64,000 bases of DNA. Source: Alistipes sp. Its GTDB lineage: Bacteria; Bacteroidota; Bacteroidia; Bacteroidales; Rikenellaceae. The notes under the pieces were generated by a model. The model saw only the letters and a list, made by a program, of their open reading frames with translations. It made no database searches and had not been told where the DNA came from. Shown here in pieces: positions 1 to 64,000 of the stretch. Numbering within the stretch: the stretch's first letter is position 1; every line of letters begins with the position of its first letter. Where the stretch lies: assembly GCA_017410165.1 (NCBI GenBank), contig JAFQRH010000014.1, positions 1 to 64,000 of the forward strand, written 5' to 3'. Both the position numbers and the translations under genes were made by a program.

Positions 1-58
1 AACCTCTCAGTTCAACGGTTTTCAAGACCGCCGCAATCGACCACTCTGCCATCTTTCC
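1..58 (-). tRNA. tRNA-Ser(UGA), partial at window edge
   Basis: Read on the minus strand, the sequence opens with GGAAAGATGGCAGAGTGGTC, the usual 5' part and D-arm of a bacterial tRNA-Ser. It continues into an anticodon arm with loop CTTGAAA, giving anticodon UGA, and into the start of a long variable arm. The T-arm and acceptor 3' strand lie beyond the left edge. Confidence 0.9.
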
Positions 59-120
59 AGGGACAAAAGTAGTATCTTTTTTTGATTCTGCCAAATATTT
101 ATGACGCAGAAAGCAAAAGG

Positions 121-160
121 GCGTGTCTAACAAGTTTTTTTTTAGACACGCTCTTTTTGT
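121..160. terminator. Intrinsic terminator-like hairpin
   Basis: GCGTGTCTAA (121-130) pairs perfectly with TTAGACACGC (142-151). It is flanked by an A-rich run on the left and TCTTTTTG on the right, so it could terminate in either direction. It lies beyond the 3' end of the minus-strand guaA-like gene and before the tRNA-Ser. Confidence 0.6.
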
Positions 161-172
161 TATAAGTTGTAT

Positions 173-271
173 AACAAGAGGGATTTCAAGGCCTGCGTAG
201 CCCGAAAAAGCGCAGTTTACTCGGCGTAAATGCGCTTTTGAGGGCAAGCGTAACGCAGAAATCACCTTGTT
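173..271. repeat. Large imperfect inverted repeat of about 100 bp
   Basis: The outer arms are 173-187 (AACAAGAGGGATTTC) and 258-271 (GAAATCACCTTGTT). Inner partners are CTGCGTAGCCC against GGGC...ACGCAG, and AAAAGCGCA (about 206-214) against TGCGCTTTT (231-239). Together they form one long interrupted palindrome. It does not resemble a simple terminator. It could be a REP- or MITE-like intergenic element or a processed 3' UTR structure; no family was recognised. Confidence 0.5.
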
Positions 272-307
272 AGACGGCTTCTTTCGTTACAATATCAAAT
301 CGTGGAA

Positions 308-1615
308 TTACTCCCACTCGATAGTCGCATTCGGTTTTGGCGAGACATCGTAGCAAACACGATTTACCCCCTTCACCTCGGAGAGGATTCGGCGTGTGAT
401 GCGCTCCAACAAAGCCCAATCAAGCGGCTCGATTGTAGCAGTCATTGCATCAACGGTATTGACCGCACGAATGATTACCGGCCAATCGAACGAGCGAGCA
501 TTGTCGCGTACGCCAACCGACTTAAAGTCAGGCACAACGGTAAAATACTGCCAAACGGTCTTATCCAAACCGGCCGCAGCAAACTCTTCGCGCAGAATGG
601 CATCCGACTCACGCACTGCCTCCAAACGGTCACGAGTAATCGCACCCAGACAACGCACACCGAGGCCCGGACCCGGGAATGGTTGGCGATAGACCATCTC
701 GTACGGCAAGCCCAACTCCAAACCACAAGCGCGAACTTCATCCTTAAAGAGCTGACGCAATGGCTCAACCAGTTCGAACTGCAAATCCTCCGGCAGACCA
801 CCTACGTTGTGGTGCGACTTGACCATCTTTGCGGTCTTCGTACCACTCTCGACGATGTCCGGATAGATTGTGCCCTGTCCGAGGAAGTCGATGCCGTCCA
901 ACTTGCGTGCCTCCTCCTCGAATACGCGAATAAACTCGCCACCGATAATCTTGCGCTTCTGTTCTGGGTCTGCCACGCCGTCCAACTTGGTCAGGAATCG
1001 CTCCGTAGCATCGACATATACAAGATTTGCGCACAACTGATTGCGGAACACCTCGACAACCGCCTCCGACTCACCCTTACGCATCAGTCCGTGATTGACG
1101 TGAACGCAGACGAGGTTGTCGCCAATGGCCTTCAAGAGCAATGCCGCAACAACCGACGAATCGACTCCGCCCGACAATGCGAGCAACACCTTGCGATTGC
1201 CAACCTGACGACGCACCAACTCTATCTGGTCGTTCACAAAGTTGGTCATATTCCAATTTGGCTCGGCCTTGCACTCGTCGAATACAAACGACTTTACCGC
1301 CGCCTTAATCGCCTCAATATCATCAGTAAATTGTGCAAGTTTGACATCGCACAACGCCTTATCGTGGCCGGCAGCCATAACCGGAATGCCGAGCGTGTAA
1401 ATCTCCGGACGAACATCAATCGCTTCGCCGTCAATCACATTATTCGGACCGCCATTAATAATCACACCCTTCACATTCGGCAACGCCTTCAACTCCTCTG
1501 CCGTAATGTCGTGAGGGTATATCTCGCTATACACACCAAGCGCACGAATGGCTCGGGCAAGTACCGTATTTTCGTGGCTACCCAAGTCCAAAATTACTAT
1601 CATATCCTGTTTCAT
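308..1615 (-). CDS. guaA: GMP synthase with degenerate, shortened glutaminase domain
   Basis: Converts XMP to GMP with ATP and an amino donor in the cytosol. The synthetase half is complete: PP-loop SGGVDSS at residues 148-154, KRKIIG, the KSHHNVGGLP segment, QPFPGPGLG, and the dimerisation domain ending ATIEWE. The N-terminal class I amidotransferase half is abnormal. The start (MIVILDLGS) and the GGP turn (55-57) remain, but the site of the GICYGMQ nucleophile elbow reads IPVMAAGHDKAL, and about 85 residues carrying the catalytic His and Glu are missing. Total length is 435 against about 510-525 for the family. The enzyme should therefore use free ammonia or a separate glutaminase. It lies 45 nt downstream of guaB and is probably co-transcribed with it. 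The identity is certain; the loss of glutaminase is an inference from the sequence. Confidence 0.93.
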   Translation of the reverse strand: MKQDMIVILDLGSHENTVLARAIRALGVYSEIYPHDITAEELKALPNVKGVIINGGPNNVIDGEAIDVRPEIYTLGIPVMAAGHDKALCDVKLAQFTDDIEAIKAAVKSFVFDECKAEPNWNMTNFVNDQIELVRRQVGNRKVLLALSGGVDSSVVAALLLKAIGDNLVCVHVNHGLMRKGESEAVVEVFRNQLCANLVYVDATERFLTKLDGVADPEQKRKIIGGEFIRVFEEEARKLDGIDFLGQGTIYPDIVESGTKTAKMVKSHHNVGGLPEDLQFELVEPLRQLFKDEVRACGLELGLPYEMVYRQPFPGPGLGVRCLGAITRDRLEAVRESDAILREEFAAAGLDKTVWQYFTVVPDFKSVGVRDNARSFDWPVIIRAVNTVDAMTATIEPLDWALLERITRRILSEVKGVNRVCYDVSPKPNATIEWE

Positions 1616-1660
1616 ATTCTCAATTATATTTTAACCTTTCAACCCATTGAATCAAATGCC

Positions 1661-3139
1661 TTATTCACCACGCGAATAGTTAGGTGTCTCACGCGTAATA
1701 GTAATGTCGTGTGGGTGATTCTCCACTACGCCACTCGCCGTAATACGCACGAAGCGTGCAGTCTGCAACTCGCCAATCGTACGAGCACCGCAATAACCCA
1801 TACCCGAACGAATACCGCCGACAAGCTGATATACCGTCTCGTTAAGCGCACCCTTGAACGGCACACGACCCACAATACCCTCCGGTACGAGTTTGTTGAT
1901 ATTCGACTCGTTATCCTGGAAATAGCGATCTTTCGAGCCCGCCTTCATTGCATCAATCGAGCCCATACCGCGATAGGTCTTGAATTTACGACCGTTGTAG
2001 ATAATGGTTTCACCCGGGGCCTCCTCCGTACCGGCAAACATCGAGCCGCACATCACACAATCGCCACCGGCAGCCAATGCCTTTACGATATCGCCCGAGT
2101 AGCGCAGACCTCCATCGGCAATAACTGCAACGCCCGAACCCTTCACCGCGTTTGCAACATCAAAAATAGCGGTGAGCTGCGGTACGCCGACACCGGCAAT
2201 GATTCGAGTCGTACAAATCGAACCGGGACCAATACCGACCTTTATGCCGTCAGCACCATTTTCTGCCAAATATTTTGCCGCCTCTGCCGTTGCAATATTT
2301 CCAACAACAACGTCGAGAGTAGGGTACTTTGCCTTAATCTCTTTGAGCAACGAAACGATGTTCTTCGAGTGGCCGTGTGCCGAGTCGAGAACTACGGCAT
2401 CAACGCTCTCGGCAACGAGAGCATCGACTCTCTCCATCGAGTCGGCCGTAACACCGACACCCGCAGCAACACGCAGACGACCCTTGCTGTCTTTACAAGC
2501 GTTCGGATGGTCTTGCACTTTGGTAATATCTTTATATGTAATCAGACCCACAAGACGGCCTTGTTTGTCGATAACCGGCAACTTCTCGATTTTGTTACGA
2601 AGCAACACCTCCGTTACATCCTCGCTGTCGCGCTCGGCTTCGGTGATGGTCACAAGATTCTCCGAAGTCATAACCTCGGCAATAAGACGCGAATTATCCT
2701 TCTGGAAACGGAGGTCGCGATTGGTTACGATTCCGACCAAAACACGATTGGCATCAACCACCGGAATACCGCCGATTTTGTTCTCACGCATCAGTGCCAA
2801 CGCATCGCCCACGGTCTGTTCCTTGGTGATGGTCACCGGATCGTAAATCATACCGTTCTCTGCACGCTTCACGCGACGCACCTGCGCGGCCTGCTCGGCA
2901 ATCGACATATTTTTGTGAATTACGCCGATACCGCCTTCGCGAGCAATGGCAATAGCCATCGGTGCCTCGGTTACGGTATCCATAGCCGCAGATACGATAG
3001 GAATATTGAGCGTAATATTGCGCGAAAAACGGCTCTTCACGCTCACTTCACGTGGCAGCACCTCCGAGTATGCAGGTACGAGCAACACGTCATCAAAGGT
3101 CAAACCCTCTTGCTGAACTCTCTCTGTAAGGAACGACAT
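1661..3139 (-). CDS. guaB: Inosine-5'-monophosphate dehydrogenase
   Basis: Oxidises IMP to XMP with NAD+, the first committed step to GMP. The 492 residues match the usual length. A TIM barrel starting at TFDDVLLVP is interrupted by a tandem CBS (Bateman) pair at about residues 98-205. The catalytic loop GPGSICTTR places the nucleophile at about Cys309, and the flap motif YRGMGS is present. The gene heads a minus-strand guaB-guaA unit facing the purE operon. The leader of about 235 nt contains a terminator-like hairpin, suggesting control by premature termination. The start is fixed by the conserved N-terminus MSFLTERVQQEGLTFDD. Confidence 0.97.
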   Translation of the reverse strand: MSFLTERVQQEGLTFDDVLLVPAYSEVLPREVSVKSRFSRNITLNIPIVSAAMDTVTEAPMAIAIAREGGIGVIHKNMSIAEQAAQVRRVKRAENGMIYDPVTITKEQTVGDALALMRENKIGGIPVVDANRVLVGIVTNRDLRFQKDNSRLIAEVMTSENLVTITEAERDSEDVTEVLLRNKIEKLPVIDKQGRLVGLITYKDITKVQDHPNACKDSKGRLRVAAGVGVTADSMERVDALVAESVDAVVLDSAHGHSKNIVSLLKEIKAKYPTLDVVVGNIATAEAAKYLAENGADGIKVGIGPGSICTTRIIAGVGVPQLTAIFDVANAVKGSGVAVIADGGLRYSGDIVKALAAGGDCVMCGSMFAGTEEAPGETIIYNGRKFKTYRGMGSIDAMKAGSKDRYFQDNESNINKLVPEGIVGRVPFKGALNETVYQLVGGIRSGMGYCGARTIGELQTARFVRITASGVVENHPHDITITRETPNYSRGE

Positions 3140-3186
3140 AACTTTCTATTTATTTGTTAAACATATTATACGTTTTATAAAAACCG

Positions 3187-3220
3187 AAAGGAGCGAGGCG
3201 CACCCGCACCTCACTCCTTT
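3187..3220 (-). terminator. Hairpin in the guaB leader, possible attenuator
   Basis: AAAGGAGCGAGG and CCTCACTCCTTT form an 11-12 bp stem with one mismatch around a short loop. On the guaB transcript it is followed by CGGTTTTTATAAAAC, so it could act as a weak intrinsic terminator or attenuator about 45 nt before the guaB start codon. Function is inferred from position only. Confidence 0.4.
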
Positions 3221-3380
3221 GTTTTATCGCACTATTTTTCTGCCACCTCGACACAAGCCCGCCGCCGATTGCTCGACACGTCGCGCTCCGCAGCAGTGTC
3301 GTCGTTGCAAACCTACGATGAGGTTGATGTTTGTAGCAAAAAATCTCGTCATTTTGGTCGTACGATGAAATTTAATTGTG

Positions 3381-3412
3381 CAAAGGTAAGAAATATTTTT
3401 CAAATCGTGCAA
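3381..3412 (-). promoter_or_regulatory. guaB promoter, Bacteroidota type
   Basis: On the minus strand, TTG (3412-3410) is followed by 21 nt and then TACCTTTG (3388-3381), matching TTTG / TAnnTTTG. A second TTTG (3404-3401) sits exactly 12 nt before TACCTTTG. The transcription start should be near 3375, giving a 5' UTR of about 235 nt. Confidence 0.65.
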
Positions 3413-3502
3413 CTTTTTTCGCACCAAAACGCGCCACATTTTTCGCCAATCGAAAAACGCTCCGATTGATGAAAAAGTGTTAATAAAAAAGATTGTCGCA
3501 TT

Positions 3503-3534
3503 TTTGCTCTTTTGCGCGCGTTTGCGTACCTTTG
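3503..3534 (+). promoter_or_regulatory. purE operon promoter, Bacteroidota type
   Basis: TTTG (3503-3506), 20 nt, then TACCTTTG (3527-3534). An additional TTTG (3511-3514) lies 12 nt before the -7 box, as in the facing guaB promoter. The start should be near 3541, about 235 nt before purE. Confidence 0.7.
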
Positions 3535-3540
3535 TCGTAT

Positions 3541-3741
3541 GGAACGGTTGATGGCGTATTTATCTTTTGAGGTAAATTCGGGAGACGGCTCTCGAACAGC
3601 AAAATCGGGGTCTGCACATCGCCGAAAATTCCGTCAGCGACACACCGCCAGCCAAACGTGCGCGGCACAACAGGGTAGAGGAGTGTGCGCCTTAACATAG
3701 AGACCACTGCAACCGTATGTTGCGGTGGCTTTTGTTTTTTG
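3541..3741 (+). promoter_or_regulatory. Structured purE leader, candidate riboswitch or attenuator
   Basis: This stretch holds no convincing gene. It contains TTCGGGAG (3577-3584) pairing with CTCTCGAA (3589-3596), other GC-rich complementary segments, and finally a strong terminator directly before purE. It was compared by eye with the PRPP/ykkC, ZTP/pfl, purine and THF classes and matched none of their conserved cores. A nucleotide-sensing role is an inference from the purine operon downstream. Confidence 0.4.
3704..3741 (+). terminator. Strong intrinsic terminator in the purE leader
   Basis: CCACTGCAAC (3704-3713) pairs perfectly with GTTGCGGTGG (3719-3728) around a 5-nt loop and is followed by CTTTTGTTTTTT. 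It ends only 35 nt before the purE ATG, so transcription of the whole purine operon must pass it. That is the hallmark of attenuation. Confidence 0.75.
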
Positions 3742-3775
3742 AAGAATTGTAAAACGCTATAAAACAACGTAAATT

Positions 3776-4243
3776 ATGAAAGTTGCAGTTATTATGGGTT
3801 CGACCAGCGATTGGGGCGTAATGTCGGCCGCTGTCGAAACACTTGAAGAGTTGGGTATCGAATACGAGAAGCGTGTCATCAGCGCACATCGTACTCCGCA
3901 TCTGATGTTCGAGTATGCCACCACCGCTCGCGAACGAGGCATCGGAGCAATCATTGCCGGCGCAGGAGGTGCAGCACACGTTGCCGGTGTGACGGCGGGC
4001 CTGACAACGGTTCCCGTAATCGGCGTTCCGATTAAAACGTCGGCTCTGGGTGGTCTCGACTCGTTGCTCTCGATTGTACAGATGCCGGGTGGAGTACCCG
4101 TTTCAACGACTGCAATCAACGGTGCGAAGAATGCTGCACTGATTGCCGCATCCATCTTTGCACTCACCGACGAAGCGTTGGAAAAGCGCCTTATCGAGTT
4201 CCGCAAACGCCAAACCGAGACAGTGCTTGCAGCAGAGTTGTAA
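3776..4243 (+). CDS. purE: N5-carboxyaminoimidazole ribonucleotide mutase (PurE)
   Basis: Interconverts N5-CAIR and CAIR in IMP synthesis. The 155 residues are typical of class I PurE: GSTSDW at 8-13, SAHRTP at 36-41 and GAGGAAH at 62-68 form the nucleotide and carboxylate sites. It is first in a plus-strand operon that runs through purB with gaps of roughly 0-40 nt. No purK is adjacent, so the partner N5-CAIR synthetase must be elsewhere or the enzyme works as a class II-like carboxylase; the sequence looks like class I. Confidence 0.96.
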   Translation: MKVAVIMGSTSDWGVMSAAVETLEELGIEYEKRVISAHRTPHLMFEYATTARERGIGAIIAGAGGAAHVAGVTAGLTTVPVIGVPIKTSALGGLDSLLSIVQMPGGVPVSTTAINGAKNAALIAASIFALTDEALEKRLIEFRKRQTETVLAAEL

Positions 4244-4268
4244 CCCTAAACAAAACGAATCAAAGAAG

Positions 4269-7200
4269 ATGAAGAATTACCGTATATACGTTGAAAAATA
4301 TGCCGAGTTTCAGGTCGAGGCCGAGAGTTTGCGCCGAGAGTTGAATGAGAATCTTTCGCTCGACATCCGCGAATTGCGAGTGCTGAACGTCTATGACCTG
4401 TTCGGTTTTACGGAGGAGCTTATCGAGCGTTGTCGTTATGCCGTATTCGGCGAGATTGTAACCGATCGCGTAACGGACGAATGCCCATTGGATGGAGTAA
4501 AATATTTAGCCGTAGAGTATCTGCCCGGTCAATTCGACCAGCGCGCTTCGTCGGCTGTCGATTGCGTGCATCTGTTGGAGCCGTCAGCCGACGTTCGTAT
4601 TCGTTCGTCGCGCCTGCTTATCTTCGACAACGGCGTTACGGACGAGCAGTTGGCTGCCATCAAACACTACTACATCAATGCCGTAGAGTCGCGCGAAAAG
4701 GATTTGTCGCTATTGGCAGATAGCGAGCAGGCCGAGATTCGTCCCGTTCCTGTATTGGAGGGCTTTACCGATATGCAGGAGAGCGAATTGGCAGAGTACT
4801 GCCACGCAAACTCGCTTGCGATGAATGCCGACGACTTGCGCGAAGTGGTAAACTATTTCCGCGCCGAGCACCGCAATCCGACACAGACCGAGCTGCGCAT
4901 CCTCGACACATATTGGAGTGACCACTGTCGCCACACCACCTTTACGACCGAAATTACAAAGGTGACAATCGACGACTCGTTTATGCGCGAGGAGTTCGAG
5001 CGCGCATTGGAGGAGTTCGGCGTTATGCGCAGCGAATTGGGACGCGAGAATAAGAGTTTATGCCTGATGGAGATTGCAACCATCGGTGCGCGATACTTGC
5101 GTCACAAAGGTCTGCTTGACGATATGGAGCAGAGTGAAGAGAATAATGCTTGCAGCGTATTCGTTGATGTCGATGTCGATGGACAGACCGAGAAGTGGCT
5201 GTTGCAGTTCAAGAACGAAACACATAACCACCCGACAGAGATTGAGCCGTTTGGTGGTGCTTCGACCTGTCTGGGTGGTGCAATTCGCGACCCATTGTCG
5301 GGCCGTGCATACGTCTATCAGGCGATGCGCGTGACAGGTGCCGGCGATATATATAAAGGTATATCCGAGACGCTCGCAGGCAAACTTCCGCAACGCGTCA
5401 TCAGCCGTAAGGCGGCTGCCGGATATTCGAGTTACGGCAACCAAATTGGTCTGGCAACGACGCACGTCCGAGAGATATATCACGAGAACTATGTTGCCAA
5501 GCGTTTGGAAGTCGGAGCCGTTGTCGGCGCAGTGAAGGCCGAGAATGTTCGCCGCGAGAGTCCTGCGTCGGGCGATGTTGTTCTGTTGATGGGCGGTCGC
5601 ACGGGTCGTGACGGTATCGGTGGAGCAACCGGCTCGTCGAAACAGCATACTGCATCGTCGCTCGAAGAGTGTGGCTCGGAGGTACAGAAGGGTAATGCTC
5701 CGGAGGAGCGCAAGATTCAGCACCTGTTCCGCAGAGCAGACGTTACGCGCCTTATCAAGAAGTCGAACGACTTTGGCGCAGGTGGTGTGAGTGTTGCCAT
5801 TGGCGAATTGACCGACGGCTTGGATATATACCTCGACCGCGTACCGGTCAAGTATAGTGGTCTGAACTCGACCGAGTTGGCAATCAGCGAGTCGCAGGAG
5901 CGAATGGCGGTGGTTGTCGAGCGTAAAGATATGGAGCAGATGATGGCTCTGTGTGCAGAGGAGAATGTGGAGGTTACCCACGTGGCCGATGTCACCGACA
6001 CGTCGCGTATGCGTATGTTCTTCCACGGCGAGAAGATTGTAGATTTGCGTCGCGACTTCATCGATAGTGCAGGTGCAAAGCATTATACCGAGATATGTCT
6101 GGGTGCCGTCGAGCAGAAAAATCCGTTCGTGCGCGCCATCGAAGGCGATACGCTCGCAGAGCGAATGGAGCGCAATCTGGCAGATTGGAATGTCACGTCG
6201 CAAAAGGGTCTTATCGAGATGTTCGACTCGACCATCGGTGCTTCGACCGTATTGATGCCGTTCGGTGGTCGCACACAGCGCACCGAGACGCAAGCATCGG
6301 TACAGACGTTGCCTGTTCGTCACGGTCACACAACAACGGCCAGTATTATGGCATTCGGCTACAACCCGTACATATCAACTTGGAGCCCTTACCACGGCGC
6401 ACAATACGCCGTTGTGGAGGCGTGCGCAAAGGTTGTTGCCGCAGGTGCGCGATTCGACAAGATGCGCTTCTCGTATCAAGAGTATTTCGAGCGTATGAGT
6501 GACGCCCGCTCGTGGGGCAAGCCGATGTCGGCACTGCTGGGTGCTTTGCGTATGCAGGCCTCGCTCGGATTGCCATCAATCGGAGGTAAAGATTCGATGA
6601 GTGGCACATTCAACGATATCAAAGTTCCACCGACGCTTATCGCTTTCGGCATTACGACCGTCGATGCACGCAACGTAATATCGCCGGAGTTCAAGTCGGC
6701 GGGACACAAATTATACCTCATCAAACACACGCCAAAGAGCGACTACACGCCCGATTGTGAGCAGTTGCGCCGCAACTTCACGCTTACGTCGGAGCTTATC
6801 GAGTCGGGCGCAGTCGTATCGGCTTACGCCATAGGTTTTGGTGGTGTGGCAGAGGCGTTGGCAAAGATGAGTTTCGGCAACGAGATTGGTGCCCACGTTG
6901 CACTCTCGGAGGGCGAGTTGTTCGACTATAACTATGGCTCGATTCTCATCGAGAGCAACACTGAAATTTGCAACGATGTCGCTATATTGTTGGGCGAAAC
7001 GATTGCCGAGCCGCAACTCATCATAAATGACGTTACGCTCGACATCGCGACACTATTCCGCGCAAACACCGAGCGTTTCGAGAAGGTGTATCCATCGCGC
7101 GGTTTGTCTGGCAAAGCAACCATTGCCGGCGAATGCAATCGTACGGCTCCGCGTTACGATGGCGAGCCGGTCGAGACGGTGAAGGTCTGTCTGCCGGTAT

Positions 7201-7976
7201 TCCCTGGTACGAACTGCGACTACGACACGGCTCGTGCATTCGAGCGTGCCGGTGCCACGACCGACATCGTGGTATTCCGCAACCTTACAGGCGAGGCGAT
7301 TATGGAGTCAATCGATACGCTCTGTCGCAAAATTGAGGAGAGCCACATTTTGGTACTCAGCGGCGGTTTCTCGCTTGGCGACGAACCGGACGGAAGCGGA
7401 AAGTTTATCGCCAGCGTACTCAACAACGCTTCGGTCACACGTGCCGTTCACGCACTGCTCGACCGAGGCGGTTTGATGCTCGGTATCTGTAACGGTTTCC
7501 AGGCACTTGTCAAATCGGGATTGTTGCCTTACGGCCATCTGGGAATGGTTGGCAAAGAGTCGCCGACACTCTTCCATAACGATATCCACCGCCACATCTC
7601 GCAGATTGTCACCACACGCGTCGGAACGACGGCATCGCCTTGGCTTTCGTCGTTCGAGGTTGGCGACCTGCATTCGATTGCAGTCAGCCACGGTGAGGGT
7701 AAGTTTGTCGTTAGCGAGGAGTTTGCACGCGAACTTTTCGAGAACGGACAGGTGGCCTTCCAATACGCCGATGCTTCGGGCGCACCGACGACCGACGCTC
7801 CGTTCAATCCGAACGGCTCGTCGTACGGCATCGAAGGTATCATCAGCCGCGATGGTAAGATTCTCGGCAAGATGGGCCACACGGAGCGTTACACGGAGGG
7901 TTTGTTCAAGAATATTGCAGGCGAGAAGTGCCAAAATATTTTCGAGAACGCAGTACGTTATTTTCAAGGCAAATAG
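4269..7976 (+). CDS. purL: Phosphoribosylformylglycinamidine synthase, single-chain type
   Basis: Converts FGAR, glutamine and ATP to FGAM. This is the large single-chain form (1235 aa) with an N-terminal PurS-like region, two AIRS-type ATP-binding halves (motifs HTTFTTE, ETHNHPTEIEPFGG, SIGGKDSMSG) and a C-terminal class I glutaminase. The glutaminase is intact: nucleophile elbow GICNGFQ near residue 1074 and SHGEG near 1141-1143. That contrasts with the GuaA and PurF of this genome. The start ATG at 4269 follows AAAGAAG and gives the conserved opening MKNYRIYVEK; an upstream in-frame extension overlaps purE and is not used. Confidence 0.97.
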   Translation: MKNYRIYVEKYAEFQVEAESLRRELNENLSLDIRELRVLNVYDLFGFTEELIERCRYAVFGEIVTDRVTDECPLDGVKYLAVEYLPGQFDQRASSAVDCVHLLEPSADVRIRSSRLLIFDNGVTDEQLAAIKHYYINAVESREKDLSLLADSEQAEIRPVPVLEGFTDMQESELAEYCHANSLAMNADDLREVVNYFRAEHRNPTQTELRILDTYWSDHCRHTTFTTEITKVTIDDSFMREEFERALEEFGVMRSELGRENKSLCLMEIATIGARYLRHKGLLDDMEQSEENNACSVFVDVDVDGQTEKWLLQFKNETHNHPTEIEPFGGASTCLGGAIRDPLSGRAYVYQAMRVTGAGDIYKGISETLAGKLPQRVISRKAAAGYSSYGNQIGLATTHVREIYHENYVAKRLEVGAVVGAVKAENVRRESPASGDVVLLMGGRTGRDGIGGATGSSKQHTASSLEECGSEVQKGNAPEERKIQHLFRRADVTRLIKKSNDFGAGGVSVAIGELTDGLDIYLDRVPVKYSGLNSTELAISESQERMAVVVERKDMEQMMALCAEENVEVTHVADVTDTSRMRMFFHGEKIVDLRRDFIDSAGAKHYTEICLGAVEQKNPFVRAIEGDTLAERMERNLADWNVTSQKGLIEMFDSTIGASTVLMPFGGRTQRTETQASVQTLPVRHGHTTTASIMAFGYNPYISTWSPYHGAQYAVVEACAKVVAAGARFDKMRFSYQEYFERMSDARSWGKPMSALLGALRMQASLGLPSIGGKDSMSGTFNDIKVPPTLIAFGITTVDARNVISPEFKSAGHKLYLIKHTPKSDYTPDCEQLRRNFTLTSELIESGAVVSAYAIGFGGVAEALAKMSFGNEIGAHVALSEGELFDYNYGSILIESNTEICNDVAILLGETIAEPQLIINDVTLDIATLFRANTERFEKVYPSRGLSGKATIAGECNRTAPRYDGEPVETVKVCLPVFPGTNCDYDTARAFERAGATTDIVVFRNLTGEAIMESIDTLCRKIEESHILVLSGGFSLGDEPDGSGKFIASVLNNASVTRAVHALLDRGGLMLGICNGFQALVKSGLLPYGHLGMVGKESPTLFHNDIHRHISQIVTTRVGTTASPWLSSFEVGDLHSIAVSHGEGKFVVSEEFARELFENGQVAFQYADASGAPTTDAPFNPNGSSYGIEGIISRDGKILGKMGHTERYTEGLFKNIAGEKCQNIFENAVRYFQGK

Positions 7977-8013
7977 ATTTAAGGTTTAGTAAATAAATTA
8001 GGAGAGATAGATT

Positions 8014-9378
8014 ATGAGTGTATTGGGAGTTTATGGGGTAGAGCACGTATCGTCGTTGATATACTACGGTCTGCACGCTATGCAGCATCGTGGTCAAGAG
8101 GGATGCGGAATGGTTTGCGTAGGCGAAGATGGTAAGATGAAGCGCCATCGCGGTGCCGGCTTGGTTACCGAGGTGTTTAACGAGCAGAAAATCGAGGCGT
8201 TGGATGGCCATCTGGGTATGGGTCACGTTCTATATACGGGAGCCGGCGCGCGCAGTTTGGATAATATTCAGCCATTCTATTTCCACCACGGAACGGGCGA
8301 TTTTGCATTGGCGCACAACGGAAACGTCGTCAATGCCGAACTGCTTACCGAGTGTTTGGAGCGTCGCGGTTCGCTGTTTCACACCCATTCGGATGCCGAA
8401 CTGTTGGCACACCTTATCAAAAAAGAGAATCCGGAAGAGCCACGAATCTTCTCGATTATCTATGCACTGAATAAGATGGAAGGTGCGTTTGCGTTCCTGA
8501 TTATGACCAAAAACCGCCTATATGCCTGCCGCGACAAATACGGTTTTCATCCGTTATCCATTGGCAAGTTGGGCGACGGCTATGTTGTCAGTAGCGAAAC
8601 GTGCGTCTTCGACACAATTGGCGCCGAATATATACGAGATGTAGCCCCGGGCGAGGTGGTAACAATCGACAAGAAGGGTATTCGCTCATCATTTTACTCG
8701 CAGGAGACAAAGTGCAAGATGTGCGCTATGGAATACATCTACTTTGCACGTCCCGACAGCGATATCGAGGGTTGCAACGTCCACGCCTATCGCAAAGAGT
8801 CGGGCAGACGCCTGTTCAAGGAGGCACCTGCCGATGCCGATATCGTTGTAGGCGTTCCGGATTCGAGTTTGAGCGCAGCACAAGGTTACAGCGAGGCGAG
8901 TGGTTTGCCGTACGAAATGGGGCTCATCAAGAACAAATACGTCGGTCGTACCTTTATCCAGCCATCGCAAAAGTTGCGCGAGAAGGGCGTACGAATGAAG
9001 CTTTCGCCCGTACGCTCGATTGTCAATGGCAAGCGTGTAGTGTTGGTCGATGACTCGATTGTTCGCGGCACTACGTCACAACGCATTGTCGAGATGTTGC
9101 GTTGCGCAGGTGCTACGGAGGTACACGTACGTATCGCCAGCCCAACGATGACTCACCCGTGCTTCTACGGTGTGGACACCTCGACACTCGACGAGTTGAT
9201 GCTGGCGCGTATGTCGGTCGAAGAGGCGTGCAAGCGCATCGGTGCCGATTCGCTCGCATTTCTCTCGTACGACTCGACTCTCCATTCGGCAGCCGGACGT
9301 ACGGATATGTGTTTGGCTTGTTTCGACGGCAAGTATCCAACCCCGATTTATAAATCTATCGAAGAGGCAAATAAATAA
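8014..9378 (+). CDS. purF: Amidophosphoribosyltransferase lacking the N-terminal nucleophile
   Basis: First step of purine synthesis: PRPP to phosphoribosylamine. The transferase half is complete, with the PRPP loop VLVDDSIVRGTTS and the Bacillus-type 4Fe-4S cysteines (MCAMEYIYFARPDS, HPCFYG, MCLACF). The N-terminal Ntn glutaminase half keeps QHRGQEG, HNGN (N102, G103) and THSD (D127). However, the expected C-G-[IV]-x-G start reads M-S-V-L-G, with an in-frame stop (TAG) three codons upstream, so no propeptide or Cys1 can exist. The glutamine-carboxylate Arg of HVRY is Leu73 (HVLYTG). Ammonia-dependent activity is the likely consequence (inference). It lies 37 nt after purL in the same operon. 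Confidence 0.94.
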   Translation: MSVLGVYGVEHVSSLIYYGLHAMQHRGQEGCGMVCVGEDGKMKRHRGAGLVTEVFNEQKIEALDGHLGMGHVLYTGAGARSLDNIQPFYFHHGTGDFALAHNGNVVNAELLTECLERRGSLFHTHSDAELLAHLIKKENPEEPRIFSIIYALNKMEGAFAFLIMTKNRLYACRDKYGFHPLSIGKLGDGYVVSSETCVFDTIGAEYIRDVAPGEVVTIDKKGIRSSFYSQETKCKMCAMEYIYFARPDSDIEGCNVHAYRKESGRRLFKEAPADADIVVGVPDSSLSAAQGYSEASGLPYEMGLIKNKYVGRTFIQPSQKLREKGVRMKLSPVRSIVNGKRVVLVDDSIVRGTTSQRIVEMLRCAGATEVHVRIASPTMTHPCFYGVDTSTLDELMLARMSVEEACKRIGADSLAFLSYDSTLHSAAGRTDMCLACFDGKYPTPIYKSIEEANK

Positions 9379-9393
9379 AAACAGATAAAAGAT

Positions 9394-10419
9394 ATGGCAG
9401 TAAATTACGAAAAAGCAGGTGTAAACCTCGAAGCGGGCTACGAAGTGGTGCGCCGCATCAAGCAACACGTTGCATCAACCGCACGCCCGGGCGTGATGGG
9501 TAACATTGGTGCATTTGGCGGAATGTTCGACCTCGCATCGCTCGGCGTTAAGGAGCCGGTGTTGGTCAGCGGTACGGACGGCGTAGGCACGAAACTCAAA
9601 CTTGCGTTTGCGATGGACAAGCACGACACAATCGGCATCGATGCTGTGGCAATGTGCGTGAACGATGTTTTGGCGCAGGGCGCAGAGCCGTTGTTCTTCC
9701 TCGATTATGTGGCTTTGGGTCACAATATTCCCGAAAAGGTTGAGCAGATTGTGGCGGGTGTTGCCGAGGGTTGTCGTCAGGCAGGTTGCGCATTGATTGG
9801 TGGCGAGACAGCCGAAATGCCGGGAATGTACGAGGGTGGCGATTACGATATCGCGGGCTTTACGTGCGGTGTTGTAGAGCGACAGAAGTTGATTGACGGC
9901 AGTAAGGTGAAGGTCGGCGATGTGCTGGTCGGTGTGGCTTCGAGCGGTGTTCACTCCAACGGTTTCAGTTTGGTGCGCAAGGTTGTTGCCGACAACAACC
10001 TCGACTTGAACGCTTCGTATGACGAATTGGATGGTCGCAAGTTAGGCGAGGTTCTACTGACTCCGACAAAGATTTATGTTCGCCAGATGTTGGAGGTTAT
10101 TCGCGCGTGCGATGTACACGGAATCTGCCACATAACGGGTGGTGGCTTTGACGAAAACATTCCGCGCGTATTACACGAGAGTCAAGGTCTTCACATCGAA
10201 GAGGGTTCGTGGGAGATTCTGCCCGTATTCCGTGCTTTGGAGAAGTGGGGCGGCATTCCGCATCGCGAGATGTTCAACATCTTCAATATGGGTATCGGTA
10301 TGGTGGCTGTTCTCGACGAGAGCGAGGCACAGAAGGCAATCAATATCCTTACAGCCGCAGGCGAGAAGGCGAGCATCATAGGTCGTGTAACCGACACCGC
10401 AGGTGTCGTAATCGAATAA
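9394..10419 (+). CDS. purM: Phosphoribosylformylglycinamidine cyclo-ligase (AIR synthetase)
   Basis: ATP-dependent closure of the imidazole ring, FGAM to AIR. The 341 residues are the family length. Motifs include [13 protein letters not shown] (ATP/metal binding), [24 protein letters not shown] and [13 protein letters not shown]. It starts 15 nt after purF and 11 nt before purN, so it is clearly operonic. Nothing is unusual. Confidence 0.97.
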
Positions 10420-10430
10420 AGAGTCGTACA

Positions 10431-10988
10431 ATGAAACATCTTGCTGTATTTGCCAGCGGAGAGGGTAGCAATTTTGAGGCAATCGCAACGGCTTGCGAGC
10501 GCGGAGAGATTGATGCACGCGTAGCGGTGATGATTTGCGACAAGCCCGGTGCAGGCGTTATCGCACGCGCCGAACGTCACGGCATCAAATCGTTCGTCTT
10601 CTCGGCGAGAGATTATGCCTCGAAGGCGGACTACGAGCGTGAGATTGTCGCACTGCTCGATGAGACAAAGGTCGATTTGGTCTGCCTTGCAGGATATATG
10701 CGCATTGTGGGCGATGTATTGCTCGGAGCATACGGTGGTCGCATTATAAACATCCACCCGTCGCTCCTGCCGGCATTTCGTGGGGCTCACGCTGTCGAGC
10801 AAGCAATCGAGTACGGCGTAAAGGTGTTTGGTATTACGATTCATTGGGTAGATGCCACGCTCGATGGCGGGAAGATTATTGCTCAACGCGCATTCGAGTA
10901 CGACGGCACCGATGCCGACGAGGTGCATCGCATCGGCCAAAAGATAGAGCACAAACTTTATGTAGAAACAATTAAAAAGTTATTATAA
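10431..10988 (+). CDS. purN: Phosphoribosylglycinamide formyltransferase
   Basis: Transfers the formyl group of 10-formyl-THF to GAR. The 185 residues contain the nucleotide-binding start VFASGEGSNFEA and the catalytic Asn-His-Asp set: NIHPSLLPAFRG supplies Asn and His, and WVDATLDGGKII supplies Asp. The ATG at 10431 gives the usual N-terminus; longer in-frame starts run into purM. purH begins one nucleotide after the stop, suggesting translational coupling. Confidence 0.96.
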   Translation: MKHLAVFASGEGSNFEAIATACERGEIDARVAVMICDKPGAGVIARAERHGIKSFVFSARDYASKADYEREIVALLDETKVDLVCLAGYMRIVGDVLLGAYGGRIINIHPSLLPAFRGAHAVEQAIEYGVKVFGITIHWVDATLDGGKIIAQRAFEYDGTDADEVHRIGQKIEHKLYVETIKKLL

Positions 10989-10989
10989 G

Positions 10990-12522
10990 ATGAAAAGAGC
11001 GTTAGTCAGCGTAAGTGACAAGAGCGGATTGGTCGAGTTTGTCGGCGGTCTGCAATCCCTCGGTTGGGAGATTATTGCAACGGGCGGCACACAGCGTCTG
11101 TTGGAGGAGAAGGGTATCAAAACAATAGGAATTAGCGATGTTACCGGTTTTCCGGAGATTTGCGACGGTCGTGTCAAGACACTGCACCCGAAGGTACACG
11201 GCGGATTGTTGGCACGTCGCGACGACGAGAGCCACTTGGCAGCATTGCGCGACAACGGTATCGAATTTATTGATATGGTATGCGTGAATCTCTATCCATT
11301 CCGCGAGACTATCGCAAAAGAGGGGGTAACGATGGAGGACGCAATCGAAAATATCGACATTGGCGGCCCTTCTATGTTGCGTAGCGCAGCAAAGAACTAT
11401 CGCGACGTGACGGTTGTCTGCGATCCGGCAGACTATGCACAGGTGCTTGCCGAGATTGAGCAGTGCGGCAACACTTCGCTTGAAACCCGCCTTTCGCTCT
11501 CAGCCAAAGCATATACACACACGGCAGAGTACGATGCGTGCATCGCTACGTTTATGCGCGAGAAGGCAGGTTTGAGCGAGAAACTCTTCTTGCAGTTCGA
11601 CATTCAGCAAGGTCTGCGTTATGGCGAAAATCCGCACCAAAGCGCAAAGTTCTATCGCGATAGCCAGACACGCGCATTCTCGCTCGCTTATGCCGAGCAG
11701 TTGGGCGGAAAGGAGCTTTCGTACAACAATATCCAGGATGCGAACGCTGCACTGAATATTGTCCGCGAATTTGACGAGCCGTTCTGCGTTGCTCTCAAAC
11801 ATATGAACCCTTGCGGCGCGGCTGTCGGTGCAACTATCGAAGAGGCGTGGACGGCTGCATACGAAGCAGACAAGGTGAGCATCTACGGTGGTATCGTAGC
11901 GGTAAACCGCGAATTGACTGCCGAGGTTGCAATGGGTATGAAACCAATCTTCCTCGAAATCGTAATGGCACCGGCCTTCTCGGACGAGGCACTTGAAATT
12001 CTCTCGACAAAGAAGAATCTGCGTCTATTGAAGGTGGATATGACTCGTACCGACGAGAAGATTAACCAATATATCAGCGTAAATGGCGGTCTGCTCGTTC
12101 AGCAACTCGACACCCAAACCAAGCAGGTGGTTGCCGATATGTGCGTTACGGAGGCAAAACCTACTCCGGAGCAGATGATTGATTTGAACTTCGGCTGGCG
12201 CGTGGTTAAGCACGTCAAGTCGAATGCCATAGCAGTTGTGAAAGATGGTCATACGGTCGGTGTTGGTGCCGGTCAGATGAATCGTGTCGGCTCGGCCGAG
12301 ATTGCGCTCAAAGAGGCACAGGCAGCGGGCTTTACCGAGGGTTTGGTATTGGCATCGGACGGCTTCCTTCCGTTTGACGATACGGTTGCACTCGCAGCAC
12401 AGTATGGTGTAACGGCAATCGTTCAGCCGGGCGGAAGTATTCGTGACGAAGATGCCATCAAGAAAGCAAACGAGTTGGGTGTAACGATGCTCTTTACGGG
12501 TATGCGCCACTTCAAACATTAA
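10990..12522 (+). CDS. purH: Bifunctional AICAR transformylase / IMP cyclohydrolase
   Basis: Catalyses the last two steps to IMP. The N-terminal MGS-like cyclohydrolase (SVSDKSGLVEF, ATGGTQRLL, GRVKTLHPKVHGG) is followed by the AICAR transformylase domain with the catalytic Lys-His in ALKHMNPCG. The 510 residues are normal. The formyl donor, 10-formyl-THF, is also needed by purN; folD three genes on makes a precursor. Confidence 0.97.
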   Translation: MKRALVSVSDKSGLVEFVGGLQSLGWEIIATGGTQRLLEEKGIKTIGISDVTGFPEICDGRVKTLHPKVHGGLLARRDDESHLAALRDNGIEFIDMVCVNLYPFRETIAKEGVTMEDAIENIDIGGPSMLRSAAKNYRDVTVVCDPADYAQVLAEIEQCGNTSLETRLSLSAKAYTHTAEYDACIATFMREKAGLSEKLFLQFDIQQGLRYGENPHQSAKFYRDSQTRAFSLAYAEQLGGKELSYNNIQDANAALNIVREFDEPFCVALKHMNPCGAAVGATIEEAWTAAYEADKVSIYGGIVAVNRELTAEVAMGMKPIFLEIVMAPAFSDEALEILSTKKNLRLLKVDMTRTDEKINQYISVNGGLLVQQLDTQTKQVVADMCVTEAKPTPEQMIDLNFGWRVVKHVKSNAIAVVKDGHTVGVGAGQMNRVGSAEIALKEAQAAGFTEGLVLASDGFLPFDDTVALAAQYGVTAIVQPGGSIRDEDAIKKANELGVTMLFTGMRHFKH

Positions 12523-12537
12523 ACCACACAGAGACGA

Positions 12538-13794
12538 ATGGGAAAGAGAGTATTAGTCGTTGGCTCGGGCGGCCGTGAGCACGCTATTGTGGATGCGTTG
12601 AGCCGTTCGCCACAGGTCGAAAAGATATATTGTGCCCCCGGCAATGCGGGTATCGCTGCACAAGCCGAGTGTGTTGCCATCAAGGATACGGAGGTCGAGC
12701 AATTGAAACAGTTTGCCGTAGAGCAGGCGATAGATTTGACGGTCGTTGGTCCGGAGGCGGCTTTGGCGGTCGGCGTGGTTGATGCGTTCCGCAAAGCGGG
12801 GCTTAAAATCTTTGGTCACACGCAAAGCGCAACACGCATCGAATCGAGCAAGGAGTTTGCCAAGCAGTTGATGGTTAAATACGACATCCCGACTGCGGCA
12901 TACGAGGCGTTCGACAACTACGAGGCGGCTCGTGCGTATGTCGAGAGCAAAGGCGCGCCAATCGTATTGAAATACGATGGTCTGGCTGCCGGCAAAGGCG
13001 TTGTTGTTGCGATGAGCATCGAAGAGGCGGACGCTGCGTTGCGCGATATGCTGCTCGATGAGAGTTTCGGCAAGGGTCGTGTTGTCGTAGAGGATTTTCT
13101 GACAGGTCCGGAGTTCTCGCTTATGTGTTTCGTGCGCGGAGAGGAGGTGCTGCCAATGCCGGTAGCACAAGACCACAAACGCGCTTTCGATGGCGACAAA
13201 GGCCCTAATACGGGCGGTATGGGCGCATATACACGTATGCCGTTTATCACCGACGATGATATTGCAGAGGCGATGGAGCGTGTGATGTTGCCGACAGCCA
13301 AAGCGATGGTCGCCGAGGGTTGTCCACTGTCGGGCGTACTGTACGGCGGATTGATGAAGACACCGGATGGCGTGAAAGTTATCGAGTTCAATGCCCGTTT
13401 TGGCGATCCGGAGACCGAAGTTGTGTTGCCGCTGTTCGATAGCGACATCTACGACACGTTTGTAGCCATCGCAACGAACGAGCCATTGACCGAGCCGGTG
13501 TGGAGTAGCGATGCTACGCTTGGCGTAGTACTCGCCTCGAAAGGTTATCCGGGACACTACGAAAAGGGCTTCCCGATTCGTGGCATTGAGCACCTCTCGA
13601 CCAAGGTATATCATATGGGCACTGCACGCAAAGAGGATCAACTTGTGACGGCAGGCGGTCGTGTGATGATTGTTGTGGCAAGAGCCGCTTCGCTCGCCGA
13701 GGCGCACGCTCTGGCAACGGCGGAGACCGAGAAGGTCGAGTGTGACAATCTGTTCCACCGTAGCGACATTGGCTATCAAGCATTTAAGAAATAA
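12538..13794 (+). CDS. purD: Phosphoribosylamine-glycine ligase
   Basis: ATP-grasp enzyme joining phosphoribosylamine and glycine to [11 protein letters not shown] at residues 9-16 is the family signature. The ATP-grasp core shows [24 protein letters not shown] and [12 protein letters not shown]. Length 418 is typical. Its substrate comes from PurF, whose product is labile, so close expression in one operon makes sense. The gap to folD is 19 nt. Confidence 0.97.
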
Positions 13795-13813
13795 TTCAAA
13801 CAACAAGAAAGAT

Positions 13814-14665
13814 ATGATTATAGACGGAAAACTGTTGTCCGCAAAATTGAAGGCGCAGATGGCCGAACAGGTGGTAGCACTCAAAGAGCAGTATGGCCGT
13901 GTGCCATCGTTGGCTGTAATTTTGGTTGGCGAGAATCCGGCTTCGCAGTCGTATGTTCGCGGTAAAATCAAGGCGTGTGCCGAGTGCGGTTTCGAGAGCA
14001 TCCTTACGACAATGCCGGAGAGCGTGTCGGAACAGGAGTTGCTCGCCGAGATTGCAAAACTAAATGCCGACGAGAGGGTAGATGGCGTACTCGTACAACT
14101 TCCGCTGCCTCGCCACATCAACGAGGAGAAGGTTATCGACGCCATCGCGTTGGAGAAGGACGTGGATGGTTTCCACCCCGACAATGTCGCTAATCTGTGG
14201 CTCGGTAAGCCGTGCATCAAGCCGTGCACACCAAAGGGCGTAATGCGAATGATTGAGGAGTGCGGTTTCGATGTTGCCGGTTGCAATGCCGTGGTTGTTG
14301 GTCGCAGCAATATTGTCGGCAAGCCGATGGCGAAGTTGCTCTTGGATGCAAACGCTACGGTCACAATAGCCCACTCGCGCACGAAGAATTTGGCAGAGGT
14401 CACCTCCAAAGCCGACATTCTGATTGCCGCCGTTGGTCGCGCACGTATGATTACGGCGGAGATGGTCAAAGAGGGTGCCATTGTTATCGACGTGGGCGTT
14501 AATCGCGATGCCGAGACGGGCAAACTCTGCGGCGATGTCGATTTCGAGGGCGTACGCGATAAGGCGGCACACATCACCCCCGTACCGGGCGGTGTTGGAC
14601 CGATGACTATCACTATGCTGATGCAGAATACGATAGAGTGTTTCCTGAACAGACAAAACAAATAA
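13814..14665 (+). CDS. folD: Methylenetetrahydrofolate dehydrogenase / cyclohydrolase
   Basis: Bifunctional NADP-dependent enzyme turning 5,10-methylene-THF into 10-formyl-THF. It has 283 residues, the catalytic YVRGK motif (Tyr-x3-Lys), [14 protein letters not shown], the NADP-site [11 protein letters not shown] and the C-terminal [10 protein letters not shown]. Inside a purine operon it supplies the one-carbon donor for PurN and PurH. The start at 13814 follows AAGAAAGAT; upstream in-frame codons lie within purD. Confidence 0.97.
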
Positions 14666-14678
14666 AAACATATCGAAT

Positions 14679-15971
14679 ATGATTGAAAGATACAGCCGCG
14701 AGGTTATGCGTAACGTATGGACCGAGCAAAACAAATTCAACGCCTACCTGCGTGTCGAAATTCTCGCATCGGAGGCGTGGAGCGAGTTGGGTGTAGTGCC
14801 AAAGGAGGATGTCGAGAAGTTGTGGGCAAAGGCGTCGTTCTCAATCGACCGCATCAAGGAGATTGAGGAGCAGACTCGCCACGACATTGTTGCCTTCACG
14901 CGTGCCGTCAGCGAGACGCTTGGCGAGGAGCGCAAGTGGGTACACTACGGTCTGACTTCGACCGACGTGGTGGATACCGCCAACGGCTACCTGCTCAAAC
15001 AGGCCAATGCCATTTTGGAGCGCGACATCGAGGAGTTCTTGGACGTTCTGCGTCGTCGTGCCAACGAGTTCCGCACCACGCCGTGCATCGGTCGCACGCA
15101 CGGTATTCACGCCGACATCACCTGCTTCGGTCTGAAATGGGCCTTGTGGTACGAGGAGATGAAACGCAACTTGGAGCGTTTTCGCACGGCTGCGCGCGGT
15201 GTCGAGGTTGGCAAGATTAGCGGTGCAGTCGGCAACTTTGCCAACATTCCGCCGATGATTCAGGATTACGTGTGCGAGAAGCTCGGTATCGAGAGCGCAA
15301 ATATCTCGACGCAGGTCATCCAGCGCGACCGTCACGCGTACTATATCGCAACGCTCGCCGTCATCGCATCGTCGCTCGAACAGATGGCTCTCGAAGTGCG
15401 CAATCTGCAACGTACGGAGGTGCACGAGGTCGAGGAGTCGTTCGGCAAGGGTCAGAAGGGTTCGAGTGCAATGCCTCACAAACGCAACCCAATCAGCAGC
15501 GAGAACATCTGCGGTTGCGCCCGCGTGATGCGTGGCTATATGGCGACGGCGTGCGAGAATGTTGCCTTGTGGCACGAGCGCGACATTTCGCACTCGGCAA
15601 CCGAGCGTATCATTCTGCCTGATGCTACGGAGTTGCTCGACTATATGTTGTGCCGTTTCAAGGGTATCTTGGAGAATCTCGTTGTCTTCAAGGATGTTAT
15701 GATGGAGAATATCTACCGCACTCGTAAGGTTATCTTCGCCCAGCGCGTGATGAATGCCCTTATCGACAAGGGTCTTTCGCGCGAGGAGGCATACGATACG
15801 GTGCAGCCGATTGCTATGCGCGCAATGGCCGAACGCGAGGATTATCAGGAGTTGCTCGCAGCCGATGCAAAGGTGTCGTCACTGCTTACGCGCGAGGAGT
15901 TGGATTCGTGCTTCACGCTCGAATACTATCTGAAAAACGTCGATTATATCTTCAATCGCGTGGGTTTGTAA
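14679..15971 (+). CDS. purB: Adenylosuccinate lyase
   Basis: Releases fumarate from SAICAR in IMP synthesis and from adenylosuccinate in AMP synthesis. It is a fumarase/aspartase-superfamily protein of 430 aa with TSTDVVDTA, the catalytic-His segment [10 protein letters not shown] and the mobile-loop signature [11 protein letters not shown] near residues 262-272. It is last in the purine operon, 13 nt after folD, and is followed by a strong terminator. SAICAR synthetase (purC) is absent from the window although its product is this enzyme's substrate. Confidence 0.97.
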
Positions 15972-15989
15972 TCCGCCCGTACCCATTCG

Positions 15990-16033
15990 CATCACCTCTT
16001 GTCTGCCACGATGGGAGGTGATGTTTTTTTTGT
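15990..16033 (+). terminator. Terminator of the purine operon
   Basis: CATCACCTC (15990-15998) pairs with GAGGTGATG (16015-16023), followed by a run of T to 16031. It lies 18 nt after the purB stop. Confidence 0.85.
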
Positions 16034-16064
16034 GTTGCGAGGAGCGCTTTTCGATATTTTTTCG

Positions 16065-16072
16065 TATATTTG
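16065..16072 (+). promoter_or_regulatory. Possible -7 box TATATTTG before the small-protein/lipoprotein pair
   Basis: TATATTTG matches TAnnTTTG. No TTTG is found 19-21 nt upstream; a TTTT/TTTC run lies 12-13 nt upstream. The predicted start near 16078 precedes the G/C-rich hairpin at 16090-16120. Confidence 0.4.
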
Positions 16073-16089
16073 TCACACAGAAATATCCA

Positions 16090-16120
16090 ATCCCTCCCCC
16101 GAATTTTTCGGGGGGGGGAT
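16090..16120 (+). promoter_or_regulatory. G/C-rich hairpin in the leader of the small-protein gene
   Basis: ATCCCTCCCCCGAA pairs with TTCGGGGGGGGGAT and is followed by TTTTCG. It could be a weak terminator or a mRNA-stabilising hairpin 26 nt before the ATG at 16146. The run of nine G is unusual and prone to slippage. Confidence 0.4.
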
Positions 16121-16145
16121 TTTCGTTGATTATCAATTATTTACA

Positions 16146-16298
16146 ATGAAACACACACAAAAACACTACCTCGCGCCAACGCTACACAGCGTTGCGTTGC
16201 ACGCCGAGCGCGGCTTCGGTGCTTCGCTCGAAATTCCGGTTGTCGATCCCGAGCAAGGTTGGACGGCTCGACCGGCAGACGAATTTATCGAAGAGTAA
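16146..16298 (+). CDS. Small protein of 50 aa, YLAPT...ERGFGAS type
   Basis: A 50-residue product with the pattern K-x-YLAPTLHSVALHAERGF, GASLEIP and an acidic C-terminus. I recognise the pattern from memory as a class of short Bacteroidales proteins with a Y-x-A/T-P-x start and E-x-GF-x-x-S centre, often beside fimbrillin-like lipoproteins. No signal peptide or membrane segment is visible. It ends 20 nt before the lipoprotein gene and is probably co-transcribed with it. Function unknown; the GF-x-x-S part could be a cleavage or recognition site, but that is speculation. Confidence 0.65.
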   Translation: MKHTQKHYLAPTLHSVALHAERGFGASLEIPVVDPEQGWTARPADEFIEE

Positions 16299-16318
16299 AA
16301 ACAACAAAAACAGATAAG

Positions 16319-17695
16319 ATGAAAAAACTTCTACTTTTCGTGCTTGCGGCGACCGTGTTCGCTGCTTGCTCAACCGACACGACGCAAGACCTTGCGCCGG
16401 AAATCCCCGATACACTGACCGTGTCGTTTGACGAAGAAACGCGCGTACAGCTCGATGCCGAGTGCAAGACAGTTTGGAATGCCGACGACCTTGTGTCGGT
16501 ATTCTACCGCTCGGACGCTAACGATTGTTGGCGATTTATGGGAGAGACGGGCGACCGTACGGGTCTGCTTGTGAGTAAAACCTCAAACGAACCGACCATA
16601 TCGACCAATGAGGTGGTTGCTGTATATCCTTACAATGCTGGTTATTGTATTGATGCGTCGGATAAGACGCTCTCCGTTCGCATCCCCGCTACGCAACGAT
16701 ACGAGAATGGCTCTTACGGCATTGGTGCAAATATTATGGTTTCGGCCGGTACTGGTAGAGATATTTCGCTCAAAAGTGTTTGCGGATGGATTAAGTTGCA
16801 GCTTACCGGCTCGGGCAAAGTGACGAAAGTTACACTCCGAGGTAATGACGACGAGCAGATTGCGGGTTTGGCAACGGTTAACTATGCGGATTACTCGCTC
16901 TCGCTGATTGCCGACGGATTGGGCAATGCTGCGGCAGATGGCGAGGTTGGCGGTACACTTGTAAACGATAGGGACTATGTGCGCGAAATCACGCTCGACT
17001 GTGGCGAAGGTGTTGCGCTTAATGCCGACACTCCGACTGCATTCTATTTTGTGCTTGCGCCACAAACTTTCGAGAAAGGCATTACTATTACCGCAATGTG
17101 CGATGATGGTACGCGCATGACAAAATCAACCTCGAATTCGATTACCATCGAGCGTAACCATATTGTGCCTATGGAGACAATAGAATATGAAAGCACTTAC
17201 TCCGTTGGTGATTTATACAACGAAAATGGCGTTAAGGGCATCGTTTTTCTGGTTGAAGAAAACGGTAAGCACGGAAAAATCGTCTCAATGAAGGAAAGCT
17301 ATGGATATTACGGATATGATTCTTATGTGAGAAGTTGTAAAAACCTCGACAATGGATTACTTAATAAAGAAGCATTGTATGAAGCCGGTGCAATATACTC
17401 TTCATCGTATCTAATGCCTCCGCAAAGCAGTGTTTGGTATATTCCGGCAATAAAAGAGTTGGAATCATTGGTGCAAGTGGTTAATGTGGTTAATAGTTCC
17501 GTCGTTGCAAATGGCGGTACTCCATTTACATTCTCCGACTATGGAGATGAAGCATTCTATACATCATCGACAAATAGTAATATGGTGAGTTGGGATTCAA
17601 CTTGTATGTATGGCAAAGATTTAGCACATCCGAATGCTAATGCTATATATGCAACGTCTGGAAAAGTCCGTTGTAGGACAATTACAACATTTTAA
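16319..17695 (+). CDS. Fimbrillin-like lipoprotein with a FISUMP/DUF1566-like C-terminal domain
   Basis: A surface lipoprotein of 458 aa. The signal peptide MKKLLLFVLAATVFAAC has its lipobox Cys at 17. Residues about 30-285 resemble fimbrillin/Mfa-type beta domains (VSVFYRSD, VAVYPYN, RIPATQRY, FYFVLAPQTF). The C-terminal domain begins near SVGDLYNENGVKGIVF and shows WYIPAIKELESL, as in DUF1566/FISUMP modules. The DNA for this last domain (from about 17170) is clearly more AT-rich than the first part, suggesting a module joined by recombination. Ligand or pilus role unknown. Confidence 0.8.
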   Translation: MKKLLLFVLAATVFAACSTDTTQDLAPEIPDTLTVSFDEETRVQLDAECKTVWNADDLVSVFYRSDANDCWRFMGETGDRTGLLVSKTSNEPTISTNEVVAVYPYNAGYCIDASDKTLSVRIPATQRYENGSYGIGANIMVSAGTGRDISLKSVCGWIKLQLTGSGKVTKVTLRGNDDEQIAGLATVNYADYSLSLIADGLGNAAADGEVGGTLVNDRDYVREITLDCGEGVALNADTPTAFYFVLAPQTFEKGITITAMCDDGTRMTKSTSNSITIERNHIVPMETIEYESTYSVGDLYNENGVKGIVFLVEENGKHGKIVSMKESYGYYGYDSYVRSCKNLDNGLLNKEALYEAGAIYSSSYLMPPQSSVWYIPAIKELESLVQVVNVVNSSVVANGGTPFTFSDYGDEAFYTSSTNSNMVSWDSTCMYGKDLAHPNANAIYATSGKVRCRTITTF

Positions 17696-17700
17696 CACAA

Positions 17701-17743
17701 ACAACCGCAAGGAGCATTCAAGCCCTTGCGGTTGTCGCTTTTT
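17701..17743 (+). terminator. Terminator after the lipoprotein gene
   Basis: ACAACCGCAAGG (17701-17712) pairs perfectly with CCTTGCGGTTGT (17724-17735), followed by CGCTTTTT. Confidence 0.85.
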
Positions 17744-17759
17744 ATGGCGGGTATGTTCT

Positions 17760-17820
17760 CTCTAAACTCCTTAAACTCTCTAATGTCTCTTTGTTGGTAG
17801 GGAGTTTAAGGAATTTAGGG
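17760..17820. repeat. Inverted repeat, about 21-bp arms
   Basis: Arms 17760-17780 and 17800-17820 are complementary except for about three positions and enclose a 19-nt loop. No T-run follows, and a perfect terminator already lies just upstream, so it is not obviously another terminator. The right arm is followed by GAATTTAGGGAAA, a partial internal repetition. Confidence 0.5.
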
Positions 17821-18051
17821 AATTTAGGGAAAGTTTTCAACAGCAGAGTCTTTCGTGCAACCCCTCCCGCGCCTCCCTCCCCACACCACGTCCCTCATAT
17901 AGCGTGGGTAGGGTTTTCACGCCCCGCCCTCGCTTGTGTATCAAATCCGACAAGTCCCGCCGCCCGACACTCAAAAAAGCAAGTAGAGGGCACAACAGGG
18001 CAATCTGCGCAAGCAACAATCCCGTTTTGTCATATTTCGAGTGGGGGAGTG

Positions 18052-18064
18052 TGTCACTTTGGCA
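18052..18064 (+). promoter_or_regulatory. TGTCA-N3-TGGCA motif, possible stress operator of htpG
   Basis: An imperfect repeat of TGNCA with 3-nt spacing lies 93 nt upstream of a heat-shock gene. The assignment as an operator is tentative and rests only on the repeat form and the identity of the downstream gene. Confidence 0.25.
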
Positions 18065-18156
18065 GACTTGTGAGGGCGGAGTGCGGTTGGCATACACTTT
18101 GATTTATAGTTTGGCATAAAAACCAAAGCAGAAACAACATAAAAACAGACAACAAT

Positions 18157-20229
18157 ATGAAAAACGGCAAAATTGGGGTAACGACCGAAAACATCTTCCC
18201 CGTAATCAAAAAATTCCTCTACTCGGACCACGAGATTTTCTTGCGCGAATTGGTGTCGAACGCAGTCGATGCAACGCAGAAGATGAAGACGCTCGCCGCA
18301 ACCGGCGTATTCGCAGGCGAATTGGGCAACACGAACATCGACATCAAGGTCGATAGCACGGCACGAACGCTGACCGTAACCGACCGCGGTATAGGTATGA
18401 CGGCAGACGAGGTCGATAAGTATATCAACCAAATCGCATTCTCGGGTGCCGAGGAGTTCTTGGCAAAGTATCAGAATCAGGCGATTATCGGCCACTTCGG
18501 ATTGGGTTTCTACTCGGCATTTATGGTGTCGGACAAGGTCGAAATCTTCTCGCAGTCGTATCAGGAGGGCACAAAAGCAGTGCATTGGAGCTGCACCGGC
18601 TCGCCGGAGTACGAAATGGAGGAGTTGGACGAGGCACGCGAACGCGGTACGAGCATCGTACTCCACCTCTCGGAGGATTGCGCCGAGTACAGCGAGGAGT
18701 CGAAGGTGAGCGAATTGTTGAAGAAATATTGCCACTTCCTGCCGATTCCGATTGTTTTCGGCAAGGTAAAAGAGTGGAAAGATGGCAAGTATGTCGATAC
18801 GGAGCGTGACAACGTAATCAACAACATCGAGCCACTCTGGACCCGCAAACCGAACGACATCACCGAGCAGCAGTACAAGGATTTCTATCAGGAGCTCTAT
18901 CCAATGAGCGACGAGCCACTGTTCTACATTCATCTGAATATCGACTATCCGTTCAATCTGACGGGCATTCTCTACTTCCCGAAGATTCACAACAACTTCG
19001 AGATTCAGAAGAACAAAATCCAGTTGTACTGCAACCAGGTATTCGTCACCGATCAGGTCGAGGGTATCGTGCCGGAGTACCTCACGCTGCTGCACGGCGT
19101 AATCGACTCGCCGGATATTCCGCTTAACGTGTCGCGCTCGTATCTGCAAAGCGACTCGAACGTAAAGAAGATTTCGGGATACATCACCCGCAAGGTTGCC
19201 GAGCGATTGAACGAGCTCTTTACGACAATGCGCGCCGAGTACGAGCAGAAGTGGGATGACCTGAAAATCTTTATCCAATACGGCATCCTCACCGACGAGA
19301 AGTTCGCCGAAAAGACCGCCGGCACGTGTATGTTGTGGAAGAACACCGACGGCAAATACTTCACACCGGAGGAGTACACATCGGCAGTCAAGGATATGCA
19401 GACCGACAAAAACAATACGCTCGTTCTGCTCTACGTCGATGACCCAATCGAGAAACATTCGTTCCTCGAAGCGGCAAAGGCAAAGGGATACGACGTATTG
19501 GAGATGAACGGCCAGCTCGACAGCCACTACATCAATTGGTACGAGTCGAAGAACGAAGGCGTTCGCTTTGTGCGCGTGGATAGCGACATCATCGAAAAAC
19601 TCATCCAGAAGAGCGACGATATGAAGATGTCTCTCTCGGAGCAGCAGCAGGAGTTGATGCGCCCGGTATTCGAGAGCCAAATGCCCGAGGACGAGAAGAT
19701 TCACTACAACATCGCCTTCGAGCCGATGTCGGCCAACGATGCGCCGATTGTTATTACGCAGGATGAGTTTATGCGCCGAATGAAAGAGATGGCAAAGATG
19801 AGCGGAGGCGGTATGAGCCAATTCTACGGCCAAATGCCGGACAACTTCACGATTACTGTCAATGGCAACCATCCGATTGTAATTGATATCCTCGCTGATG
19901 TTGAGCGTGCATACGGCGACAAGTTGAAGAGCATAACCAAGAAGATTGATGCCGCCGTAGCCGAAGAGCATCGCTTCGAGGAGGTTGTGAAGGACAAGAA
20001 GGAGGAGGAACTCTCGGCCGAGGAGAAGACGATGCGCACCGAACTTTCGGAGAAGGTCGTACTGCTGCGCGATGAGCGCAACTCGCGTCTGCGCGAAATC
20101 GGCAAAGAGAACACGCTCGTGCGCCAGATTATCGACCTCGCGCTGCTGTCAAACGGAATGCTCAAAGGCAAAAACCTTTCGGATTTTATCCAGCGCAGCA
20201 TTTCGCTTATCGAAAGCGAGCACAAATAG
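18157..20229 (+). CDS. htpG: Molecular chaperone HtpG (Hsp90)
   Basis: Cytosolic ATP-dependent Hsp90 chaperone. The 690 residues are within the bacterial range (about 620-690). The GHKL ATPase is clear: ELVSNAVDAT, DRGIGMT and GHFGLGFYSAFMVSD. The middle domain follows (SRSYLQSD carries the catalytic-loop Arg). The late part contains a charged segment (about 605-625, KDKKEEELSAEEK) before the dimerisation end. It is transcribed alone, with a long upstream region and its own terminator. Confidence 0.96.
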   Translation: MKNGKIGVTTENIFPVIKKFLYSDHEIFLRELVSNAVDATQKMKTLAATGVFAGELGNTNIDIKVDSTARTLTVTDRGIGMTADEVDKYINQIAFSGAEEFLAKYQNQAIIGHFGLGFYSAFMVSDKVEIFSQSYQEGTKAVHWSCTGSPEYEMEELDEARERGTSIVLHLSEDCAEYSEESKVSELLKKYCHFLPIPIVFGKVKEWKDGKYVDTERDNVINNIEPLWTRKPNDITEQQYKDFYQELYPMSDEPLFYIHLNIDYPFNLTGILYFPKIHNNFEIQKNKIQLYCNQVFVTDQVEGIVPEYLTLLHGVIDSPDIPLNVSRSYLQSDSNVKKISGYITRKVAERLNELFTTMRAEYEQKWDDLKIFIQYGILTDEKFAEKTAGTCMLWKNTDGKYFTPEEYTSAVKDMQTDKNNTLVLLYVDDPIEKHSFLEAAKAKGYDVLEMNGQLDSHYINWYESKNEGVRFVRVDSDIIEKLIQKSDDMKMSLSEQQQELMRPVFESQMPEDEKIHYNIAFEPMSANDAPIVITQDEFMRRMKEMAKMSGGGMSQFYGQMPDNFTITVNGNHPIVIDILADVERAYGDKLKSITKKIDAAVAEEHRFEEVVKDKKEEELSAEEKTMRTELSEKVVLLRDERNSRLREIGKENTLVRQIIDLALLSNGMLKGKNLSDFIQRSISLIESEHK

Positions 20230-20253
20230 GGGTTAGATAAACAAATTTCAACA

Positions 20254-20292
20254 AAAGGTTGCCTGAATATTACATCAGGCAACCTTTTTTTA
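20254..20292 (+). terminator. htpG terminator
   Basis: AAAGGTTGCCTGA (20254-20266) pairs perfectly with TCAGGCAACCTTT (20275-20287), with an 8-nt loop and T-run. Confidence 0.9.
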
Positions 20293-20330
20293 TTATCTTT
20301 GCAGATGTCAAGCAATTGACATATATATTT

Positions 20331-20361
20331 TTTGATGAAAGTGTATTAGCTTTTATCCTTG
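20331..20361 (+). promoter_or_regulatory. Promoter-like sequence of structured element A
   Basis: TTTG (20331-20334), 19 nt, TATCCTTG (20354-20361), one mismatch to TAnnTTTG. The spacer contains TTAGCTTT, also present in the same place before element B (25398-25428, minus). The -7 box overlaps the first bases of the element A closing stem. Another -7-like TATCTTTG lies at 20294-20301. Confidence 0.5.
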
Positions 20362-20515
20362 ACACGAAATCTGGAAAATTTCATTACCACAAGGAGAGCA
20401 ACACACTCGTCACTCCGTATTGATTCTTCAATAGGGGTTTACCCCATTCTTGTAGATAGATACGAGTGTGGGGTATTGTTTATTTGTGCTAAAGGCATTC
20501 CAGAGCCTCGTGTCA
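20360..20515 (+). ncRNA. Structured element A, 6S-like architecture
   Basis: TGACACGA (20360-20367) pairs with TCGTGTCA (20508-20515), and TCTGG (20370-20374) with CCAGA (20500-20504). A large open bubble follows (about 27 and 29 nt). CACACTCGT (20402-20410) then pairs with ACGAGTGTG (20462-20470). The apical part holds two small hairpins, TATTGA/TCAATA and GGGG/CCCC. A closing stem, big central bubble and apical stem recall 6S RNA. It shares a layout and flanking sequence with element B. Alternatives are a 5' UTR element of the sulfatase gene 72 nt downstream, or a DNA-level site. No sequence-level match to a known family was made. Confidence 0.45.
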
Positions 20516-20587
20516 GATAAACTAATCAACTCCACACTTTCTATTTATTATTAAAGGCCAGTTGGAGTTGTGGGCTCTGCTATTAGT

Positions 20588-22357
20588 ATGCAAACCAAAA
20601 CCTCTTTATTGAGCCAAGGCAAACAGTTCATTTTATTAATCATTATTTTCACTTTAATTGATGTTGCTGGCCCTATTATATTCAATATAGAACAAGGTGG
20701 TTCTATAAAACATATATTTAGCATATTATGCTTCTCTACTTTTTTTGCAAGTATAATAATTAGCATTATCGCATTGTTTGGAAAATATTGCCATACTATA
20801 TTTGCGATACTTTCAACCGTATACACATTATTTTCGTATGCAAATCTATTATACCATAGATCGTTCAATATGTATTTCCCCATTAGGATGATTTTTGAGT
20901 TTCAACAACTTAATGGTCTATGGAATAGTATTTTTGCTTTAATCAGATGGTATGATTTCATTTATATATGCCTATGCATACTTATATTTGTATACATTCA
21001 CTACAGTCGCTCAAATTTCAATTACAAGAACCATATTCCAATCTGTTTATTATGTGTAATTGCAACTTATACTCCCGTTTGGTTCATAACCAACCGGGTA
21101 TTACATTGGGATAGTATACAAACCTGCAAAAAAGAGTTCTCTTATACATGTCGCAACAACCCTGTAACATGTTATATCGGATTTGGTCTTTTCCCAATCA
21201 TTGCATACCAATTACATAACGCTATGTCGCAAACTATTTCTCTAACTGAGTTTGAAAACACAGAAATAGACCAAATAATTAAGAAAAATCGCCAATTAGT
21301 ATGTGACAGCTCTGACAAAAGTCAAAAAAGGTTGAATATTGTTATTATACTAATGGAATCTCTCAATACTGCATGTATATCACTAGATATAATGCCAACG
21401 TTATACAAATTAAGCCAAAATAATACCACATTATTTTGCCCCAATATTAATCAACTAACACAAGCAGCAGCATCTATAGGAGGGCAATTTGTTGTAACAA
21501 CAGGTTTAAGCGGCTTAAGGCAATCTGTGTTTGTAACAGACTACCCACACAACAAATACCCTTCAATAGTAAAAGAGTTATCAGTAATAGATAATAATAT
21601 ATACTCATTCACTATCGTCAGCACACATCGTCACTTTTGGAGACAAAGCACTGTATGCGAATCAATTGGAATGATTGATTTATTTGACCAGAATAAAGAT
21701 ATGAAACCTACATCTCAAAATGTTAATGCATTGGGGTGGGTTGATGATAAAATCATTTTTGAGGTAGCAGCGAATAAAATACCTTTAACACAACGCTCTT
21801 TTTGCGCATTACTAGTTCCTAGTAATATGCATGTACCATATACATTCGACTCAAATATTAAGTGTGATATATCATTTCCCAACATCGAAGATGATATCCT
21901 GCGCGAATATATGCGTCGTGCGCGATATGCAGACGAGCAACTCACCTATTTTATTCAGGCGTTGAAAGATAAGGGGCTCTATGATGACACACTGATTGTT
22001 GTAACTTCCGACCATCAAGTACCCGAGGCCTATTGCAGCGACGCAATGAAAGAGTCGCTTTCGCCATACATCCCTGCCATTTTTATCAATACGGGAGCCG
22101 ATTGGACGGAGCAGAACGAGCGCAATAAGGATGTCGTATTCTGCCACAGTCAGGTCTATCCGACAATGTTGCAACTTATGGGTTTGCGACCGGAGAAGTA
22201 TGCCGGATTATTCCCGCCGATGACCAATATCGAAGCGACGCAGGAGTACGACTTCGCAAATTGCGCATACGAGACGACTACCGATGAACGCATCAAGCAG
22301 ATATACGACATCGAGGAGAAAATCATCCGCAGCAGTTATTTCGGTGTGATGGAGTAG
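20588..22357 (+). CDS. LtaS/EptA-like membrane sulfatase-fold transferase, mosaic gene
   Basis: An integral membrane protein of 589 aa. About five membrane helices (residues about 10-190) precede an extracytoplasmic alkaline-phosphatase-superfamily domain with NIVIILMESLN (metal-site start), a TQAAASIGGQ/TTG nucleophile-region candidate and TSDHQVPEAY (metal ligands). Such enzymes add phosphoglycerol or phosphoethanolamine to cell-surface glycans. The DNA is markedly AT-rich to about 21890 and then switches to the local GC-rich style for the last third, with the frame intact, implying recombination inside the gene. The ATG at 20588 was chosen; GTG at 20570 is the alternative. The exact substrate is unknown. 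Confidence 0.75.
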   Translation: MQTKTSLLSQGKQFILLIIIFTLIDVAGPIIFNIEQGGSIKHIFSILCFSTFFASIIISIIALFGKYCHTIFAILSTVYTLFSYANLLYHRSFNMYFPIRMIFEFQQLNGLWNSIFALIRWYDFIYICLCILIFVYIHYSRSNFNYKNHIPICLLCVIATYTPVWFITNRVLHWDSIQTCKKEFSYTCRNNPVTCYIGFGLFPIIAYQLHNAMSQTISLTEFENTEIDQIIKKNRQLVCDSSDKSQKRLNIVIILMESLNTACISLDIMPTLYKLSQNNTTLFCPNINQLTQAAASIGGQFVVTTGLSGLRQSVFVTDYPHNKYPSIVKELSVIDNNIYSFTIVSTHRHFWRQSTVCESIGMIDLFDQNKDMKPTSQNVNALGWVDDKIIFEVAANKIPLTQRSFCALLVPSNMHVPYTFDSNIKCDISFPNIEDDILREYMRRARYADEQLTYFIQALKDKGLYDDTLIVVTSDHQVPEAYCSDAMKESLSPYIPAIFINTGADWTEQNERNKDVVFCHSQVYPTMLQLMGLRPEKYAGLFPPMTNIEATQEYDFANCAYETTTDERIKQIYDIEEKIIRSSYFGVME

Positions 22358-22361
22358 CCAC

Positions 22362-22385
22362 TTTGGACGTAATTTGCTATATTTG
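22362..22385 (+). promoter_or_regulatory. Promoter with TTTG-N12-TATATTTG
   Basis: TTTG (22362-22365), exactly 12 nt, TATATTTG (22378-22385), 22 nt before the acyltransferase ATG at 22408. There is no TTTG at the canonical 19-21 spacing. Confidence 0.45.
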
Positions 22386-22407
22386 CATCAACCAAACAAC
22401 CAGAACT

Positions 22408-23511
22408 ATGCAGCAAAACCAACCTCGTATCGTTTTTCTCGACTATCTGCGCGTGACGGCGTGCTTTATGGTCATTCTCGTTCACGCCTGCGAGCCATTC
22501 TATCTGGGTGGCAAAGGAACGTATATCGCCAATGCGACCGACGCCTTGTGGGTGACACTTATCGACTCGGCTCTGCGTTGTGCCGTGCCGCTGTTTGTCC
22601 TCACGAGCAGTTATCTGCTCTTTCCGCTACGTGTGCCGACCGGCGAATTTTTCCGTCGTCGTGCAGTGCGCGTGATTGTTCCGCTGGCTGTTTGGGCTCT
22701 GCTCTATGCCGTTGTTCCGATGTGGGGTAGCGGTGGCGAGATTGATGCCGCAGGCAACCTCCGCCAACTGCTGCTCAACTTCCCTAACCCTGCGGGCCAC
22801 CTCTGGTTTGGATATATGATTATCGGCGTATATATCGCAATGCCGCTCTTCTCGCCGTGGGTCGAGCGCGTATCGCGTCGCGGCGAAGAGATATTTTTGG
22901 CAGCGTGGGCATTCACGACCCTCGCGCCATTCCTACGTCAGGCGGCCATCGCCATTTTCGGGCGAGCCGAGTTGTGGGGCGAGGCGAATTGGAACGAATT
23001 TGGCGCACTCTACTACATTAGCGGCTTTATCGGCTACGTCGTCCTCGGCCACTACATCCGCACATACGTCGATTGGTCGTGGTGTAAAACGCTTGCCGTC
23101 TCCGTACCAATGTTCTTGGTGGGCTACGCAATCACCGCAGCGTGGTTTTGGGCACACATTCCGAAGACGTTCCCCGTAAATGAGAGTATCGACCTCGCCG
23201 TGCTGATGGAGCAAAGTTGGCGTTTCTGCGCAACGGGTGTAGCAATGACCGCCATAGCACTGTTCCTCGTCTTCAAGAAAATTACCACAGCAGGCCATTG
23301 CTATCCACTTGTAAACCACTTATCAAAAGTGAGTTATGGTATCTACCTAATGCATATCTTTATCCTCGTTGCAGCGCACGCCGTAATAACTTCGTGGGGC
23401 ATACCAACCCCGATTGCAATCTTCGGCATCGCTATTGTTACGTTTGCAATCAGCGCGTTGCTGTCGAGCATAATTTCGCGCCTTCCGGGCGGAAAATACA
23501 TCGTAGGGTAG
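22408..23511 (+). CDS. Acyltransferase 3 family membrane protein
   Basis: A 367-residue polytopic protein with about ten hydrophobic helices. The N-terminus RIVFLDYLRVTACFMVILVHA is the acyltransferase-3 (OafA/WecH-like) signature, with the conserved R/D and H; HLWFGYMIIGVY and VSYGIYLMHIF match later family motifs. These proteins transfer acetyl or other acyl groups to sugars of surface polymers. The ATG at 22408 puts the signature at the usual position and fits the promoter just upstream. Together with the sulfatase-fold transferase before it, this suggests a small envelope-glycan modification locus (inference). Confidence 0.85.
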   Translation: MQQNQPRIVFLDYLRVTACFMVILVHACEPFYLGGKGTYIANATDALWVTLIDSALRCAVPLFVLTSSYLLFPLRVPTGEFFRRRAVRVIVPLAVWALLYAVVPMWGSGGEIDAAGNLRQLLLNFPNPAGHLWFGYMIIGVYIAMPLFSPWVERVSRRGEEIFLAAWAFTTLAPFLRQAAIAIFGRAELWGEANWNEFGALYYISGFIGYVVLGHYIRTYVDWSWCKTLAVSVPMFLVGYAITAAWFWAHIPKTFPVNESIDLAVLMEQSWRFCATGVAMTAIALFLVFKKITTAGHCYPLVNHLSKVSYGIYLMHIFILVAAHAVITSWGIPTPIAIFGIAIVTFAISALLSSIISRLPGGKYIVG

Positions 23512-23565
23512 TTGCGCTCGCGAGAAGATTTAACGGAGAGTCACAAACAAAAAACGCATAAAACT

Positions 23566-24012
23566 ATGTTGAAAATTGGAGATAAAATGCCGCACTTCGA
23601 GGTTGTAAACCAAGACGGCGCGAAGGTCACCTCGGCCGACCTTATCGGCAAAAAGACCATCATCTATTTCTATCCGAAGGACAATACCAGCGGCTGTACA
23701 GCCGAGGCGTGCAACCTGCGCGACAACTACGATGCGCTTTTGGCTCGAGGTTATAACGTGGTGGGCGTAAGCAAGGATAGCGCGAGCTCGCACCGCAAGT
23801 TTATCGACAAGCACTCGTTGCCATTCACGCTCTTGTCCGACACCTCGACCGAGATGTTGCAGGCGTTCGGCGCGTGGGGCGAGAAGAAGTTCTGCGGTAA
23901 GACCTGCGTCGGCACACTCCGCCGTACATTTATTTTCGACGAGCAGGGCACGCTGACCGAGATTATCGAGAAGGTCGATACCAAGAACCACGCAGCGCAG
24001 ATTCTCGGGTAG
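23566..24012 (+). CDS. bcp: Thioredoxin-dependent thiol peroxidase (Bcp/PrxQ)
   Basis: Reduces peroxides using thioredoxin. The 148 residues carry the peroxiredoxin active site PKDNTSGCTAEACNLRD, with peroxidatic Cys in T-x-x-C and a resolving Cys five residues later (C-x4-C), typical of PrxQ. The C-terminal half is intact to NHAAQIL. The ATG at 23566 gives the standard start MLKIGDKMPHF; the upstream in-frame extension is unlikely. trxA lies 1.6 kb away on the other strand. Confidence 0.95.
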   Translation: MLKIGDKMPHFEVVNQDGAKVTSADLIGKKTIIYFYPKDNTSGCTAEACNLRDNYDALLARGYNVVGVSKDSASSHRKFIDKHSLPFTLLSDTSTEMLQAFGAWGEKKFCGKTCVGTLRRTFIFDEQGTLTEIIEKVDTKNHAAQILG

Positions 24013-24070
24013 AAATCGCAATCGGGCTGTCGCAAAGATAGGGTATCGCCCTACCCATATATAATAATAA

Positions 24071-24104
24071 CGGCGTATGCAGAGCAATTCTGCATACGCC
24101 GTTT
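24071..24104. terminator. Bidirectional terminator between convergent genes
   Basis: CGGCGTATGCAG (24071-24082) and CTGCATACGCCG (24090-24101) form a perfect 12-bp stem between bcp (plus) and the secreted-protein gene (minus). A/T-rich DNA lies on both sides. Confidence 0.8.
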
Positions 24105-24124
24105 GACTGAAACACTTCAAAGTA

Positions 24125-25192
24125 TTACAAATCTCTAACTAATCGCACATAAGCAAGTTGAGACCACGATGGTGTAAATTCCGTATATTCATCAATAAGA
24201 AGTTTCATAGCGTCACCTTCCATCAAAGTAGCAACGCGCCAACTTCCGTTTGGTGACGATGTATCCACCGGGCGACTCCATTCTATCTTAACTACGCCCT
24301 CTTGTACTAAATAATAAGCAGATACCTCCATAGTCATAGCACCAGCGTGAAAACGAGACGGATAAGTTGTAAGATTCAAGGGTAAAGAATGATATATAGC
24401 ATCATCATCATTCACCACATGAACAAAAGCACAGTTCGTGGCAACAAGCCAAGCAGTTATATTCTTTGAGTCACTCAACATTTGAAGAAATTCTTGTTTT
24501 GTTGGCAATCTCCACCCTGCCGGAATCTGACTTTTTTCAAACTGACTTAAAGTCATCTTCACACCAAGCTCTACGGTTGGCCCATCAACACTATCTTTGG
24601 GGATATTATCTCTACCATTGAAACGCCCATAGAAAACACCCTGTGCATAAACCTCGGATTTATTAGAAGGATCTATTAAGCCATTACACGCACTCCATAA
24701 TAGATTATTGAACCGATACGCACAATTTGACTTTATAAGTTCTTCTGTACTAACAGAATTTGCCCCTGTTGAAACTAACCTCAGCTGACCGTTTGCATGG
24801 CAACTCGCCATATATATATCATCGCCCAATCCTATTTCATCTGCAAAGGACTCCATCAATTTCAACTCCTCCGCAGTCGGCAAACGCCAATTATTCTTTC
24901 CATACAAACTTTGTTTATTGATATTGCTGATAATGCTATTCGGATGATTGTCGTAAAATCCCAAATCTCTCGGGAATACTGTCAAATAATCAAGCAATAC
25001 TACCGGAGCAGAAAGCGCTTTCCTAACACGAGGTTTTTCGACATATACTGTTCTATATTTTGTTATATATACAGGTTTCTCAATCACTGGTAAATTCAAA
25101 TTTACACTTTGTTGATTCTGATTAATAACTTGTGCATTTCCATTCCACAGAAATAATGGCAGCAAGATGTTTAACAATGTAAATCTCTTCAT
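24125..25192 (-). CDS. Secreted protein with two WRLPT (DUF1566/FISUMP-like) repeats
   Basis: 355 residues with an N-terminal signal peptide (MKRFTLLNILLPLFLWNGNAQ). Two repeats carry the DUF1566/FISUMP signature: NNWRLPTAEELKLM near residue 100 and AGWRLPTKQEFLQML near 225, each followed by beta-rich sequence. It ends TPSWSQLAYVRLVRDL, like the R-x-VR end of such modules. A Pro/Lys/Tyr-rich linker follows the signal. The gene is AT-rich compared with its neighbours and lies downstream of structured element B. Role unknown; surface binding is plausible. Confidence 0.7.
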   Translation of the reverse strand: MKRFTLLNILLPLFLWNGNAQVINQNQQSVNLNLPVIEKPVYITKYRTVYVEKPRVRKALSAPVVLLDYLTVFPRDLGFYDNHPNSIISNINKQSLYGKNNWRLPTAEELKLMESFADEIGLGDDIYMASCHANGQLRLVSTGANSVSTEELIKSNCAYRFNNLLWSACNGLIDPSNKSEVYAQGVFYGRFNGRDNIPKDSVDGPTVELGVKMTLSQFEKSQIPAGWRLPTKQEFLQMLSDSKNITAWLVATNCAFVHVVNDDDAIYHSLPLNLTTYPSRFHAGAMTMEVSAYYLVQEGVVKIEWSRPVDTSSPNGSWRVATLMEGDAMKLLIDEYTEFTPSWSQLAYVRLVRDL

Positions 25193-25282
25193 TTTCGATT
25201 CTAAAATTTTAAGTTCATACTATTGGTCCGTAAAATTTATCAATACACGCACAAAAAAAGCGCGGACAAAACTCATTTTATC

Positions 25283-25398
25283 AGTTCATGAGGTCTTCGA
25301 CTACCTTTCCACCTAATAATAGAGTAAAGCCCACGCCATAAAGCGTGAGCGTCATTGCCTTACTCTTGGTGGAACAGAAAGTGTCGAAGTTTCATGAA
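25283..25398 (-). ncRNA. Structured element B, related to element A
   Basis: Read on the minus strand, GTTCATGA (25398-25391) pairs with TCATGAAC (25290-25283), CTTCGAC (25388-25382) with GTCGAAG (25300-25294), then a smaller bubble (10 and 7 nt), CCACC/GGTGG, AGAGTAA/TTACTCT and a CACGC/GCGTG tip. It is about 116 nt. The arms have the same layout as element A with different, mutually compensating bases. Both start at a promoter-like sequence with TTAGCTTTTAT and end CTCRTG...TGATAAA or CAGATAAA. It lies 91 nt before the secreted-protein gene on the same strand. Confidence 0.45.
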
Positions 25399-25428
25399 CC
25401 AGAATAAAAGCTAAAAACGCTTTTTCAA
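25398..25428 (-). promoter_or_regulatory. Promoter-like sequence of element B
   Basis: On the minus strand TTTG (25428-25425), 19 nt, TATTCTGG (25405-25398). The spacer ends TTAGCTTT as in element A. The -7 box is degenerate and overlaps the first base of the closing stem. Confidence 0.4.
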
Positions 25429-25551
25429 AATATGTCTAAAATGTGCGTATCAAACTATACGCGATGTTTCATAGGCAAATATGTTTATATATTCTTCACA
25501 AAATTAAAAAACTTTTTGCAAACGAGCAACACCCGTGCGAGGGTAGCACCA

Positions 25552-25592
25552 CAAAAAAATCATCCCCTGCCCCGCAAAGGGCAAGGGATAAT
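25552..25592 (-). terminator. trxA terminator
   Basis: On the minus strand ATCCCTTGCCC and GGGCAGGGGAT (plus 25562-25572 and 25579-25589) form an 11-bp stem with one mismatch, followed by a T-run (plus 25554-25559 is all A). Confidence 0.8.
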
Positions 25593-25619
25593 CAGCAAAG
25601 CGAAAAGCAGTGCAACCGA

Positions 25620-25934
25620 CTACAAAAGTGCGTCGATTTTTGCCTTCAAATCGTTCTTCGAGATTGCGCCGACGTGCTTATCGACAACCGCGCCACCTTT
25701 GATAAATACGATGGTCGGGATGTTGCGAACGCGATACGCAGCAACGATATCGTCATTGCTATCAACGTCGCACTTGCCAATATTAACCTTGTCGGCATAC
25801 TCCTCTGCCAACTCCTCGACAATCGGAGCAACCATACGGCACGGACCGCACCACTCTGCCCAGAAGTCGATAACCAACGGCTTGCTGTCACCCAACAGCT
25901 GCTCGTAATTCTCATTTGTAATTTTTAATGCCAT
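25620..25934 (-). CDS. trxA: Thioredoxin
   Basis: A small redox protein of 104 aa with the canonical WCGPC active site (residues about 28-32), the buried Asp in FWAEWC, and the cis-Pro segment NIPTIVFIKGG. It reduces disulfides in ribonucleotide reductase, peroxiredoxins and others. It lies 24 nt after dnaE and is read in the same direction, so it is probably the last gene of a dnaE-trxA unit ending at the terminator near 25560-25590. Confidence 0.96.
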   Translation of the reverse strand: MALKITNENYEQLLGDSKPLVIDFWAEWCGPCRMVAPIVEELAEEYADKVNIGKCDVDSNDDIVAAYRVRNIPTIVFIKGGAVVDKHVGAISKNDLKAKIDALL

Positions 25935-25958
25935 AATTTTGTAGTTTTTTTAGTTGTT

Positions 25959-28900
25959 TTATGATGTTTGTCCTTGTCCCATTCCAAAGTCGAGCTTATA
26001 CTTCTCGATAAACTGCACGAGTGGCTCGGCGAGCGACACTTTACGCTTCTTCGAGTGGAGGCGTAGCGTCACGCCATCCTCCGCATCGACGAGCGTCATT
26101 CGTAGCGACGCTTTACCGCGCGAGTGTTTGACCGCCTCGACCAAATCGGCAACAAACTGCTCGTCAAGCACATCGAGCGGCACCGTGATATTTATCTCCT
26201 TTATCGACTCGGCAACCTCCTGCAACTGCATAATCGACGAAATGCGGTACTCGACACGCACCGTAGGGTTCTCGCGTGCTACGTCCTCTTTCTTATAGAA
26301 CGTGGTAGTCACAACATTGCCGCGAATCAGCAGATAGTAACCCTCGAAGAGCAGTGGACGGAAACGCTCGTAGTCCTTGCGATACAATCTGAACTCGTAA
26401 CGACCGCCATAGTCCTCGACCGTGAATATGCCGAAGACCTGCTTGCCATCCTTCGTCGTGCGCTGCTCGGCAGAGGTCACAACTCCTGCCACAACAATCT
26501 CCTTGCCATCCAACTCGGAGAGGTTCTCCAAGTCGGAGAGTTGTGCGTTACACAACTTATCGATAAGCGGTTTGTACTCGTCAAGCGGATGCGAGGTCAT
26601 ATACATACCAATCACCTCGCGCTCCTTATTGAGCCCCATAAGTCGATTCCACTCCTCGCAAACCGGCACCTGCGGACGTTGCAGGTCACTCATTCCGCTA
26701 TCGCCACCGAACAAACTCTGCTGGGCGTTGCTCTTCTCGGCAATAAATCGCTGACCGTAGCGAATCAGGTACTCGATAAACTGCGTGCCCGACGTATCGC
26801 GCGAATCAACAGAGAAGAACTTGCTACGCGAGAAGTCGCACAACGAATCGAAGCCACCGGCATAGGCGATATTCTCCAAGCACTTACGATTGACAACCGA
26901 GAAATTGATGCGCTCGAAGAAGTCGTATATATCCTTATATCGGCCATTGCGCTCGCGCTCGCTGATAATCGACATTGCCGCCGCCTCGCCGACACCCTTA
27001 ATTGCCGCCAAGCCGAAGCGTATATCGCCCGCCTTGTTGGACGAGAATCGCAACATCGACTCGTTCACATCCGGGCTCAACACGTTTATACCCATACGCT
27101 TACACTCCGCCATATAATCGGTCAGCGTCGTGATATCGTTCAGGTTGCTACTGAGCAATGCCGCCATATACTCCGACGGGAAGTTGGCTTTCAGGTATGC
27201 TGTTTGATATGCCACCCACGAGTAGCAGGTTGCGTGTGATTTATTGAAGGCGTAGGATGCAAATTTCTCCCAATCCGCCCAAATCTTGTTCAGTATCTTC
27301 TCGTCGTGACCGTTATTGATACCGCCCTTAATAAACTTCGGGCGCAACTCGTCCAGTTTCGACTTAATCTTCTTACCCATCGCCTTACGCAACGTATCCG
27401 CCTCACCGCGCGTAAAATCGGCCAACAAGCGCGAGAGCAGCATCACCTGCTCTTGATAGACTGTGATACCGTACGTATCCTTCAAGTACTTCTCCATAAT
27501 CGGAATGTCGTACTCGATTGGTTTGCGACCCATCTTTCGGTCGATAAAGTCCGGAATGTAGTCCATCGGGCCCGGACGATAGAGGGCATTCATCGCAATC
27601 AAATCCTCGAAGACGCTCGGCTCTAACTCGCGCAGATACTTCTGCATACCCTCCGACTCGAACTGGAACGTGCCAATCGTACGGCCCTCGCAATAGAGTT
27701 TATATGTCGCCGGGTCGTCAATCGGAATATGGTCGATATCGACCTCCACGCCCTTGATGCGACGAATATTCTCGACTGCATCCTTCATAATCGAGAGGTT
27801 TTTCAGACCGAGGAAGTCCATCTTGATAAGACCCGTATCCTCGATAACCGAGCCCTCGTATTGCGTAACGAGCATCTTCTCGCCCGTCTCCTTATCGTCG
27901 GCAGTCGATACCGGCACCCAATCCGTAATATCGTCACGGCATATAATCGTACCGCAGGCGTGTACACCCGTACCTCGCACGTTACCCTCCAATTTACGGG
28001 CGTAACGTATCGTATCGCGCAGAATCGGGTCATCCGAATTCTCGGCCTGCTGCAACTCCGGAATAGCACTGATACAGTTTTTCAGATTTATCTTCAACTG
28101 CTTGTCCTTATCCTTCGGATCGACCAGACGTGCCGGAATGAGTTTGCACAAGCGGTCGGACTCCGCCAAAGGAAGGCGTTCGACACGTGCCACATCTTTC
28201 AGCGCCATCTTGGTCGCCATCGTACCATAGGTGATGATGTGGGCAACCTTCTCCTTGCCGTATTTCTTTGTCACCCAGTCGAGTACTCGTCCACGACCTT
28301 CATCATCGAAGTCGATATCGATATCGGGCAGCGAGATACGGTCCGGATTCAAGAAACGCTCGAAAAGCAGGTCGTATTTGATCGGGTCAATCTGCGTAAT
28401 TCCCAAGCAATAAGCAACCGCCGAACCAGCAGCCGAGCCACGACCCGGGCCAACCCACACGTTCAGTTGCTCGCGTGCCGCAGCGATAAAGTCCTGCACG
28501 ATAAGGAAGTAGCCCGGAAAACCCATCGTCTTCATAATGTACAGCTCGAAACGCAGACGCTCGGCAACCTCTTCCGAAAGTGGATCGCCGTAGCGTTTTT
28601 TCGCGCCAATCATCGTCAGGTGCGCCAGATAATCCGCCTCGAATTTGATTCGGTATAGGCGGTCATAACCACCGAGTTTGGCAATCTTCTTATGCGCATC
28701 CTCCTCACTCATCACGACTCTACCATTCTCGTCCTGCGTAAATTCGTCGAAGAGGTCCTTCTCGGTCAATCGTGCGCGATACTCCTCCTCCGTACCAAAC
28801 TCTGCCGGAATGTCGAACATCGGCATAATCGGGTCGTGGTTGATAGAGTAGTGCTCGATAGAGTTGCAAATATCCACCGTATTTTCCAACGCATCAGGAT

Positions 28901-29984
28901 ACTCGGCAAATATTTCGTTCATCTCCGCGCGCGTCTTCATCCACTCCTGTTTCGAGTAGAGCATACGCGTCGGGTCATCCAAATCACGACCCGTATTGAG
29001 GCATATCAATCGGTCGTGCGCCTCGGCATCCTCCTCGTCGATGAAGTGAACGTCGTTGCTGCATATCAACTTCACGTCGTGCTTTCGCGCGAGAGCAACC
29101 AACTGCTCGTTTACAACAAGTTGCATCTCGTACGCCTCGTGATTGGCACGCTCGACGGTTGCCTTATGGAGTTGCAACTCCAAATAGTAGTCGTCGCCAA
29201 AAATCTCCTTATGCCACAATACTGCCTTCTCGGCCGCGTCCAAATCACCTGCCGTAATCAACTTCGGAATCTCGCCACCCAAGCAAGCCGAGCAGCAAAT
29301 CAACCCCTCGCGATACTTTTTCAACTCTGCGTGGTCGGTACGCGGACGCATATAGAAGCCGTCTGTCCACGCCTTCGAGACAATCTTGATAAGATTCTTG
29401 TAACCCTTTTCGTTCTTCGCCAGCAGGATTAAGTGGTAGCCGCTCTGATTCTCCTTGCCATTCTTTACCAACATACCGTTACGCGCCACATAGACCTCGC
29501 AACCGATAATCGGCTTAAAGTCAGGAATTGCCTCCTCCTTGATAATCTTCTCGCGTCCCAACACGGCATCAAAGCCGAACTCCTTTTGCATCTGCTCAAC
29601 CTCAGCAATAAGAGCGTCGAGCGAGTTGAACGCTTCAAGGTCTTCGATTGTAGCCGCATCTTTCAGCGCATCGAGTCGCGTCTTCATCTGCGCGTGCTCC
29701 TCTTTGAGCGACGCGAGATATGCAGCAAAATCGGGATGCTCCGCTGCAAGCTTCATCATCTTATCGAGCAGCGATTTAAGCCCTTTTAGTGCCTTATGCT
29801 TTGCATCATTCTTTTTGCACACATAGTTCCAAAACTCTTTGATACCAAACATATTACCGTGGTCGGTAAGGGCAATACCGCGCATACCGTCGGCAATCGC
29901 CTTATCGACAAGTCGCGAAACACTTGCCTGACCGTCCAATATCGAGTATTGGGAATGGACGTGAAGGTGTACAAAATCGTGCAT
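25959..29984 (-). CDS. dnaE: DNA polymerase III alpha subunit
   Basis: Replicative DNA polymerase, 1341 aa. The N-terminal PHP domain (HLHVHSQYSILDG, TDHGNMFG) is followed by the C-family polymerase core with the catalytic acidic motif PDIDIDFDD, GPGRGSAAGS and FNKSHATCYSW, then a helix-hairpin-helix and an OB fold (IVVAGVVTSAEQRTTKDGK). PHP metal residues appear intact, so it may proofread, but this was not tested. Residues about 95-150 form a helical insertion after the first PHP motifs. Start 29984 (MHDFVHLHVHS) matches relatives; two upstream in-frame Met codons exist. Confidence 0.96.
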   Translation of the reverse strand: MHDFVHLHVHSQYSILDGQASVSRLVDKAIADGMRGIALTDHGNMFGIKEFWNYVCKKNDAKHKALKGLKSLLDKMMKLAAEHPDFAAYLASLKEEHAQMKTRLDALKDAATIEDLEAFNSLDALIAEVEQMQKEFGFDAVLGREKIIKEEAIPDFKPIIGCEVYVARNGMLVKNGKENQSGYHLILLAKNEKGYKNLIKIVSKAWTDGFYMRPRTDHAELKKYREGLICCSACLGGEIPKLITAGDLDAAEKAVLWHKEIFGDDYYLELQLHKATVERANHEAYEMQLVVNEQLVALARKHDVKLICSNDVHFIDEEDAEAHDRLICLNTGRDLDDPTRMLYSKQEWMKTRAEMNEIFAEYPDALENTVDICNSIEHYSINHDPIMPMFDIPAEFGTEEEYRARLTEKDLFDEFTQDENGRVVMSEEDAHKKIAKLGGYDRLYRIKFEADYLAHLTMIGAKKRYGDPLSEEVAERLRFELYIMKTMGFPGYFLIVQDFIAAAREQLNVWVGPGRGSAAGSAVAYCLGITQIDPIKYDLLFERFLNPDRISLPDIDIDFDDEGRGRVLDWVTKKYGKEKVAHIITYGTMATKMALKDVARVERLPLAESDRLCKLIPARLVDPKDKDKQLKINLKNCISAIPELQQAENSDDPILRDTIRYARKLEGNVRGTGVHACGTIICRDDITDWVPVSTADDKETGEKMLVTQYEGSVIEDTGLIKMDFLGLKNLSIMKDAVENIRRIKGVEVDIDHIPIDDPATYKLYCEGRTIGTFQFESEGMQKYLRELEPSVFEDLIAMNALYRPGPMDYIPDFIDRKMGRKPIEYDIPIMEKYLKDTYGITVYQEQVMLLSRLLADFTRGEADTLRKAMGKKIKSKLDELRPKFIKGGINNGHDEKILNKIWADWEKFASYAFNKSHATCYSWVAYQTAYLKANFPSEYMAALLSSNLNDITTLTDYMAECKRMGINVLSPDVNESMLRFSSNKAGDIRFGLAAIKGVGEAAAMSIISERERNGRYKDIYDFFERINFSVVNRKCLENIAYAGGFDSLCDFSRSKFFSVDSRDTSGTQFIEYLIRYGQRFIAEKSNAQQSLFGGDSGMSDLQRPQVPVCEEWNRLMGLNKEREVIGMYMTSHPLDEYKPLIDKLCNAQLSDLENLSELDGKEIVVAGVVTSAEQRTTKDGKQVFGIFTVEDYGGRYEFRLYRKDYERFRPLLFEGYYLLIRGNVVTTTFYKKEDVARENPTVRVEYRISSIMQLQEVAESIKEINITVPLDVLDEQFVADLVEAVKHSRGKASLRMTLVDAEDGVTLRLHSKKRKVSLAEPLVQFIEKYKLDFGMGQGQTS

Positions 29985-30202
29985 ACTGTTCGTATTTATC
30001 ATCTTCGCTGTCAATCAGCCACTTCGGAGCGAAAACGCCCCACCAACAAGCCGATCGGCGACAGCATATTTCAAAAAAGTCGTTATTCCTTACAAATATA
30101 GAACTTTTTTTTGGTCTATTGCGGTGCAATAGTTGCAAGTTTTCAACAAAATTATTAAATTTACTATCGAAAACAGATTTGTCACTCTAAAAACTTACAA
30201 TT

Positions 30203-30409
30203 ATGCAAACAGAGGAGTTGGTAGTTGTTGCCGAATACAACAATGCGGTAGAGGCCGAGATGGCAAAAAGTATTCTTTCGTGTGCGGGTATTCACGCCGA
30301 TATCCGCAATGCGCTTATGTCGAACATCTATCCGGGTGTTATTCCGTCGCAGCTCGTTGTTGCGGCCGAAGATGCCGAGCAGGCAAAGACGTTGCTCGAA
30401 ATACGCTAA
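30203..30409 (+). CDS. DUF2007-type small protein
   Basis: A 68-residue protein with the alpha/beta pattern of DUF2007: VVVAEYNNAVEAEMAKSILSCAGI, then NIYPGVIPSQLVVAAEDAEQAKTLL. Members are small GlnB-like-fold proteins called putative signal-transducing proteins; their ligand is unknown. Its stop overlaps the stop of the convergent aroE by 4 bp. The gene stands alone on the plus strand between dnaE and aroE. Confidence 0.75.
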   Translation: MQTEELVVVAEYNNAVEAEMAKSILSCAGIHADIRNALMSNIYPGVIPSQLVVAAEDAEQAKTLLEIR

Positions 30410-31131
30410 TCGTTCCAAATACGCCACGATGCCTCTGCCTGGCGGCAGAACATCTCGTAGCCACCAACTACGAGCGCACCTTGTTTTGCACCCCGTCGTA
30501 GAAACTCGGTCTCGCGAGGGTTGTAAACAACATCGAACAACAGATGGCGGGACGAGAGGTATTGATAGGGGATATTTGGAGAGTCCGTTACCGCCGGAAA
30601 CATTCCGACCGGCGTCGTATTGACAATTAATCTGACGGACGATATTTTCGACTCGTCCAACTGCTCGTAGGTGAGATCTCCGCGCCCAATAGTGCGCGAC
30701 ACGGTTTGACTCTGTACACCCATCTCCCGCAACACATACGCAACAGCCGCCGATGCACCACCGCTACCGAGCACCAATGCCTGCTCGCCACGCAACTGCT
30801 CCGCATATGGAGAGAGCGTCGCTCTTATGCCCTCGACATCGGTATTGTAGCCGTGCATTCTACCCGCAGAGTCGATGCGTACGCAATTCACAGCACCGAC
30901 CGCCTTTGCCTCCTCGCTAATAGAGGCAAGGTACGGAATGATGGCTTTTTTATACGGAATCGTAACATTCATCCCGGCAAGCGTGCCACGCAACGATTCA
31001 ACATCGGCGATGTCGGCTATCTCGTACAGAGAGTACTCCGCACAAATCCCCTCCGACGCGAATTTTGCACCGAAATAGTCGGCCGAAGCCGAGTGTCCGA
31101 GCGGAGAGCCAATCAATCCGAAGTGTTTCAC
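30406..31131 (-). CDS. aroE: Shikimate dehydrogenase
   Basis: NADP-dependent reduction of 3-dehydroshikimate in the chorismate pathway. The 241 residues are slightly short. Substrate-site motifs are GSPLGHSAS near the start, NVTIPYKKAI with the catalytic Lys, and GYNTDVEG. The nucleotide site is GSGGASAAVAYVL, then NTTPVGM, and DVVYNPRETEFL with GGYEMFCRQA at the end. It starts 6 nt after the YqaA-like gene and is probably co-transcribed with it. Confidence 0.95.
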   Translation of the reverse strand: MKHFGLIGSPLGHSASADYFGAKFASEGICAEYSLYEIADIADVESLRGTLAGMNVTIPYKKAIIPYLASISEEAKAVGAVNCVRIDSAGRMHGYNTDVEGIRATLSPYAEQLRGEQALVLGSGGASAAVAYVLREMGVQSQTVSRTIGRGDLTYEQLDESKISSVRLIVNTTPVGMFPAVTDSPNIPYQYLSSRHLLFDVVYNPRETEFLRRGAKQGALVVGGYEMFCRQAEASWRIWND

Positions 31132-31137
31132 AAGCCG

Positions 31138-31746
31138 CTACATCAATTTGCCAACCAACCAAAACGAACCAATAAGCAGCACAGTAAAGAGGATGGCAAG
31201 AATGTTAAAATACTTATCGATAAACGCCTTTATCGGCGCACCAAATTTCCAAATAAGCGCAGCAAACAAGAAGAATCGCAAACCGCGCGAGATAATTGAT
31301 GCTACGACAAACATCGGGAAGTTGATTGCGAACAGACCACCGGTGATGGTGATGAGTTTATACGGCAGTGGGGTAAAGCCCGCTGTGAAGACGATCCAGA
31401 AATCATATTTATCATACAACACCTTTACCTCGTTAAACTGTTCGAGCGAGAAGACGTGGTCGAAGAAGAAGTTTGCCAAAGCGGTAAATTCGCCGGCAGG
31501 TGTCTGCCACGCAAGACTACCGATAGCATATCCGGCCATCGCGCCCAACACCGAACCGGCCAAGCACACCGCAGCAAAGCGGAACGACTTAGCGGTTGCA
31601 CCTATGCAAAGCGCAATCAGCAACACATCGGGTGGCACCGGAAAAAACGAAGATTCAGCAAAAGCCAACACAAAAAGTGCCAACACTCCCCATTTGGATT
31701 CGCTCCACGAGAGCACCCAATCGTATAATCTTTTAACAACATTCAT
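31138..31746 (-). CDS. YqaA/DedA-family membrane protein (VTT domain)
   Basis: A 202-residue inner-membrane protein with about five hydrophobic segments. The family signature is visible as FAESSFFPVPPDVLL and the later FTAGFTPLPYKLITITGG, the paired re-entrant loops with Pro, and basic residues (ISRGLRFF). DedA/VTT proteins are linked to lipid-carrier flipping and membrane homeostasis. YqaA-type members are common in Bacteroidota; the exact substrate is not known. Its promoter may be TATATTTG on the minus strand (31755-31762). Confidence 0.85.
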   Translation of the reverse strand: MNVVKRLYDWVLSWSESKWGVLALFVLAFAESSFFPVPPDVLLIALCIGATAKSFRFAAVCLAGSVLGAMAGYAIGSLAWQTPAGEFTALANFFFDHVFSLEQFNEVKVLYDKYDFWIVFTAGFTPLPYKLITITGGLFAINFPMFVVASIISRGLRFFLFAALIWKFGAPIKAFIDKYFNILAILFTVLLIGSFWLVGKLM

Positions 31747-31845
31747 AGCGACTGCAAATATAAAACAAATAAAGGGAAAAACCGTGATGTCCTTCCCTTA
31801 AAAAGTGCGCCAAAGCACCTATTTTATCACCATATAATGGCGTCA

Positions 31846-32151
31846 CTATTTCGACTCCTCCTCGAAGAACTCGGGTTTGCTCTGTCGAATGAAATCAATC
31901 ACCTCGCCAAGCCCCTCCGAGAACTTCACAAAATCCTCCTTATAGAGAAATATCTTATGACGGTCGTACGACACACCGCCGTCACCGTGAACAATCTTAC
32001 GGCTCTCGGTTATGGTCAAAAAATAATCGTTGCCACGAGTGGCGCGAACATCAAAAAAATATGTGCGACGACCTGCCTTAACTGCCTTTGAGAGAATCTG
32101 CTCGCCATATTCCTCTTTGTCGTTGCGGTGTTCTGGTTGTAATGACATCAC
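31846..32151 (-). CDS. PUR-alpha-like nucleic-acid-binding protein (DUF3276)
   Basis: 101 residues with the PUR repeat pattern RRTYFFDVRATRGNDYFLTITESRK and KIFLYKEDFVKFSEGL, typical of the DUF3276 family of Bacteroidota and spirochaetes. Structures of this family show single-stranded DNA/RNA-binding PUR domains, so a nucleic-acid role is likely but the target is unknown. The gene is monocistronic. On its minus-strand upstream side TATATTTG (32194-32187) with a TTG 20 nt further up is a good promoter. Confidence 0.85.
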   Translation of the reverse strand: MMSLQPEHRNDKEEYGEQILSKAVKAGRRTYFFDVRATRGNDYFLTITESRKIVHGDGGVSYDRHKIFLYKEDFVKFSEGLGEVIDFIRQSKPEFFEEESK

Positions 32152-32186
32152 GTGCTTATTTGTGCGTGTTTAGTTAAATATTTATA

Positions 32187-32217
32187 CAAATATAATCTTT
32201 TTTTTGTAATGCCACAA
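32187..32217 (-). promoter_or_regulatory. Promoter of the DUF3276 gene
   Basis: On the minus strand TTG (32217-32215), 20 nt, TATATTTG (32194-32187). Canonical spacing; no TTTG at the 12-nt position. Confidence 0.55.
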
Positions 32218-32225
32218 CATTTTGC

Positions 32226-32270
32226 AACAAAAAAGACAGACATCTTCTCATTATGCCTGTCTTTTGTTGT
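32226..32270 (-). terminator. hisS terminator
   Basis: AAAAGACAG and CTGTCTTTT, extended by CAACAA/TTGTTG, make a long stem around a 17-nt loop. On the minus strand it follows hisS by about 40 nt and ends in a T-run. Confidence 0.75.
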
Positions 32271-32307
32271 ATTTACAAGGGAATCAACAGAGTGATTTCA
32301 CCGCTCG

Positions 32308-33654
32308 CTACTCTCCGATAGCATCTGCCACCGCGCAGATATCGACAACCGACTGCTCGCCGGTGCGCATATTTTTAACAGTCACCTTGCCCTCGGCAAG
32401 TTCGTTGCTTCCGATGATTGCCACGTACGGAATTGCTCTACGGTTAGCGTACTCCATCTGCTTTTTCATCTTGCCCGCATCCGGATAGACCTCTGCCGAG
32501 ATACCACCTTCGCGCAACGCAGCAACCGCCTTCAACGACGCAAGGCACTCCTCCTCGCCAAGATTGACAAAGAGCACCTTTGTCGAGCAGTTCAACTCGT
32601 CAGGGAACAACTCCAAGCCGGTCATAACGTCGTAGATACGGTCGGCTCCAAACGAAATACCTACGCCCGAGACGTCCGGCATTCCAAATATACCGGTCAG
32701 ATTATCGTAACGACCACCGCCACAAATCGAACCGATTGCAAAATCCTTTGCCTTCACCTCGAAAATCGCACCCGTATAGTAGTTCAAACCGCGAGCGAGC
32801 GACAAATCGAGTTCTACATCAAGTGCAATACCGAGTTTTTCGATATAGCCAAACACCGTACGCATCTCCGCTATACCGAGCATACCTGTCTCCGACTCGG
32901 CAAGGAGAGCAGCCAATGTGTCGAGTTTCTCGGCTGTCGTACCGGCAAGTTCGAGTATCGGTTGAAGTTTGGCAACCGCCACCTCATCAATACCGCGCTC
33001 GGCGAGTTCGGTCTTCACGTTATCCAAACCAATCTTTTCGAGTTTGTCGATTGCAACCGTGATATCAATCATCTTATCGGCGTGGCCCATCATCTCGGCA
33101 ATACCGTAAAGAATCTTGCGGTTATTCATTTTCAGCGTAACTGCAATGCCGAGCCTCGAGAAGACCTTCTCTACGATGGCAACCAACTCAACCTCGTTCA
33201 ACAGTGAACGCGAGCCGATTACATCGACGTCACACTGATAAAACTCGCGATAACGTCCCTTCTGCGGACGGTCGGCACGCCATACCGGCTGAATCTGATA
33301 ACGCTTGAATGGGAATGCGATATCACTCTGATGTTGAACAACGTAACGCGCAAACGGCACGGTCAAATCGTAACGCAAACCCTTTTCGCAAATCTTCGAT
33401 GCCTGCGAGAGTTCTTCCGGTTGCAATTTTGCCGCATAGTCGCCCGAATTGAGTATCTTGAAGAGCAATTTATCGCCCTCGTCGCCATACTTACCAAGCA
33501 GGGTAGAGAGGTTCTCCATTGCCGGTGTTTCGAGCGGCGAGTAGCCATACGTGCGGAACACTCCGCCGATGGTGTCGAATATATATTGGCGACGCATCAT
33601 TTCGGCTGGCGAAAAGTCGCGCGTTCCCTTTGGGATAGATGGTTTTTGTGCCAT
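32308..33654 (-). CDS. hisS: Histidyl-tRNA synthetase
   Basis: Class II aminoacyl-tRNA synthetase charging tRNA-His, 448 aa. Motif 1 lies near [10 protein letters not shown], motif 2 is [19 protein letters not shown], the histidine-binding signature is [14 protein letters not shown], and motif 3 is [14 protein letters not shown]. The anticodon-binding domain is at the C-terminus ([18 protein letters not shown]). [14 protein letters not shown] is the conserved start at 33654; the longer ORF upstream overlaps the ABC-F gene. It lies 32 nt downstream of that gene and is likely in one transcript. Confidence 0.97.
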
Positions 33655-33686
33655 ATTTTTCTCTTTTTCCGATTTTGATTCTACAA

Positions 33687-35366
33687 CTATTGTTCTGCGG
33701 TCAGTTTGCGATACTTGACACGCTTCGGTGTCGTATCCATTCCCTGCAACTTCTTCCAATCCTCATACTCCGAGTACGAGCCCTCGAAGAATACCACCTT
33801 CGAGTCGCCCTCGAACGAGAGGATGTGCGTAGCGATACGGTCGAGGAACCAACGGTCGTGCGAAATCACAACGGCACAACCCGCAAAGTTCTCCAAACCC
33901 TCCTCCAATGCACGGAGTGTATTGACATCGATATCATTGGTCGGCTCGTCGAGCAAAATTACGTTGCCCTCCTCTTTGAGAGCAAGTGCCAAATGCAGGC
34001 GGTTACGCTCACCACCCGACAATACGCCACACTTCTTCTCCTGATCGGCACCCGTAAAGTTGAATCGAGCCACATAAGCACGAGCCGGCACCTGACGATT
34101 ACCGAGCGTTATAAGGTCGCTATTTTGCGAAATCACCTCATAGACGGTCTTCTCCGGATCGATTGATTTATGCTGCTGATCGACGTATGCAAGTTTCACG
34201 GTCTGACCAACCGTAAATGTTCCGCTCGTCGGCTCCTCCAAACCCATAATCATACGGAAAAGGGTAGTCTTACCCGTTCCGTTCGGGCCGATAACGCCGA
34301 CAATACCTGCAGGTGGCAATTTGAAATCGAGACCCTCATAGAGCACACGGTCGCCAAATGCCTTCGAGACGCCGTTCGCCTCGATAACAACATCGCCCAA
34401 ACGCGGACCATTCGGGATATAGATTTCGAGCTTCTCCTCCTTCTGTTTTGCATCCTCGTTGAGCATCTTGTCGTAAGCCGACAGACGCGCCTTGCTCTTT
34501 GCGTGACGGCCCGCAGGCGACATATTAACCCACTCCAACTCTCGTTCGAGTGTCTTGCGGCGTTTGCTCTCCTGCTTCTCCTCCAACGCCATACGTTTGG
34601 TTTTCTGGTCGAGCCAGCCCGAGTAGTTACCCTTCCAAGGAATACCCTCACCACGGTCGAGTTCCAAAATCCAACCAGCCACATTATCAAGGAAGTAGCG
34701 GTCGTGAGTTACGGCAATCACCGTACCCTTATATTGTTGCAAGTGCTGCTCCAACCAGTCAATCGACTCGGCATCCAAGTGGTTGGTCGGCTCGTCGAGC
34801 AACAACACATCCGGCTGCTGCAAGAGCAGACGACACAGAGCCACACGGCGACGCTCGCCACCCGACAGCACAGCCACCTTTTGGTCGGAATCCGGACAAC
34901 GCAACGCATCCATTGCACGCTCCAAAACGCTATCAATTTCCCAACCATTCACCTGGTCAATCTTCTCGTAAACCACGCCTTGACGCTCGATAAGAGCATT
35001 CATCTCATCGTCCGACATCGGCTCACAGAGTTTCATATTTATCTCTTCGTACTCTTTGAGCAGGGCTACCGTCTCGGCACAACCCTCTTCGACAATCTCC
35101 TTTACGGTCTTATTATCGTCGAGTTGCGGCTCCTGTTCGAGGTATCCGACCGTATATCCGGGCGAGAAGACCACTTCGCCCTGATAATTCTTGTCTATGC
35201 CGGCAATAATCTTCATCAACGTCGATTTACCGGAACCGTTCAGACCGATAATACCGATTTTTGCGCCATAGAAAAACGATAGGTAGATGTTGTTAAGCAC
35301 CTTCTTTTGGTTGGTAAACGTCTTCGATACGCCAACCATCGAGAATATGATTTTTTCGTCTGCCAT
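33687..35366 (-). CDS. ettA: ABC-F translational throttle ATPase, EttA type
   Basis: A soluble protein of 559 aa with two ABC ATPase domains: Walker [10 protein letters not shown] (residue about 43) and GPNGTGKTT (about 358), signatures [10 protein letters not shown] and [10 protein letters not shown], Walker [12 protein letters not shown] and [11 protein letters not shown]. Between them is the P-site tRNA interaction motif with a basic region ([24 protein letters not shown]). Length and sequence match EttA, which gates early elongation on the ribosome according to energy state. No membrane segments. Upstream gene of hisS. Confidence 0.93.
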
Positions 35367-35402
35367 ATTTTGTATGTTTTATAATTTTCGCCAAATGACC
35401 TA

Positions 35403-35426
35403 CAAAGATATAAAAATATCGACAAT
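35403..35426 (-). promoter_or_regulatory. Promoter of the ettA-hisS unit, ATTG-N12-TATCTTTG
   Basis: On the minus strand ATTG (35426-35423), 12 nt, TATCTTTG (35410-35403). The predicted start near 35397 is 31 nt before the gene. No TTG at 19-21. Confidence 0.45.
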
Positions 35427-35507
35427 TTACATAGCCCGACACAACGATTTGCAGGTTATTTGCTTGCATACAGGCGTAAAGTCAATAAAAACATTCTTCA
35501 AAAAACG

Positions 35508-36086
35508 ATGAAAAGTATCAAAGGAACTCTGACCGAGCAGAATCTGCTCAAAGCGTTTGCCGGCGAATCGCAGGCACGCAATCGCTACACATTCTTCGCA
35601 AGCGTCGCCCGCAAGGAGGGTTACGAACAGATTGCTGCCGTATTCACCGAGACGGCCGAACAAGAGAAAGAGCACGCCAAGCGTTTCTTCAAATTGATGG
35701 AGGGCGGACACGCAACCATTCACGATGCGACCTATCCGTCGGGTCGCATTGGCACGACTGCCGAGAATCTGCTCTCGGCGGCACAAGGCGAGAAAGAGGA
35801 GTGGGATACGCTCTATCCGACTTTTGCGCAAATTGCAGACGACGAGGGATTTCCGGAGATTGCCGACTGTTTTCGCAAGGTTGCAAGTGTCGAAATCGAA
35901 CACGAGAGTCGCTACCTGAAACTCTTGTCGCGCCTGACCGACGGCGATTTCTTCCATCGCGACCGAGAGATATGGTGGCAGTGTCGCAACTGCGGTTATA
36001 TCTGCAAAGCGACCGATGCACCCGCCATTTGCCCGACCTGTCTGCACCCGAAGGGATATTTCGAGCCAAAACGCGAAAATTATTAG
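35508..36086 (+). CDS. rbr: Rubrerythrin
   Basis: A non-heme di-iron peroxidase of anaerobes that reduces H2O2. The 192 residues include the four-helix ferritin-like domain with diiron ligands (FAGESQARNRY; TAEQEKEHAKRF; FRKVASVEIEHESRY) and the C-terminal rubredoxin domain with two C-x2-C pairs (WWQCRNCGYICKA, CPTCLHPKGYFE). The ATG at 35508 gives MKSIKGTLTEQNL, the standard start. Monocistronic, with a strong terminator. It fits an anaerobic gut lifestyle. Confidence 0.96.
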   Translation: MKSIKGTLTEQNLLKAFAGESQARNRYTFFASVARKEGYEQIAAVFTETAEQEKEHAKRFFKLMEGGHATIHDATYPSGRIGTTAENLLSAAQGEKEEWDTLYPTFAQIADDEGFPEIADCFRKVASVEIEHESRYLKLLSRLTDGDFFHRDREIWWQCRNCGYICKATDAPAICPTCLHPKGYFEPKRENY

Positions 36087-36108
36087 CCACGAGCGCAAAC
36101 GTAAAACA

Positions 36109-36144
36109 GAGACCCGCCCGACTTCGCAAAGTCGGACGGGTCTC
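36109..36144 (+). terminator. rbr terminator
   Basis: GAGACCCG and CGGGTCTC with inner CCGACTT/AAAGTCGG make a stem of about 15 bp between the convergent rbr and the periplasmic-protein gene. A/T-rich sequence follows on the plus strand (CTACTAAAACTT). Confidence 0.75.
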
Positions 36145-36177
36145 CTACTAAAACTTAAAAAAATCTACCTACATCGG

Positions 36178-36627
36178 TTATTTATTGCTGTATTGAGCAA
36201 TCTTTCGCGCCTCACGAGCTATGCGATCATCCACGCGATAGAGTTTCTCAATCTGCAACGGCTCGATAATCTCGGCAAACGTCAGCAGATACTTCTGCTT
36301 TACGGATGCCGTGTTAATCGTATTCGACAAACGAGCCGCAACAACTTTCAGTGCATTTTCATTGGTTAAATTCTCCTTCTTAATGCGCGCTGCCTTATTG
36401 TCGGCAACTCGGCCAATCGCTCTGCGATACTCACGATACACCGGATCGAATGCTGCTGCTTGTTCTGCCGTAAGACCCAACTCCTCGCCAAGCATCTGCA
36501 AACGAACGACCATCAACTGCTCGGCCTTCTCTTTATGAGCCGCTTTATCCGCATCCTGCTTTGGCTGTGCCGTAAGGGTAAACGCCGAAACGGCAATGGC
36601 CATAATCATCAAAAACATCTTTTTCAT
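36178..36627 (-). CDS. Small periplasmic helical protein downstream of the ECF sigma gene
   Basis: 149 residues with a signal peptide (MKKMFLMIMAIAVSAFTLTAQ) and a mainly helical mature part rich in Lys, Glu and Ala: LGLTAEQAAAFDPVYREYRRAI and KYLLTFAEIIEPLQIEKLYRVDDR. The LT-x-x-Q-like pattern recalls Spy/CpxP periplasmic proteins and similar Bacteroidota proteins in ECF operons. It is third in a sigma, membrane protein, periplasmic protein operon, so it may report envelope state to the sigma module (inference). Confidence 0.65.
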   Translation of the reverse strand: MKKMFLMIMAIAVSAFTLTAQPKQDADKAAHKEKAEQLMVVRLQMLGEELGLTAEQAAAFDPVYREYRRAIGRVADNKAARIKKENLTNENALKVVAARLSNTINTASVKQKYLLTFAEIIEPLQIEKLYRVDDRIAREARKIAQYSNK

Positions 36628-36670
36628 AATCTTAAAGTATTTATTTGAGTTAAAAGGTTTAAGCATCTAA

Positions 36671-36994
36671 TTATAACTGATTTGTATCTCCTCCATACCA
36701 AACAACATCGGCTGTCATTTCGTATATTACCTCCGCCGGAGCATCGTCCATCATCGACATCAACTCGTCGTAATACGGCGAATCCGACAGAGCGTCGCCA
36801 TCGAAACGCATAAATCCGACTATCGCCACAAGCAGACATACGGCAGCCGCAGCCAACGACACCATCCAACGGTGCTCTTGGCGATGCGCCGTACGTTCGG
36901 CATCGGCTCGTCTTACAGCCGCACGGCTACGGATTTTCATCTCCTCCATAGCACCCTCCGGCAATCGATAAGGCATCTTTTTCATCTCACTCAT
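36671..36994 (-). CDS. Single-pass membrane protein, candidate anti-sigma factor
   Basis: 107 residues: an N-terminal cytosolic basic helix (MPYRLPEGAMEEMKIRSRAAVRR), one membrane helix (VSLAAAAVCLLVAIVGFMRF) and an acidic outer tail. Its ATG overlaps the stop of the ECF sigma gene (ATGA), so the two are translationally coupled. No zinc-finger anti-sigma motif (H-x3-C-x2-C) is visible. Role as the anti-sigma partner is inferred from position and topology. Confidence 0.65.
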   Translation of the reverse strand: MSEMKKMPYRLPEGAMEEMKIRSRAAVRRADAERTAHRQEHRWMVSLAAAAVCLLVAIVGFMRFDGDALSDSPYYDELMSMMDDAPAEVIYEMTADVVWYGGDTNQL

Positions 36995-37557
36995 AACTCT
37001 ATTTGTGTAACCTGTTCTTTTATTCGTTTTACGGCGTAGTGATAGTTGGTTTTCAGCGTCGAAACGCTCTGCCCGGTAACTTGCGAAATCGCCTCGAAAG
37101 GCATCTCGTCGTAATAGCGCATATTAAACACCAACTTCTGCTTTATCGGCAGAGCCACTACGGCTCGTTGCAATTTGACGGCTATCTCGTCACCGTCGGG
37201 AGCAATCTCGCTCTCGAAATCCGCGCTCAAAACATTGCGCAGCGAATCCACCGACAGAAAAATCGAGGAGCGACGACGACGTAAAGCACGAATGCTCAAA
37301 TTCGTTGCGATACGATACAGCCAAGCCGTCAAAGAGCCCTCGTTGTCGCCTCGGAATTTATCGAAAGAGGTATATGCCGCGACAAACGTATCCTGCAAAA
37401 TATCCTCCGCCTCCTCGTGCTGCACAACAATTCGACGAATGTGCCAATACAACCGCTCGCTGTACCGTTCGATTAGCAAGTCGAACACACGCACGGCATC
37501 ACCACCTCTTCGAAACATCTCGACAATACTATCGTTACGCTCTTTGTTGTACATCAT
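36991..37557 (-). CDS. ECF-type RNA polymerase sigma factor
   Basis: 188 residues. Region 2 is clear (FDLLIERYSERLYWHIRRIV, EEAEDILQDTFVAAYTSFDKF, AWLYRIATNLSIRALRRRR) and region 4 shows LPIKQKLVFNMRYYDEMPFEAISQVTG with the recognition helix VSTLKTNYHYAVKRIKE. It resembles the sigma-70 family ECF factors of Bacteroidota. It is first in a three-gene minus-strand operon with the candidate anti-sigma and a periplasmic protein, an arrangement consistent with envelope-stress control. Confidence 0.92.
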   Translation of the reverse strand: MMYNKERNDSIVEMFRRGGDAVRVFDLLIERYSERLYWHIRRIVVQHEEAEDILQDTFVAAYTSFDKFRGDNEGSLTAWLYRIATNLSIRALRRRRSSIFLSVDSLRNVLSADFESEIAPDGDEIAVKLQRAVVALPIKQKLVFNMRYYDEMPFEAISQVTGQSVSTLKTNYHYAVKRIKEQVTQIEL

Positions 37558-37623
37558 TTATCCGTCGGATTCACTTATATAGATACACTCTCCGCATAAA
37601 GGTTAAATTTGCGGATTCATTTT

Positions 37624-38691
37624 TTACATTTTTCGGAACAGTTGCTCGACGTCCGACATAAAACAGTCGTAAGCCGCGCGTTGCGAAGCATCCATACGCA
37701 ACGTATCGCCCACATTTTTGGGCACAACGGCATAGTCCGAGCGACGCACCCACACAGGGATAATATTCAGGAAGTATTCAAACACATCAGGCGACGTCTC
37801 GACGGCATCAACCACAGCCACAATACCACCATCCGTATAACGCTCGCTCTGATTCGAGACGAAATTACCGAGCGAATAGACAACTACATTATCCGCTTCA
37901 CACTCCGCTGTCTGCACGACGTGAGGGTGCGCTCCGATGACAACCGCAACGCCGTGTCGATTCAAAAACTCACGAATGCGATGCTGTTCGGCGCTCGCCC
38001 TGCGCGAATACTCAACGCCCCAATGCAGGAAGCACACCCGCACATCCGCATCTGCGCAACGAGCGATATCGGCAGCCATAGCGACCGTGTCTATACGATT
38101 AACCGCTACGCCATCGGGTGTCGGTATGCCGTTTGTGGCATAGGTATAGTTCAGCAACGCAAGCCGCACGCCACCACGCTCGACAATCAACGGAGGACAA
38201 GAGTCGGCATTCGCAGCCGTACCCGTATGAGCGATTTGATATTTGTCGAGAATATTGATTGTCGAGCGCAAACCCGACGCACCCACATCAAGCGAATGGT
38301 TGTTGGCGGTCATCAACACATCAACGCCCGCCTCTGCCGCTGCACGCGCCAAATCGGCAGGCGAGCGAAAGAGTGGATAGCCGCTATAAGGAGGTTGCTG
38401 CGAAAGTGTTGTCTCCAAATTGGCGACCGCCAAATCGGCCTGCTCAAAGATAGGTTTTACGTATTGGAAGAGAGCCGAAAAATCGTATCCGGCTGCCCGT
38501 TGCGCGGCTCTTAATTGTGGCGAGTGGCACATAATATCGCCGGCGAATGCTATCCGCACACGACGCAATGGCGCACAGTCGGTCACTTCGGGCAACGCCT
38601 CGGCGGGCGCAACCACTCGCAACATCTCGCACCACGCGATAATCGCCGTAGCGAGTAGTAGGAATATCGATATGGTTGCAACTCGTCGCAC
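37624..38691 (-). CDS. CapA-family metallophosphoesterase-fold protein
   Basis: 355 residues with an N-terminal membrane anchor (VATISIFLLLATAIIAW) and the PGA_cap fold: RIAFAGDIMCHSP, VANLETTLS, DVLMTANNHSLDVG, VCFLHWGVEY and VIGAHPHVVQ supply the metal ligands, with YSLGNFVSNQ. CapA is linked to poly-gamma-glutamate capsule synthesis in bacilli, but homologues are widespread and their substrates mostly unknown; no capB/capC lies nearby. It follows the DUF4491 gene by 3 nt in the same operon. Confidence 0.85.
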   Translation of the reverse strand: MRRVATISIFLLLATAIIAWCEMLRVVAPAEALPEVTDCAPLRRVRIAFAGDIMCHSPQLRAAQRAAGYDFSALFQYVKPIFEQADLAVANLETTLSQQPPYSGYPLFRSPADLARAAAEAGVDVLMTANNHSLDVGASGLRSTINILDKYQIAHTGTAANADSCPPLIVERGGVRLALLNYTYATNGIPTPDGVAVNRIDTVAMAADIARCADADVRVCFLHWGVEYSRRASAEQHRIREFLNRHGVAVVIGAHPHVVQTAECEADNVVVYSLGNFVSNQSERYTDGGIVAVVDAVETSPDVFEYFLNIIPVWVRRSDYAVVPKNVGDTLRMDASQRAAYDCFMSDVEQLFRKM

Positions 38692-38694
38692 GCT

Positions 38695-38994
38695 TTACTC
38701 TTTATCTTTATGTGTTTCGCGTTTCGGAAACCAGCCCTTACGAACTCTCTCTCGCTGCTCGAACAACTCACCAATAGCCCAAAGCGACGATGCACCAAGC
38801 ACCGCAAGCAGGGTAGAGAGAATAATATTTTCGATGAGGAGCGATGCCACGACCGAGCCGACGCCCACCAGAGCAAACACCCACCAACACTTAACACCGA
38901 AGTAGTATTCGCCCTTTATGACAAGCGGATGAAATATGCCGATAATCAGAAACGTCGCAACGCCTATAATAATACCCGTAAAATGCAACTCCAT
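38695..38994 (-). CDS. DUF4491-type small membrane protein
   Basis: 99 residues with three hydrophobic helices (ITGIIIGVATFLIIGIFHPL-like start, WWVFALVGVGSVVASLL, TLLAVLGASSLWAIGEL) and the family features HPLVIKGEYYFG and a charged C-terminus RVRKGWFP. DUF4491 members are short integral membrane proteins of Bacteroidota and Firmicutes without a known role. It precedes capA-like by 3 nt. Its promoter lies within the terminator hairpin of the upstream porin gene. Confidence 0.75.
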   Translation of the reverse strand: MELHFTGIIIGVATFLIIGIFHPLVIKGEYYFGVKCWWVFALVGVGSVVASLLIENIILSTLLAVLGASSLWAIGELFEQRERVRKGWFPKRETHKDKE

Positions 38995-39025
38995 AACAAG
39001 TTATTTGTTTTATAAATTTCTCACG

Positions 39026-39056
39026 CAAATATACAAAAAAGAGTTCGACCTGCAAA
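39026..39056 (-). promoter_or_regulatory. Promoter of the DUF4491-capA unit
   Basis: On the minus strand TTTG (39056-39053), 19 nt, TATATTTG (39033-39026), an excellent match. The -33 box is in the loop of the porin terminator hairpin (39039-39074). Confidence 0.7.
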
Positions 39057-39074
39057 ACGCATTGTCGAACTCTT
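39039..39074 (-). terminator. Porin gene terminator
   Basis: AAGAGTTCGAC (39039-39049) pairs perfectly with GTCGAACTCTT (39064-39074). On the minus strand it is followed by TTTTTTGTAT. Confidence 0.85.
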
Positions 39075-39099
39075 CGCCACTTTTTACCACCATAAATTG

Positions 39100-40464
39100 T
39101 TAGAAACTATACTGCACCATCATATTGACACGATTTGCGTGGTTGTTTTCGTTGTTCATATTTTTTCGGCTCGCCCACAGATACTCCGCCGCAATCTTGA
39201 AGCGCGGTGTTACGCTGTAAAATACGTTTCCAAAGACATATTGTCCATTCTTGTACTCCTCCGGCGAATAAAATCCGTTCTTCTTACAAACCGTTACGGT
39301 CGAATAACCGCCCGAGATAAAGAGGTTAGGAAGAATATTGATTTGTGCTGCCGCCTGCCAGCCATACATCGGCATTGTCTGCACGCGTGTCGGGTCTTGC
39401 GGATTAGGTGTAAAATCGAGGCCATTACCCGTCAGATCCTGAATATACGGGGTTATACCTTCGCCATAAACACCATTAAAGAATATCTGCAACACCTTTG
39501 CAATGTGGATATTACCACTCGCCTGCACGCCCCATCCGAACAGGTCGGATGTCACGTCACGCTCCTTGTTATAGAGGTACATATTACGGAACACAGCCGA
39601 TGCGCGGATGTGGCTTTGGCGATTTTTACCCCACGCATACTGCAAATATACCGGAAAATCCGGAACACGTTGTGGTACGGCATCAAGTGTTGTACCGTAG
39701 GTGGCCGACACCTTCGGCATCTCGGCTGCAACACCCAACTTCATATGACGATTCAGGAACGAGTACTCGTAACGAATCATCGTCGCAAAGTTGAAATTAT
39801 AGGCATTCGGACCCTGAAAGTCGATAGTTGTCGGCGCAGCCGTAAGGTCGCAGAAGGTCGAGACGTCACGACCTACGGTAAGGCCAAACATCGAGACATA
39901 TCCCGAACGCAGACGTGGCGTATAACTGCCCTCGCTGCCACCTCTGAAATCGACATCAAAGAATATCTCAACGGGACCTATTTTCTTTGTATTGGCAATA
40001 CCGCGAAAATAGATACGCGACGTCGAAGCATCCATCTTCAAGCGTTGTTTGGTGGCATAATTACCCGGAATCGGGATGTCAAACGGCACGACATCGACAT
40101 TGTTTATTGTCGATTCAAAGCCGTAACCGAGGCGCAAATTAACGTAGCCACCGACAGCAAACGAGAAGGAGTTTTTGCTATTGGCAAAGATAACGCTCGG
40201 CTCGCCAACCTGCTGCACACCCGGACGTAGCGCTCGGCGATGATCTGCCACGGCCGACTGCGCCGCCTTGTTCTTCTGCATAATCATCTGCTGTTCGGCC
40301 AGAGCAGGATTATTGCTCCACAGCGTATCGGTCTCGTGAACCGATATCACATACACGGTAGGTTTGCCCTCGTTTCGATGGCGGCTTATGTGGTGTCGCT
40401 GAGCAAATACGGGAATCGAGACAGACACCGCAACAAATAAAAGTAGAATTTTTTTCATAGACAC
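39100..40464 (-). CDS. DcaP-like outer-membrane porin
   Basis: 454 residues with a signal peptide (KKILLLFVAVSVSIPVFAQ) and a C-terminal Phe (MMVQYSF) typical of outer-membrane barrels. A linker of about 60 residues with ADHRRALRPG precedes the barrel. The barrel part shows FSFAVGGYVNLRLGYGF, SRIYFRGIANTKKIGPVEIFFDVDF, GRDVSTFCDLTAAPTTIDFQGPNA and alternating aromatic strands, as in DcaP-type porins. It should allow diffusion of small anionic solutes; specificity is unknown. Monocistronic on the minus strand. Confidence 0.8.
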   Translation of the reverse strand: MSMKKILLLFVAVSVSIPVFAQRHHISRHRNEGKPTVYVISVHETDTLWSNNPALAEQQMIMQKNKAAQSAVADHRRALRPGVQQVGEPSVIFANSKNSFSFAVGGYVNLRLGYGFESTINNVDVVPFDIPIPGNYATKQRLKMDASTSRIYFRGIANTKKIGPVEIFFDVDFRGGSEGSYTPRLRSGYVSMFGLTVGRDVSTFCDLTAAPTTIDFQGPNAYNFNFATMIRYEYSFLNRHMKLGVAAEMPKVSATYGTTLDAVPQRVPDFPVYLQYAWGKNRQSHIRASAVFRNMYLYNKERDVTSDLFGWGVQASGNIHIAKVLQIFFNGVYGEGITPYIQDLTGNGLDFTPNPQDPTRVQTMPMYGWQAAAQINILPNLFISGGYSTVTVCKKNGFYSPEEYKNGQYVFGNVFYSVTPRFKIAAEYLWASRKNMNNENNHANRVNMMVQYSF

Positions 40465-40547
40465 ATTGTTTTAATATTCAACGCCACACAAATCGCAAGA
40501 TATATGCCAAACAGCTCACAACGACCGAGAAGCGCAGAGCAGCATCG

Positions 40548-40571
40548 TTTGGAATAATTTATGTATATTTG
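40548..40571 (+). promoter_or_regulatory. Promoter TTTG-N12-TATATTTG, possibly leaderless
   Basis: TTTG (40548-40551), 12 nt, TATATTTG (40564-40571). The gene's ATG at 40576 begins four nucleotides after the box, so the mRNA may start at or next to the start codon. Confidence 0.45.
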
Positions 40572-40575
40572 CAGT

Positions 40576-41760
40576 ATGATAACCTTCATAATAGCATTCA
40601 CGGTCACAATCGTAGCGATAGCCGATATCGTTGCTTATCGCCGCCTTGCACACCGCATATCGTCCGCAGCAGGTCGCATAGCACTCGCCTGCGCAATCAT
40701 CATCGCAGATACCTTACCATACACGCCTCTCGCCCTGATGCTGCTCTTCAGCGACAACTCGACTGCAACGATGCATATCACGATGTGGGCACTGACGCTA
40801 TACACGCTACTCACACTTCCGCGTATCGGATTATATATATGGTGGTTGCCCGCCAAAGGTCGTCGAGCAAATCTGATTGCCGGCATCTGTACGGCCGCCG
40901 CCATCTTTGGAGTGCTCATCTATGGCGTAGTAAAGACCCGAAACGATGTGGAGGTGCGCAACGTAGAGATGTCGTTCGACAATTTGCCATCAACGTTCGA
41001 CGGCTACCGTATCGCCCTCTTTTCGGATGTACATATCGGCACAATGCTCAACCCGCAAAAGGAGTGCAGACGCGTGGTCGAGGCAATCAATATGACACAC
41101 GCCGACGCCGTACTATTTGGTGGCGACTTGGTCAATATACGCCACACGGAGCTCACTCCGCAAATAGCCAAAGCACTCGAACAGATCCGCTCTCGCGACG
41201 GAGTATATGCCATTCTGGGCAACCACGACCGAGGTGTATATATAAAGGATTCTGTGCGATTATCTCTCGAAGAGAACACCGAGCGACTCGCCGAGCAGAT
41301 TCGCGATATGGGTTGGCAACTCCTGCGCGACAGCGTGGCATACATCCACCGAGGAGCCGATTCGATAGCCATTGTAGGCATCGATTTCTCGGATGCATTA
41401 CTCGACTACAAACACTCGTTCGACACACCGGAGAACTTAAACGTAGCGGACATTTTTCGCCCGATTCCCGGCTCGACATTCCGCATTACACTCTCGCATC
41501 TTCCGCAGGTGTGGCACCTTTTGCGCGGCGAAAACCATAGCGACTTGACCCTTGCCGGTCACGTACACGCATCGCAGATAAAATTCCGATGTTTGGGCAA
41601 ATCGCTATCGCCGGCAATGCTGATGTATAAAGAGTGGAGTGGGCTCTACGAAGAGCAGGGTAGTCGGCTCTACATAAATGATGGTATTGGTGCAGTCGGA
41701 TTCTTTATGCGACTTGGCGCACGTCCCGAGATTACCGTCATTGAGCTGAAACGCGAGTAG
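40576..41760 (+). CDS. Membrane-anchored metallophosphoesterase
   Basis: 394 residues. About four membrane helices (residues 1-125) are followed by a calcineurin-like phosphoesterase domain: FSDVHIGTMLN, FGGDLVN, ILGNHDRGVY, LSHLPQVW and LAGHVHASQIKF carry the dimetal ligands. It resembles YkuE/YaeI-type enzymes, some of which act on UDP-sugar lipids or phosphatidyl substrates; the true substrate cannot be told. The ATG at 40576 is chosen because the earlier in-frame ATG (40561) overlaps the -7 box. Confidence 0.85.
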   Translation: MITFIIAFTVTIVAIADIVAYRRLAHRISSAAGRIALACAIIIADTLPYTPLALMLLFSDNSTATMHITMWALTLYTLLTLPRIGLYIWWLPAKGRRANLIAGICTAAAIFGVLIYGVVKTRNDVEVRNVEMSFDNLPSTFDGYRIALFSDVHIGTMLNPQKECRRVVEAINMTHADAVLFGGDLVNIRHTELTPQIAKALEQIRSRDGVYAILGNHDRGVYIKDSVRLSLEENTERLAEQIRDMGWQLLRDSVAYIHRGADSIAIVGIDFSDALLDYKHSFDTPENLNVADIFRPIPGSTFRITLSHLPQVWHLLRGENHSDLTLAGHVHASQIKFRCLGKSLSPAMLMYKEWSGLYEEQGSRLYINDGIGAVGFFMRLGARPEITVIELKRE

Positions 41761-41834
41761 CAGAAGACCTTTCTACGCTCACCGCACATCATTGACGATA
41801 TTCGTCACACAAGCACAAAGTTTATAACAAAAAA

Positions 41835-41990
41835 GGTAATGATGCCAGAAGCGTCGTTTTTAGCGTCGCTTATGGTATCATCACCTATAACAAAAAACAA
41901 GGCCCCTCCGGGGAGAAGGGGCCCCCGTTGCTAAGCACGAACGCAACGGAACACACACTACTTATTACTATAAAAAACTTCGTGCTTGTT
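41835..41990. repeat. Array of three hairpins between convergent genes
   Basis: First, an interrupted palindrome 41835-41885 (GGTAATGATGCCAGAAGCG against CGCTTATGGTATCATCACC). Second, GGCCCCT/AGGGGCC (41901-41923). Third, AAGCACGAA (41933-41941) with TTCGTGCTT (41979-41987), followed by GTTTTTTT. The last could terminate the metallophosphoesterase transcript; the first looks like a REP-type palindrome. Confidence 0.5.
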
Positions 41991-42010
41991 TTTTTACTCT
42001 GTTTTTCGAC

Positions 42011-45000
42011 CTATCGTCTCATCGGCGGGCCAAATCTTGCACCTCCGTTGGAGTTACCCATACCGACCGTTCCCGACGACTCTTTATAGTCGTAATCCTT
42101 CATCTGCTTCGAGCCACGCTTACCGAAGTGGCGCAAGTTATAGACAAACTGAACGCTGAAATAGCGACCGATAACGCTGTTTGTCAAATTCTGCGTATAT
42201 CCCGAACCGGTCGAGCGAACGAACGCCGTATTCTGATTTGCCACGTCGTTCACACCAATCTGCACCTCACCGCGCTGATTACGGAACAGCTTCTTGCCGA
42301 GGTAGAGGTTGCACAGCACGTAACTCTCGTCGTAGTCGGTCGTGAAGCCCTTATACTGAACGAACGAGCAGGATGCCGTAAATGTAAAGCCCTTCCAGAA
42401 CACCCACTTCAACGTACCGGTAGCCGAGTGGTTAAAGTAGTTATTCTTGCCGCCATTCTTCGCCGATGTGTTCCACGCCTGATTGAACGTACCGTTCCAC
42501 GAGAGCGTAAAGTCGATATTTTCGGAGATATTGCTACCGAGCGTAACCGACGCATCGTAACCGATATTGTTGGCGTGATTGACGGTATATTTATGAGCAA
42601 TCATATTCTCGACGCTACCATATACGGCCGACGGCATAACGGTATAATTGACACCCGCCATAATATTGAGGTTGCACTTCATAAACGAGAGCGGCAAGCC
42701 CAAACTTATGTGAGTACGCAGATTCCAATATCCGTCCATATTCTCATACGAGGTAATGCGCTGCGGAGTATAGTTCTCGCCCTGCTGATTCTTCGGAATC
42801 TCGATATCGCCGAACTGCGTCAGGCGGAAACCCGTAGGGCAGTAGAGCGTCGAAGAGGAGATATAGTTCTGCTGGGTGTGCGCCGAGAACATCCACATAA
42901 ACGTACGACCCTTCTCCAAATTGGAGTGAACGTAGTGGAAATTCAAGCGGTGCATAAACGACGGCACCAGATTGCGATTACCGATGCTCAAATACTGCGG
43001 CGACGAGACATCAAAGATATTCTGCAACTGCGACACACTCGGAGCCGTCGTACCCGAACGCAGGTACACACGAATCGAGTTTTCGCGGTTGATTGCAAAG
43101 TTGAGCATACCGAAGTAGGTCACATTATTGAACGCCTTGTCAATCTTATCGCTCTGACCGCCACCAATTCTACCATCGAGAATCGAACGCTGATAATAGA
43201 CGTTTGCCACAATCGTATTCTTATTCTTCGAATAACGGAAACCCGGGCCGACACGATGAGTCCAATAACCGCTCTCACTCAAGATAGTCATAGGTGTATT
43301 CGGTATAGGATTGTCAAATGCCTGATCTGTATAGAATGCTTTCTGATCTGACATTTCGTTCTCAAATGAGAAGCGGTATTGGATACTCAACTGACAGCTT
43401 TGCGAGAGTGGCTCGTTATAGACCAGACTTCCTCGCACGCCATATTCACGATTCGGCGCCAAAATATGTTGGTAAACAGGCGCGTAAAGCAACGGATTGT
43501 TCTGCATATCCTGCCACGATGCACCCTCGCCGAAATATTGGTTATATAGGTCGGAATACGCTCCGACAGCAGCCGCCTCGTTCGAGGCGAGTCGTTTCTC
43601 GTTGCGACGATCACGATAATTGAAACGACCGTCGATGGTCAGCGTTCTGCCCGGTTTGCCAATCTTCAAACGATACTGCAAAAACTCCGAGAAGTAGAGG
43701 CCACGCGACTTATTGTTTTTCTCGTCATTCAGATACAACAGGCCACTCTCGCCATACTGGTAGCCCTGTGTCAAGGAGTACGGCGTATTACCCTGATACG
43801 ACAAGTACGTGCGCGACATAAGCGACTGATTGCGCGAAATCTTCCAATCCAAACGAGCATTGAAGCGGTGATTATTATTCACAGTTTTCGAGTAACCCTC
43901 CTTGTGCAGAGTATCAACCGGCGACGGATCTTCGTACCACGTATCACTCTCCGAGAGGTTGCGCGTATTGGAGTTATTAAAGAAGTAACTTCCCTGAAAT
44001 TTAACCTGCTCCTTGCGACCCCACGTATCGGAGTAGTTCAAACCGATAGCATTAACCAATGCCACACCGCTCTGTGGGCGCACCATATATTGGCCAAAAC
44101 CGCGACGACCGCCGCCCTGACCCGAGCCGCCCTGCACGCCGAGAATATCCTCGAACGAGAAGTTCTGCTGGTTAATGTTATTGAACAAGCCGATAACCGA
44201 CAAACGGCTGTCGCCTTGGAAGAAATTGACATTTCCGCCAACTACATATTTATGATTTGAGGTAACATCGTCGGCATCCGGCTGATAACCATAACCGGCA
44301 TACACCTTACCGAATTGGCCCTGCTTCATTCCCGGTTTGGTAACGATATTGAGTGCCTTGTAACCCTCGCCGTCGTCCATTCCCGAGAACTCTGCCTGAT
44401 CGCTCAACTTATTAAACACCTCGATACGATCGACCGCCTCGGCAGGCAACGATTTGATAGCCGTATTTACATCATCGCCAAAGAACTCTTTGCCATCGAC
44501 AAAAATCTTCTTAATCTCCTCGCCTTGCGCCTCGACCGTGCCGTTATTGAGCGTGATGCCCGGCATCTTCTTCAACAATCCCTCGACATCCGCATCGTTA
44601 GCCACCTTGAAAGCACCGGCGTTATAACTCAACGTGTCGCCATTCTGCGATGCTCGCAACGACTTCACCTCCTTAACGACGGTCTCGATTCGGGTCGAAG
44701 ACTCGGTCATCGTCAATTTACCCAACGCGACGGTTGGCGATGCTACTTTGAACGTCTTGGTCAGGTCGGCATAGCCCAAGAATGAGGCAACAAGCGTATA
44801 TTCGCCATACGCCACATTCGATATTTCGGCAACACCGTTATAACCTGATGTATAATATTTCTTATTATCGGGTTTGGAAGTTGGGTACAACTCGATAACA
44901 GCACCCATAATACCCTCTTTGGTCGCAGAATCAATCAAAGACAACGACACCTTCGCCGTCTGTTGAGCAACAGCCGACAAGGCAAATACTGCCATCACAC

Positions 45001-45022
45001 ACAATATAACTATACGTCTCAT
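42011..45022 (-). CDS. TonB-plug outer-membrane beta-barrel protein (OMP_b-brl family)
   Basis: 1003 residues. Signal peptide RRIVILCVMAVFALSAVAQ, a carboxypeptidase-regulatory-like beta domain (about 25-105, ending near FKVASPTVALG), then a plug-like domain (VEGLLKKMPGITLNNG, KKIFVDGKEFFGDD, AEAVDRIEVF), and a long 22-strand-type barrel. A Gly-rich loop (GGSGQGGGRRGFG) is near residue 305. No SusD partner is adjacent, and the C-terminus (GGARFGPPMRR) lacks the usual final Phe. It is likely an outer-membrane transporter or receptor of unknown ligand. The LytTR pair upstream may control it. Confidence 0.85.
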   Translation of the reverse strand: MRRIVILCVMAVFALSAVAQQTAKVSLSLIDSATKEGIMGAVIELYPTSKPDNKKYYTSGYNGVAEISNVAYGEYTLVASFLGYADLTKTFKVASPTVALGKLTMTESSTRIETVVKEVKSLRASQNGDTLSYNAGAFKVANDADVEGLLKKMPGITLNNGTVEAQGEEIKKIFVDGKEFFGDDVNTAIKSLPAEAVDRIEVFNKLSDQAEFSGMDDGEGYKALNIVTKPGMKQGQFGKVYAGYGYQPDADDVTSNHKYVVGGNVNFFQGDSRLSVIGLFNNINQQNFSFEDILGVQGGSGQGGGRRGFGQYMVRPQSGVALVNAIGLNYSDTWGRKEQVKFQGSYFFNNSNTRNLSESDTWYEDPSPVDTLHKEGYSKTVNNNHRFNARLDWKISRNQSLMSRTYLSYQGNTPYSLTQGYQYGESGLLYLNDEKNNKSRGLYFSEFLQYRLKIGKPGRTLTIDGRFNYRDRRNEKRLASNEAAAVGAYSDLYNQYFGEGASWQDMQNNPLLYAPVYQHILAPNREYGVRGSLVYNEPLSQSCQLSIQYRFSFENEMSDQKAFYTDQAFDNPIPNTPMTILSESGYWTHRVGPGFRYSKNKNTIVANVYYQRSILDGRIGGGQSDKIDKAFNNVTYFGMLNFAINRENSIRVYLRSGTTAPSVSQLQNIFDVSSPQYLSIGNRNLVPSFMHRLNFHYVHSNLEKGRTFMWMFSAHTQQNYISSSTLYCPTGFRLTQFGDIEIPKNQQGENYTPQRITSYENMDGYWNLRTHISLGLPLSFMKCNLNIMAGVNYTVMPSAVYGSVENMIAHKYTVNHANNIGYDASVTLGSNISENIDFTLSWNGTFNQAWNTSAKNGGKNNYFNHSATGTLKWVFWKGFTFTASCSFVQYKGFTTDYDESYVLCNLYLGKKLFRNQRGEVQIGVNDVANQNTAFVRSTGSGYTQNLTNSVIGRYFSVQFVYNLRHFGKRGSKQMKDYDYKESSGTVGMGNSNGGARFGPPMRR

Positions 45023-45119
45023 TATAATCTTCTTCGATTTTGCTGTGCAAAAGTACAAAAACAACTATATCTGATATCTACCAAGTCGGTGAATCGCCCA
45101 AAATCAGGGGTAAACCGAC

Positions 45120-45884
45120 TTACTGTTTCGGCGAACCAACCAGCCACGCCTTAAATTCGGGAACTCGCGCCTTGGAGATAATTATTTTTTCTGGCGTTTC
45201 GAGCGTAAGATTCAGCAACAAACGACTACCAAACCAAACCGAAATATCTTTCACCGCTTCGCGCGATACAATAAATTGACGATTGGCTCGGAAGAATACG
45301 TTTTGTGGCAAAATCCCCTGCAACGCTTCGAGCGTACGTTCAATAGGGTAGCGTTCGCCCTTAAAGTTGTATGCCGACACGCGCTCGTCGCTCGTATAGA
45401 AGAAGGCGATATCGTCACACGACAACGGAATAATCTTATCACGAAAACGCACCAAAAAAGTCTGTTGCTCGACCCTCTCGGTTTGTGCCATCGTATCCAC
45501 ACGCTCGACGTATGCACTACGGTCGGCGTTGGTCAGCATCTTCCACTTATCAATAGCGCGCGACACATCTTGCTCGTTTATCGGCTTTAATATGTAGTCA
45601 ATACCGTTCACCTTGAACGCCTCCAAAGCGTATTGGTCATATGCCGTCGTAAAGATAATCGGCACATCAACCTTCACCGAATCGAATATACGGAACGACT
45701 TTCCATCCGAGAGGTGAATATCCATAAATACCAAATCGGGCATCGGATTGGAGCGAAACCACTCAACGCTATCGACAACCGTGTCGATTATGTCCAATAT
45801 CTCGACATCGGGCGCAATCTCCTTCAATATGGCCGACAGATTTTGCGCGGCAGCGGTTTCGTCCTCAATTATCAATATCTTCAT
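45120..45884 (-). CDS. LytTR response regulator
   Basis: 254 residues: receiver domain (IIEDETAAAQNL, phospho-acceptor Asp in LVFMDIHLSDG at about residue 54, FTTAYDQYALEAF, YILKPI) and a C-terminal LytTR DNA-binding domain (FFYTSDERVSAYNFKG, RANRQFIVSREAVKDI). It starts 11 nt after the sensor kinase gene. LytTR regulators bind direct repeats upstream of targets; the next gene downstream is the outer-membrane barrel. A hairpin (AAGTCGGT/ACCGACTT, 45083-45121) overlaps its stop codon. Confidence 0.94.
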   Translation of the reverse strand: MKILIIEDETAAAQNLSAILKEIAPDVEILDIIDTVVDSVEWFRSNPMPDLVFMDIHLSDGKSFRIFDSVKVDVPIIFTTAYDQYALEAFKVNGIDYILKPINEQDVSRAIDKWKMLTNADRSAYVERVDTMAQTERVEQQTFLVRFRDKIIPLSCDDIAFFYTSDERVSAYNFKGERYPIERTLEALQGILPQNVFFRANRQFIVSREAVKDISVWFGSRLLLNLTLETPEKIIISKARVPEFKAWLVGSPKQ

Positions 45885-45895
45885 AGTGTATGTAT

Positions 45896-47203
45896 CTACG
45901 CCACCATATTTTTGAGTGGCAATTTAACCATAAACTCCTTCTCGGTCTGCACAACCTCAATATCGCAACCAAGCATCAGATTGTAACGATTCCGTAGATT
46001 TTCAAGACCTGTTCCCGTACCAATCTGCTCTTCGAGCAACGGACGACGTTCGTTTGCCACAATCAGGTAATCATTCTCCGTATAGATTCGTATGTGGAAC
46101 GGATTTTTAGCCGTTATCGTATTGTGTTTCACTGCATTACCAATAAGCGGCTGCAACGAAAGTGCAGGCAGTCGCCAATCCATATACTTCTCATCAATCG
46201 CCACATCGAAGAATATTTTATCGGCGTATCGTATGCGGAATAGATAGCAATATGCATCGGCAAAGTGCATCTCCTCGCTCAGTGCCACAAGTTCCGAATT
46301 GTTGCTATTTTGTGTGATATAACGGAACGTATAAGAGAGCTGATTGATATACTCCAACGCACGCTTGTCGTCCTTCTCGCGCACAAGCATCGAGAGCGAG
46401 TTGAGCGAATTGAAGAAGAAGTGCGGATTTATCTGGCTGACCAACATATTGTAGCGCGTTGTCAGGTTTTCGTTTTTCAACTGCTCGTTCTCCAATCCCA
46501 TCTGCTGACGCTGATAGACCAACGCATATATTTGCGAATAGAGCAAGATAACAACCAACGTAAACAGACACTTCAACATCACCACAAAATCAATCAGGTG
46601 ACGCCCCTGATAGACCAAGATGGTCTCGCCCGTACGATAATTGACCACAGGGGCCAAGAAGTATGCTACGACGGTTATTATAATTGATATAGTCGCTCTC
46701 TGGGCAAAGAGTTTCCACGACGGCAGTTGTCTCGAACGCGGCAGATTGACCGACAGCAATATGAAGGCGACAAGAATATAATATAGTATCTGGAACAGCA
46801 TCTCCTGCGTTCGACCCGGACGGTCGTAGCGGATAGTCGAATCGAATGGCGCACCGTTATAGACCAAAATCTTTTTGAGCGACAAGTGTCCACGCTCATA
46901 ACCCTCTTGCGGACTCGCTTCACCCTCAATCACGTCGCCGGTTTTCAATTCAAGCCAACGTATCGAACGACGCTCGACATAGATGCTGTCGCCACTCTCC
47001 GAGACAAGGTATCCGTAGCCATCGACGCTCACCGACAGACGACCGGAAACCTTTTTCACATCCTCCGCATTGCTATTGTGTCGCGCATTGGTCTCCGACG
47101 GATTGACCACGAGCAGCAACAGATACGAGAAATTGACCACCAAACTGATAGCCAACGCCAACAAGGCAAACGAAAGCCACGACGACGTACGCCACACACT
47201 CAT
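45896..47203 (-). CDS. LytS-type sensor histidine kinase
   Basis: 435 residues. One N-terminal helix (LSFALLALAISLVVNFSYLLLLV), an extracytoplasmic or soluble beta segment (about 45-125), then about four membrane helices to residue 235, and a cytosolic His_kinase domain with the phospho-acceptor SQINPHFFFNSLNSLSML and the ATPase N-box SLQPLIGNAVKHN and GTGLENLRNRY. It pairs with the LytTR regulator 11 nt downstream. Its start is 2 nt after the stop of the carbonic-anhydrase-like gene. The signal is unknown. Confidence 0.93.
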   Translation of the reverse strand: MSVWRTSSWLSFALLALAISLVVNFSYLLLLVVNPSETNARHNSNAEDVKKVSGRLSVSVDGYGYLVSESGDSIYVERRSIRWLELKTGDVIEGEASPQEGYERGHLSLKKILVYNGAPFDSTIRYDRPGRTQEMLFQILYYILVAFILLSVNLPRSRQLPSWKLFAQRATISIIITVVAYFLAPVVNYRTGETILVYQGRHLIDFVVMLKCLFTLVVILLYSQIYALVYQRQQMGLENEQLKNENLTTRYNMLVSQINPHFFFNSLNSLSMLVREKDDKRALEYINQLSYTFRYITQNSNNSELVALSEEMHFADAYCYLFRIRYADKIFFDVAIDEKYMDWRLPALSLQPLIGNAVKHNTITAKNPFHIRIYTENDYLIVANERRPLLEEQIGTGTGLENLRNRYNLMLGCDIEVVQTEKEFMVKLPLKNMVA

Positions 47204-47205
47204 AA

Positions 47206-47745
47206 CTACTCCTCTTTTTTATCGTCATACCACGACGCATACATACGATAATCGCGCGCTATGCGGCCAATAATCTCTTCACGCTGGGCTGGCGTAACCT
47301 CTTTTACCTTCTTTGCCGGCACACCCGCATAGACGGAGTTCGGCTCCAATTTGGAGTTTGAAAGCACCAATGCATTGGCTGCAATAATACAACCCGAAGC
47401 CACAACAGCATTGTCGAGAATCGTTGCGCCCATACCAATCAAGCAGTTGTCCTCGATAATCGCGCCGTGAATAGTCGCATTGTGACCAACCGACACATCG
47501 TTACCGATATGGGTCTGCGACGGATGCGGCGAGCCATCGTAGAGCGTATGAATTACGGTGCCGTCCTGAATATTCGTACGGTCGCCAATCGTAATTTTGT
47601 TCACATCGCCACGCAACACAACATTGTACCAAATCGACGAATCGCATCCTACGGTCACATCGCCAATAAGCACCGCCGTTTCGGCAACGAACGTTCCTTT
47701 GCCGACCTCCGGCGTATGATTTCTCACAGATTTAATGTATGCCAT
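47206..47745 (-). CDS. Gamma-carbonic anhydrase-like hexapeptide protein
   Basis: 179 residues of left-handed beta-helix hexapeptide repeats (IGDVTVGCDSSIWYNVVLRGDVNKITIGDRTNIQDG). Three His expected to bind the metal are present: VIHTL, VGHNATIHG. GVPAKKVKEV and a helical tail close the chain. YrdA/PaaY-type proteins; carbonic anhydrase or thioesterase activity is possible. The gene is in an operon with mazG before it and the sensor kinase after it. Confidence 0.88.
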   Translation of the reverse strand: MAYIKSVRNHTPEVGKGTFVAETAVLIGDVTVGCDSSIWYNVVLRGDVNKITIGDRTNIQDGTVIHTLYDGSPHPSQTHIGNDVSVGHNATIHGAIIEDNCLIGMGATILDNAVVASGCIIAANALVLSNSKLEPNSVYAGVPAKKVKEVTPAQREEIIGRIARDYRMYASWYDDKKEE

Positions 47746-47788
47746 ATTCTTTATATGTTTTTATATTTACTATCGCTTTTTCTCGCCA

Positions 47789-48559
47789 CTATAAATGTTT
47801 TGCCTCCTGCCAATACGATTCGAGTTCGTCGAGCGACGTCTCGTTCATCATCTTGCCCTGCTCGGCTACGCGCTTCTCGACGTGGTTAAATCGCGAGATA
47901 AACTTCAAATTGGTGCGCTCCAACGCATTTTCAGGGTCGATACCGTAGAGGCGGCACGCGTTAATCAGAGCAAAGAAGAGATCGCCGATTTCGCCCTCCA
48001 AATCGTTCGTCGAGCCGGAGCGCATCTCTGCCTCCACCTCGGCAAATTCCTCCTTCACCTTATCCCACACATCCTCTCTCTTCTCCCAATCGAAGCCCGA
48101 TGCCGCCGCCTTTTCGCCCACGCGGAACGCTTTAACCATCGCAGGCAACGAACGCGGAACACCGCCCAAAATTCCGCTCTTGCGCGCCTTCTTTCGCAAT
48201 TTCAGCGCCTCCCAATTCTGCTTCACCTCCTCCGGCGAATCAGCTAGCACATCGCCATAGACGTGCGGATGACGATATATCAATTTATCGCACAACGCAT
48301 TGCAAACATCAGCATAATCAAACTCGCCCTGCTCGTCGGCCATCTTCGAGTAGAAGACAACGTGCAACAACACATCGCCCAACTCCTCTTTGATGCCCTC
48401 CATATTTCCATCCGTTATGGCATCTGCCAACTCAAAAGTCTCTTCGATTGTATTTTTGCGCAACGACAAAAACGTCTGTTCGCGATCCCACGGGCACTGC
48501 TCGCGCAAGGTATCCATCACCTCTAAAAGTCGCGCCGTGGCCTCTAATTTTTTATTCAT
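47789..48559 (-). CDS. mazG: Nucleoside triphosphate pyrophosphohydrolase MazG
   Basis: A house-cleaning enzyme that hydrolyses NTPs and dNTPs to monophosphates. 256 residues with two MazG domains: EQCPWDREQTFLSLRKNTIEETFELADAI with E-E-x-x-E metal ligands and EELGDVLLHVVFYSK; then the second domain with EEFAEVEAEM and EGEIGDLFFALINACR. The ATG at 48559 gives the conserved start; an upstream in-frame ATG (48616) lies beyond the promoter. It is probably first in a four-gene operon with the gamma-CA and the two-component pair. Confidence 0.94.
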   Translation of the reverse strand: MNKKLEATARLLEVMDTLREQCPWDREQTFLSLRKNTIEETFELADAITDGNMEGIKEELGDVLLHVVFYSKMADEQGEFDYADVCNALCDKLIYRHPHVYGDVLADSPEEVKQNWEALKLRKKARKSGILGGVPRSLPAMVKAFRVGEKAAASGFDWEKREDVWDKVKEEFAEVEAEMRSGSTNDLEGEIGDLFFALINACRLYGIDPENALERTNLKFISRFNHVEKRVAEQGKMMNETSLDELESYWQEAKHL

Positions 48560-48576
48560 AATTTTTAGATTGCAAA

Positions 48577-48600
48577 TTTGCCACAAATATACTAATTTTG
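48577..48600 (+). promoter_or_regulatory. GH20 promoter, TTTG-N12-TAATTTTG
   Basis: TTTG (48577-48580), 12 nt, TAATTTTG (48593-48600), plus a TTG (48570-48572) at the canonical 20-nt spacing. It overlaps the opposite mazG promoter. Confidence 0.5.
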
Positions 48601-48607
48601 TTGCAAA
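48584..48607 (-). promoter_or_regulatory. mazG promoter, TTTG-N12-TATATTTG
   Basis: On the minus strand TTTG (48607-48604), 12 nt, TATATTTG (48591-48584). It interlocks with the GH20 promoter so the two genes share one 31-bp control site. Confidence 0.5.
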
Positions 48608-48624
48608 TAAATTCATTTGAGGAT

Positions 48625-50781
48625 ATGAAACTTAAATTGCTTTTCGTACTATTATTTGTTGCACAAACTGTTGTGGCAACCAACACCATACCCGCTGTCA
48701 ACAACGAGGAGAACCGCAACGGGCACTTTACCATAACCCCAAAAACTGCGCTCGTCTATAACAGCACGGTGCGCGATGTGGCGATGTATCTGTTGGAGTA
48801 CATTCCGTTCAAACAGATTCTGTCGTCCAACAAGACGATGCCGGGAGATATATTCCTAACCATCAACCGATTTATGGACGAGGAGGAGTATCGGCTCACC
48901 ATCGACAAAAACAACATCCGCATCGAGGGTGGTGGCTATGGCGGCGTATTCAATGGTGTGCAGACGCTGTTGCAAATGTTGCCGAGCGAGATATACACCA
49001 AGAAGTGCCGTCTGCCGATTGATGTTCCGCTATGCGAGATTCACGACTCGCCACGCTTGGCGTATCGTGGTTTTATGCTTGACGTCGCACGCACGTGGCT
49101 TCCGGCCGATAGGGTAAAGCGATATATCGACCTTATGGCATACCACAAGCTCAACAAACTCCACTTCCACCTGACCGACGATGAGGGTTGGCGCATTGAG
49201 CTGAAATCGCATCCCGAGTTTGCCACAATAGGCGGATTCCGTGGTGGCGATTCGCCCGTACATCCGCGTTATGCGAAGTTTGGCGAAAAGTGGGGTGGCT
49301 ACTACACACAAGAGGAGTTGCGCGACATCGTTGCATACGCTGCACAGCGCAATATCGAGGTGATTCCCGAAGTCGATATGCCCGGACACAGCAAAGCACT
49401 CGGAGCAATTCATCCCGATATCCTCTGCAACTTTACGCCCAACACCGCCTCGACTAACGGCTTGGATATTCGCAATGTGTGGTGCGCAGCAAAGGAGAGC
49501 AACTATGCTATCATCGAGGACGTTATAAAGGAACTGAGCGAGATATTCACTTCAGAATATATCCACATCGGCGGCGACGAAGTCGATATGTCGCAGTGGC
49601 GTCAATGTCCCGATTGCCAACGACTTAAACACGAGCGCGGCTTGGAGAATGAGAGCCAAATCGAGGACTACTTTATCGCTCGCACAACGGAGATTCTCGC
49701 CCGCTACGGCAAAAAGCCGGCCGTGTGGCACGAAGCCATCGACGGTGGCTCGCTACCTAAAACTACGCGCGTATATGGTTGGAAGAGTGTTAAACTATGC
49801 AAACACTCAACCGAGCGCGGATATCCGACAATCGTTATGCCGGGCGAATACTTCTATCTCGATATGAAGCAATCCGACCGCGAAGAGGGACACATTTGGG
49901 CTGCGATTATCGATGCCAAGCGTATTCACTCATTCGATATCGACAAATATGGTTTTACAGAGTATCAGCGCAACAATATCGCCGGCATTGAGGCATCGTT
50001 TTTCAGTGAACTCTATATTGCCAACCACCCGGAGAGCAACGACTACCTCGACTATATGCTCTTCCCACGCTTGTGTGCCGTATCGGAGATTGCGTGGAGT
50101 AGCAAACAACGCTCGTGGGACGATTTTTACACAGCACTACGCACATCGCACTACGACCGTATGCAGGCGATGGGCATCGCATTCCGACTCTTCACGCCCG
50201 AAGTGGTATATTCCGACGGCAAGTTGAGTGCATCGGTTGACGATGGCTCAACGCTGTACTATACGGACGAGCGTAACGGGCGCGAAACGCGATACACCAA
50301 GCCGATAGATTGTCGCACACCGGAGTACATATCATTCCGCAGTCGTTACGGCACGGCACATAGTCGCAAAACAGGTAGCGCAGAGTATCTGCGTATGCTT
50401 ACGCCGCCGGTAACCGTCACCTCTTCAATGCCTTGCTCGACAAAAGCACCACTCACAAACCCTGCAAAATACACCAACTCTATCGCTCGTACTACACGCG
50501 CTGCGAAGAGTGGCGACTGGATTGAGTATCGTTTTGCGGAACCGATTTCGTGCCGCGAAATTGTCGTCCAAACAGGACATATCCACCTGCGTCGTTGTCT
50601 GTTTTTGGCAGGTTACACAGAGGTGTGCTACGACGGGAAATCGTGGGTGCGCACAAACGAGCTCTCGGACGGAGGAGCAATCATTCGCCCGACAGCAAAA
50701 ATTCACGCCGTTAGGGTAGTTGCCACTACGCGTAGCGATGCCGAGAACAATGTGGTTATCGGTCCACTGCGAATCAGATAA
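48625..50781 (+). CDS. Beta-N-acetylhexosaminidase, GH20
   Basis: A secreted or periplasmic glycosidase removing terminal beta-GlcNAc/GalNAc. 718 residues: signal peptide MKLKLLFVLLFVAQTVVA, GH20b N-terminal domain (about 25-150), catalytic TIM barrel (YRGFMLDVARTW, FHLTDDEGWR, VIPEVDMPGHSKA) with the catalytic Asp-Glu at 318-319 in HIGGDEVD, then a chitobiase/F5-8-type C-terminal region. The last 212 bp (from 50569) are repeated almost exactly at 53042-53253 beyond the GH97 gene. Neighbouring GH97 suggests glycan foraging. Confidence 0.94.
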   Translation: MKLKLLFVLLFVAQTVVATNTIPAVNNEENRNGHFTITPKTALVYNSTVRDVAMYLLEYIPFKQILSSNKTMPGDIFLTINRFMDEEEYRLTIDKNNIRIEGGGYGGVFNGVQTLLQMLPSEIYTKKCRLPIDVPLCEIHDSPRLAYRGFMLDVARTWLPADRVKRYIDLMAYHKLNKLHFHLTDDEGWRIELKSHPEFATIGGFRGGDSPVHPRYAKFGEKWGGYYTQEELRDIVAYAAQRNIEVIPEVDMPGHSKALGAIHPDILCNFTPNTASTNGLDIRNVWCAAKESNYAIIEDVIKELSEIFTSEYIHIGGDEVDMSQWRQCPDCQRLKHERGLENESQIEDYFIARTTEILARYGKKPAVWHEAIDGGSLPKTTRVYGWKSVKLCKHSTERGYPTIVMPGEYFYLDMKQSDREEGHIWAAIIDAKRIHSFDIDKYGFTEYQRNNIAGIEASFFSELYIANHPESNDYLDYMLFPRLCAVSEIAWSSKQRSWDDFYTALRTSHYDRMQAMGIAFRLFTPEVVYSDGKLSASVDDGSTLYYTDERNGRETRYTKPIDCRTPEYISFRSRYGTAHSRKTGSAEYLRMLTPPVTVTSSMPCSTKAPLTNPAKYTNSIARTTRAAKSGDWIEYRFAEPISCREIVVQTGHIHLRRCLFLAGYTEVCYDGKSWVRTNELSDGGAIIRPTAKIHAVRVVATTRSDAENNVVIGPLRIR
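50569..50780 (+). repeat. 212-bp direct repeat, copy 1 (GH20 3' end)
   Basis: Begins at CAAACAGGACATATCC and ends at GAATCAGATA. Copy 2 at 53042-53253 differs at only two positions I can find (A to G in the AAAATTCACG segment, A to C near the end). The copies are 2473 bp apart in the same orientation. Confidence 0.95.
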
Positions 50782-50837
50782 ACCGCTCACGAAAACTAAA
50801 GAATATCAATAACAAAATTCTCCTGCCCCCCCCAAAA

Positions 50838-50881
50838 AAAGAAATGATGCAAAAAGCGACTACTTTTTGCATCATTTCTTT
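50838..50881. terminator. Bidirectional terminator between GH20 and GH97
   Basis: An 18-bp perfect stem: AAAGAAATGATGCAAAAA (50838-50855) and TTTTTGCATCATTTCTTT (50864-50881) around an 8-nt loop. A/T runs lie on both sides. Confidence 0.85.
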
Positions 50882-50900
50882 AATATCACTACCTACAGAA

Positions 50901-52895
50901 TTACTCCTGCTTGAAAATTCGCATAATAAAACCACCTCCAGGAGCCATCTTTATCGGCACCACACACTGTGGCGACAACACGAAGTTCTCCTTGGTATAA
51001 TCCGAAGCTATGCGGTGGGCATTCGCACCATCGCGGAACAATTCCACACGCCATACGCCTTCGCCCACAATCTTGGACAAATCCACATCGACGCTTCTCG
51101 AATCCCAATTGGTCATACCGCCGACACACCAGACATCGGCCGATTTGCGAGCCGTTATTACGTACTCTCCAATCTTTCCATCAAGCACAACCGTATCATC
51201 CCACACCGTCGGTACCGAGGCTATAAACTCCGCACACTCGTGCTCTTTGCGATATGCCGTCGGAGAGTCGCACAACATCGAGAGCGGAGAGAAAAAGATG
51301 GCATATGCGGCAAGCTGATGACAACGTGTGCCCTGACTCATCGGCTCGCTTCTTACCGGGCGATAGTTCTTGCGAATAGCATTGCGCATTGCGCCCTGTG
51401 TATAATCTATCGGGCCTGCAACCATACGGATAAACGGCATTGTGACATCGTATCTCATCTGATCAACGCTCTCTTTGCTCCACTTCATCTGTTCCAGACC
51501 AAAAACCCCCTCGAAATTGACAACATTCGGATATGTACGATTCAGGCCCGTAGGTTTATGGCAACCATGAAAATCAACCATCAGTTTATACTTTGCACAT
51601 ATCTCTGCTGCACGATAGTGGAACGAATTCATGAGCGTATCGTCTCTATCCATAAAATCAATCTTGAAGCCCTTTACACCCATGGCCGAATAGTGGCGAC
51701 AAACCTCTTCCATATTGCTGTTAAAGGCGTTGTATCCCGCCCAAAGAATTATACCGACACCTTTCAAGGCGGCATAATTAACAATCTCTTTCAGATCAAT
51801 CTGCTCGACGACAGCCATCAGGTCGTTCTGATACTTTACAGCCCAGCCCTCGTCCAAAATAACATACTCTATACCATAATCGGCCGCGAAATCTATATAT
51901 GCCTTATAGGTAGCAGTATTTATACCCGCTTCGAAATCCACACCTGCGAGGCCCCAGTGATTCCACCACTCCCAGGCAACCTTTCCAGGTGCAATCCATT
52001 CGGTATCCTCCACTCGACAAGGCGATGCGAGACGATAGACCATATCCGAAGCAGCGAGGTCACTATCCGTATCCGTAACAAGCACTATACGCCACGGAAA
52101 TGTGCGCTTACCGCTACACTTGGCAATATAGTCGTGGCGAGAGCGTACGATGCCTTGCAACTTGTTGTGTCCTCCAACCTCGACCAAATCGGGCACCGGC
52201 GCAAAGCAACCCTTCAAATGCATGCCTTTATCCGTATTGTGCAGGAACATGCCAGGATAATCCTCCACATCACTCTCGGCGATGCACACCTTTACACCCT
52301 GAACATCCACAACAACAGGCGAGAAGGCCAACCTTCCGCCATCGACCTCCGAGAGCGGGATATAATTATAGGTATTCTCAAACGAAGTAAAATATGGATC
52401 CTTTTTTGTTCCAGTAAGGTTGTTGTAAGCTATCCAGCATTTGTAATCGGACCCAAAATTAAACTCCGCGCACTCGTCATTAACCATAAAATCACCGCTG
52501 CGATTGGTGATAAAGCGATAGCATACACCCTCGTCATACGCTCTAAACTCAACGCCATAGCTACCCTTAAAATCCAACTTTATGCTGTTGTATCTCTCCG
52601 AGATGGTGTTACGATGATAGAATTTGGCCTCTATAAAACTGTTCACTGCACCCCTTGACACTTTCGAAAGACGGCATTGTTGGCCCAACACGACACCATC
52701 CTCAAGATATAATGCGATATCGGACGGCTCCAATACTCTTTTATGGTCATAATCAATCGTGTAGCTCAATTTTTTACCCACACAAATCGTTACTTCAATT
52801 CGGCCATCAATCGAAATAAGTTTGTAACTCTTCTCTGCCGCAGTAGCAGAAAACAGGACAAATAATGTCGCAATAAACAATACGGAGCGTCTCAT
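50901..52895 (-). CDS. Glycoside hydrolase family 97, probably retaining alpha-galactosidase type
   Basis: A secreted enzyme of 664 aa. Signal peptide RRSVLFIATLFVLFSATAA, N-terminal beta-sandwich (about 25-270), TIM barrel (EWWNHWGLAGVDFEAGI, YVILDEGWA, IILWAGYNAF, GFKIDFMDRDD, DFHGCHKPTGLNRTYPN) and a small C-terminal beta domain. The Asp in GFKIDFMD (about residue 412) sits where retaining GH97 alpha-galactosidases have their nucleophile; inverting SusB-like members lack it. Ca-binding Glu residues seem present. The start ATG at 52895 precedes a clear signal peptide; the longer ORF runs into the duplicated GH20 tail. Flanked by 212-bp repeats. Confidence 0.92.
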   Translation of the reverse strand: MRRSVLFIATLFVLFSATAAEKSYKLISIDGRIEVTICVGKKLSYTIDYDHKRVLEPSDIALYLEDGVVLGQQCRLSKVSRGAVNSFIEAKFYHRNTISERYNSIKLDFKGSYGVEFRAYDEGVCYRFITNRSGDFMVNDECAEFNFGSDYKCWIAYNNLTGTKKDPYFTSFENTYNYIPLSEVDGGRLAFSPVVVDVQGVKVCIAESDVEDYPGMFLHNTDKGMHLKGCFAPVPDLVEVGGHNKLQGIVRSRHDYIAKCSGKRTFPWRIVLVTDTDSDLAASDMVYRLASPCRVEDTEWIAPGKVAWEWWNHWGLAGVDFEAGINTATYKAYIDFAADYGIEYVILDEGWAVKYQNDLMAVVEQIDLKEIVNYAALKGVGIILWAGYNAFNSNMEEVCRHYSAMGVKGFKIDFMDRDDTLMNSFHYRAAEICAKYKLMVDFHGCHKPTGLNRTYPNVVNFEGVFGLEQMKWSKESVDQMRYDVTMPFIRMVAGPIDYTQGAMRNAIRKNYRPVRSEPMSQGTRCHQLAAYAIFFSPLSMLCDSPTAYRKEHECAEFIASVPTVWDDTVVLDGKIGEYVITARKSADVWCVGGMTNWDSRSVDVDLSKIVGEGVWRVELFRDGANAHRIASDYTKENFVLSPQCVVPIKMAPGGGFIMRIFKQE

Positions 52896-52938
52896 AATGC
52901 AATTTAAGGGGATAGGAATCCAACAAATTATATCACTA

Positions 52939-52966
52939 CAAAGATAAGAAATCATTTTGATTCCAA
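52939..52966 (-). promoter_or_regulatory. GH97 promoter
   Basis: On the minus strand TTG (52966-52964), 17 nt, TATCTTTG (52946-52939). The start should be near 52933, 38 nt before the ATG at 52895. Confidence 0.5.
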
Positions 52967-53002
52967 GAATAATTAGACGCAAAAAAATCAACGGTCTCCA
53001 TC

Positions 53003-53029
53003 CACAAAGGAATCGACCGACCGCCGCAG
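53003..53029 (+). repeat. 27-nt direct repeat, copy 1
   Basis: CACAAAGGAATCGACCGACC continuing GCCGCAG. An identical copy lies at 53627-53653. In each case GAG-x-GCAG-like sequence follows. Confidence 0.85.
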
Positions 53030-53041
53030 GCGAGAGCAGTG

Positions 53042-53254
53042 CAAACAGGACATATCCACCTGCGTCGTTGTCTGTTTTTGGCAGGTTACACAGAGGTGTG
53101 CTACGACGGGAAATCGTGGGTGCGCACAAACGAGCTCTCGGACGGAGGAGCAATCATTCGCCCGACAGCAAAAGTTCACGCCGTTAGGGTAGTTGCCACT
53201 ACGCGTAGCGATGCCGAGAACAATGTGGTTATCGGTCCACTGCGAATCCGATAG
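53042..53254 (+). pseudogene. Duplicated GH20 3' end (copy 2), fragment
   Basis: It encodes the same last 70 residues as the GH20 gene at 48625-50781, ending VVIGPLRIR. The two differences are Ile to Val and a synonymous AGA to CGA, and the stop is TAG instead of TAA. The frame is therefore still open. No start codon, signal or catalytic part remains, so it is a fragment, not a working gene. It may be the original 3' end or one brought in with the GH97 gene. Confidence 0.9.
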
Positions 53255-53307
53255 GTGCATCTATTAAACACTCAAACGGCGATTATAAAATTATTCTTTC
53301 CAAAGTG

Positions 53308-53338
53308 TTGTATTTTGGAATGTTTTGTGCTATCTTTG
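53308..53338 (+). promoter_or_regulatory. Promoter of a possible small RNA
   Basis: TTG (53308-53310), 20 nt, TATCTTTG (53331-53338). A further TTTG (53314-53317) lies 13 nt before the -7 box. Confidence 0.55.
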
Positions 53339-53343
53339 CATTG

Positions 53344-53417
53344 GTTTTCTCGGGGGACTCTGAGTCATCAGGTGGAATCCGTCTTATTCTACCGCCTTCG
53401 GGCGGTAGTCTCTTTTT
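53344..53417 (+). ncRNA. Candidate small RNA of about 74 nt
   Basis: A good promoter is followed about 50 nt later by a strong terminator (CTACCGCC, TTCG tetraloop, GGCGGTAG, then TCTCTTTTTG). Between them is GGACTCTGAGTCA, a small palindrome. No ORF with a start codon fits. It resembles no class I know. Confidence 0.4.
53389..53417 (+). terminator. Intrinsic terminator with TTCG loop
   Basis: CTACCGCC (53389-53396), TTCG, GGCGGTAG (53401-53408), T-run 53413-53417. Confidence 0.85.
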
Positions 53418-53541
53418 GTTAATACTTCTTTACCTCATATTCCAGAATCTCATTCTGTCCTCTAATGACACAAATTATTCTTCTAATGTGGTGTGTGATG
53501 AGTTCGCCACTATTATTTCGGAAGAATTTGAAGTAGTTAAT

Positions 53542-53582
53542 AAACCTCCGTGCAGACAACTCTGCCGAGTCGCCACCGGTTG
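53542..53582 (+). repeat. 41-nt direct repeat, copy 1
   Basis: Starts AAACCTCCG and ends CGCCACCGGTTG. The second copy at 53784-53824 differs at two positions. Both contain ACTCTGCCGAGT, a short palindrome. Confidence 0.85.
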
Positions 53583-53626
53583 GATACAATCTACAAAATC
53601 ACCCCATCCGACACAACACCCAACCG

Positions 53627-53653
53627 CACAAAGGAATCGACCGACCGCCGCAG
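53627..53653 (+). repeat. 27-nt direct repeat, copy 2
   Basis: Identical to 53003-53029. Confidence 0.85.
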
Positions 53654-53783
53654 ATGAGCGCAGAGCAAGCGGAGGAGGGTAGGCGCAATCGAAGATTGGC
53701 GGTGTTGGGAATTGGTGACTGAAAACTCGTTTTCAAAGGCGACAATTCACAATGCCGTAAATTGCGCAGCAATCGCCTATCAC

Positions 53784-53824
53784 AAACCTCCGCGCAGATA
53801 ACTCTGCCGAGTCGCCACCGGTTG
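53784..53824 (+). repeat. 41-nt direct repeat, copy 2
   Basis: Two mismatches to 53542-53582. It ends directly before the inverted copy of the tRNA-Leu 3' end. Confidence 0.85.
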
Positions 53825-53826
53825 AA

Positions 53827-53845
53827 CGATTCCCGTCCCGAGTAC
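53827..53845 (+). repeat. Inverted copy of the tRNA-Leu 3' end
   Basis: CGATTCCCGTCCCGAGTAC here is the exact reverse complement of plus-strand 53878-53896, the T-arm and acceptor end of tRNA-Leu. The tRNA terminator lies between the two. Confidence 0.9.
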
Positions 53846-53876
53846 AAAAAAAAGGAGGACTCGCAAAAGTCCTCCT
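53846..53876 (-). terminator. tRNA-Leu terminator
   Basis: On the minus strand AGGAGGACT and AGTCCTCCT (plus 53868-53876 and 53853-53861) form a 9-bp stem, followed by TTTTTTT. The stem begins at the last base of the encoded CCA. Confidence 0.85.
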
Positions 53877-53964
53877 GGTACTCGGGACGGGAATCGAACC
53901 CGTACGGGCATTACTGCCCACAGGATTTTAAGTCCGGCGTGTCTACCTATTCCACCACCCGAGC
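53876..53964 (-). tRNA. tRNA-Leu(UAA), CCA encoded
   Basis: On the minus strand it begins GCTCGGGTGGTGGAATAGGT and ends CCCGAGTACCA. The acceptor stem is GCTCGGG with CCCGAGT (one G-U), the anticodon loop ACTTAAAAT gives UAA, the variable arm GGCAGTAATGCCC is long as in Leu, and the T-loop is GGTTCGATTCC. CCA is in the DNA. Confidence 0.95.
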
Positions 53965-53994
53965 ATTGCTTCACATCCTGCACGTAAAGCGGTG

Positions 53995-54026
53995 CAAATT
54001 TAAGATTTTATATCGGATTCTCCAAA
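53995..54026 (-). promoter_or_regulatory. tRNA-Leu promoter within miaA
   Basis: On the minus strand TTTG (54026-54023), 20 nt, TAAATTTG (54002-53995). It overlaps the last codons of miaA. Confidence 0.65.
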
Positions 54027-54926
54027 TCGGCTATCGATATATTCAATTATTTCATCGGTTTGCGACGGGTGAAACCACCGAATCTCCGCATCTCGACGAA
54101 ACCACGTCAGCTGACGCTTGGCATAACGGCGCGTATTTCGTTTGATGAGTTCAACCGCCTCGTCACGCGAAATGTTCCCATCGAAATAGTCAAACATCTC
54201 CGAGTAGCCGACCGTACGTAGCGAGTTACACTCTCGATACGGCAAGACTGCGCGCGCCTCGCACTCCAAACCCGCCTCCATCATAATATCGACACGGCGG
54301 TTTATGCGCTCGTACAGCACCTCTCGCGGCATATCTACGCCCACCTTAACTATCTCGAAGTCGCGCACCTTTCGACCGCCTTTACGCAGTGCAGAATACT
54401 TCGCACCGCTTGTAAGGCATACCTCTAATGCACGCATTACACGCGCCGGATTATTGCGATCGACCTGCTCGTAATATTCGGGGTCGAGATGTCGCAACTC
54501 CTCCGCAAGCGAGGCAACGCCCTCCGATGCCAATCGCGCCGCGAGTGTTTCACGCAACTGCTCATCCGCCTCCGGCAAATCATCCATACCTTCGCACAAC
54601 GCACGAACGTAGAGCCCCGACCCACCAACCGCCACAACCGTATCGTGATTGGCAAACAACTCGTCAAGGCGCGCAAGGGCGGCTTTCTCATACTCTCCGC
54701 AATTAAACTCTTGCGTGAGGTCGAGTTCGCCTATGAAATGATGATTAACGATTTGCAACTGTTCGTCCGACGGATAAGCAGTGCCTATCGGCAGGCCTCG
54801 ATACACCTGACGCGAATCGGTCGATAGTATCGGTGCATTATAACGTCGGGCAAGAACGATACTCAGATCAGTCTTGCCCGACGCCGTTGCTCCGACAACA
54901 ACAATAAGTCGTCGTTTAGTATTCAT
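54000..54926 (-). CDS. miaA: tRNA dimethylallyltransferase
   Basis: Adds a dimethylallyl group to A37 of tRNAs reading UNN codons, among them tRNA-Leu(UAA) and tRNA-Ser(UGA). 308 residues: P-loop VGATASGKTDLS, STDSRQVYRGLPIGTAYP, VGGSGLYVRAL, the DRNNPARVMRALEV segment and RRYAKRQLTWFRRD. The ATG at 54926 overlaps the end of the pRiA4b-like gene by 11 bp. It lies just upstream of tRNA-Leu, a substrate of its own activity, on the same strand. Confidence 0.96.
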   Translation of the reverse strand: MNTKRRLIVVVGATASGKTDLSIVLARRYNAPILSTDSRQVYRGLPIGTAYPSDEQLQIVNHHFIGELDLTQEFNCGEYEKAALARLDELFANHDTVVAVGGSGLYVRALCEGMDDLPEADEQLRETLAARLASEGVASLAEELRHLDPEYYEQVDRNNPARVMRALEVCLTSGAKYSALRKGGRKVRDFEIVKVGVDMPREVLYERINRRVDIMMEAGLECEARAVLPYRECNSLRTVGYSEMFDYFDGNISRDEAVELIKRNTRRYAKRQLTWFRRDAEIRWFHPSQTDEIIEYIDSRFGESDIKS

Positions 54927-55425
54927 CGTCATACGAATCGTCGCCGTCAAATTCATCAAAATCGCCCATCATCTCGTCGAATATCGAGCCCTCGTCCGAC
55001 GACACCGCATCCGGATCGTACTGGTCGGGCACAGGCGCATTCTCGAACGCCACGCGCGGATACTTCAACTCGGCATTCGGCTGCGAAGCATTGACCAACT
55101 CCAAGTAGAATGCACGGTCGGATATCATATCGAACTGATATATCAATCGGTGGCAATCTGCTACTGCCAACTCTGCAAGCGTAATGTCGCTCATCGGAAT
55201 CGGAGCATCCTCGCCACCCATTCCGCCGCCCATATCCATCAGCGTAAACTCGCGCAAACGATTCCAATAGTCGTCCGCCGTAAAGAACGAAGCCATACAA
55301 TCGTCATAGCCGACCGATTTGATAATGAAGTCGTGAAATGCAGCCAGAGTCATCTCCGGCTCGACCTCGAAATCGCGAACGAAATTATCGTTTTCGTCGC
55401 TGAGCATTCTGAATTTGAGAATCAT
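54916..55425 (-). CDS. Plasmid pRiA4b ORF-3-like protein
   Basis: 169 residues with the family pattern FRMLSDENDNFVRDFEVEPEMTLAAFHDFI, YDDCMASFFTADDYWNRLREFTLMDM and DITLAELAV, ending in a very acidic tail (DEMMGDFDEFDGDDSYDDEY). This beta-rich family is named after a plasmid gene, but chromosomal members are common in Bacteroidota next to miaA-like genes. Biochemical role unknown. It overlaps miaA by 11 bp and follows the lipoprotein gene by 24 nt. Confidence 0.8.
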   Translation of the reverse strand: MILKFRMLSDENDNFVRDFEVEPEMTLAAFHDFIIKSVGYDDCMASFFTADDYWNRLREFTLMDMGGGMGGEDAPIPMSDITLAELAVADCHRLIYQFDMISDRAFYLELVNASQPNAELKYPRVAFENAPVPDQYDPDAVSSDEGSIFDEMMGDFDEFDGDDSYDDEY

Positions 55426-55449
55426 AACACAATCGCCCTAAATTGTTGA

Positions 55450-56955
55450 TTAATCAATCTTTACGCAACGTACCTGCATCGCATTGGCACGACGCGAAGG
55501 GTGGTTGAGATTGAATTTATTGATTGTACGCGTAGTCGTCAAATCGAAGTACATACAAGTCGAGTACTTGCCGTCAGCCGTTGTTCCGGCCGTCCAATAG
55601 TAGCCCTCCCACGGCTCCGGTGTCGAAGGATATACATCCGTCTTATAGTTCATATTGACAATAACGCCATCGAAATAACTACGGAAACCGCCACCGAGAT
55701 AGAAGTACGAATTTGCACCGTCGGTCAGCGACCAACCGAAACGCTTACGCGCCTCTGCCAAATCCGTTGCATCCTCCGCAGCCGAGAGCGACAATACATC
55801 GAAATCACTCTTCGCAGGTACTCGCCAACCATAAGGACAAGGGTCAGCCACGCTCTTTGAGGTATTGCTCCACAGATTAGAGTTGCGCACGTGGAGCCAA
55901 TCGCCAACGCCATCACCCTCTTCGCCGACACACGCCGGATTAATAATCATCGTCGTCGGATTTGCAGTAGCATACTCAACCGTACCGGTCTTCTCGTCCG
56001 TCTCAATGGTGCTGACATACACACTGCTGCCCGATACTCCATAAGCTGCCTCATCATCACCACCGGCACAATTATAGGTCTTCGGACGCATAAACGGATC
56101 TTTTCGGCCCCACTGATAGTAGAGACCGTACGAAGCGAGAATCTGCTCCGACTCTGTCGCGCCATTGCTATTGCCGAAAGCACCGAGATTTACCTGCATA
56201 AATTTGCGACCATTTGCGTAGGTATCATACTCGCCAAGCACATCCTTCGCAACAACCCAAATATGCCAACTCCACACAATCTCATCCGAGCCATTGTATG
56301 CTGCAATCACTGCATTACCTTCAACCAATACGTGTCCGCCATTCTCCACAATCGCCTTTCCATCGTCATCCTTTTTGCAATCGACAAAGAAGGAGACACT
56401 ATGCGACTCTGCATCATAATCGACGTGCTGCAACAGAGCGGCATTCGACTGCCAAAGCATCTTCACATCCTCGACACCCGACAACGGCTCGCCTGCGCCA
56501 TTTGCCGACACATCGAGCGAATAGAGCGTCGTCGGCTCATTCACGACATACGAATTGGCATACTCACCATTCGGATTCAAGTGAACACTCTTGTCGCCAA
56601 CGATATAGAAGTTGAACGTATATTTCGACGCCTCACCATTCTCCGCTATCACATTAAGTGTTGCCGAGCCGTTACGCAACTTGTCGCGCTGTGTCTCATC
56701 AACCGGATCTTTCGGTGGGGTAATCTTCACGGTACGCGCTGCGTGGTCCACCTCGCAAGCCCAACCATCGCTCACCGACTTAACCACAATAGACGCGACG
56801 TTCACAGACGTATATTCAGTCACTTGCGGTTCTCCGCCCCATTTGAAGTAGTAGGCGAGTTTCTCGAAACTTACGCTGTGCGAATCGTCTTTATCACAAG
56901 CACCCATTGCCAATGCTGCAAATGCGGCAATGAGCAGAAATTTAAGATTTTTCAT
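55450..56955 (-). CDS. FISUMP-domain lipoprotein
   Basis: 501 residues. Signal peptide MKNLKFLLIAAFAALAMGAC with lipobox Cys at 20. The N-terminal part contains beta domains (WACEVDHAARTVKITPPKD, BACON-like). The C-terminal part is the Fibrobacter-major-domain type: WSWHIWVV, FMQVNLGAFG, GLYYQWGRKDPF, DPCPYGWRVPAKSDFDVL, YFYLGGGFRS, YYWTAGTT, and the end ANAMQVRCVKID. Such proteins are surface exposed in Bacteroidota; the ligand is unknown. Its TATATTTG box on the minus strand is at 57007-57000. Confidence 0.82.
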   Translation of the reverse strand: MKNLKFLLIAAFAALAMGACDKDDSHSVSFEKLAYYFKWGGEPQVTEYTSVNVASIVVKSVSDGWACEVDHAARTVKITPPKDPVDETQRDKLRNGSATLNVIAENGEASKYTFNFYIVGDKSVHLNPNGEYANSYVVNEPTTLYSLDVSANGAGEPLSGVEDVKMLWQSNAALLQHVDYDAESHSVSFFVDCKKDDDGKAIVENGGHVLVEGNAVIAAYNGSDEIVWSWHIWVVAKDVLGEYDTYANGRKFMQVNLGAFGNSNGATESEQILASYGLYYQWGRKDPFMRPKTYNCAGGDDEAAYGVSGSSVYVSTIETDEKTGTVEYATANPTTMIINPACVGEEGDGVGDWLHVRNSNLWSNTSKSVADPCPYGWRVPAKSDFDVLSLSAAEDATDLAEARKRFGWSLTDGANSYFYLGGGFRSYFDGVIVNMNYKTDVYPSTPEPWEGYYWTAGTTADGKYSTCMYFDLTTTRTINKFNLNHPSRRANAMQVRCVKID

Positions 56956-57105
56956 ATATTTCTTAATCTCGTTTTTTCTTTCCATAAATATTTAACGCGC
57001 AAATATACCTAAAAACTCTATAATATCGAAATCTTTGAGCGAGATTTCTCCGTTTTAGGAATAATTATTGCCACTCATCGAACGAAATTCAACCACATTT
57101 AGTAT

Positions 57106-57873
57106 ATGGCAAAGCAAAAAATAGAAGAGGGTTCGCACGTCGCCGACCCATCATTCAGGATTACAGTAACAGCCGAAGGCCCCTATTTGGTCTATGGTCG
57201 CCCACCATTGGCTATGCAGTTTATTATGCCCAACGAGATGGGCGAGAGTTGGTATTTTCAGGAGGGTCGCCACTTCTCGACCGAGGCCGAGCCGACCGCG
57301 CTATGCCGTTGCGGTCGTTCGCACACCAAGCCCTATTGCGACGGCGAGCACCGCCACACGAAATGGGATGCACGACTCACGGCCGACACCAACGGTTTGC
57401 TCGACAATATCGAAATTACCTCGGGCGAGAAAATTTCGATAACCGACAATTCGAAATTCTGCGTCTTTGCCCGCTTTTGTGATGCTGCAAGTGGAGTATG
57501 GAATCTCGCCGAGCACGACGAGGACCGCATTGCGCGCCGATTGGCAATTCGCGGAGCAAAAATGTGTCCAAGCGGACGTCTATTGGCTTGGGACAACGCA
57601 ACAGAGCAGCCATACGAGCCAGATTTCGAGCCAAGTTTGGGGCTAATCGAGGACGACGCCATAGGCGCAAGCGGAGGGCTGTGGGTGCGTGGCGGAATCT
57701 GCATCGAACGCGAGGATGGCCGTCCATACGAGATACGCAATCGCAGTGTTTTGTGCCGTTGCGGAGGATCGGGCAACAAACCCTATTGCGACGGCTCGCA
57801 CGCATCGGCGCGTTGGCGCGACGAATTGGAGGGTATTCCCGAAGGTGCAACCACACCGGAAGAGGTATATTAA
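57106..57873 (+). CDS. Tandem CDGSH iron-sulfur protein
   Basis: 255 residues with two CDGSH zinc-finger-like 2Fe-2S motifs: CRCGRSHTKPYCDGEH at about 67-82 and CRCGGSGNKPYCDGSH at about 216-231, each with the 3Cys-1His ligand set. Between them is a DUF1271-like segment with FCDAASGVW and GAKMCPSGRL. These proteins carry a redox-active, acid-labile 2Fe-2S cluster (mitoNEET type). Two motifs in one chain suggest a pseudo-dimer. It is transcribed alone, convergent with the QueG-like gene. Confidence 0.88.
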   Translation: MAKQKIEEGSHVADPSFRITVTAEGPYLVYGRPPLAMQFIMPNEMGESWYFQEGRHFSTEAEPTALCRCGRSHTKPYCDGEHRHTKWDARLTADTNGLLDNIEITSGEKISITDNSKFCVFARFCDAASGVWNLAEHDEDRIARRLAIRGAKMCPSGRLLAWDNATEQPYEPDFEPSLGLIEDDAIGASGGLWVRGGICIEREDGRPYEIRNRSVLCRCGGSGNKPYCDGSHASARWRDELEGIPEGATTPEEVY

Positions 57874-57886
57874 CGACTAAAAAGAA

Positions 57887-57916
57887 GAGAGGTTATCCGT
57901 CACAAGACAACCTCTC
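57887..57916. terminator. Terminator between convergent genes
   Basis: GAGAGGTT (57887-57894) pairs with AACCTCTC (57909-57916). It lies 13 nt after the CDGSH stop; no strong T-run follows. Confidence 0.5.
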
Positions 57917-57944
57917 TCCATTTCGCGCCCAAATCCGCTATCTA

Positions 57945-58784
57945 CTATCTCTTCGGAATTCCACGCTCGCAAGGGACACTCACTTGGCACTTACCGCAGC
58001 CAAAGCGCGGAGCATAACGCACACGCATCTCGTGTACATAACTGCTACATTTCAAGTGCGACTTACCCTCGGCAAGCGTAATAGCGCAACCCGGACATTG
58101 ACGCACACACGCACCACACTTCGTACAATACTCATACACATCACTATACGGACGTGAAGTTACCGCAAGCGAAGCATCGACAATCACGCTACCAAAACGA
58201 CCGGCAACGCCACGTTCGGTAATCAAACCTTTCGACAAACCGAACGTGCCAAGTCCGCAGATATATGCCACGTGACGTTCCGACCAATTACTCGTAAAGC
58301 TCAGCGACTTGTCATCAATCGCCTCGTTCGTACCCGGCTCGAAGACATACTGAAACTCGTTGCTCGCGTATGGCGACAGGGCTTTGACGCCTTGATGCGC
58401 AAACCACTCTTCAAGAAAGTGGTTCATCTCCGTCAAAAATGCCTGTCCCTCTACACGCGCATAGAGCCAACCGTTGCCCACCTCGACCGCATCGCAACGG
58501 TTGCCCTCGACAACAAAATCGCTGAACGGAGCAAAGTAGGAGACCACGCAACGCGCCTCCGGCAACCACTCCTTTGGAGTGCGGAACAATTTGCCGACAA
58601 CCTCCGGACGTTTCAGCTCCTCCCACAGAGCATCGTCTGCCGAGCCGATACGGATAATCGGGTCGTCGTACAGACGCTGGCCCACATCCTCCGGCACGAG
58701 AGCCATCTGTTCGCTCACGTAGTTGTGAGGCGACTCACGAAATGCACGTGCCAACGCCTCGCAAATATCGTCTATCGTAATCAT
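57945..58784 (-). CDS. QueG-like 4Fe-4S protein
   Basis: 279 residues. The C-terminal part has a two-cluster ferredoxin-like set: CTKCGACVRQCPGCAI and a second group CSSYVHEM...CGKCQVSVPCERGIP. The N-terminal part has the QueG-like pattern (ARCVVSYFAPF, RHVAYICGLGTFGLSKGLITERGVAGRFGSVI). It resembles epoxyqueuosine reductase but lacks the C-terminal HEAT repeats of QueG and has an altered second Cys group. The true substrate is therefore uncertain. It is 2 nt after floA. Confidence 0.75.
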   Translation of the reverse strand: MITIDDICEALARAFRESPHNYVSEQMALVPEDVGQRLYDDPIIRIGSADDALWEELKRPEVVGKLFRTPKEWLPEARCVVSYFAPFSDFVVEGNRCDAVEVGNGWLYARVEGQAFLTEMNHFLEEWFAHQGVKALSPYASNEFQYVFEPGTNEAIDDKSLSFTSNWSERHVAYICGLGTFGLSKGLITERGVAGRFGSVIVDASLAVTSRPYSDVYEYCTKCGACVRQCPGCAITLAEGKSHLKCSSYVHEMRVRYAPRFGCGKCQVSVPCERGIPKR

Positions 58785-58786
58785 TG

Positions 58787-59764
58787 TTATTTCTTTGCGG
58801 CCGGCATATTTGGTGTGGCTATCGACTCACGCATTTGCGTATCGGCCATAATATTCTTCATCTTGTAGTAGTCCATAATACCAAGATTGCCATTGCGGAA
58901 CGCCTCTGCCATTGCAAGCGGCACCTCTGCCTCGGCGATGATAACCTTTGCGCGCGCCTCCTGCGCCTTTGCTCTCATCTCTTGTTCGAGGGCAACAGCC
59001 ATAGCGCGACGCTCCTCGGCCTTCGCCTGTGCGATATTCTTATCGGCATCGGCCTGATCCATCTGCAACTGCGCACCGATATTCTTTCCGACGTCGATAT
59101 CGGCAATATCAATCGAGAGAATCTCAAATGCCGTACCTGCATCCAAACCCTTTTCAAGCACCACGCGCGAAATCGAATCCGGATTTTCCAACACGATTTT
59201 ATGCGTAACGGCAGAGCCGATAGACGACACAATGCCCTCGCCGACACGAGCCAAAACGGTCTCTTCGCCCGCACCGCCGACCAACTGCTTGATATTGGCA
59301 CGCACCGTAACACGCGCCTTGGCAATCAACTGAATACCGTCTTTTGCGACAGCGGTAACCGGTGGGGTATTGATTACCTTCGGATTGACCGACATCTGCA
59401 CCGCCTCGAAGACGTCACGACCTGCCAAGTCGATTGCCGTCGCCATCTTGAAATCGAGGGCGATGCTCGCCTTTTGAGCCGACACCAAAGCGTGTACCAC
59501 ATTGCGAACATTACCACCGGCAAGATAGTGCGCCTCCAACTCGTTAGGGTTGAGTTTCAGACCCGCCTTCGTACCCTCAATCATCGACGAAACAATTACC
59601 GAAGGTGGCACCTTACGCCAACGCATCAGCACAAGTTGCAACAGCGAGATATGCACACCCGACACCAACGCCGAAAACCACATACCAACCGGAATAAAAT
59701 AGAATGCCAACCAGATGGCTACAAATGCCAAAACGGCAATCATTAAAACAACACCAAGTTCCAT
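58787..59764 (-). CDS. floA: Flotillin-like protein FloA
   Basis: 325 residues: N-terminal membrane hairpin ([21 protein letters not shown]), SPFH-like domain ([58 protein letters not shown]) and a long Ala/Glu coiled coil ([35 protein letters not shown]). FloA organises membrane microdomains and is usually encoded next to nfeD. Here a GH31 gene lies between them. Gaps: 17 nt to GH31 and 2 nt to the QueG-like gene. Confidence 0.93.
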
Positions 59765-59781
59765 AGTATTAATTTTTTAAG

Positions 59782-62406
59782 TTATTTCAACTGTACTTCA
59801 AGTTTATGTAAGAATTCATCATCGACACGCTTCGATGCCTTCAACGCCGGAACACACTCCGTAAGCCCCTTTTCGTAGCGATCAATCCACTTCAAAACAT
59901 CGCGCGGATACTCGGTAATAAAGTTCGGCGTCTGCGACACATTCATATACTCGTCAGGCAACATCGTATATGGATCGTAACTCGTTGCGTAACGTTCCTT
60001 AAACTCCGGCGTAAGCACACGACAACGTGCAAATACGCCCTGCTTGCCATACAATTTCGGTTGTGCTGCCATCTGCTCTGCATCAAACACCAATTCGACT
60101 ATGCACTCTTTATCGCAAGCGCAGAGATCAGTATAGACAATCGGCGACAACGTATATCCGTCATAGCCCCATTCGCCACACTTTGCAAAACGCTTATACG
60201 AGAGCTCCTCGCCATTAACCAGCACCTTCACAGGAGGCATCTGCGCCGGAAAGCGCAACTCGTAACGACGCTCTGCCGCTGCACCCTTATACGCGCCCTC
60301 GCGAGGAGCAATACGCACAACGATTCTATCGCCTGCGGTTCTCTTCTCGATATGCGTATAAGCAAATTGCTCGGCATAGTATTTCGATTCGCCATCATCC
60401 TCATACAGAGCGGTCTTGCCATCGGCACCCGGAACAAACGTAAGCACAAGGGTAGAGCAGTCGTCCTGCAAATTCTTAACCGTCGATGGGTTCATCGGAA
60501 TAATGGCTCCGGCGCGTGCAAAGTACGGATTCTCCTCCAACGTATAATCTAACGTCAGCGTCTGTCCGCCCTCAATAATATCACCCGAGGTCATATCGTA
60601 CCACAATCCCTCCGGAAACCACATTTTCCGCTCGGCAACACCGGTCGCTTTATCCACCGGCGAGCAAACGACCGACACCAGCAGATCGTCGCCGAACATA
60701 TACTGCTCCTTCATATCGTACGCCTCGTTGCACTCCGGATAGTAGTAGTACATCGGACGGCACATCGACACACCCGTATCGTAGGTCTGTCGCGCTGCAT
60801 TATATATATAAGGAGCCAAATCGTAACGCAGACGGATAGCCGCGCGCATCTGGAACATATGATTCGGGAATTGCCAGATACGACGTTCGATATTCTTATT
60901 TCGCGTACAGTGCGTCTTGAAAATAGGCGTAAATACACCATACTGCAACCAACGCAAATATATTTCAGGATCGGTCGGCTGATTGCGATCGTGCACCGTA
61001 TGACCGCCTATATCGTGCCCCCAATAGCCATAACCGACATTCGAAGCAGTCGAAGTAAACCACGGCAAGAAACCAAGTGTAGCCCACGAGGTATATGTAT
61101 CGCCCGAAAAACCAATCTGGTAGCGATGCGAGCCAAGGCCACCCCAACGGTGATAAATCATCGGACGAGCATCACCACGTTCGGCTGCGTGATGGGCAAA
61201 TGTATGGTTGAGCCAAAATGTATTGCTCAAATCCTTCGTATATTTACTCTCTTTCCACTGTTGCCAATCGAGCCACCAGAAATCGACACCCATACGCTCC
61301 ATCGGCGCAAGCACCTCATTGAAATAGCAGTCGGCCCACTTCTGCTCGTCGATGTGGAACGGAACACTCTTGCCCGTCTCCGTCCATCCGTACGCCTTCG
61401 TAAAACGCTCGTACGGCTCCTCGTAGGGCTGTATGCCCGATGCGGGATGCAGGTTGAGCGAGGTCTTCAACTTCTCGCCACGACACCACTCCAAGAAGTT
61501 CGCAGGCGAAGGGAACAGTTGCTCTTTCCACGTATATCCCGTCCAACCGACACGCTGGCCATATTCGTCTTTTTTAGGATTTTGGCGACGCAAGCCCCAC
61601 GTCTCGTGCCAATCCATATCGACAATCAGCACATCAATCGGAATATCAAAACTGCGCATCTGACCGACCAAATCACGAAATTCGCTATCGGAGTATTGCC
61701 AATAACGGCTCCACCAATATCCGAAAGCGTACTTCGGAGGCATCGGAATACGCCCCGCTACGCGCACATAGTCGCCCATCGCCTTCATATATTCGTGACC
61801 GTAAGCAAACAGATAGACATCCTGATAATCCTTCTCCGGACGAGTCGTAACCCACTGCTTCCAATGCGAATCGGTCTCAACAAGCAGATGACGCTGCGAA
61901 TCGTCCACCACGCTCCATCCGCCACGCGACAAGATGCCCTGCTCCATAGGGTCCTTCTTCGTAAAATTCCAACCATCGACCTTATCGAGCGTACGGTTAG
62001 TACCCATCAGGTTGAGTGAATCGCAATCGCCATAATGCCACACAACCTTACGGTCGCCCATCGTAAACTCGGCACGCAGATTGTCAGCCGAAAAGCGGCC
62101 GCCCTTTTTATACGTAAGAGTCACCTTTTCGGTGCGAATTACGACCTTCGAGCGCGTGTTCGACACCTTGAACGACGGCACAGGCAGTCGGCGATTGACA
62201 AACGTAAGCGTTGCTCTATCCTCGAACACGCCATCCTCACTCCACTCCATACGTATCATCTGCGGAGTCAGCACCGTAAATCGTGCATTTCCGGCAACAA
62301 CCTCTGCCGCAGATGCTGCCTTTGGCGAGAGTGCGCCCTCATTTGCCGATGCCGCAAGCACGCCCAGCATCACAAATACAGGCAACAATAAACTAATTTT
62401 TTTCAT
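59782..62406 (-). CDS. Glycoside hydrolase family 31 enzyme
   Basis: A secreted alpha-glucosidase or alpha-xylosidase-type enzyme of 874 aa. Signal peptide MKKISLLLPVFVMLGVLAASA, N-terminal beta-sandwich, TIM barrel with WWSRYWQYSD, DVLIVDMDWHETWG, the nucleophile Asp in DFWWLDWQQW (about residue 379), acid/base region GFSGDTYTSW (about 433), and the GHDIGGH segment, then the proximal and distal beta domains. It starts 72 nt after nfeD and ends 17 nt before floA, an unusual insertion. Substrate specificity cannot be read from the sequence. Confidence 0.92.
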   Translation of the reverse strand: MKKISLLLPVFVMLGVLAASANEGALSPKAASAAEVVAGNARFTVLTPQMIRMEWSEDGVFEDRATLTFVNRRLPVPSFKVSNTRSKVVIRTEKVTLTYKKGGRFSADNLRAEFTMGDRKVVWHYGDCDSLNLMGTNRTLDKVDGWNFTKKDPMEQGILSRGGWSVVDDSQRHLLVETDSHWKQWVTTRPEKDYQDVYLFAYGHEYMKAMGDYVRVAGRIPMPPKYAFGYWWSRYWQYSDSEFRDLVGQMRSFDIPIDVLIVDMDWHETWGLRRQNPKKDEYGQRVGWTGYTWKEQLFPSPANFLEWCRGEKLKTSLNLHPASGIQPYEEPYERFTKAYGWTETGKSVPFHIDEQKWADCYFNEVLAPMERMGVDFWWLDWQQWKESKYTKDLSNTFWLNHTFAHHAAERGDARPMIYHRWGGLGSHRYQIGFSGDTYTSWATLGFLPWFTSTASNVGYGYWGHDIGGHTVHDRNQPTDPEIYLRWLQYGVFTPIFKTHCTRNKNIERRIWQFPNHMFQMRAAIRLRYDLAPYIYNAARQTYDTGVSMCRPMYYYYPECNEAYDMKEQYMFGDDLLVSVVCSPVDKATGVAERKMWFPEGLWYDMTSGDIIEGGQTLTLDYTLEENPYFARAGAIIPMNPSTVKNLQDDCSTLVLTFVPGADGKTALYEDDGESKYYAEQFAYTHIEKRTAGDRIVVRIAPREGAYKGAAAERRYELRFPAQMPPVKVLVNGEELSYKRFAKCGEWGYDGYTLSPIVYTDLCACDKECIVELVFDAEQMAAQPKLYGKQGVFARCRVLTPEFKERYATSYDPYTMLPDEYMNVSQTPNFITEYPRDVLKWIDRYEKGLTECVPALKASKRVDDEFLHKLEVQLK

Positions 62407-62478
62407 CTATTATCTGTTTTAAGGTATCTTATCTATATATCGGACAATGCTTTGCCCCCAAAAACACACAAAGCCACG

Positions 62479-62940
62479 CTACTCGACGCGCTTCACAATA
62501 AGCGAGAAGTTGTCAAATCCGACAACCTCGACCGTCTGGCGTTGGTCGATATAGACATCGGCAGACTTTGCCTCGTAACACTTGCCATCCACTTCGACTT
62601 TACCCATTGGCGACAAACGAGAAACAGCCACACCGCGAGCACCGAGCGCAACCTTATCTTCCGGCTTAACCATACTCGTCGAATCAATCTCCTGTTTGAG
62701 CGACAGACGCTGCCAAGTCTTCGCGCGCAACGACACGACGGTTGTGATGGCCGAGAGCAGCAACACAACCAAAATAGCCACAATGCCTGCCGTAGTACCG
62801 AATCCGTCAAATGCCAGATAGATTGCGCCACCATAGCAGACCAGCGACAAAACCGTACCGAGCGATACGCCGGGCAGAAGCACAAGCTCGGCTACAAGAA
62901 ATAATATGCCCAGAATCACGAGCAGAACAATATACACCAT
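62479..62940 (-). CDS. NfeD-like membrane protein
   Basis: 153 residues: two or three hydrophobic helices (VYIVLLVILGILFLVAELVLLPG, TVLSLVCYGGAIYLAFDGFG, TAGIVAILVVLLLSAITTVVSL) and a C-terminal OB fold (KVALGARGVAVSRLSPMGKVEVDGKCYEAKSADVYIDQ). It is the short NfeD type that partners flotillin-like proteins. It follows the SPOR protein gene by 16 nt and is separated from floA by GH31. Confidence 0.9.
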   Translation of the reverse strand: MVYIVLLVILGILFLVAELVLLPGVSLGTVLSLVCYGGAIYLAFDGFGTTAGIVAILVVLLLSAITTVVSLRAKTWQRLSLKQEIDSTSMVKPEDKVALGARGVAVSRLSPMGKVEVDGKCYEAKSADVYIDQRQTVEVVGFDNFSLIVKRVE

Positions 62941-62956
62941 ATTATTTTGAGTTTTT

Positions 62957-64000
62957 TTAGTTACTTGTCAATTCTCGCACCTTGACCTCTGCCGACGGAG
63001 CCACGCGCCGAATCTCATCGGCCACACTCTCCGCCACCGAGCGACCAACAAACGCGCCGACCACAAAGTCGCCACTGACGCGCGAAATACGGCAATCGGC
63101 ATTGCGCGACAAGACGCTCTTTACGGCATCCGAAAGCGATGCAACACCCGAAATTTCAATACTGTACGTCACCTCCGCCTCGCGCGCTTTGGAGAGGTCT
63201 GATATATACTCGCCATCCACCCACATAACAACCACAGGGTCGCGGAAACCGATCTTTTTCAGATACGTAACGCCATTGCGCGCCTCTGCTTCGGTACGAA
63301 ATCCTCCAACGAAATAGGCGTTTTTACCATTGTGGTATTTAGTCGTGTACGAAAGTGGGGTAATACCTCGCAATGCCGACAGATTAGGGCGATTGGTAAA
63401 TATGCCGATGCGGATTCGATAGATGATTCCCTGCTCATAGACCTTCGTCTGCGGGATAGGGTTGCGCGACGAATATATCGTAGGCAGAATAACCTTCAAC
63501 GGCTCATATTCGATAAAACTGCGTTTTTCGAGCGACACCTGCGGCAGACAATACTCCTCCGCCCGTAGCGATGACGTCACCCGCTTCAAAGAGTCCACAG
63601 CAAGTGGCATTCCGAGTTCGGTTGCCATTCGCGTTTCGAGCATCAGCATACCGCGTTTTTGATGATAGTACGACGACAATACGTCCGACTCGTATGCCCC
63701 CACACAACCATCCGCAGCCGTCTGCGCTGCCGAATAGATACGCTCCGTTTCGGTGAGCAACTCGCCACGCATCTCCTGCTCCAACAGCAGATTATACAGA
63801 TATGTTTTATTATCCGACACCGACTGCCACAAGCCGATTAAATCATCCTCCACTGTTGCACACTTTTTACGCAACTGCTCGATTTGAGCCAACAGTGGAA
63901 CGGCATCCGCCTCCTTCTCGGCGGCGTCGTACTCGGCACGAAGTGCAACCATTTTATTGTAAATCTTGCGATAGTCGGCAATTTTATCGGCAACCACTGT
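62957..64000 (-). CDS. SPOR-domain protein with coiled-coil N-terminus, 5' partial
   Basis: At least 347 residues; the reading frame is open to the right edge, and the first in-window start is GTG at 63997, so the true start is probably outside. An N-terminal heptad-rich helix (about 1-100) is followed by two SPOR-like domains: YRIRIGIFTNRPNLSALRGI...GKNAYFVGGFRTEAEARNGV and VTYSIEISGVASLSDAVKS...DFVVGAFVGRSVAESVADEI. SPOR domains bind denuded septal peptidoglycan. It is first of the visible genes of the nfeD-GH31-floA run. Confidence 0.75.
   Translation of the reverse strand, partial: TVVADKIADYRKIYNKMVALRAEYDAAEKEADAVPLLAQIEQLRKKCATVEDDLIGLWQSVSDNKTYLYNLLLEQEMRGELLTETERIYSAAQTAADGCVGAYESDVLSSYYHQKRGMLMLETRMATELGMPLAVDSLKRVTSSLRAEEYCLPQVSLEKRSFIEYEPLKVILPTIYSSRNPIPQTKVYEQGIIYRIRIGIFTNRPNLSALRGITPLSYTTKYHNGKNAYFVGGFRTEAEARNGVTYLKKIGFRDPVVVMWVDGEYISDLSKAREAEVTYSIEISGVASLSDAVKSVLSRNADCRISRVSGDFVVGAFVGRSVAESVADEIRRVAPSAEVKVRELTSN

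Follow-up and report, generated by a model that had tools for sequence, protein, structure and literature searches.

Elements A and B, found in a 64,000-nucleotide stretch of an Alistipes sp. assembly (contig JAFQRH010000014.1; referred to here as the window), belong to an RNA family that is unannotated, real and under selection. Members of the family lie between a promoter and a start codon on the same strand, which is the layout of an mRNA leader. We consider it probable that both elements act as 5' mRNA leaders and represent an undescribed RNA family of the Bacteroidia, and that the leader most likely switches expression of the gene behind it. The data are best read as a cis-acting leader exerting control by attenuation, by start-site control or by both.

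The family was delineated using a covariance model (R1) trained on 38 A-like sequences, from which B was excluded. This model scores A itself at 201.8 bits and matches B at 64.9 bits (E = 1.3e-15, E-values from R1 being rough), and these two are its only matches in the window. In the genome as a whole it finds 12 copies including A, compared to 9 in Bacteroides xylanisolvens XB1A, 5 in B. heparinolyticus and about 9, some of them weak, in B. acidifaciens; counts in genomes of gut Alistipes and Bacteroides come to ~5–12 copies each, and other families of Bacteroidia have fewer. An even sample of the class Bacteroidia, our own genome counted, gave R1 matches in 26 of 197 genomes (23 genera), and in a phylum-wide sample every match fell within this class. 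A blastn search of 61 genomes with A found repeated copies in most genomes of the same genus, those at different genes being ~75–86% alike. Across a further 181 kb of loci R1 gave a single strong match, to a diverged copy that follows htpG in a different species (L208), alongside two weak matches at locus edges which may be partial copies. Among the loci read, a profile built from 41 copies recovered 66 good ones, and a pattern scan of named genomes returned at least 118 stretches. Among the pattern-scan matches listed, all but that from a Burkholderiaceae MAG (L123) fit the family profile; these matches come mainly from Alistipes, Rikenella and other Rikenellaceae, further from Tidjanibacter, Cryptobacteroides, Limisoma and Phocaeicola, and include isolates of B. 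acidifaciens, B. xylanisolvens and B. heparinolyticus. Across Bacteroidia the distribution is thus mostly Alistipes and Rikenellaceae, plus Bacteroides isolates and scattered copies in other families. Judged by these matches, the DNA most likely comes from an Alistipes-like member of Rikenellaceae.

No Rfam 15 family matched either element at gathering score in the window, and a search around each of them at E ≤ 10 gave no credible match. Nor did 20 distant loci yield an Rfam match to the family RNA; their lone match was the unrelated rteR sRNA (RF04181), known from CTnDOT-type conjugative elements. A distant family copy at L288 (35–117), which leads a RibD-like gene, lies ~1.4 kb or less from rteR. 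Bacteroidales-1 (RF01693), Flavo-1 (RF01705) and GUCCY-hairpin are, like the present family, candidate structured RNAs of Bacteroidetes. However, neither Rfam model matches A or B, which includes the comparison with RF01693 suggested in the first-pass annotation of this DNA; for GUCCY-hairpin (PMC2864571) no Rfam accession is given, and the comparison covered the two Rfam models. No description of the RNA family was found in the literature searched, to which the supplementary alignments of PMC2864571 and PMC8040213 did not belong.

The structured domain of A runs from the 5' strand of P1 to the end of the tail (20337–20541, plus strand). P1 pairs GAAAGTGT (20337–20344) with ACACTTTC (20534–20541). 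It encloses P2, formed by TGACACGA (20360–20367) and TCGTGTCA (20508–20515), which had been recognised correctly as a closing stem, and P3, formed by TCTGGAA (20370–20376) and TTCCAGA (20498–20504), of which the previously reported second stem TCTGG/CCAGA is a part. P4 is formed by CACAA (20388–20392) and TTGTG (20484–20488). In a crossing pseudoknot, TATCCTTG (20354–20361) pairs with CAAGGA (20390–20395). RNAalifold places an apical stem between CACTCCGTATTG (20411–20422) and ATACGAGTG in the 20460–20468 region. The tail, CAACTCCACACTTTC (20527–20541), is followed by a T-rich run and has three overlapping partners, with each of which it covaries: the 5' strand of P1, the apical 3' strand GTGTGGGG (20466–20473), and the downstream loop TGGAGTTG (20563–20570), which is complementary to CAACTCCA within the tail. 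Element B (25256–25424, minus strand; P1 AAAAGCGT/GCGCTTTT) shares this architecture with different paired bases, as had been proposed, and was matched by a model built without it. The structures of both elements stand, with altered limits: those of B are corrected as above, and A is longer than the 20331–20520 first assigned to it, with a 5' hairpin in front of the domain and a 3' pseudoknot hairpin extending towards 20588.

The earlier proposal that A and B are related structures under selection is strongly supported, and the search for further homologues with conserved pairing, on which that proposal had been staked, found many. Compared to shuffled sequence, element A (z = -7.0) and element B (z = -7.7) both fold with unusual stability. 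In 46 A-type sequences, helices P1–P4 together with the inner stem of the first-pass annotation are 96.8% paired, the nested helices include 19 pairs with both sides changed (up to 25 of the 46 sequences have double changes at a single P2 pair), and the nested-structure covariation score is 0.260 compared to 0.092 after shuffling (0/500 shuffles). P1 is invariant within A-type copies and covaries across the class. For the structure including the crossing pseudoknot, 37 compact and mostly distant members score 0.364 compared to 0.163 (0/500 shuffles). The helix between tail and apical strand is 88.3% paired, with six double-change pairs and a score reached in 0/500. Whole-segment permutations gave 0/5000 for P1, the apical hairpin, the crossing pseudoknot (in the wider family) and the tail with the downstream loop, and 1/5000 for the tail with the apical strand, while two control segment pairs showed no pairing signal. 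Within the A-type set the tail and downstream loop score 750 in their own pairings, against 677 for the best permutation (0/10000). The main helix of the crossing pseudoknot is imperfect, with 55.7% of cells paired in a MAFFT alignment. G-U pairs outnumber A-C pairs, most clearly in the tail–apical helix (42 vs 4), which favours function as RNA of the strand on which the element is read.

These alignments do not bear out the central bubble of 27 and 29 nt that had been described in A. It is not open, since it contains the covarying helix P4, part of a pseudoknot and further pairs, and RNAalifold places pairs throughout it in A-type sequences. The 9-bp inner stem proposed beyond it, CACACTCGT/ACGAGTGTG, shows no double changes in the seven pairs counted and has one pair broken in 12 of 46 cells; RNAalifold instead gives CACYY-GTATTG/CAATAC-RRGTG, in which one pair shows 14 double changes from U-A to C-G.

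Upstream of the domain, the motif TAnnTTTG is present within 70 nt of P1 in 136/136 copies, compared to ~10 expected from the shuffle mean, and in nearly all of them at a distance of 36–55 nt. This is the -7 consensus of the Bacteroidetes primary sigma factor (PMC7366714). The box in A is TATCTTTG (20294–20301, plus strand), whereas the TTTG-N19-TATCCTTG previously taken for the promoter sits within the RNA, a stretch where TAnnTTTG occurs in just 1/136 copies. In B a probable -7 element, TAATTTTG, can be read directly from the sequence (25499–25506, minus strand), with a longer spacing to P1 than in A. The -7 box is followed by a 5' hairpin (mean MFE -8.6 compared to -4.5 shuffled, family-wide), which in A is TGTCAA-GCAA-TTGACA (20306–20321, plus strand) and probably marks the transcript start. 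Behind the tail, TTTT occurs within 10 nt in 79% of copies compared to 4.6% nearby. Beyond the T-run there is a hairpin with a loop that matches the tail by base pairing, and then a start codon ~50 nt past the tail. The start codon lies 40–79 nt past the tail in 108/136 copies, and an ORF starts 15–135 nt away in 154/165. In A the ATG is 46 nt after the tail and opens a gene for a membrane sulfatase-type protein (PF00884; 20588–22357, plus strand); in B it is 63 nt after the tail and opens a gene for a secreted protein (24125–25192, minus strand) whose matches to Lcl_C and Fib_succ_major are weak and below cut-off. Copies with no clear gene at the expected place are the first of two at L111 and the Flavobacteria-type copies L281, L351 and L353. 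It is this succession of promoter, RNA, tail, T-run, hairpin and start codon that identifies the family as an mRNA leader. A covarying structure placed from promoter to start codon is what would be looked for in a cis-regulatory leader, as are overlapping pairings linked to a T-run or a start site, such as those of the tail, which may alternate in vivo.

The genes led by the RNA are very diverse. Among 123 led proteins no common Pfam function was found, the largest Pfam family (BACON) accounting for six; on a crude test, secretion or lipid anchoring seems likely for about 60%. As the downstream genes share no function they suggest no ligand, and their diversity argues for a general signal over a pathway metabolite. 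That the link between gene and RNA is kept is shown by one lipoprotein family, which has the RNA directly upstream in 9/13 homologues within the genus, a count that includes the query and one member cut by a contig end. Besides the query, the homologues with the RNA mostly share 34–53% protein identity, and the RNA subtypes differ among those that keep it. A small ORF (~45–50 codons, motif like YLAPE..E.GF) directly before a lipoprotein gene, as at 16151–17695 in the window, is a recurrent arrangement seen also at L012, L058, L063, L119 and L266, with several of the pairs led by the RNA. Flavobacteria-type copies are single, have no gene at the usual distance, and are often flanked by a divergent HTH gene on one side and a gene for a SusC-like receptor on the other; a SusC-like receptor gene is downstream of the RNA at L281, L289, L351, L352 and L353, and a small divergent HTH gene is on the far side in four of these five loci. 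We rejected an association with defence islands, given the very few PADLOC matches among led proteins, and one with retrons or reverse transcriptases, as no such gene was found beside the copies read.

It has been suggested that A comprises a promoter and a 6S-like RNA that binds RNA polymerase. The resemblance lies in a long irregular hairpin of about 150–200 nt, which appears in single-sequence folds. B. thetaiotaomicron has a 6S RNA, and we searched for the models RF00013 and 6S-Flavo (RF01685), finding none at gathering score in the window, none at A or B at E ≤ 10 and none in the whole genome at E ≤ 1, although Rfam models may miss 6S. A 6S RNA would be expected to be free-standing with one or few copies, in contrast to 12 copies placed as leaders, and to have an open bubble resembling a melted promoter, where the family has a paired and pseudoknotted centre with a covarying P4 and conserved neighbouring pairs. 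It also has conserved pairing with a hairpin beyond its own T-run. We therefore rejected this identity and give the 6S reading almost no credence.

An unlikely alternative, of which more can be said, is a free-standing trans-acting sRNA with its own promoter and a terminator at the T-run, the downstream gene being incidental. The promoter box, the T-run and the few copies without a nearby gene are all compatible with this, and multi-copy paralogous sRNA families are known in Bacteroides: the trans-acting FopS/GibS RNAs (~65–70 nt, with an R1 seed) have, like the present family, multiple copies and a σABfr promoter (PMC11697453), and differ in size and position from leaders of ~150–205 nt joined to genes. 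Against it, the start codon is at a nearly fixed distance, the loop beyond the T-run has conserved pairing with the tail, and a lipoprotein gene family retains the RNA, all of which tie the RNA to the mRNA. Still harder to credit is that RNA and gene form a mobile cassette, the structure serving mainly as a signal for recombination or spread. The led genes are accessory and patchily distributed, the sulfatase gene behind A being absent from nearly all relatives; the interval between htpG and trxA differs between species; and copies at different genes remain as alike as noted above. However, neither terminal repeats nor a target duplication could be found, the arrangement from promoter to start codon is conserved, and the excess of G-U over A-C pairs points to function at the RNA level. 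An empty-site comparison at htpG and trxA involved relatives ~71–79% identical, too divergent to give boundaries. In the window this interval, flanked by htpG and trxA in convergent orientation, spans 20240–25620 and is a variable site: in other species of the genus the accessory genes next to htpG or trxA are different ones, some accompanied by the RNA and some not (L204, L208, L178). A phage or plasmid origin was rejected, as the RNA family has no plasmid match, its profile fits just one of three viral contigs (L198), and the lone record labelled as phage looks bacterial. This is a 5.2-kb ‘UNVERIFIED Bacteriophage’ entry (L199, MT838511.1) with the RNA at 1844–2058 alongside endonuclease-like and ABC-transporter-like genes.

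Processive antitermination, through a leader that modifies RNA polymerase, would be compatible with a large pseudoknotted leader adjoining the promoter and with a terminator-like T-run inside it. EAR and put antitermination leaders are likewise structured, lie near promoters and act on their own transcript. We think such a function very improbable for the present family, which has no Rfam match to these leaders and usually leads single genes that are short and diverse.

We thus favour a cis-acting leader, and the overlap among the three pairings of the tail makes it most likely that this leader switches between a terminator-like helix before the T-run and an expressed gene. Transcription would start from the primary-sigma promoter, with the small hairpin at the opening of the transcript, which would then fold into the long helix P1–P4, the apical hairpin and the crossing pseudoknot, followed by the tail and T-run. 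A second hairpin, with its loop complementary to the tail, would form after the T-run, ahead of the start codon. In one state the tail would be paired upstream, with P1 or the apical strand, before the T-run, leading to a transcription stop or a translation block; in the other, pairing of the tail with another of its partners would let the gene be expressed. We infer that these pairings are alternatives in vivo which change expression, the state being set by a ligand, a protein or a physical condition. The overlapping complementarity may also belong in part to one compact fold rather than to alternatives. The c-di-GMP riboswitches are multi-copy riboswitches of a global signal, and are similar in combining a structured leader, several copies before unrelated genes, alternative helices and a T-run; the present family differs in having no Rfam match, in its larger size and in its three overlapping partners for one tail.

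More tentatively, the family could be a new Bacteroidia-wide class of switch, one RNA device that would respond to a common signal from the cell or the host and, by moving one tail among three partners, coordinate a large, fast-changing set of accessory surface and secreted genes, with new genes recruited as they gain the leader. If the RNA is a switch, major gut bacteria would have a hidden regulon made up of accessory surface genes. The family is testable now because culturable Bacteroides isolates carry the RNA, namely B. xylanisolvens XB1A, B. acidifaciens DSM 15896 and B. heparinolyticus DSM 23917. One of the XB1A copies lies at ~600070–600264 of NC_021017.1. B. acidifaciens DSM 15896 (L111, reverse strand, ~2278–2890) has a tandem pair of differing family members; both have a promoter box, and a gene is in place for the second member only.
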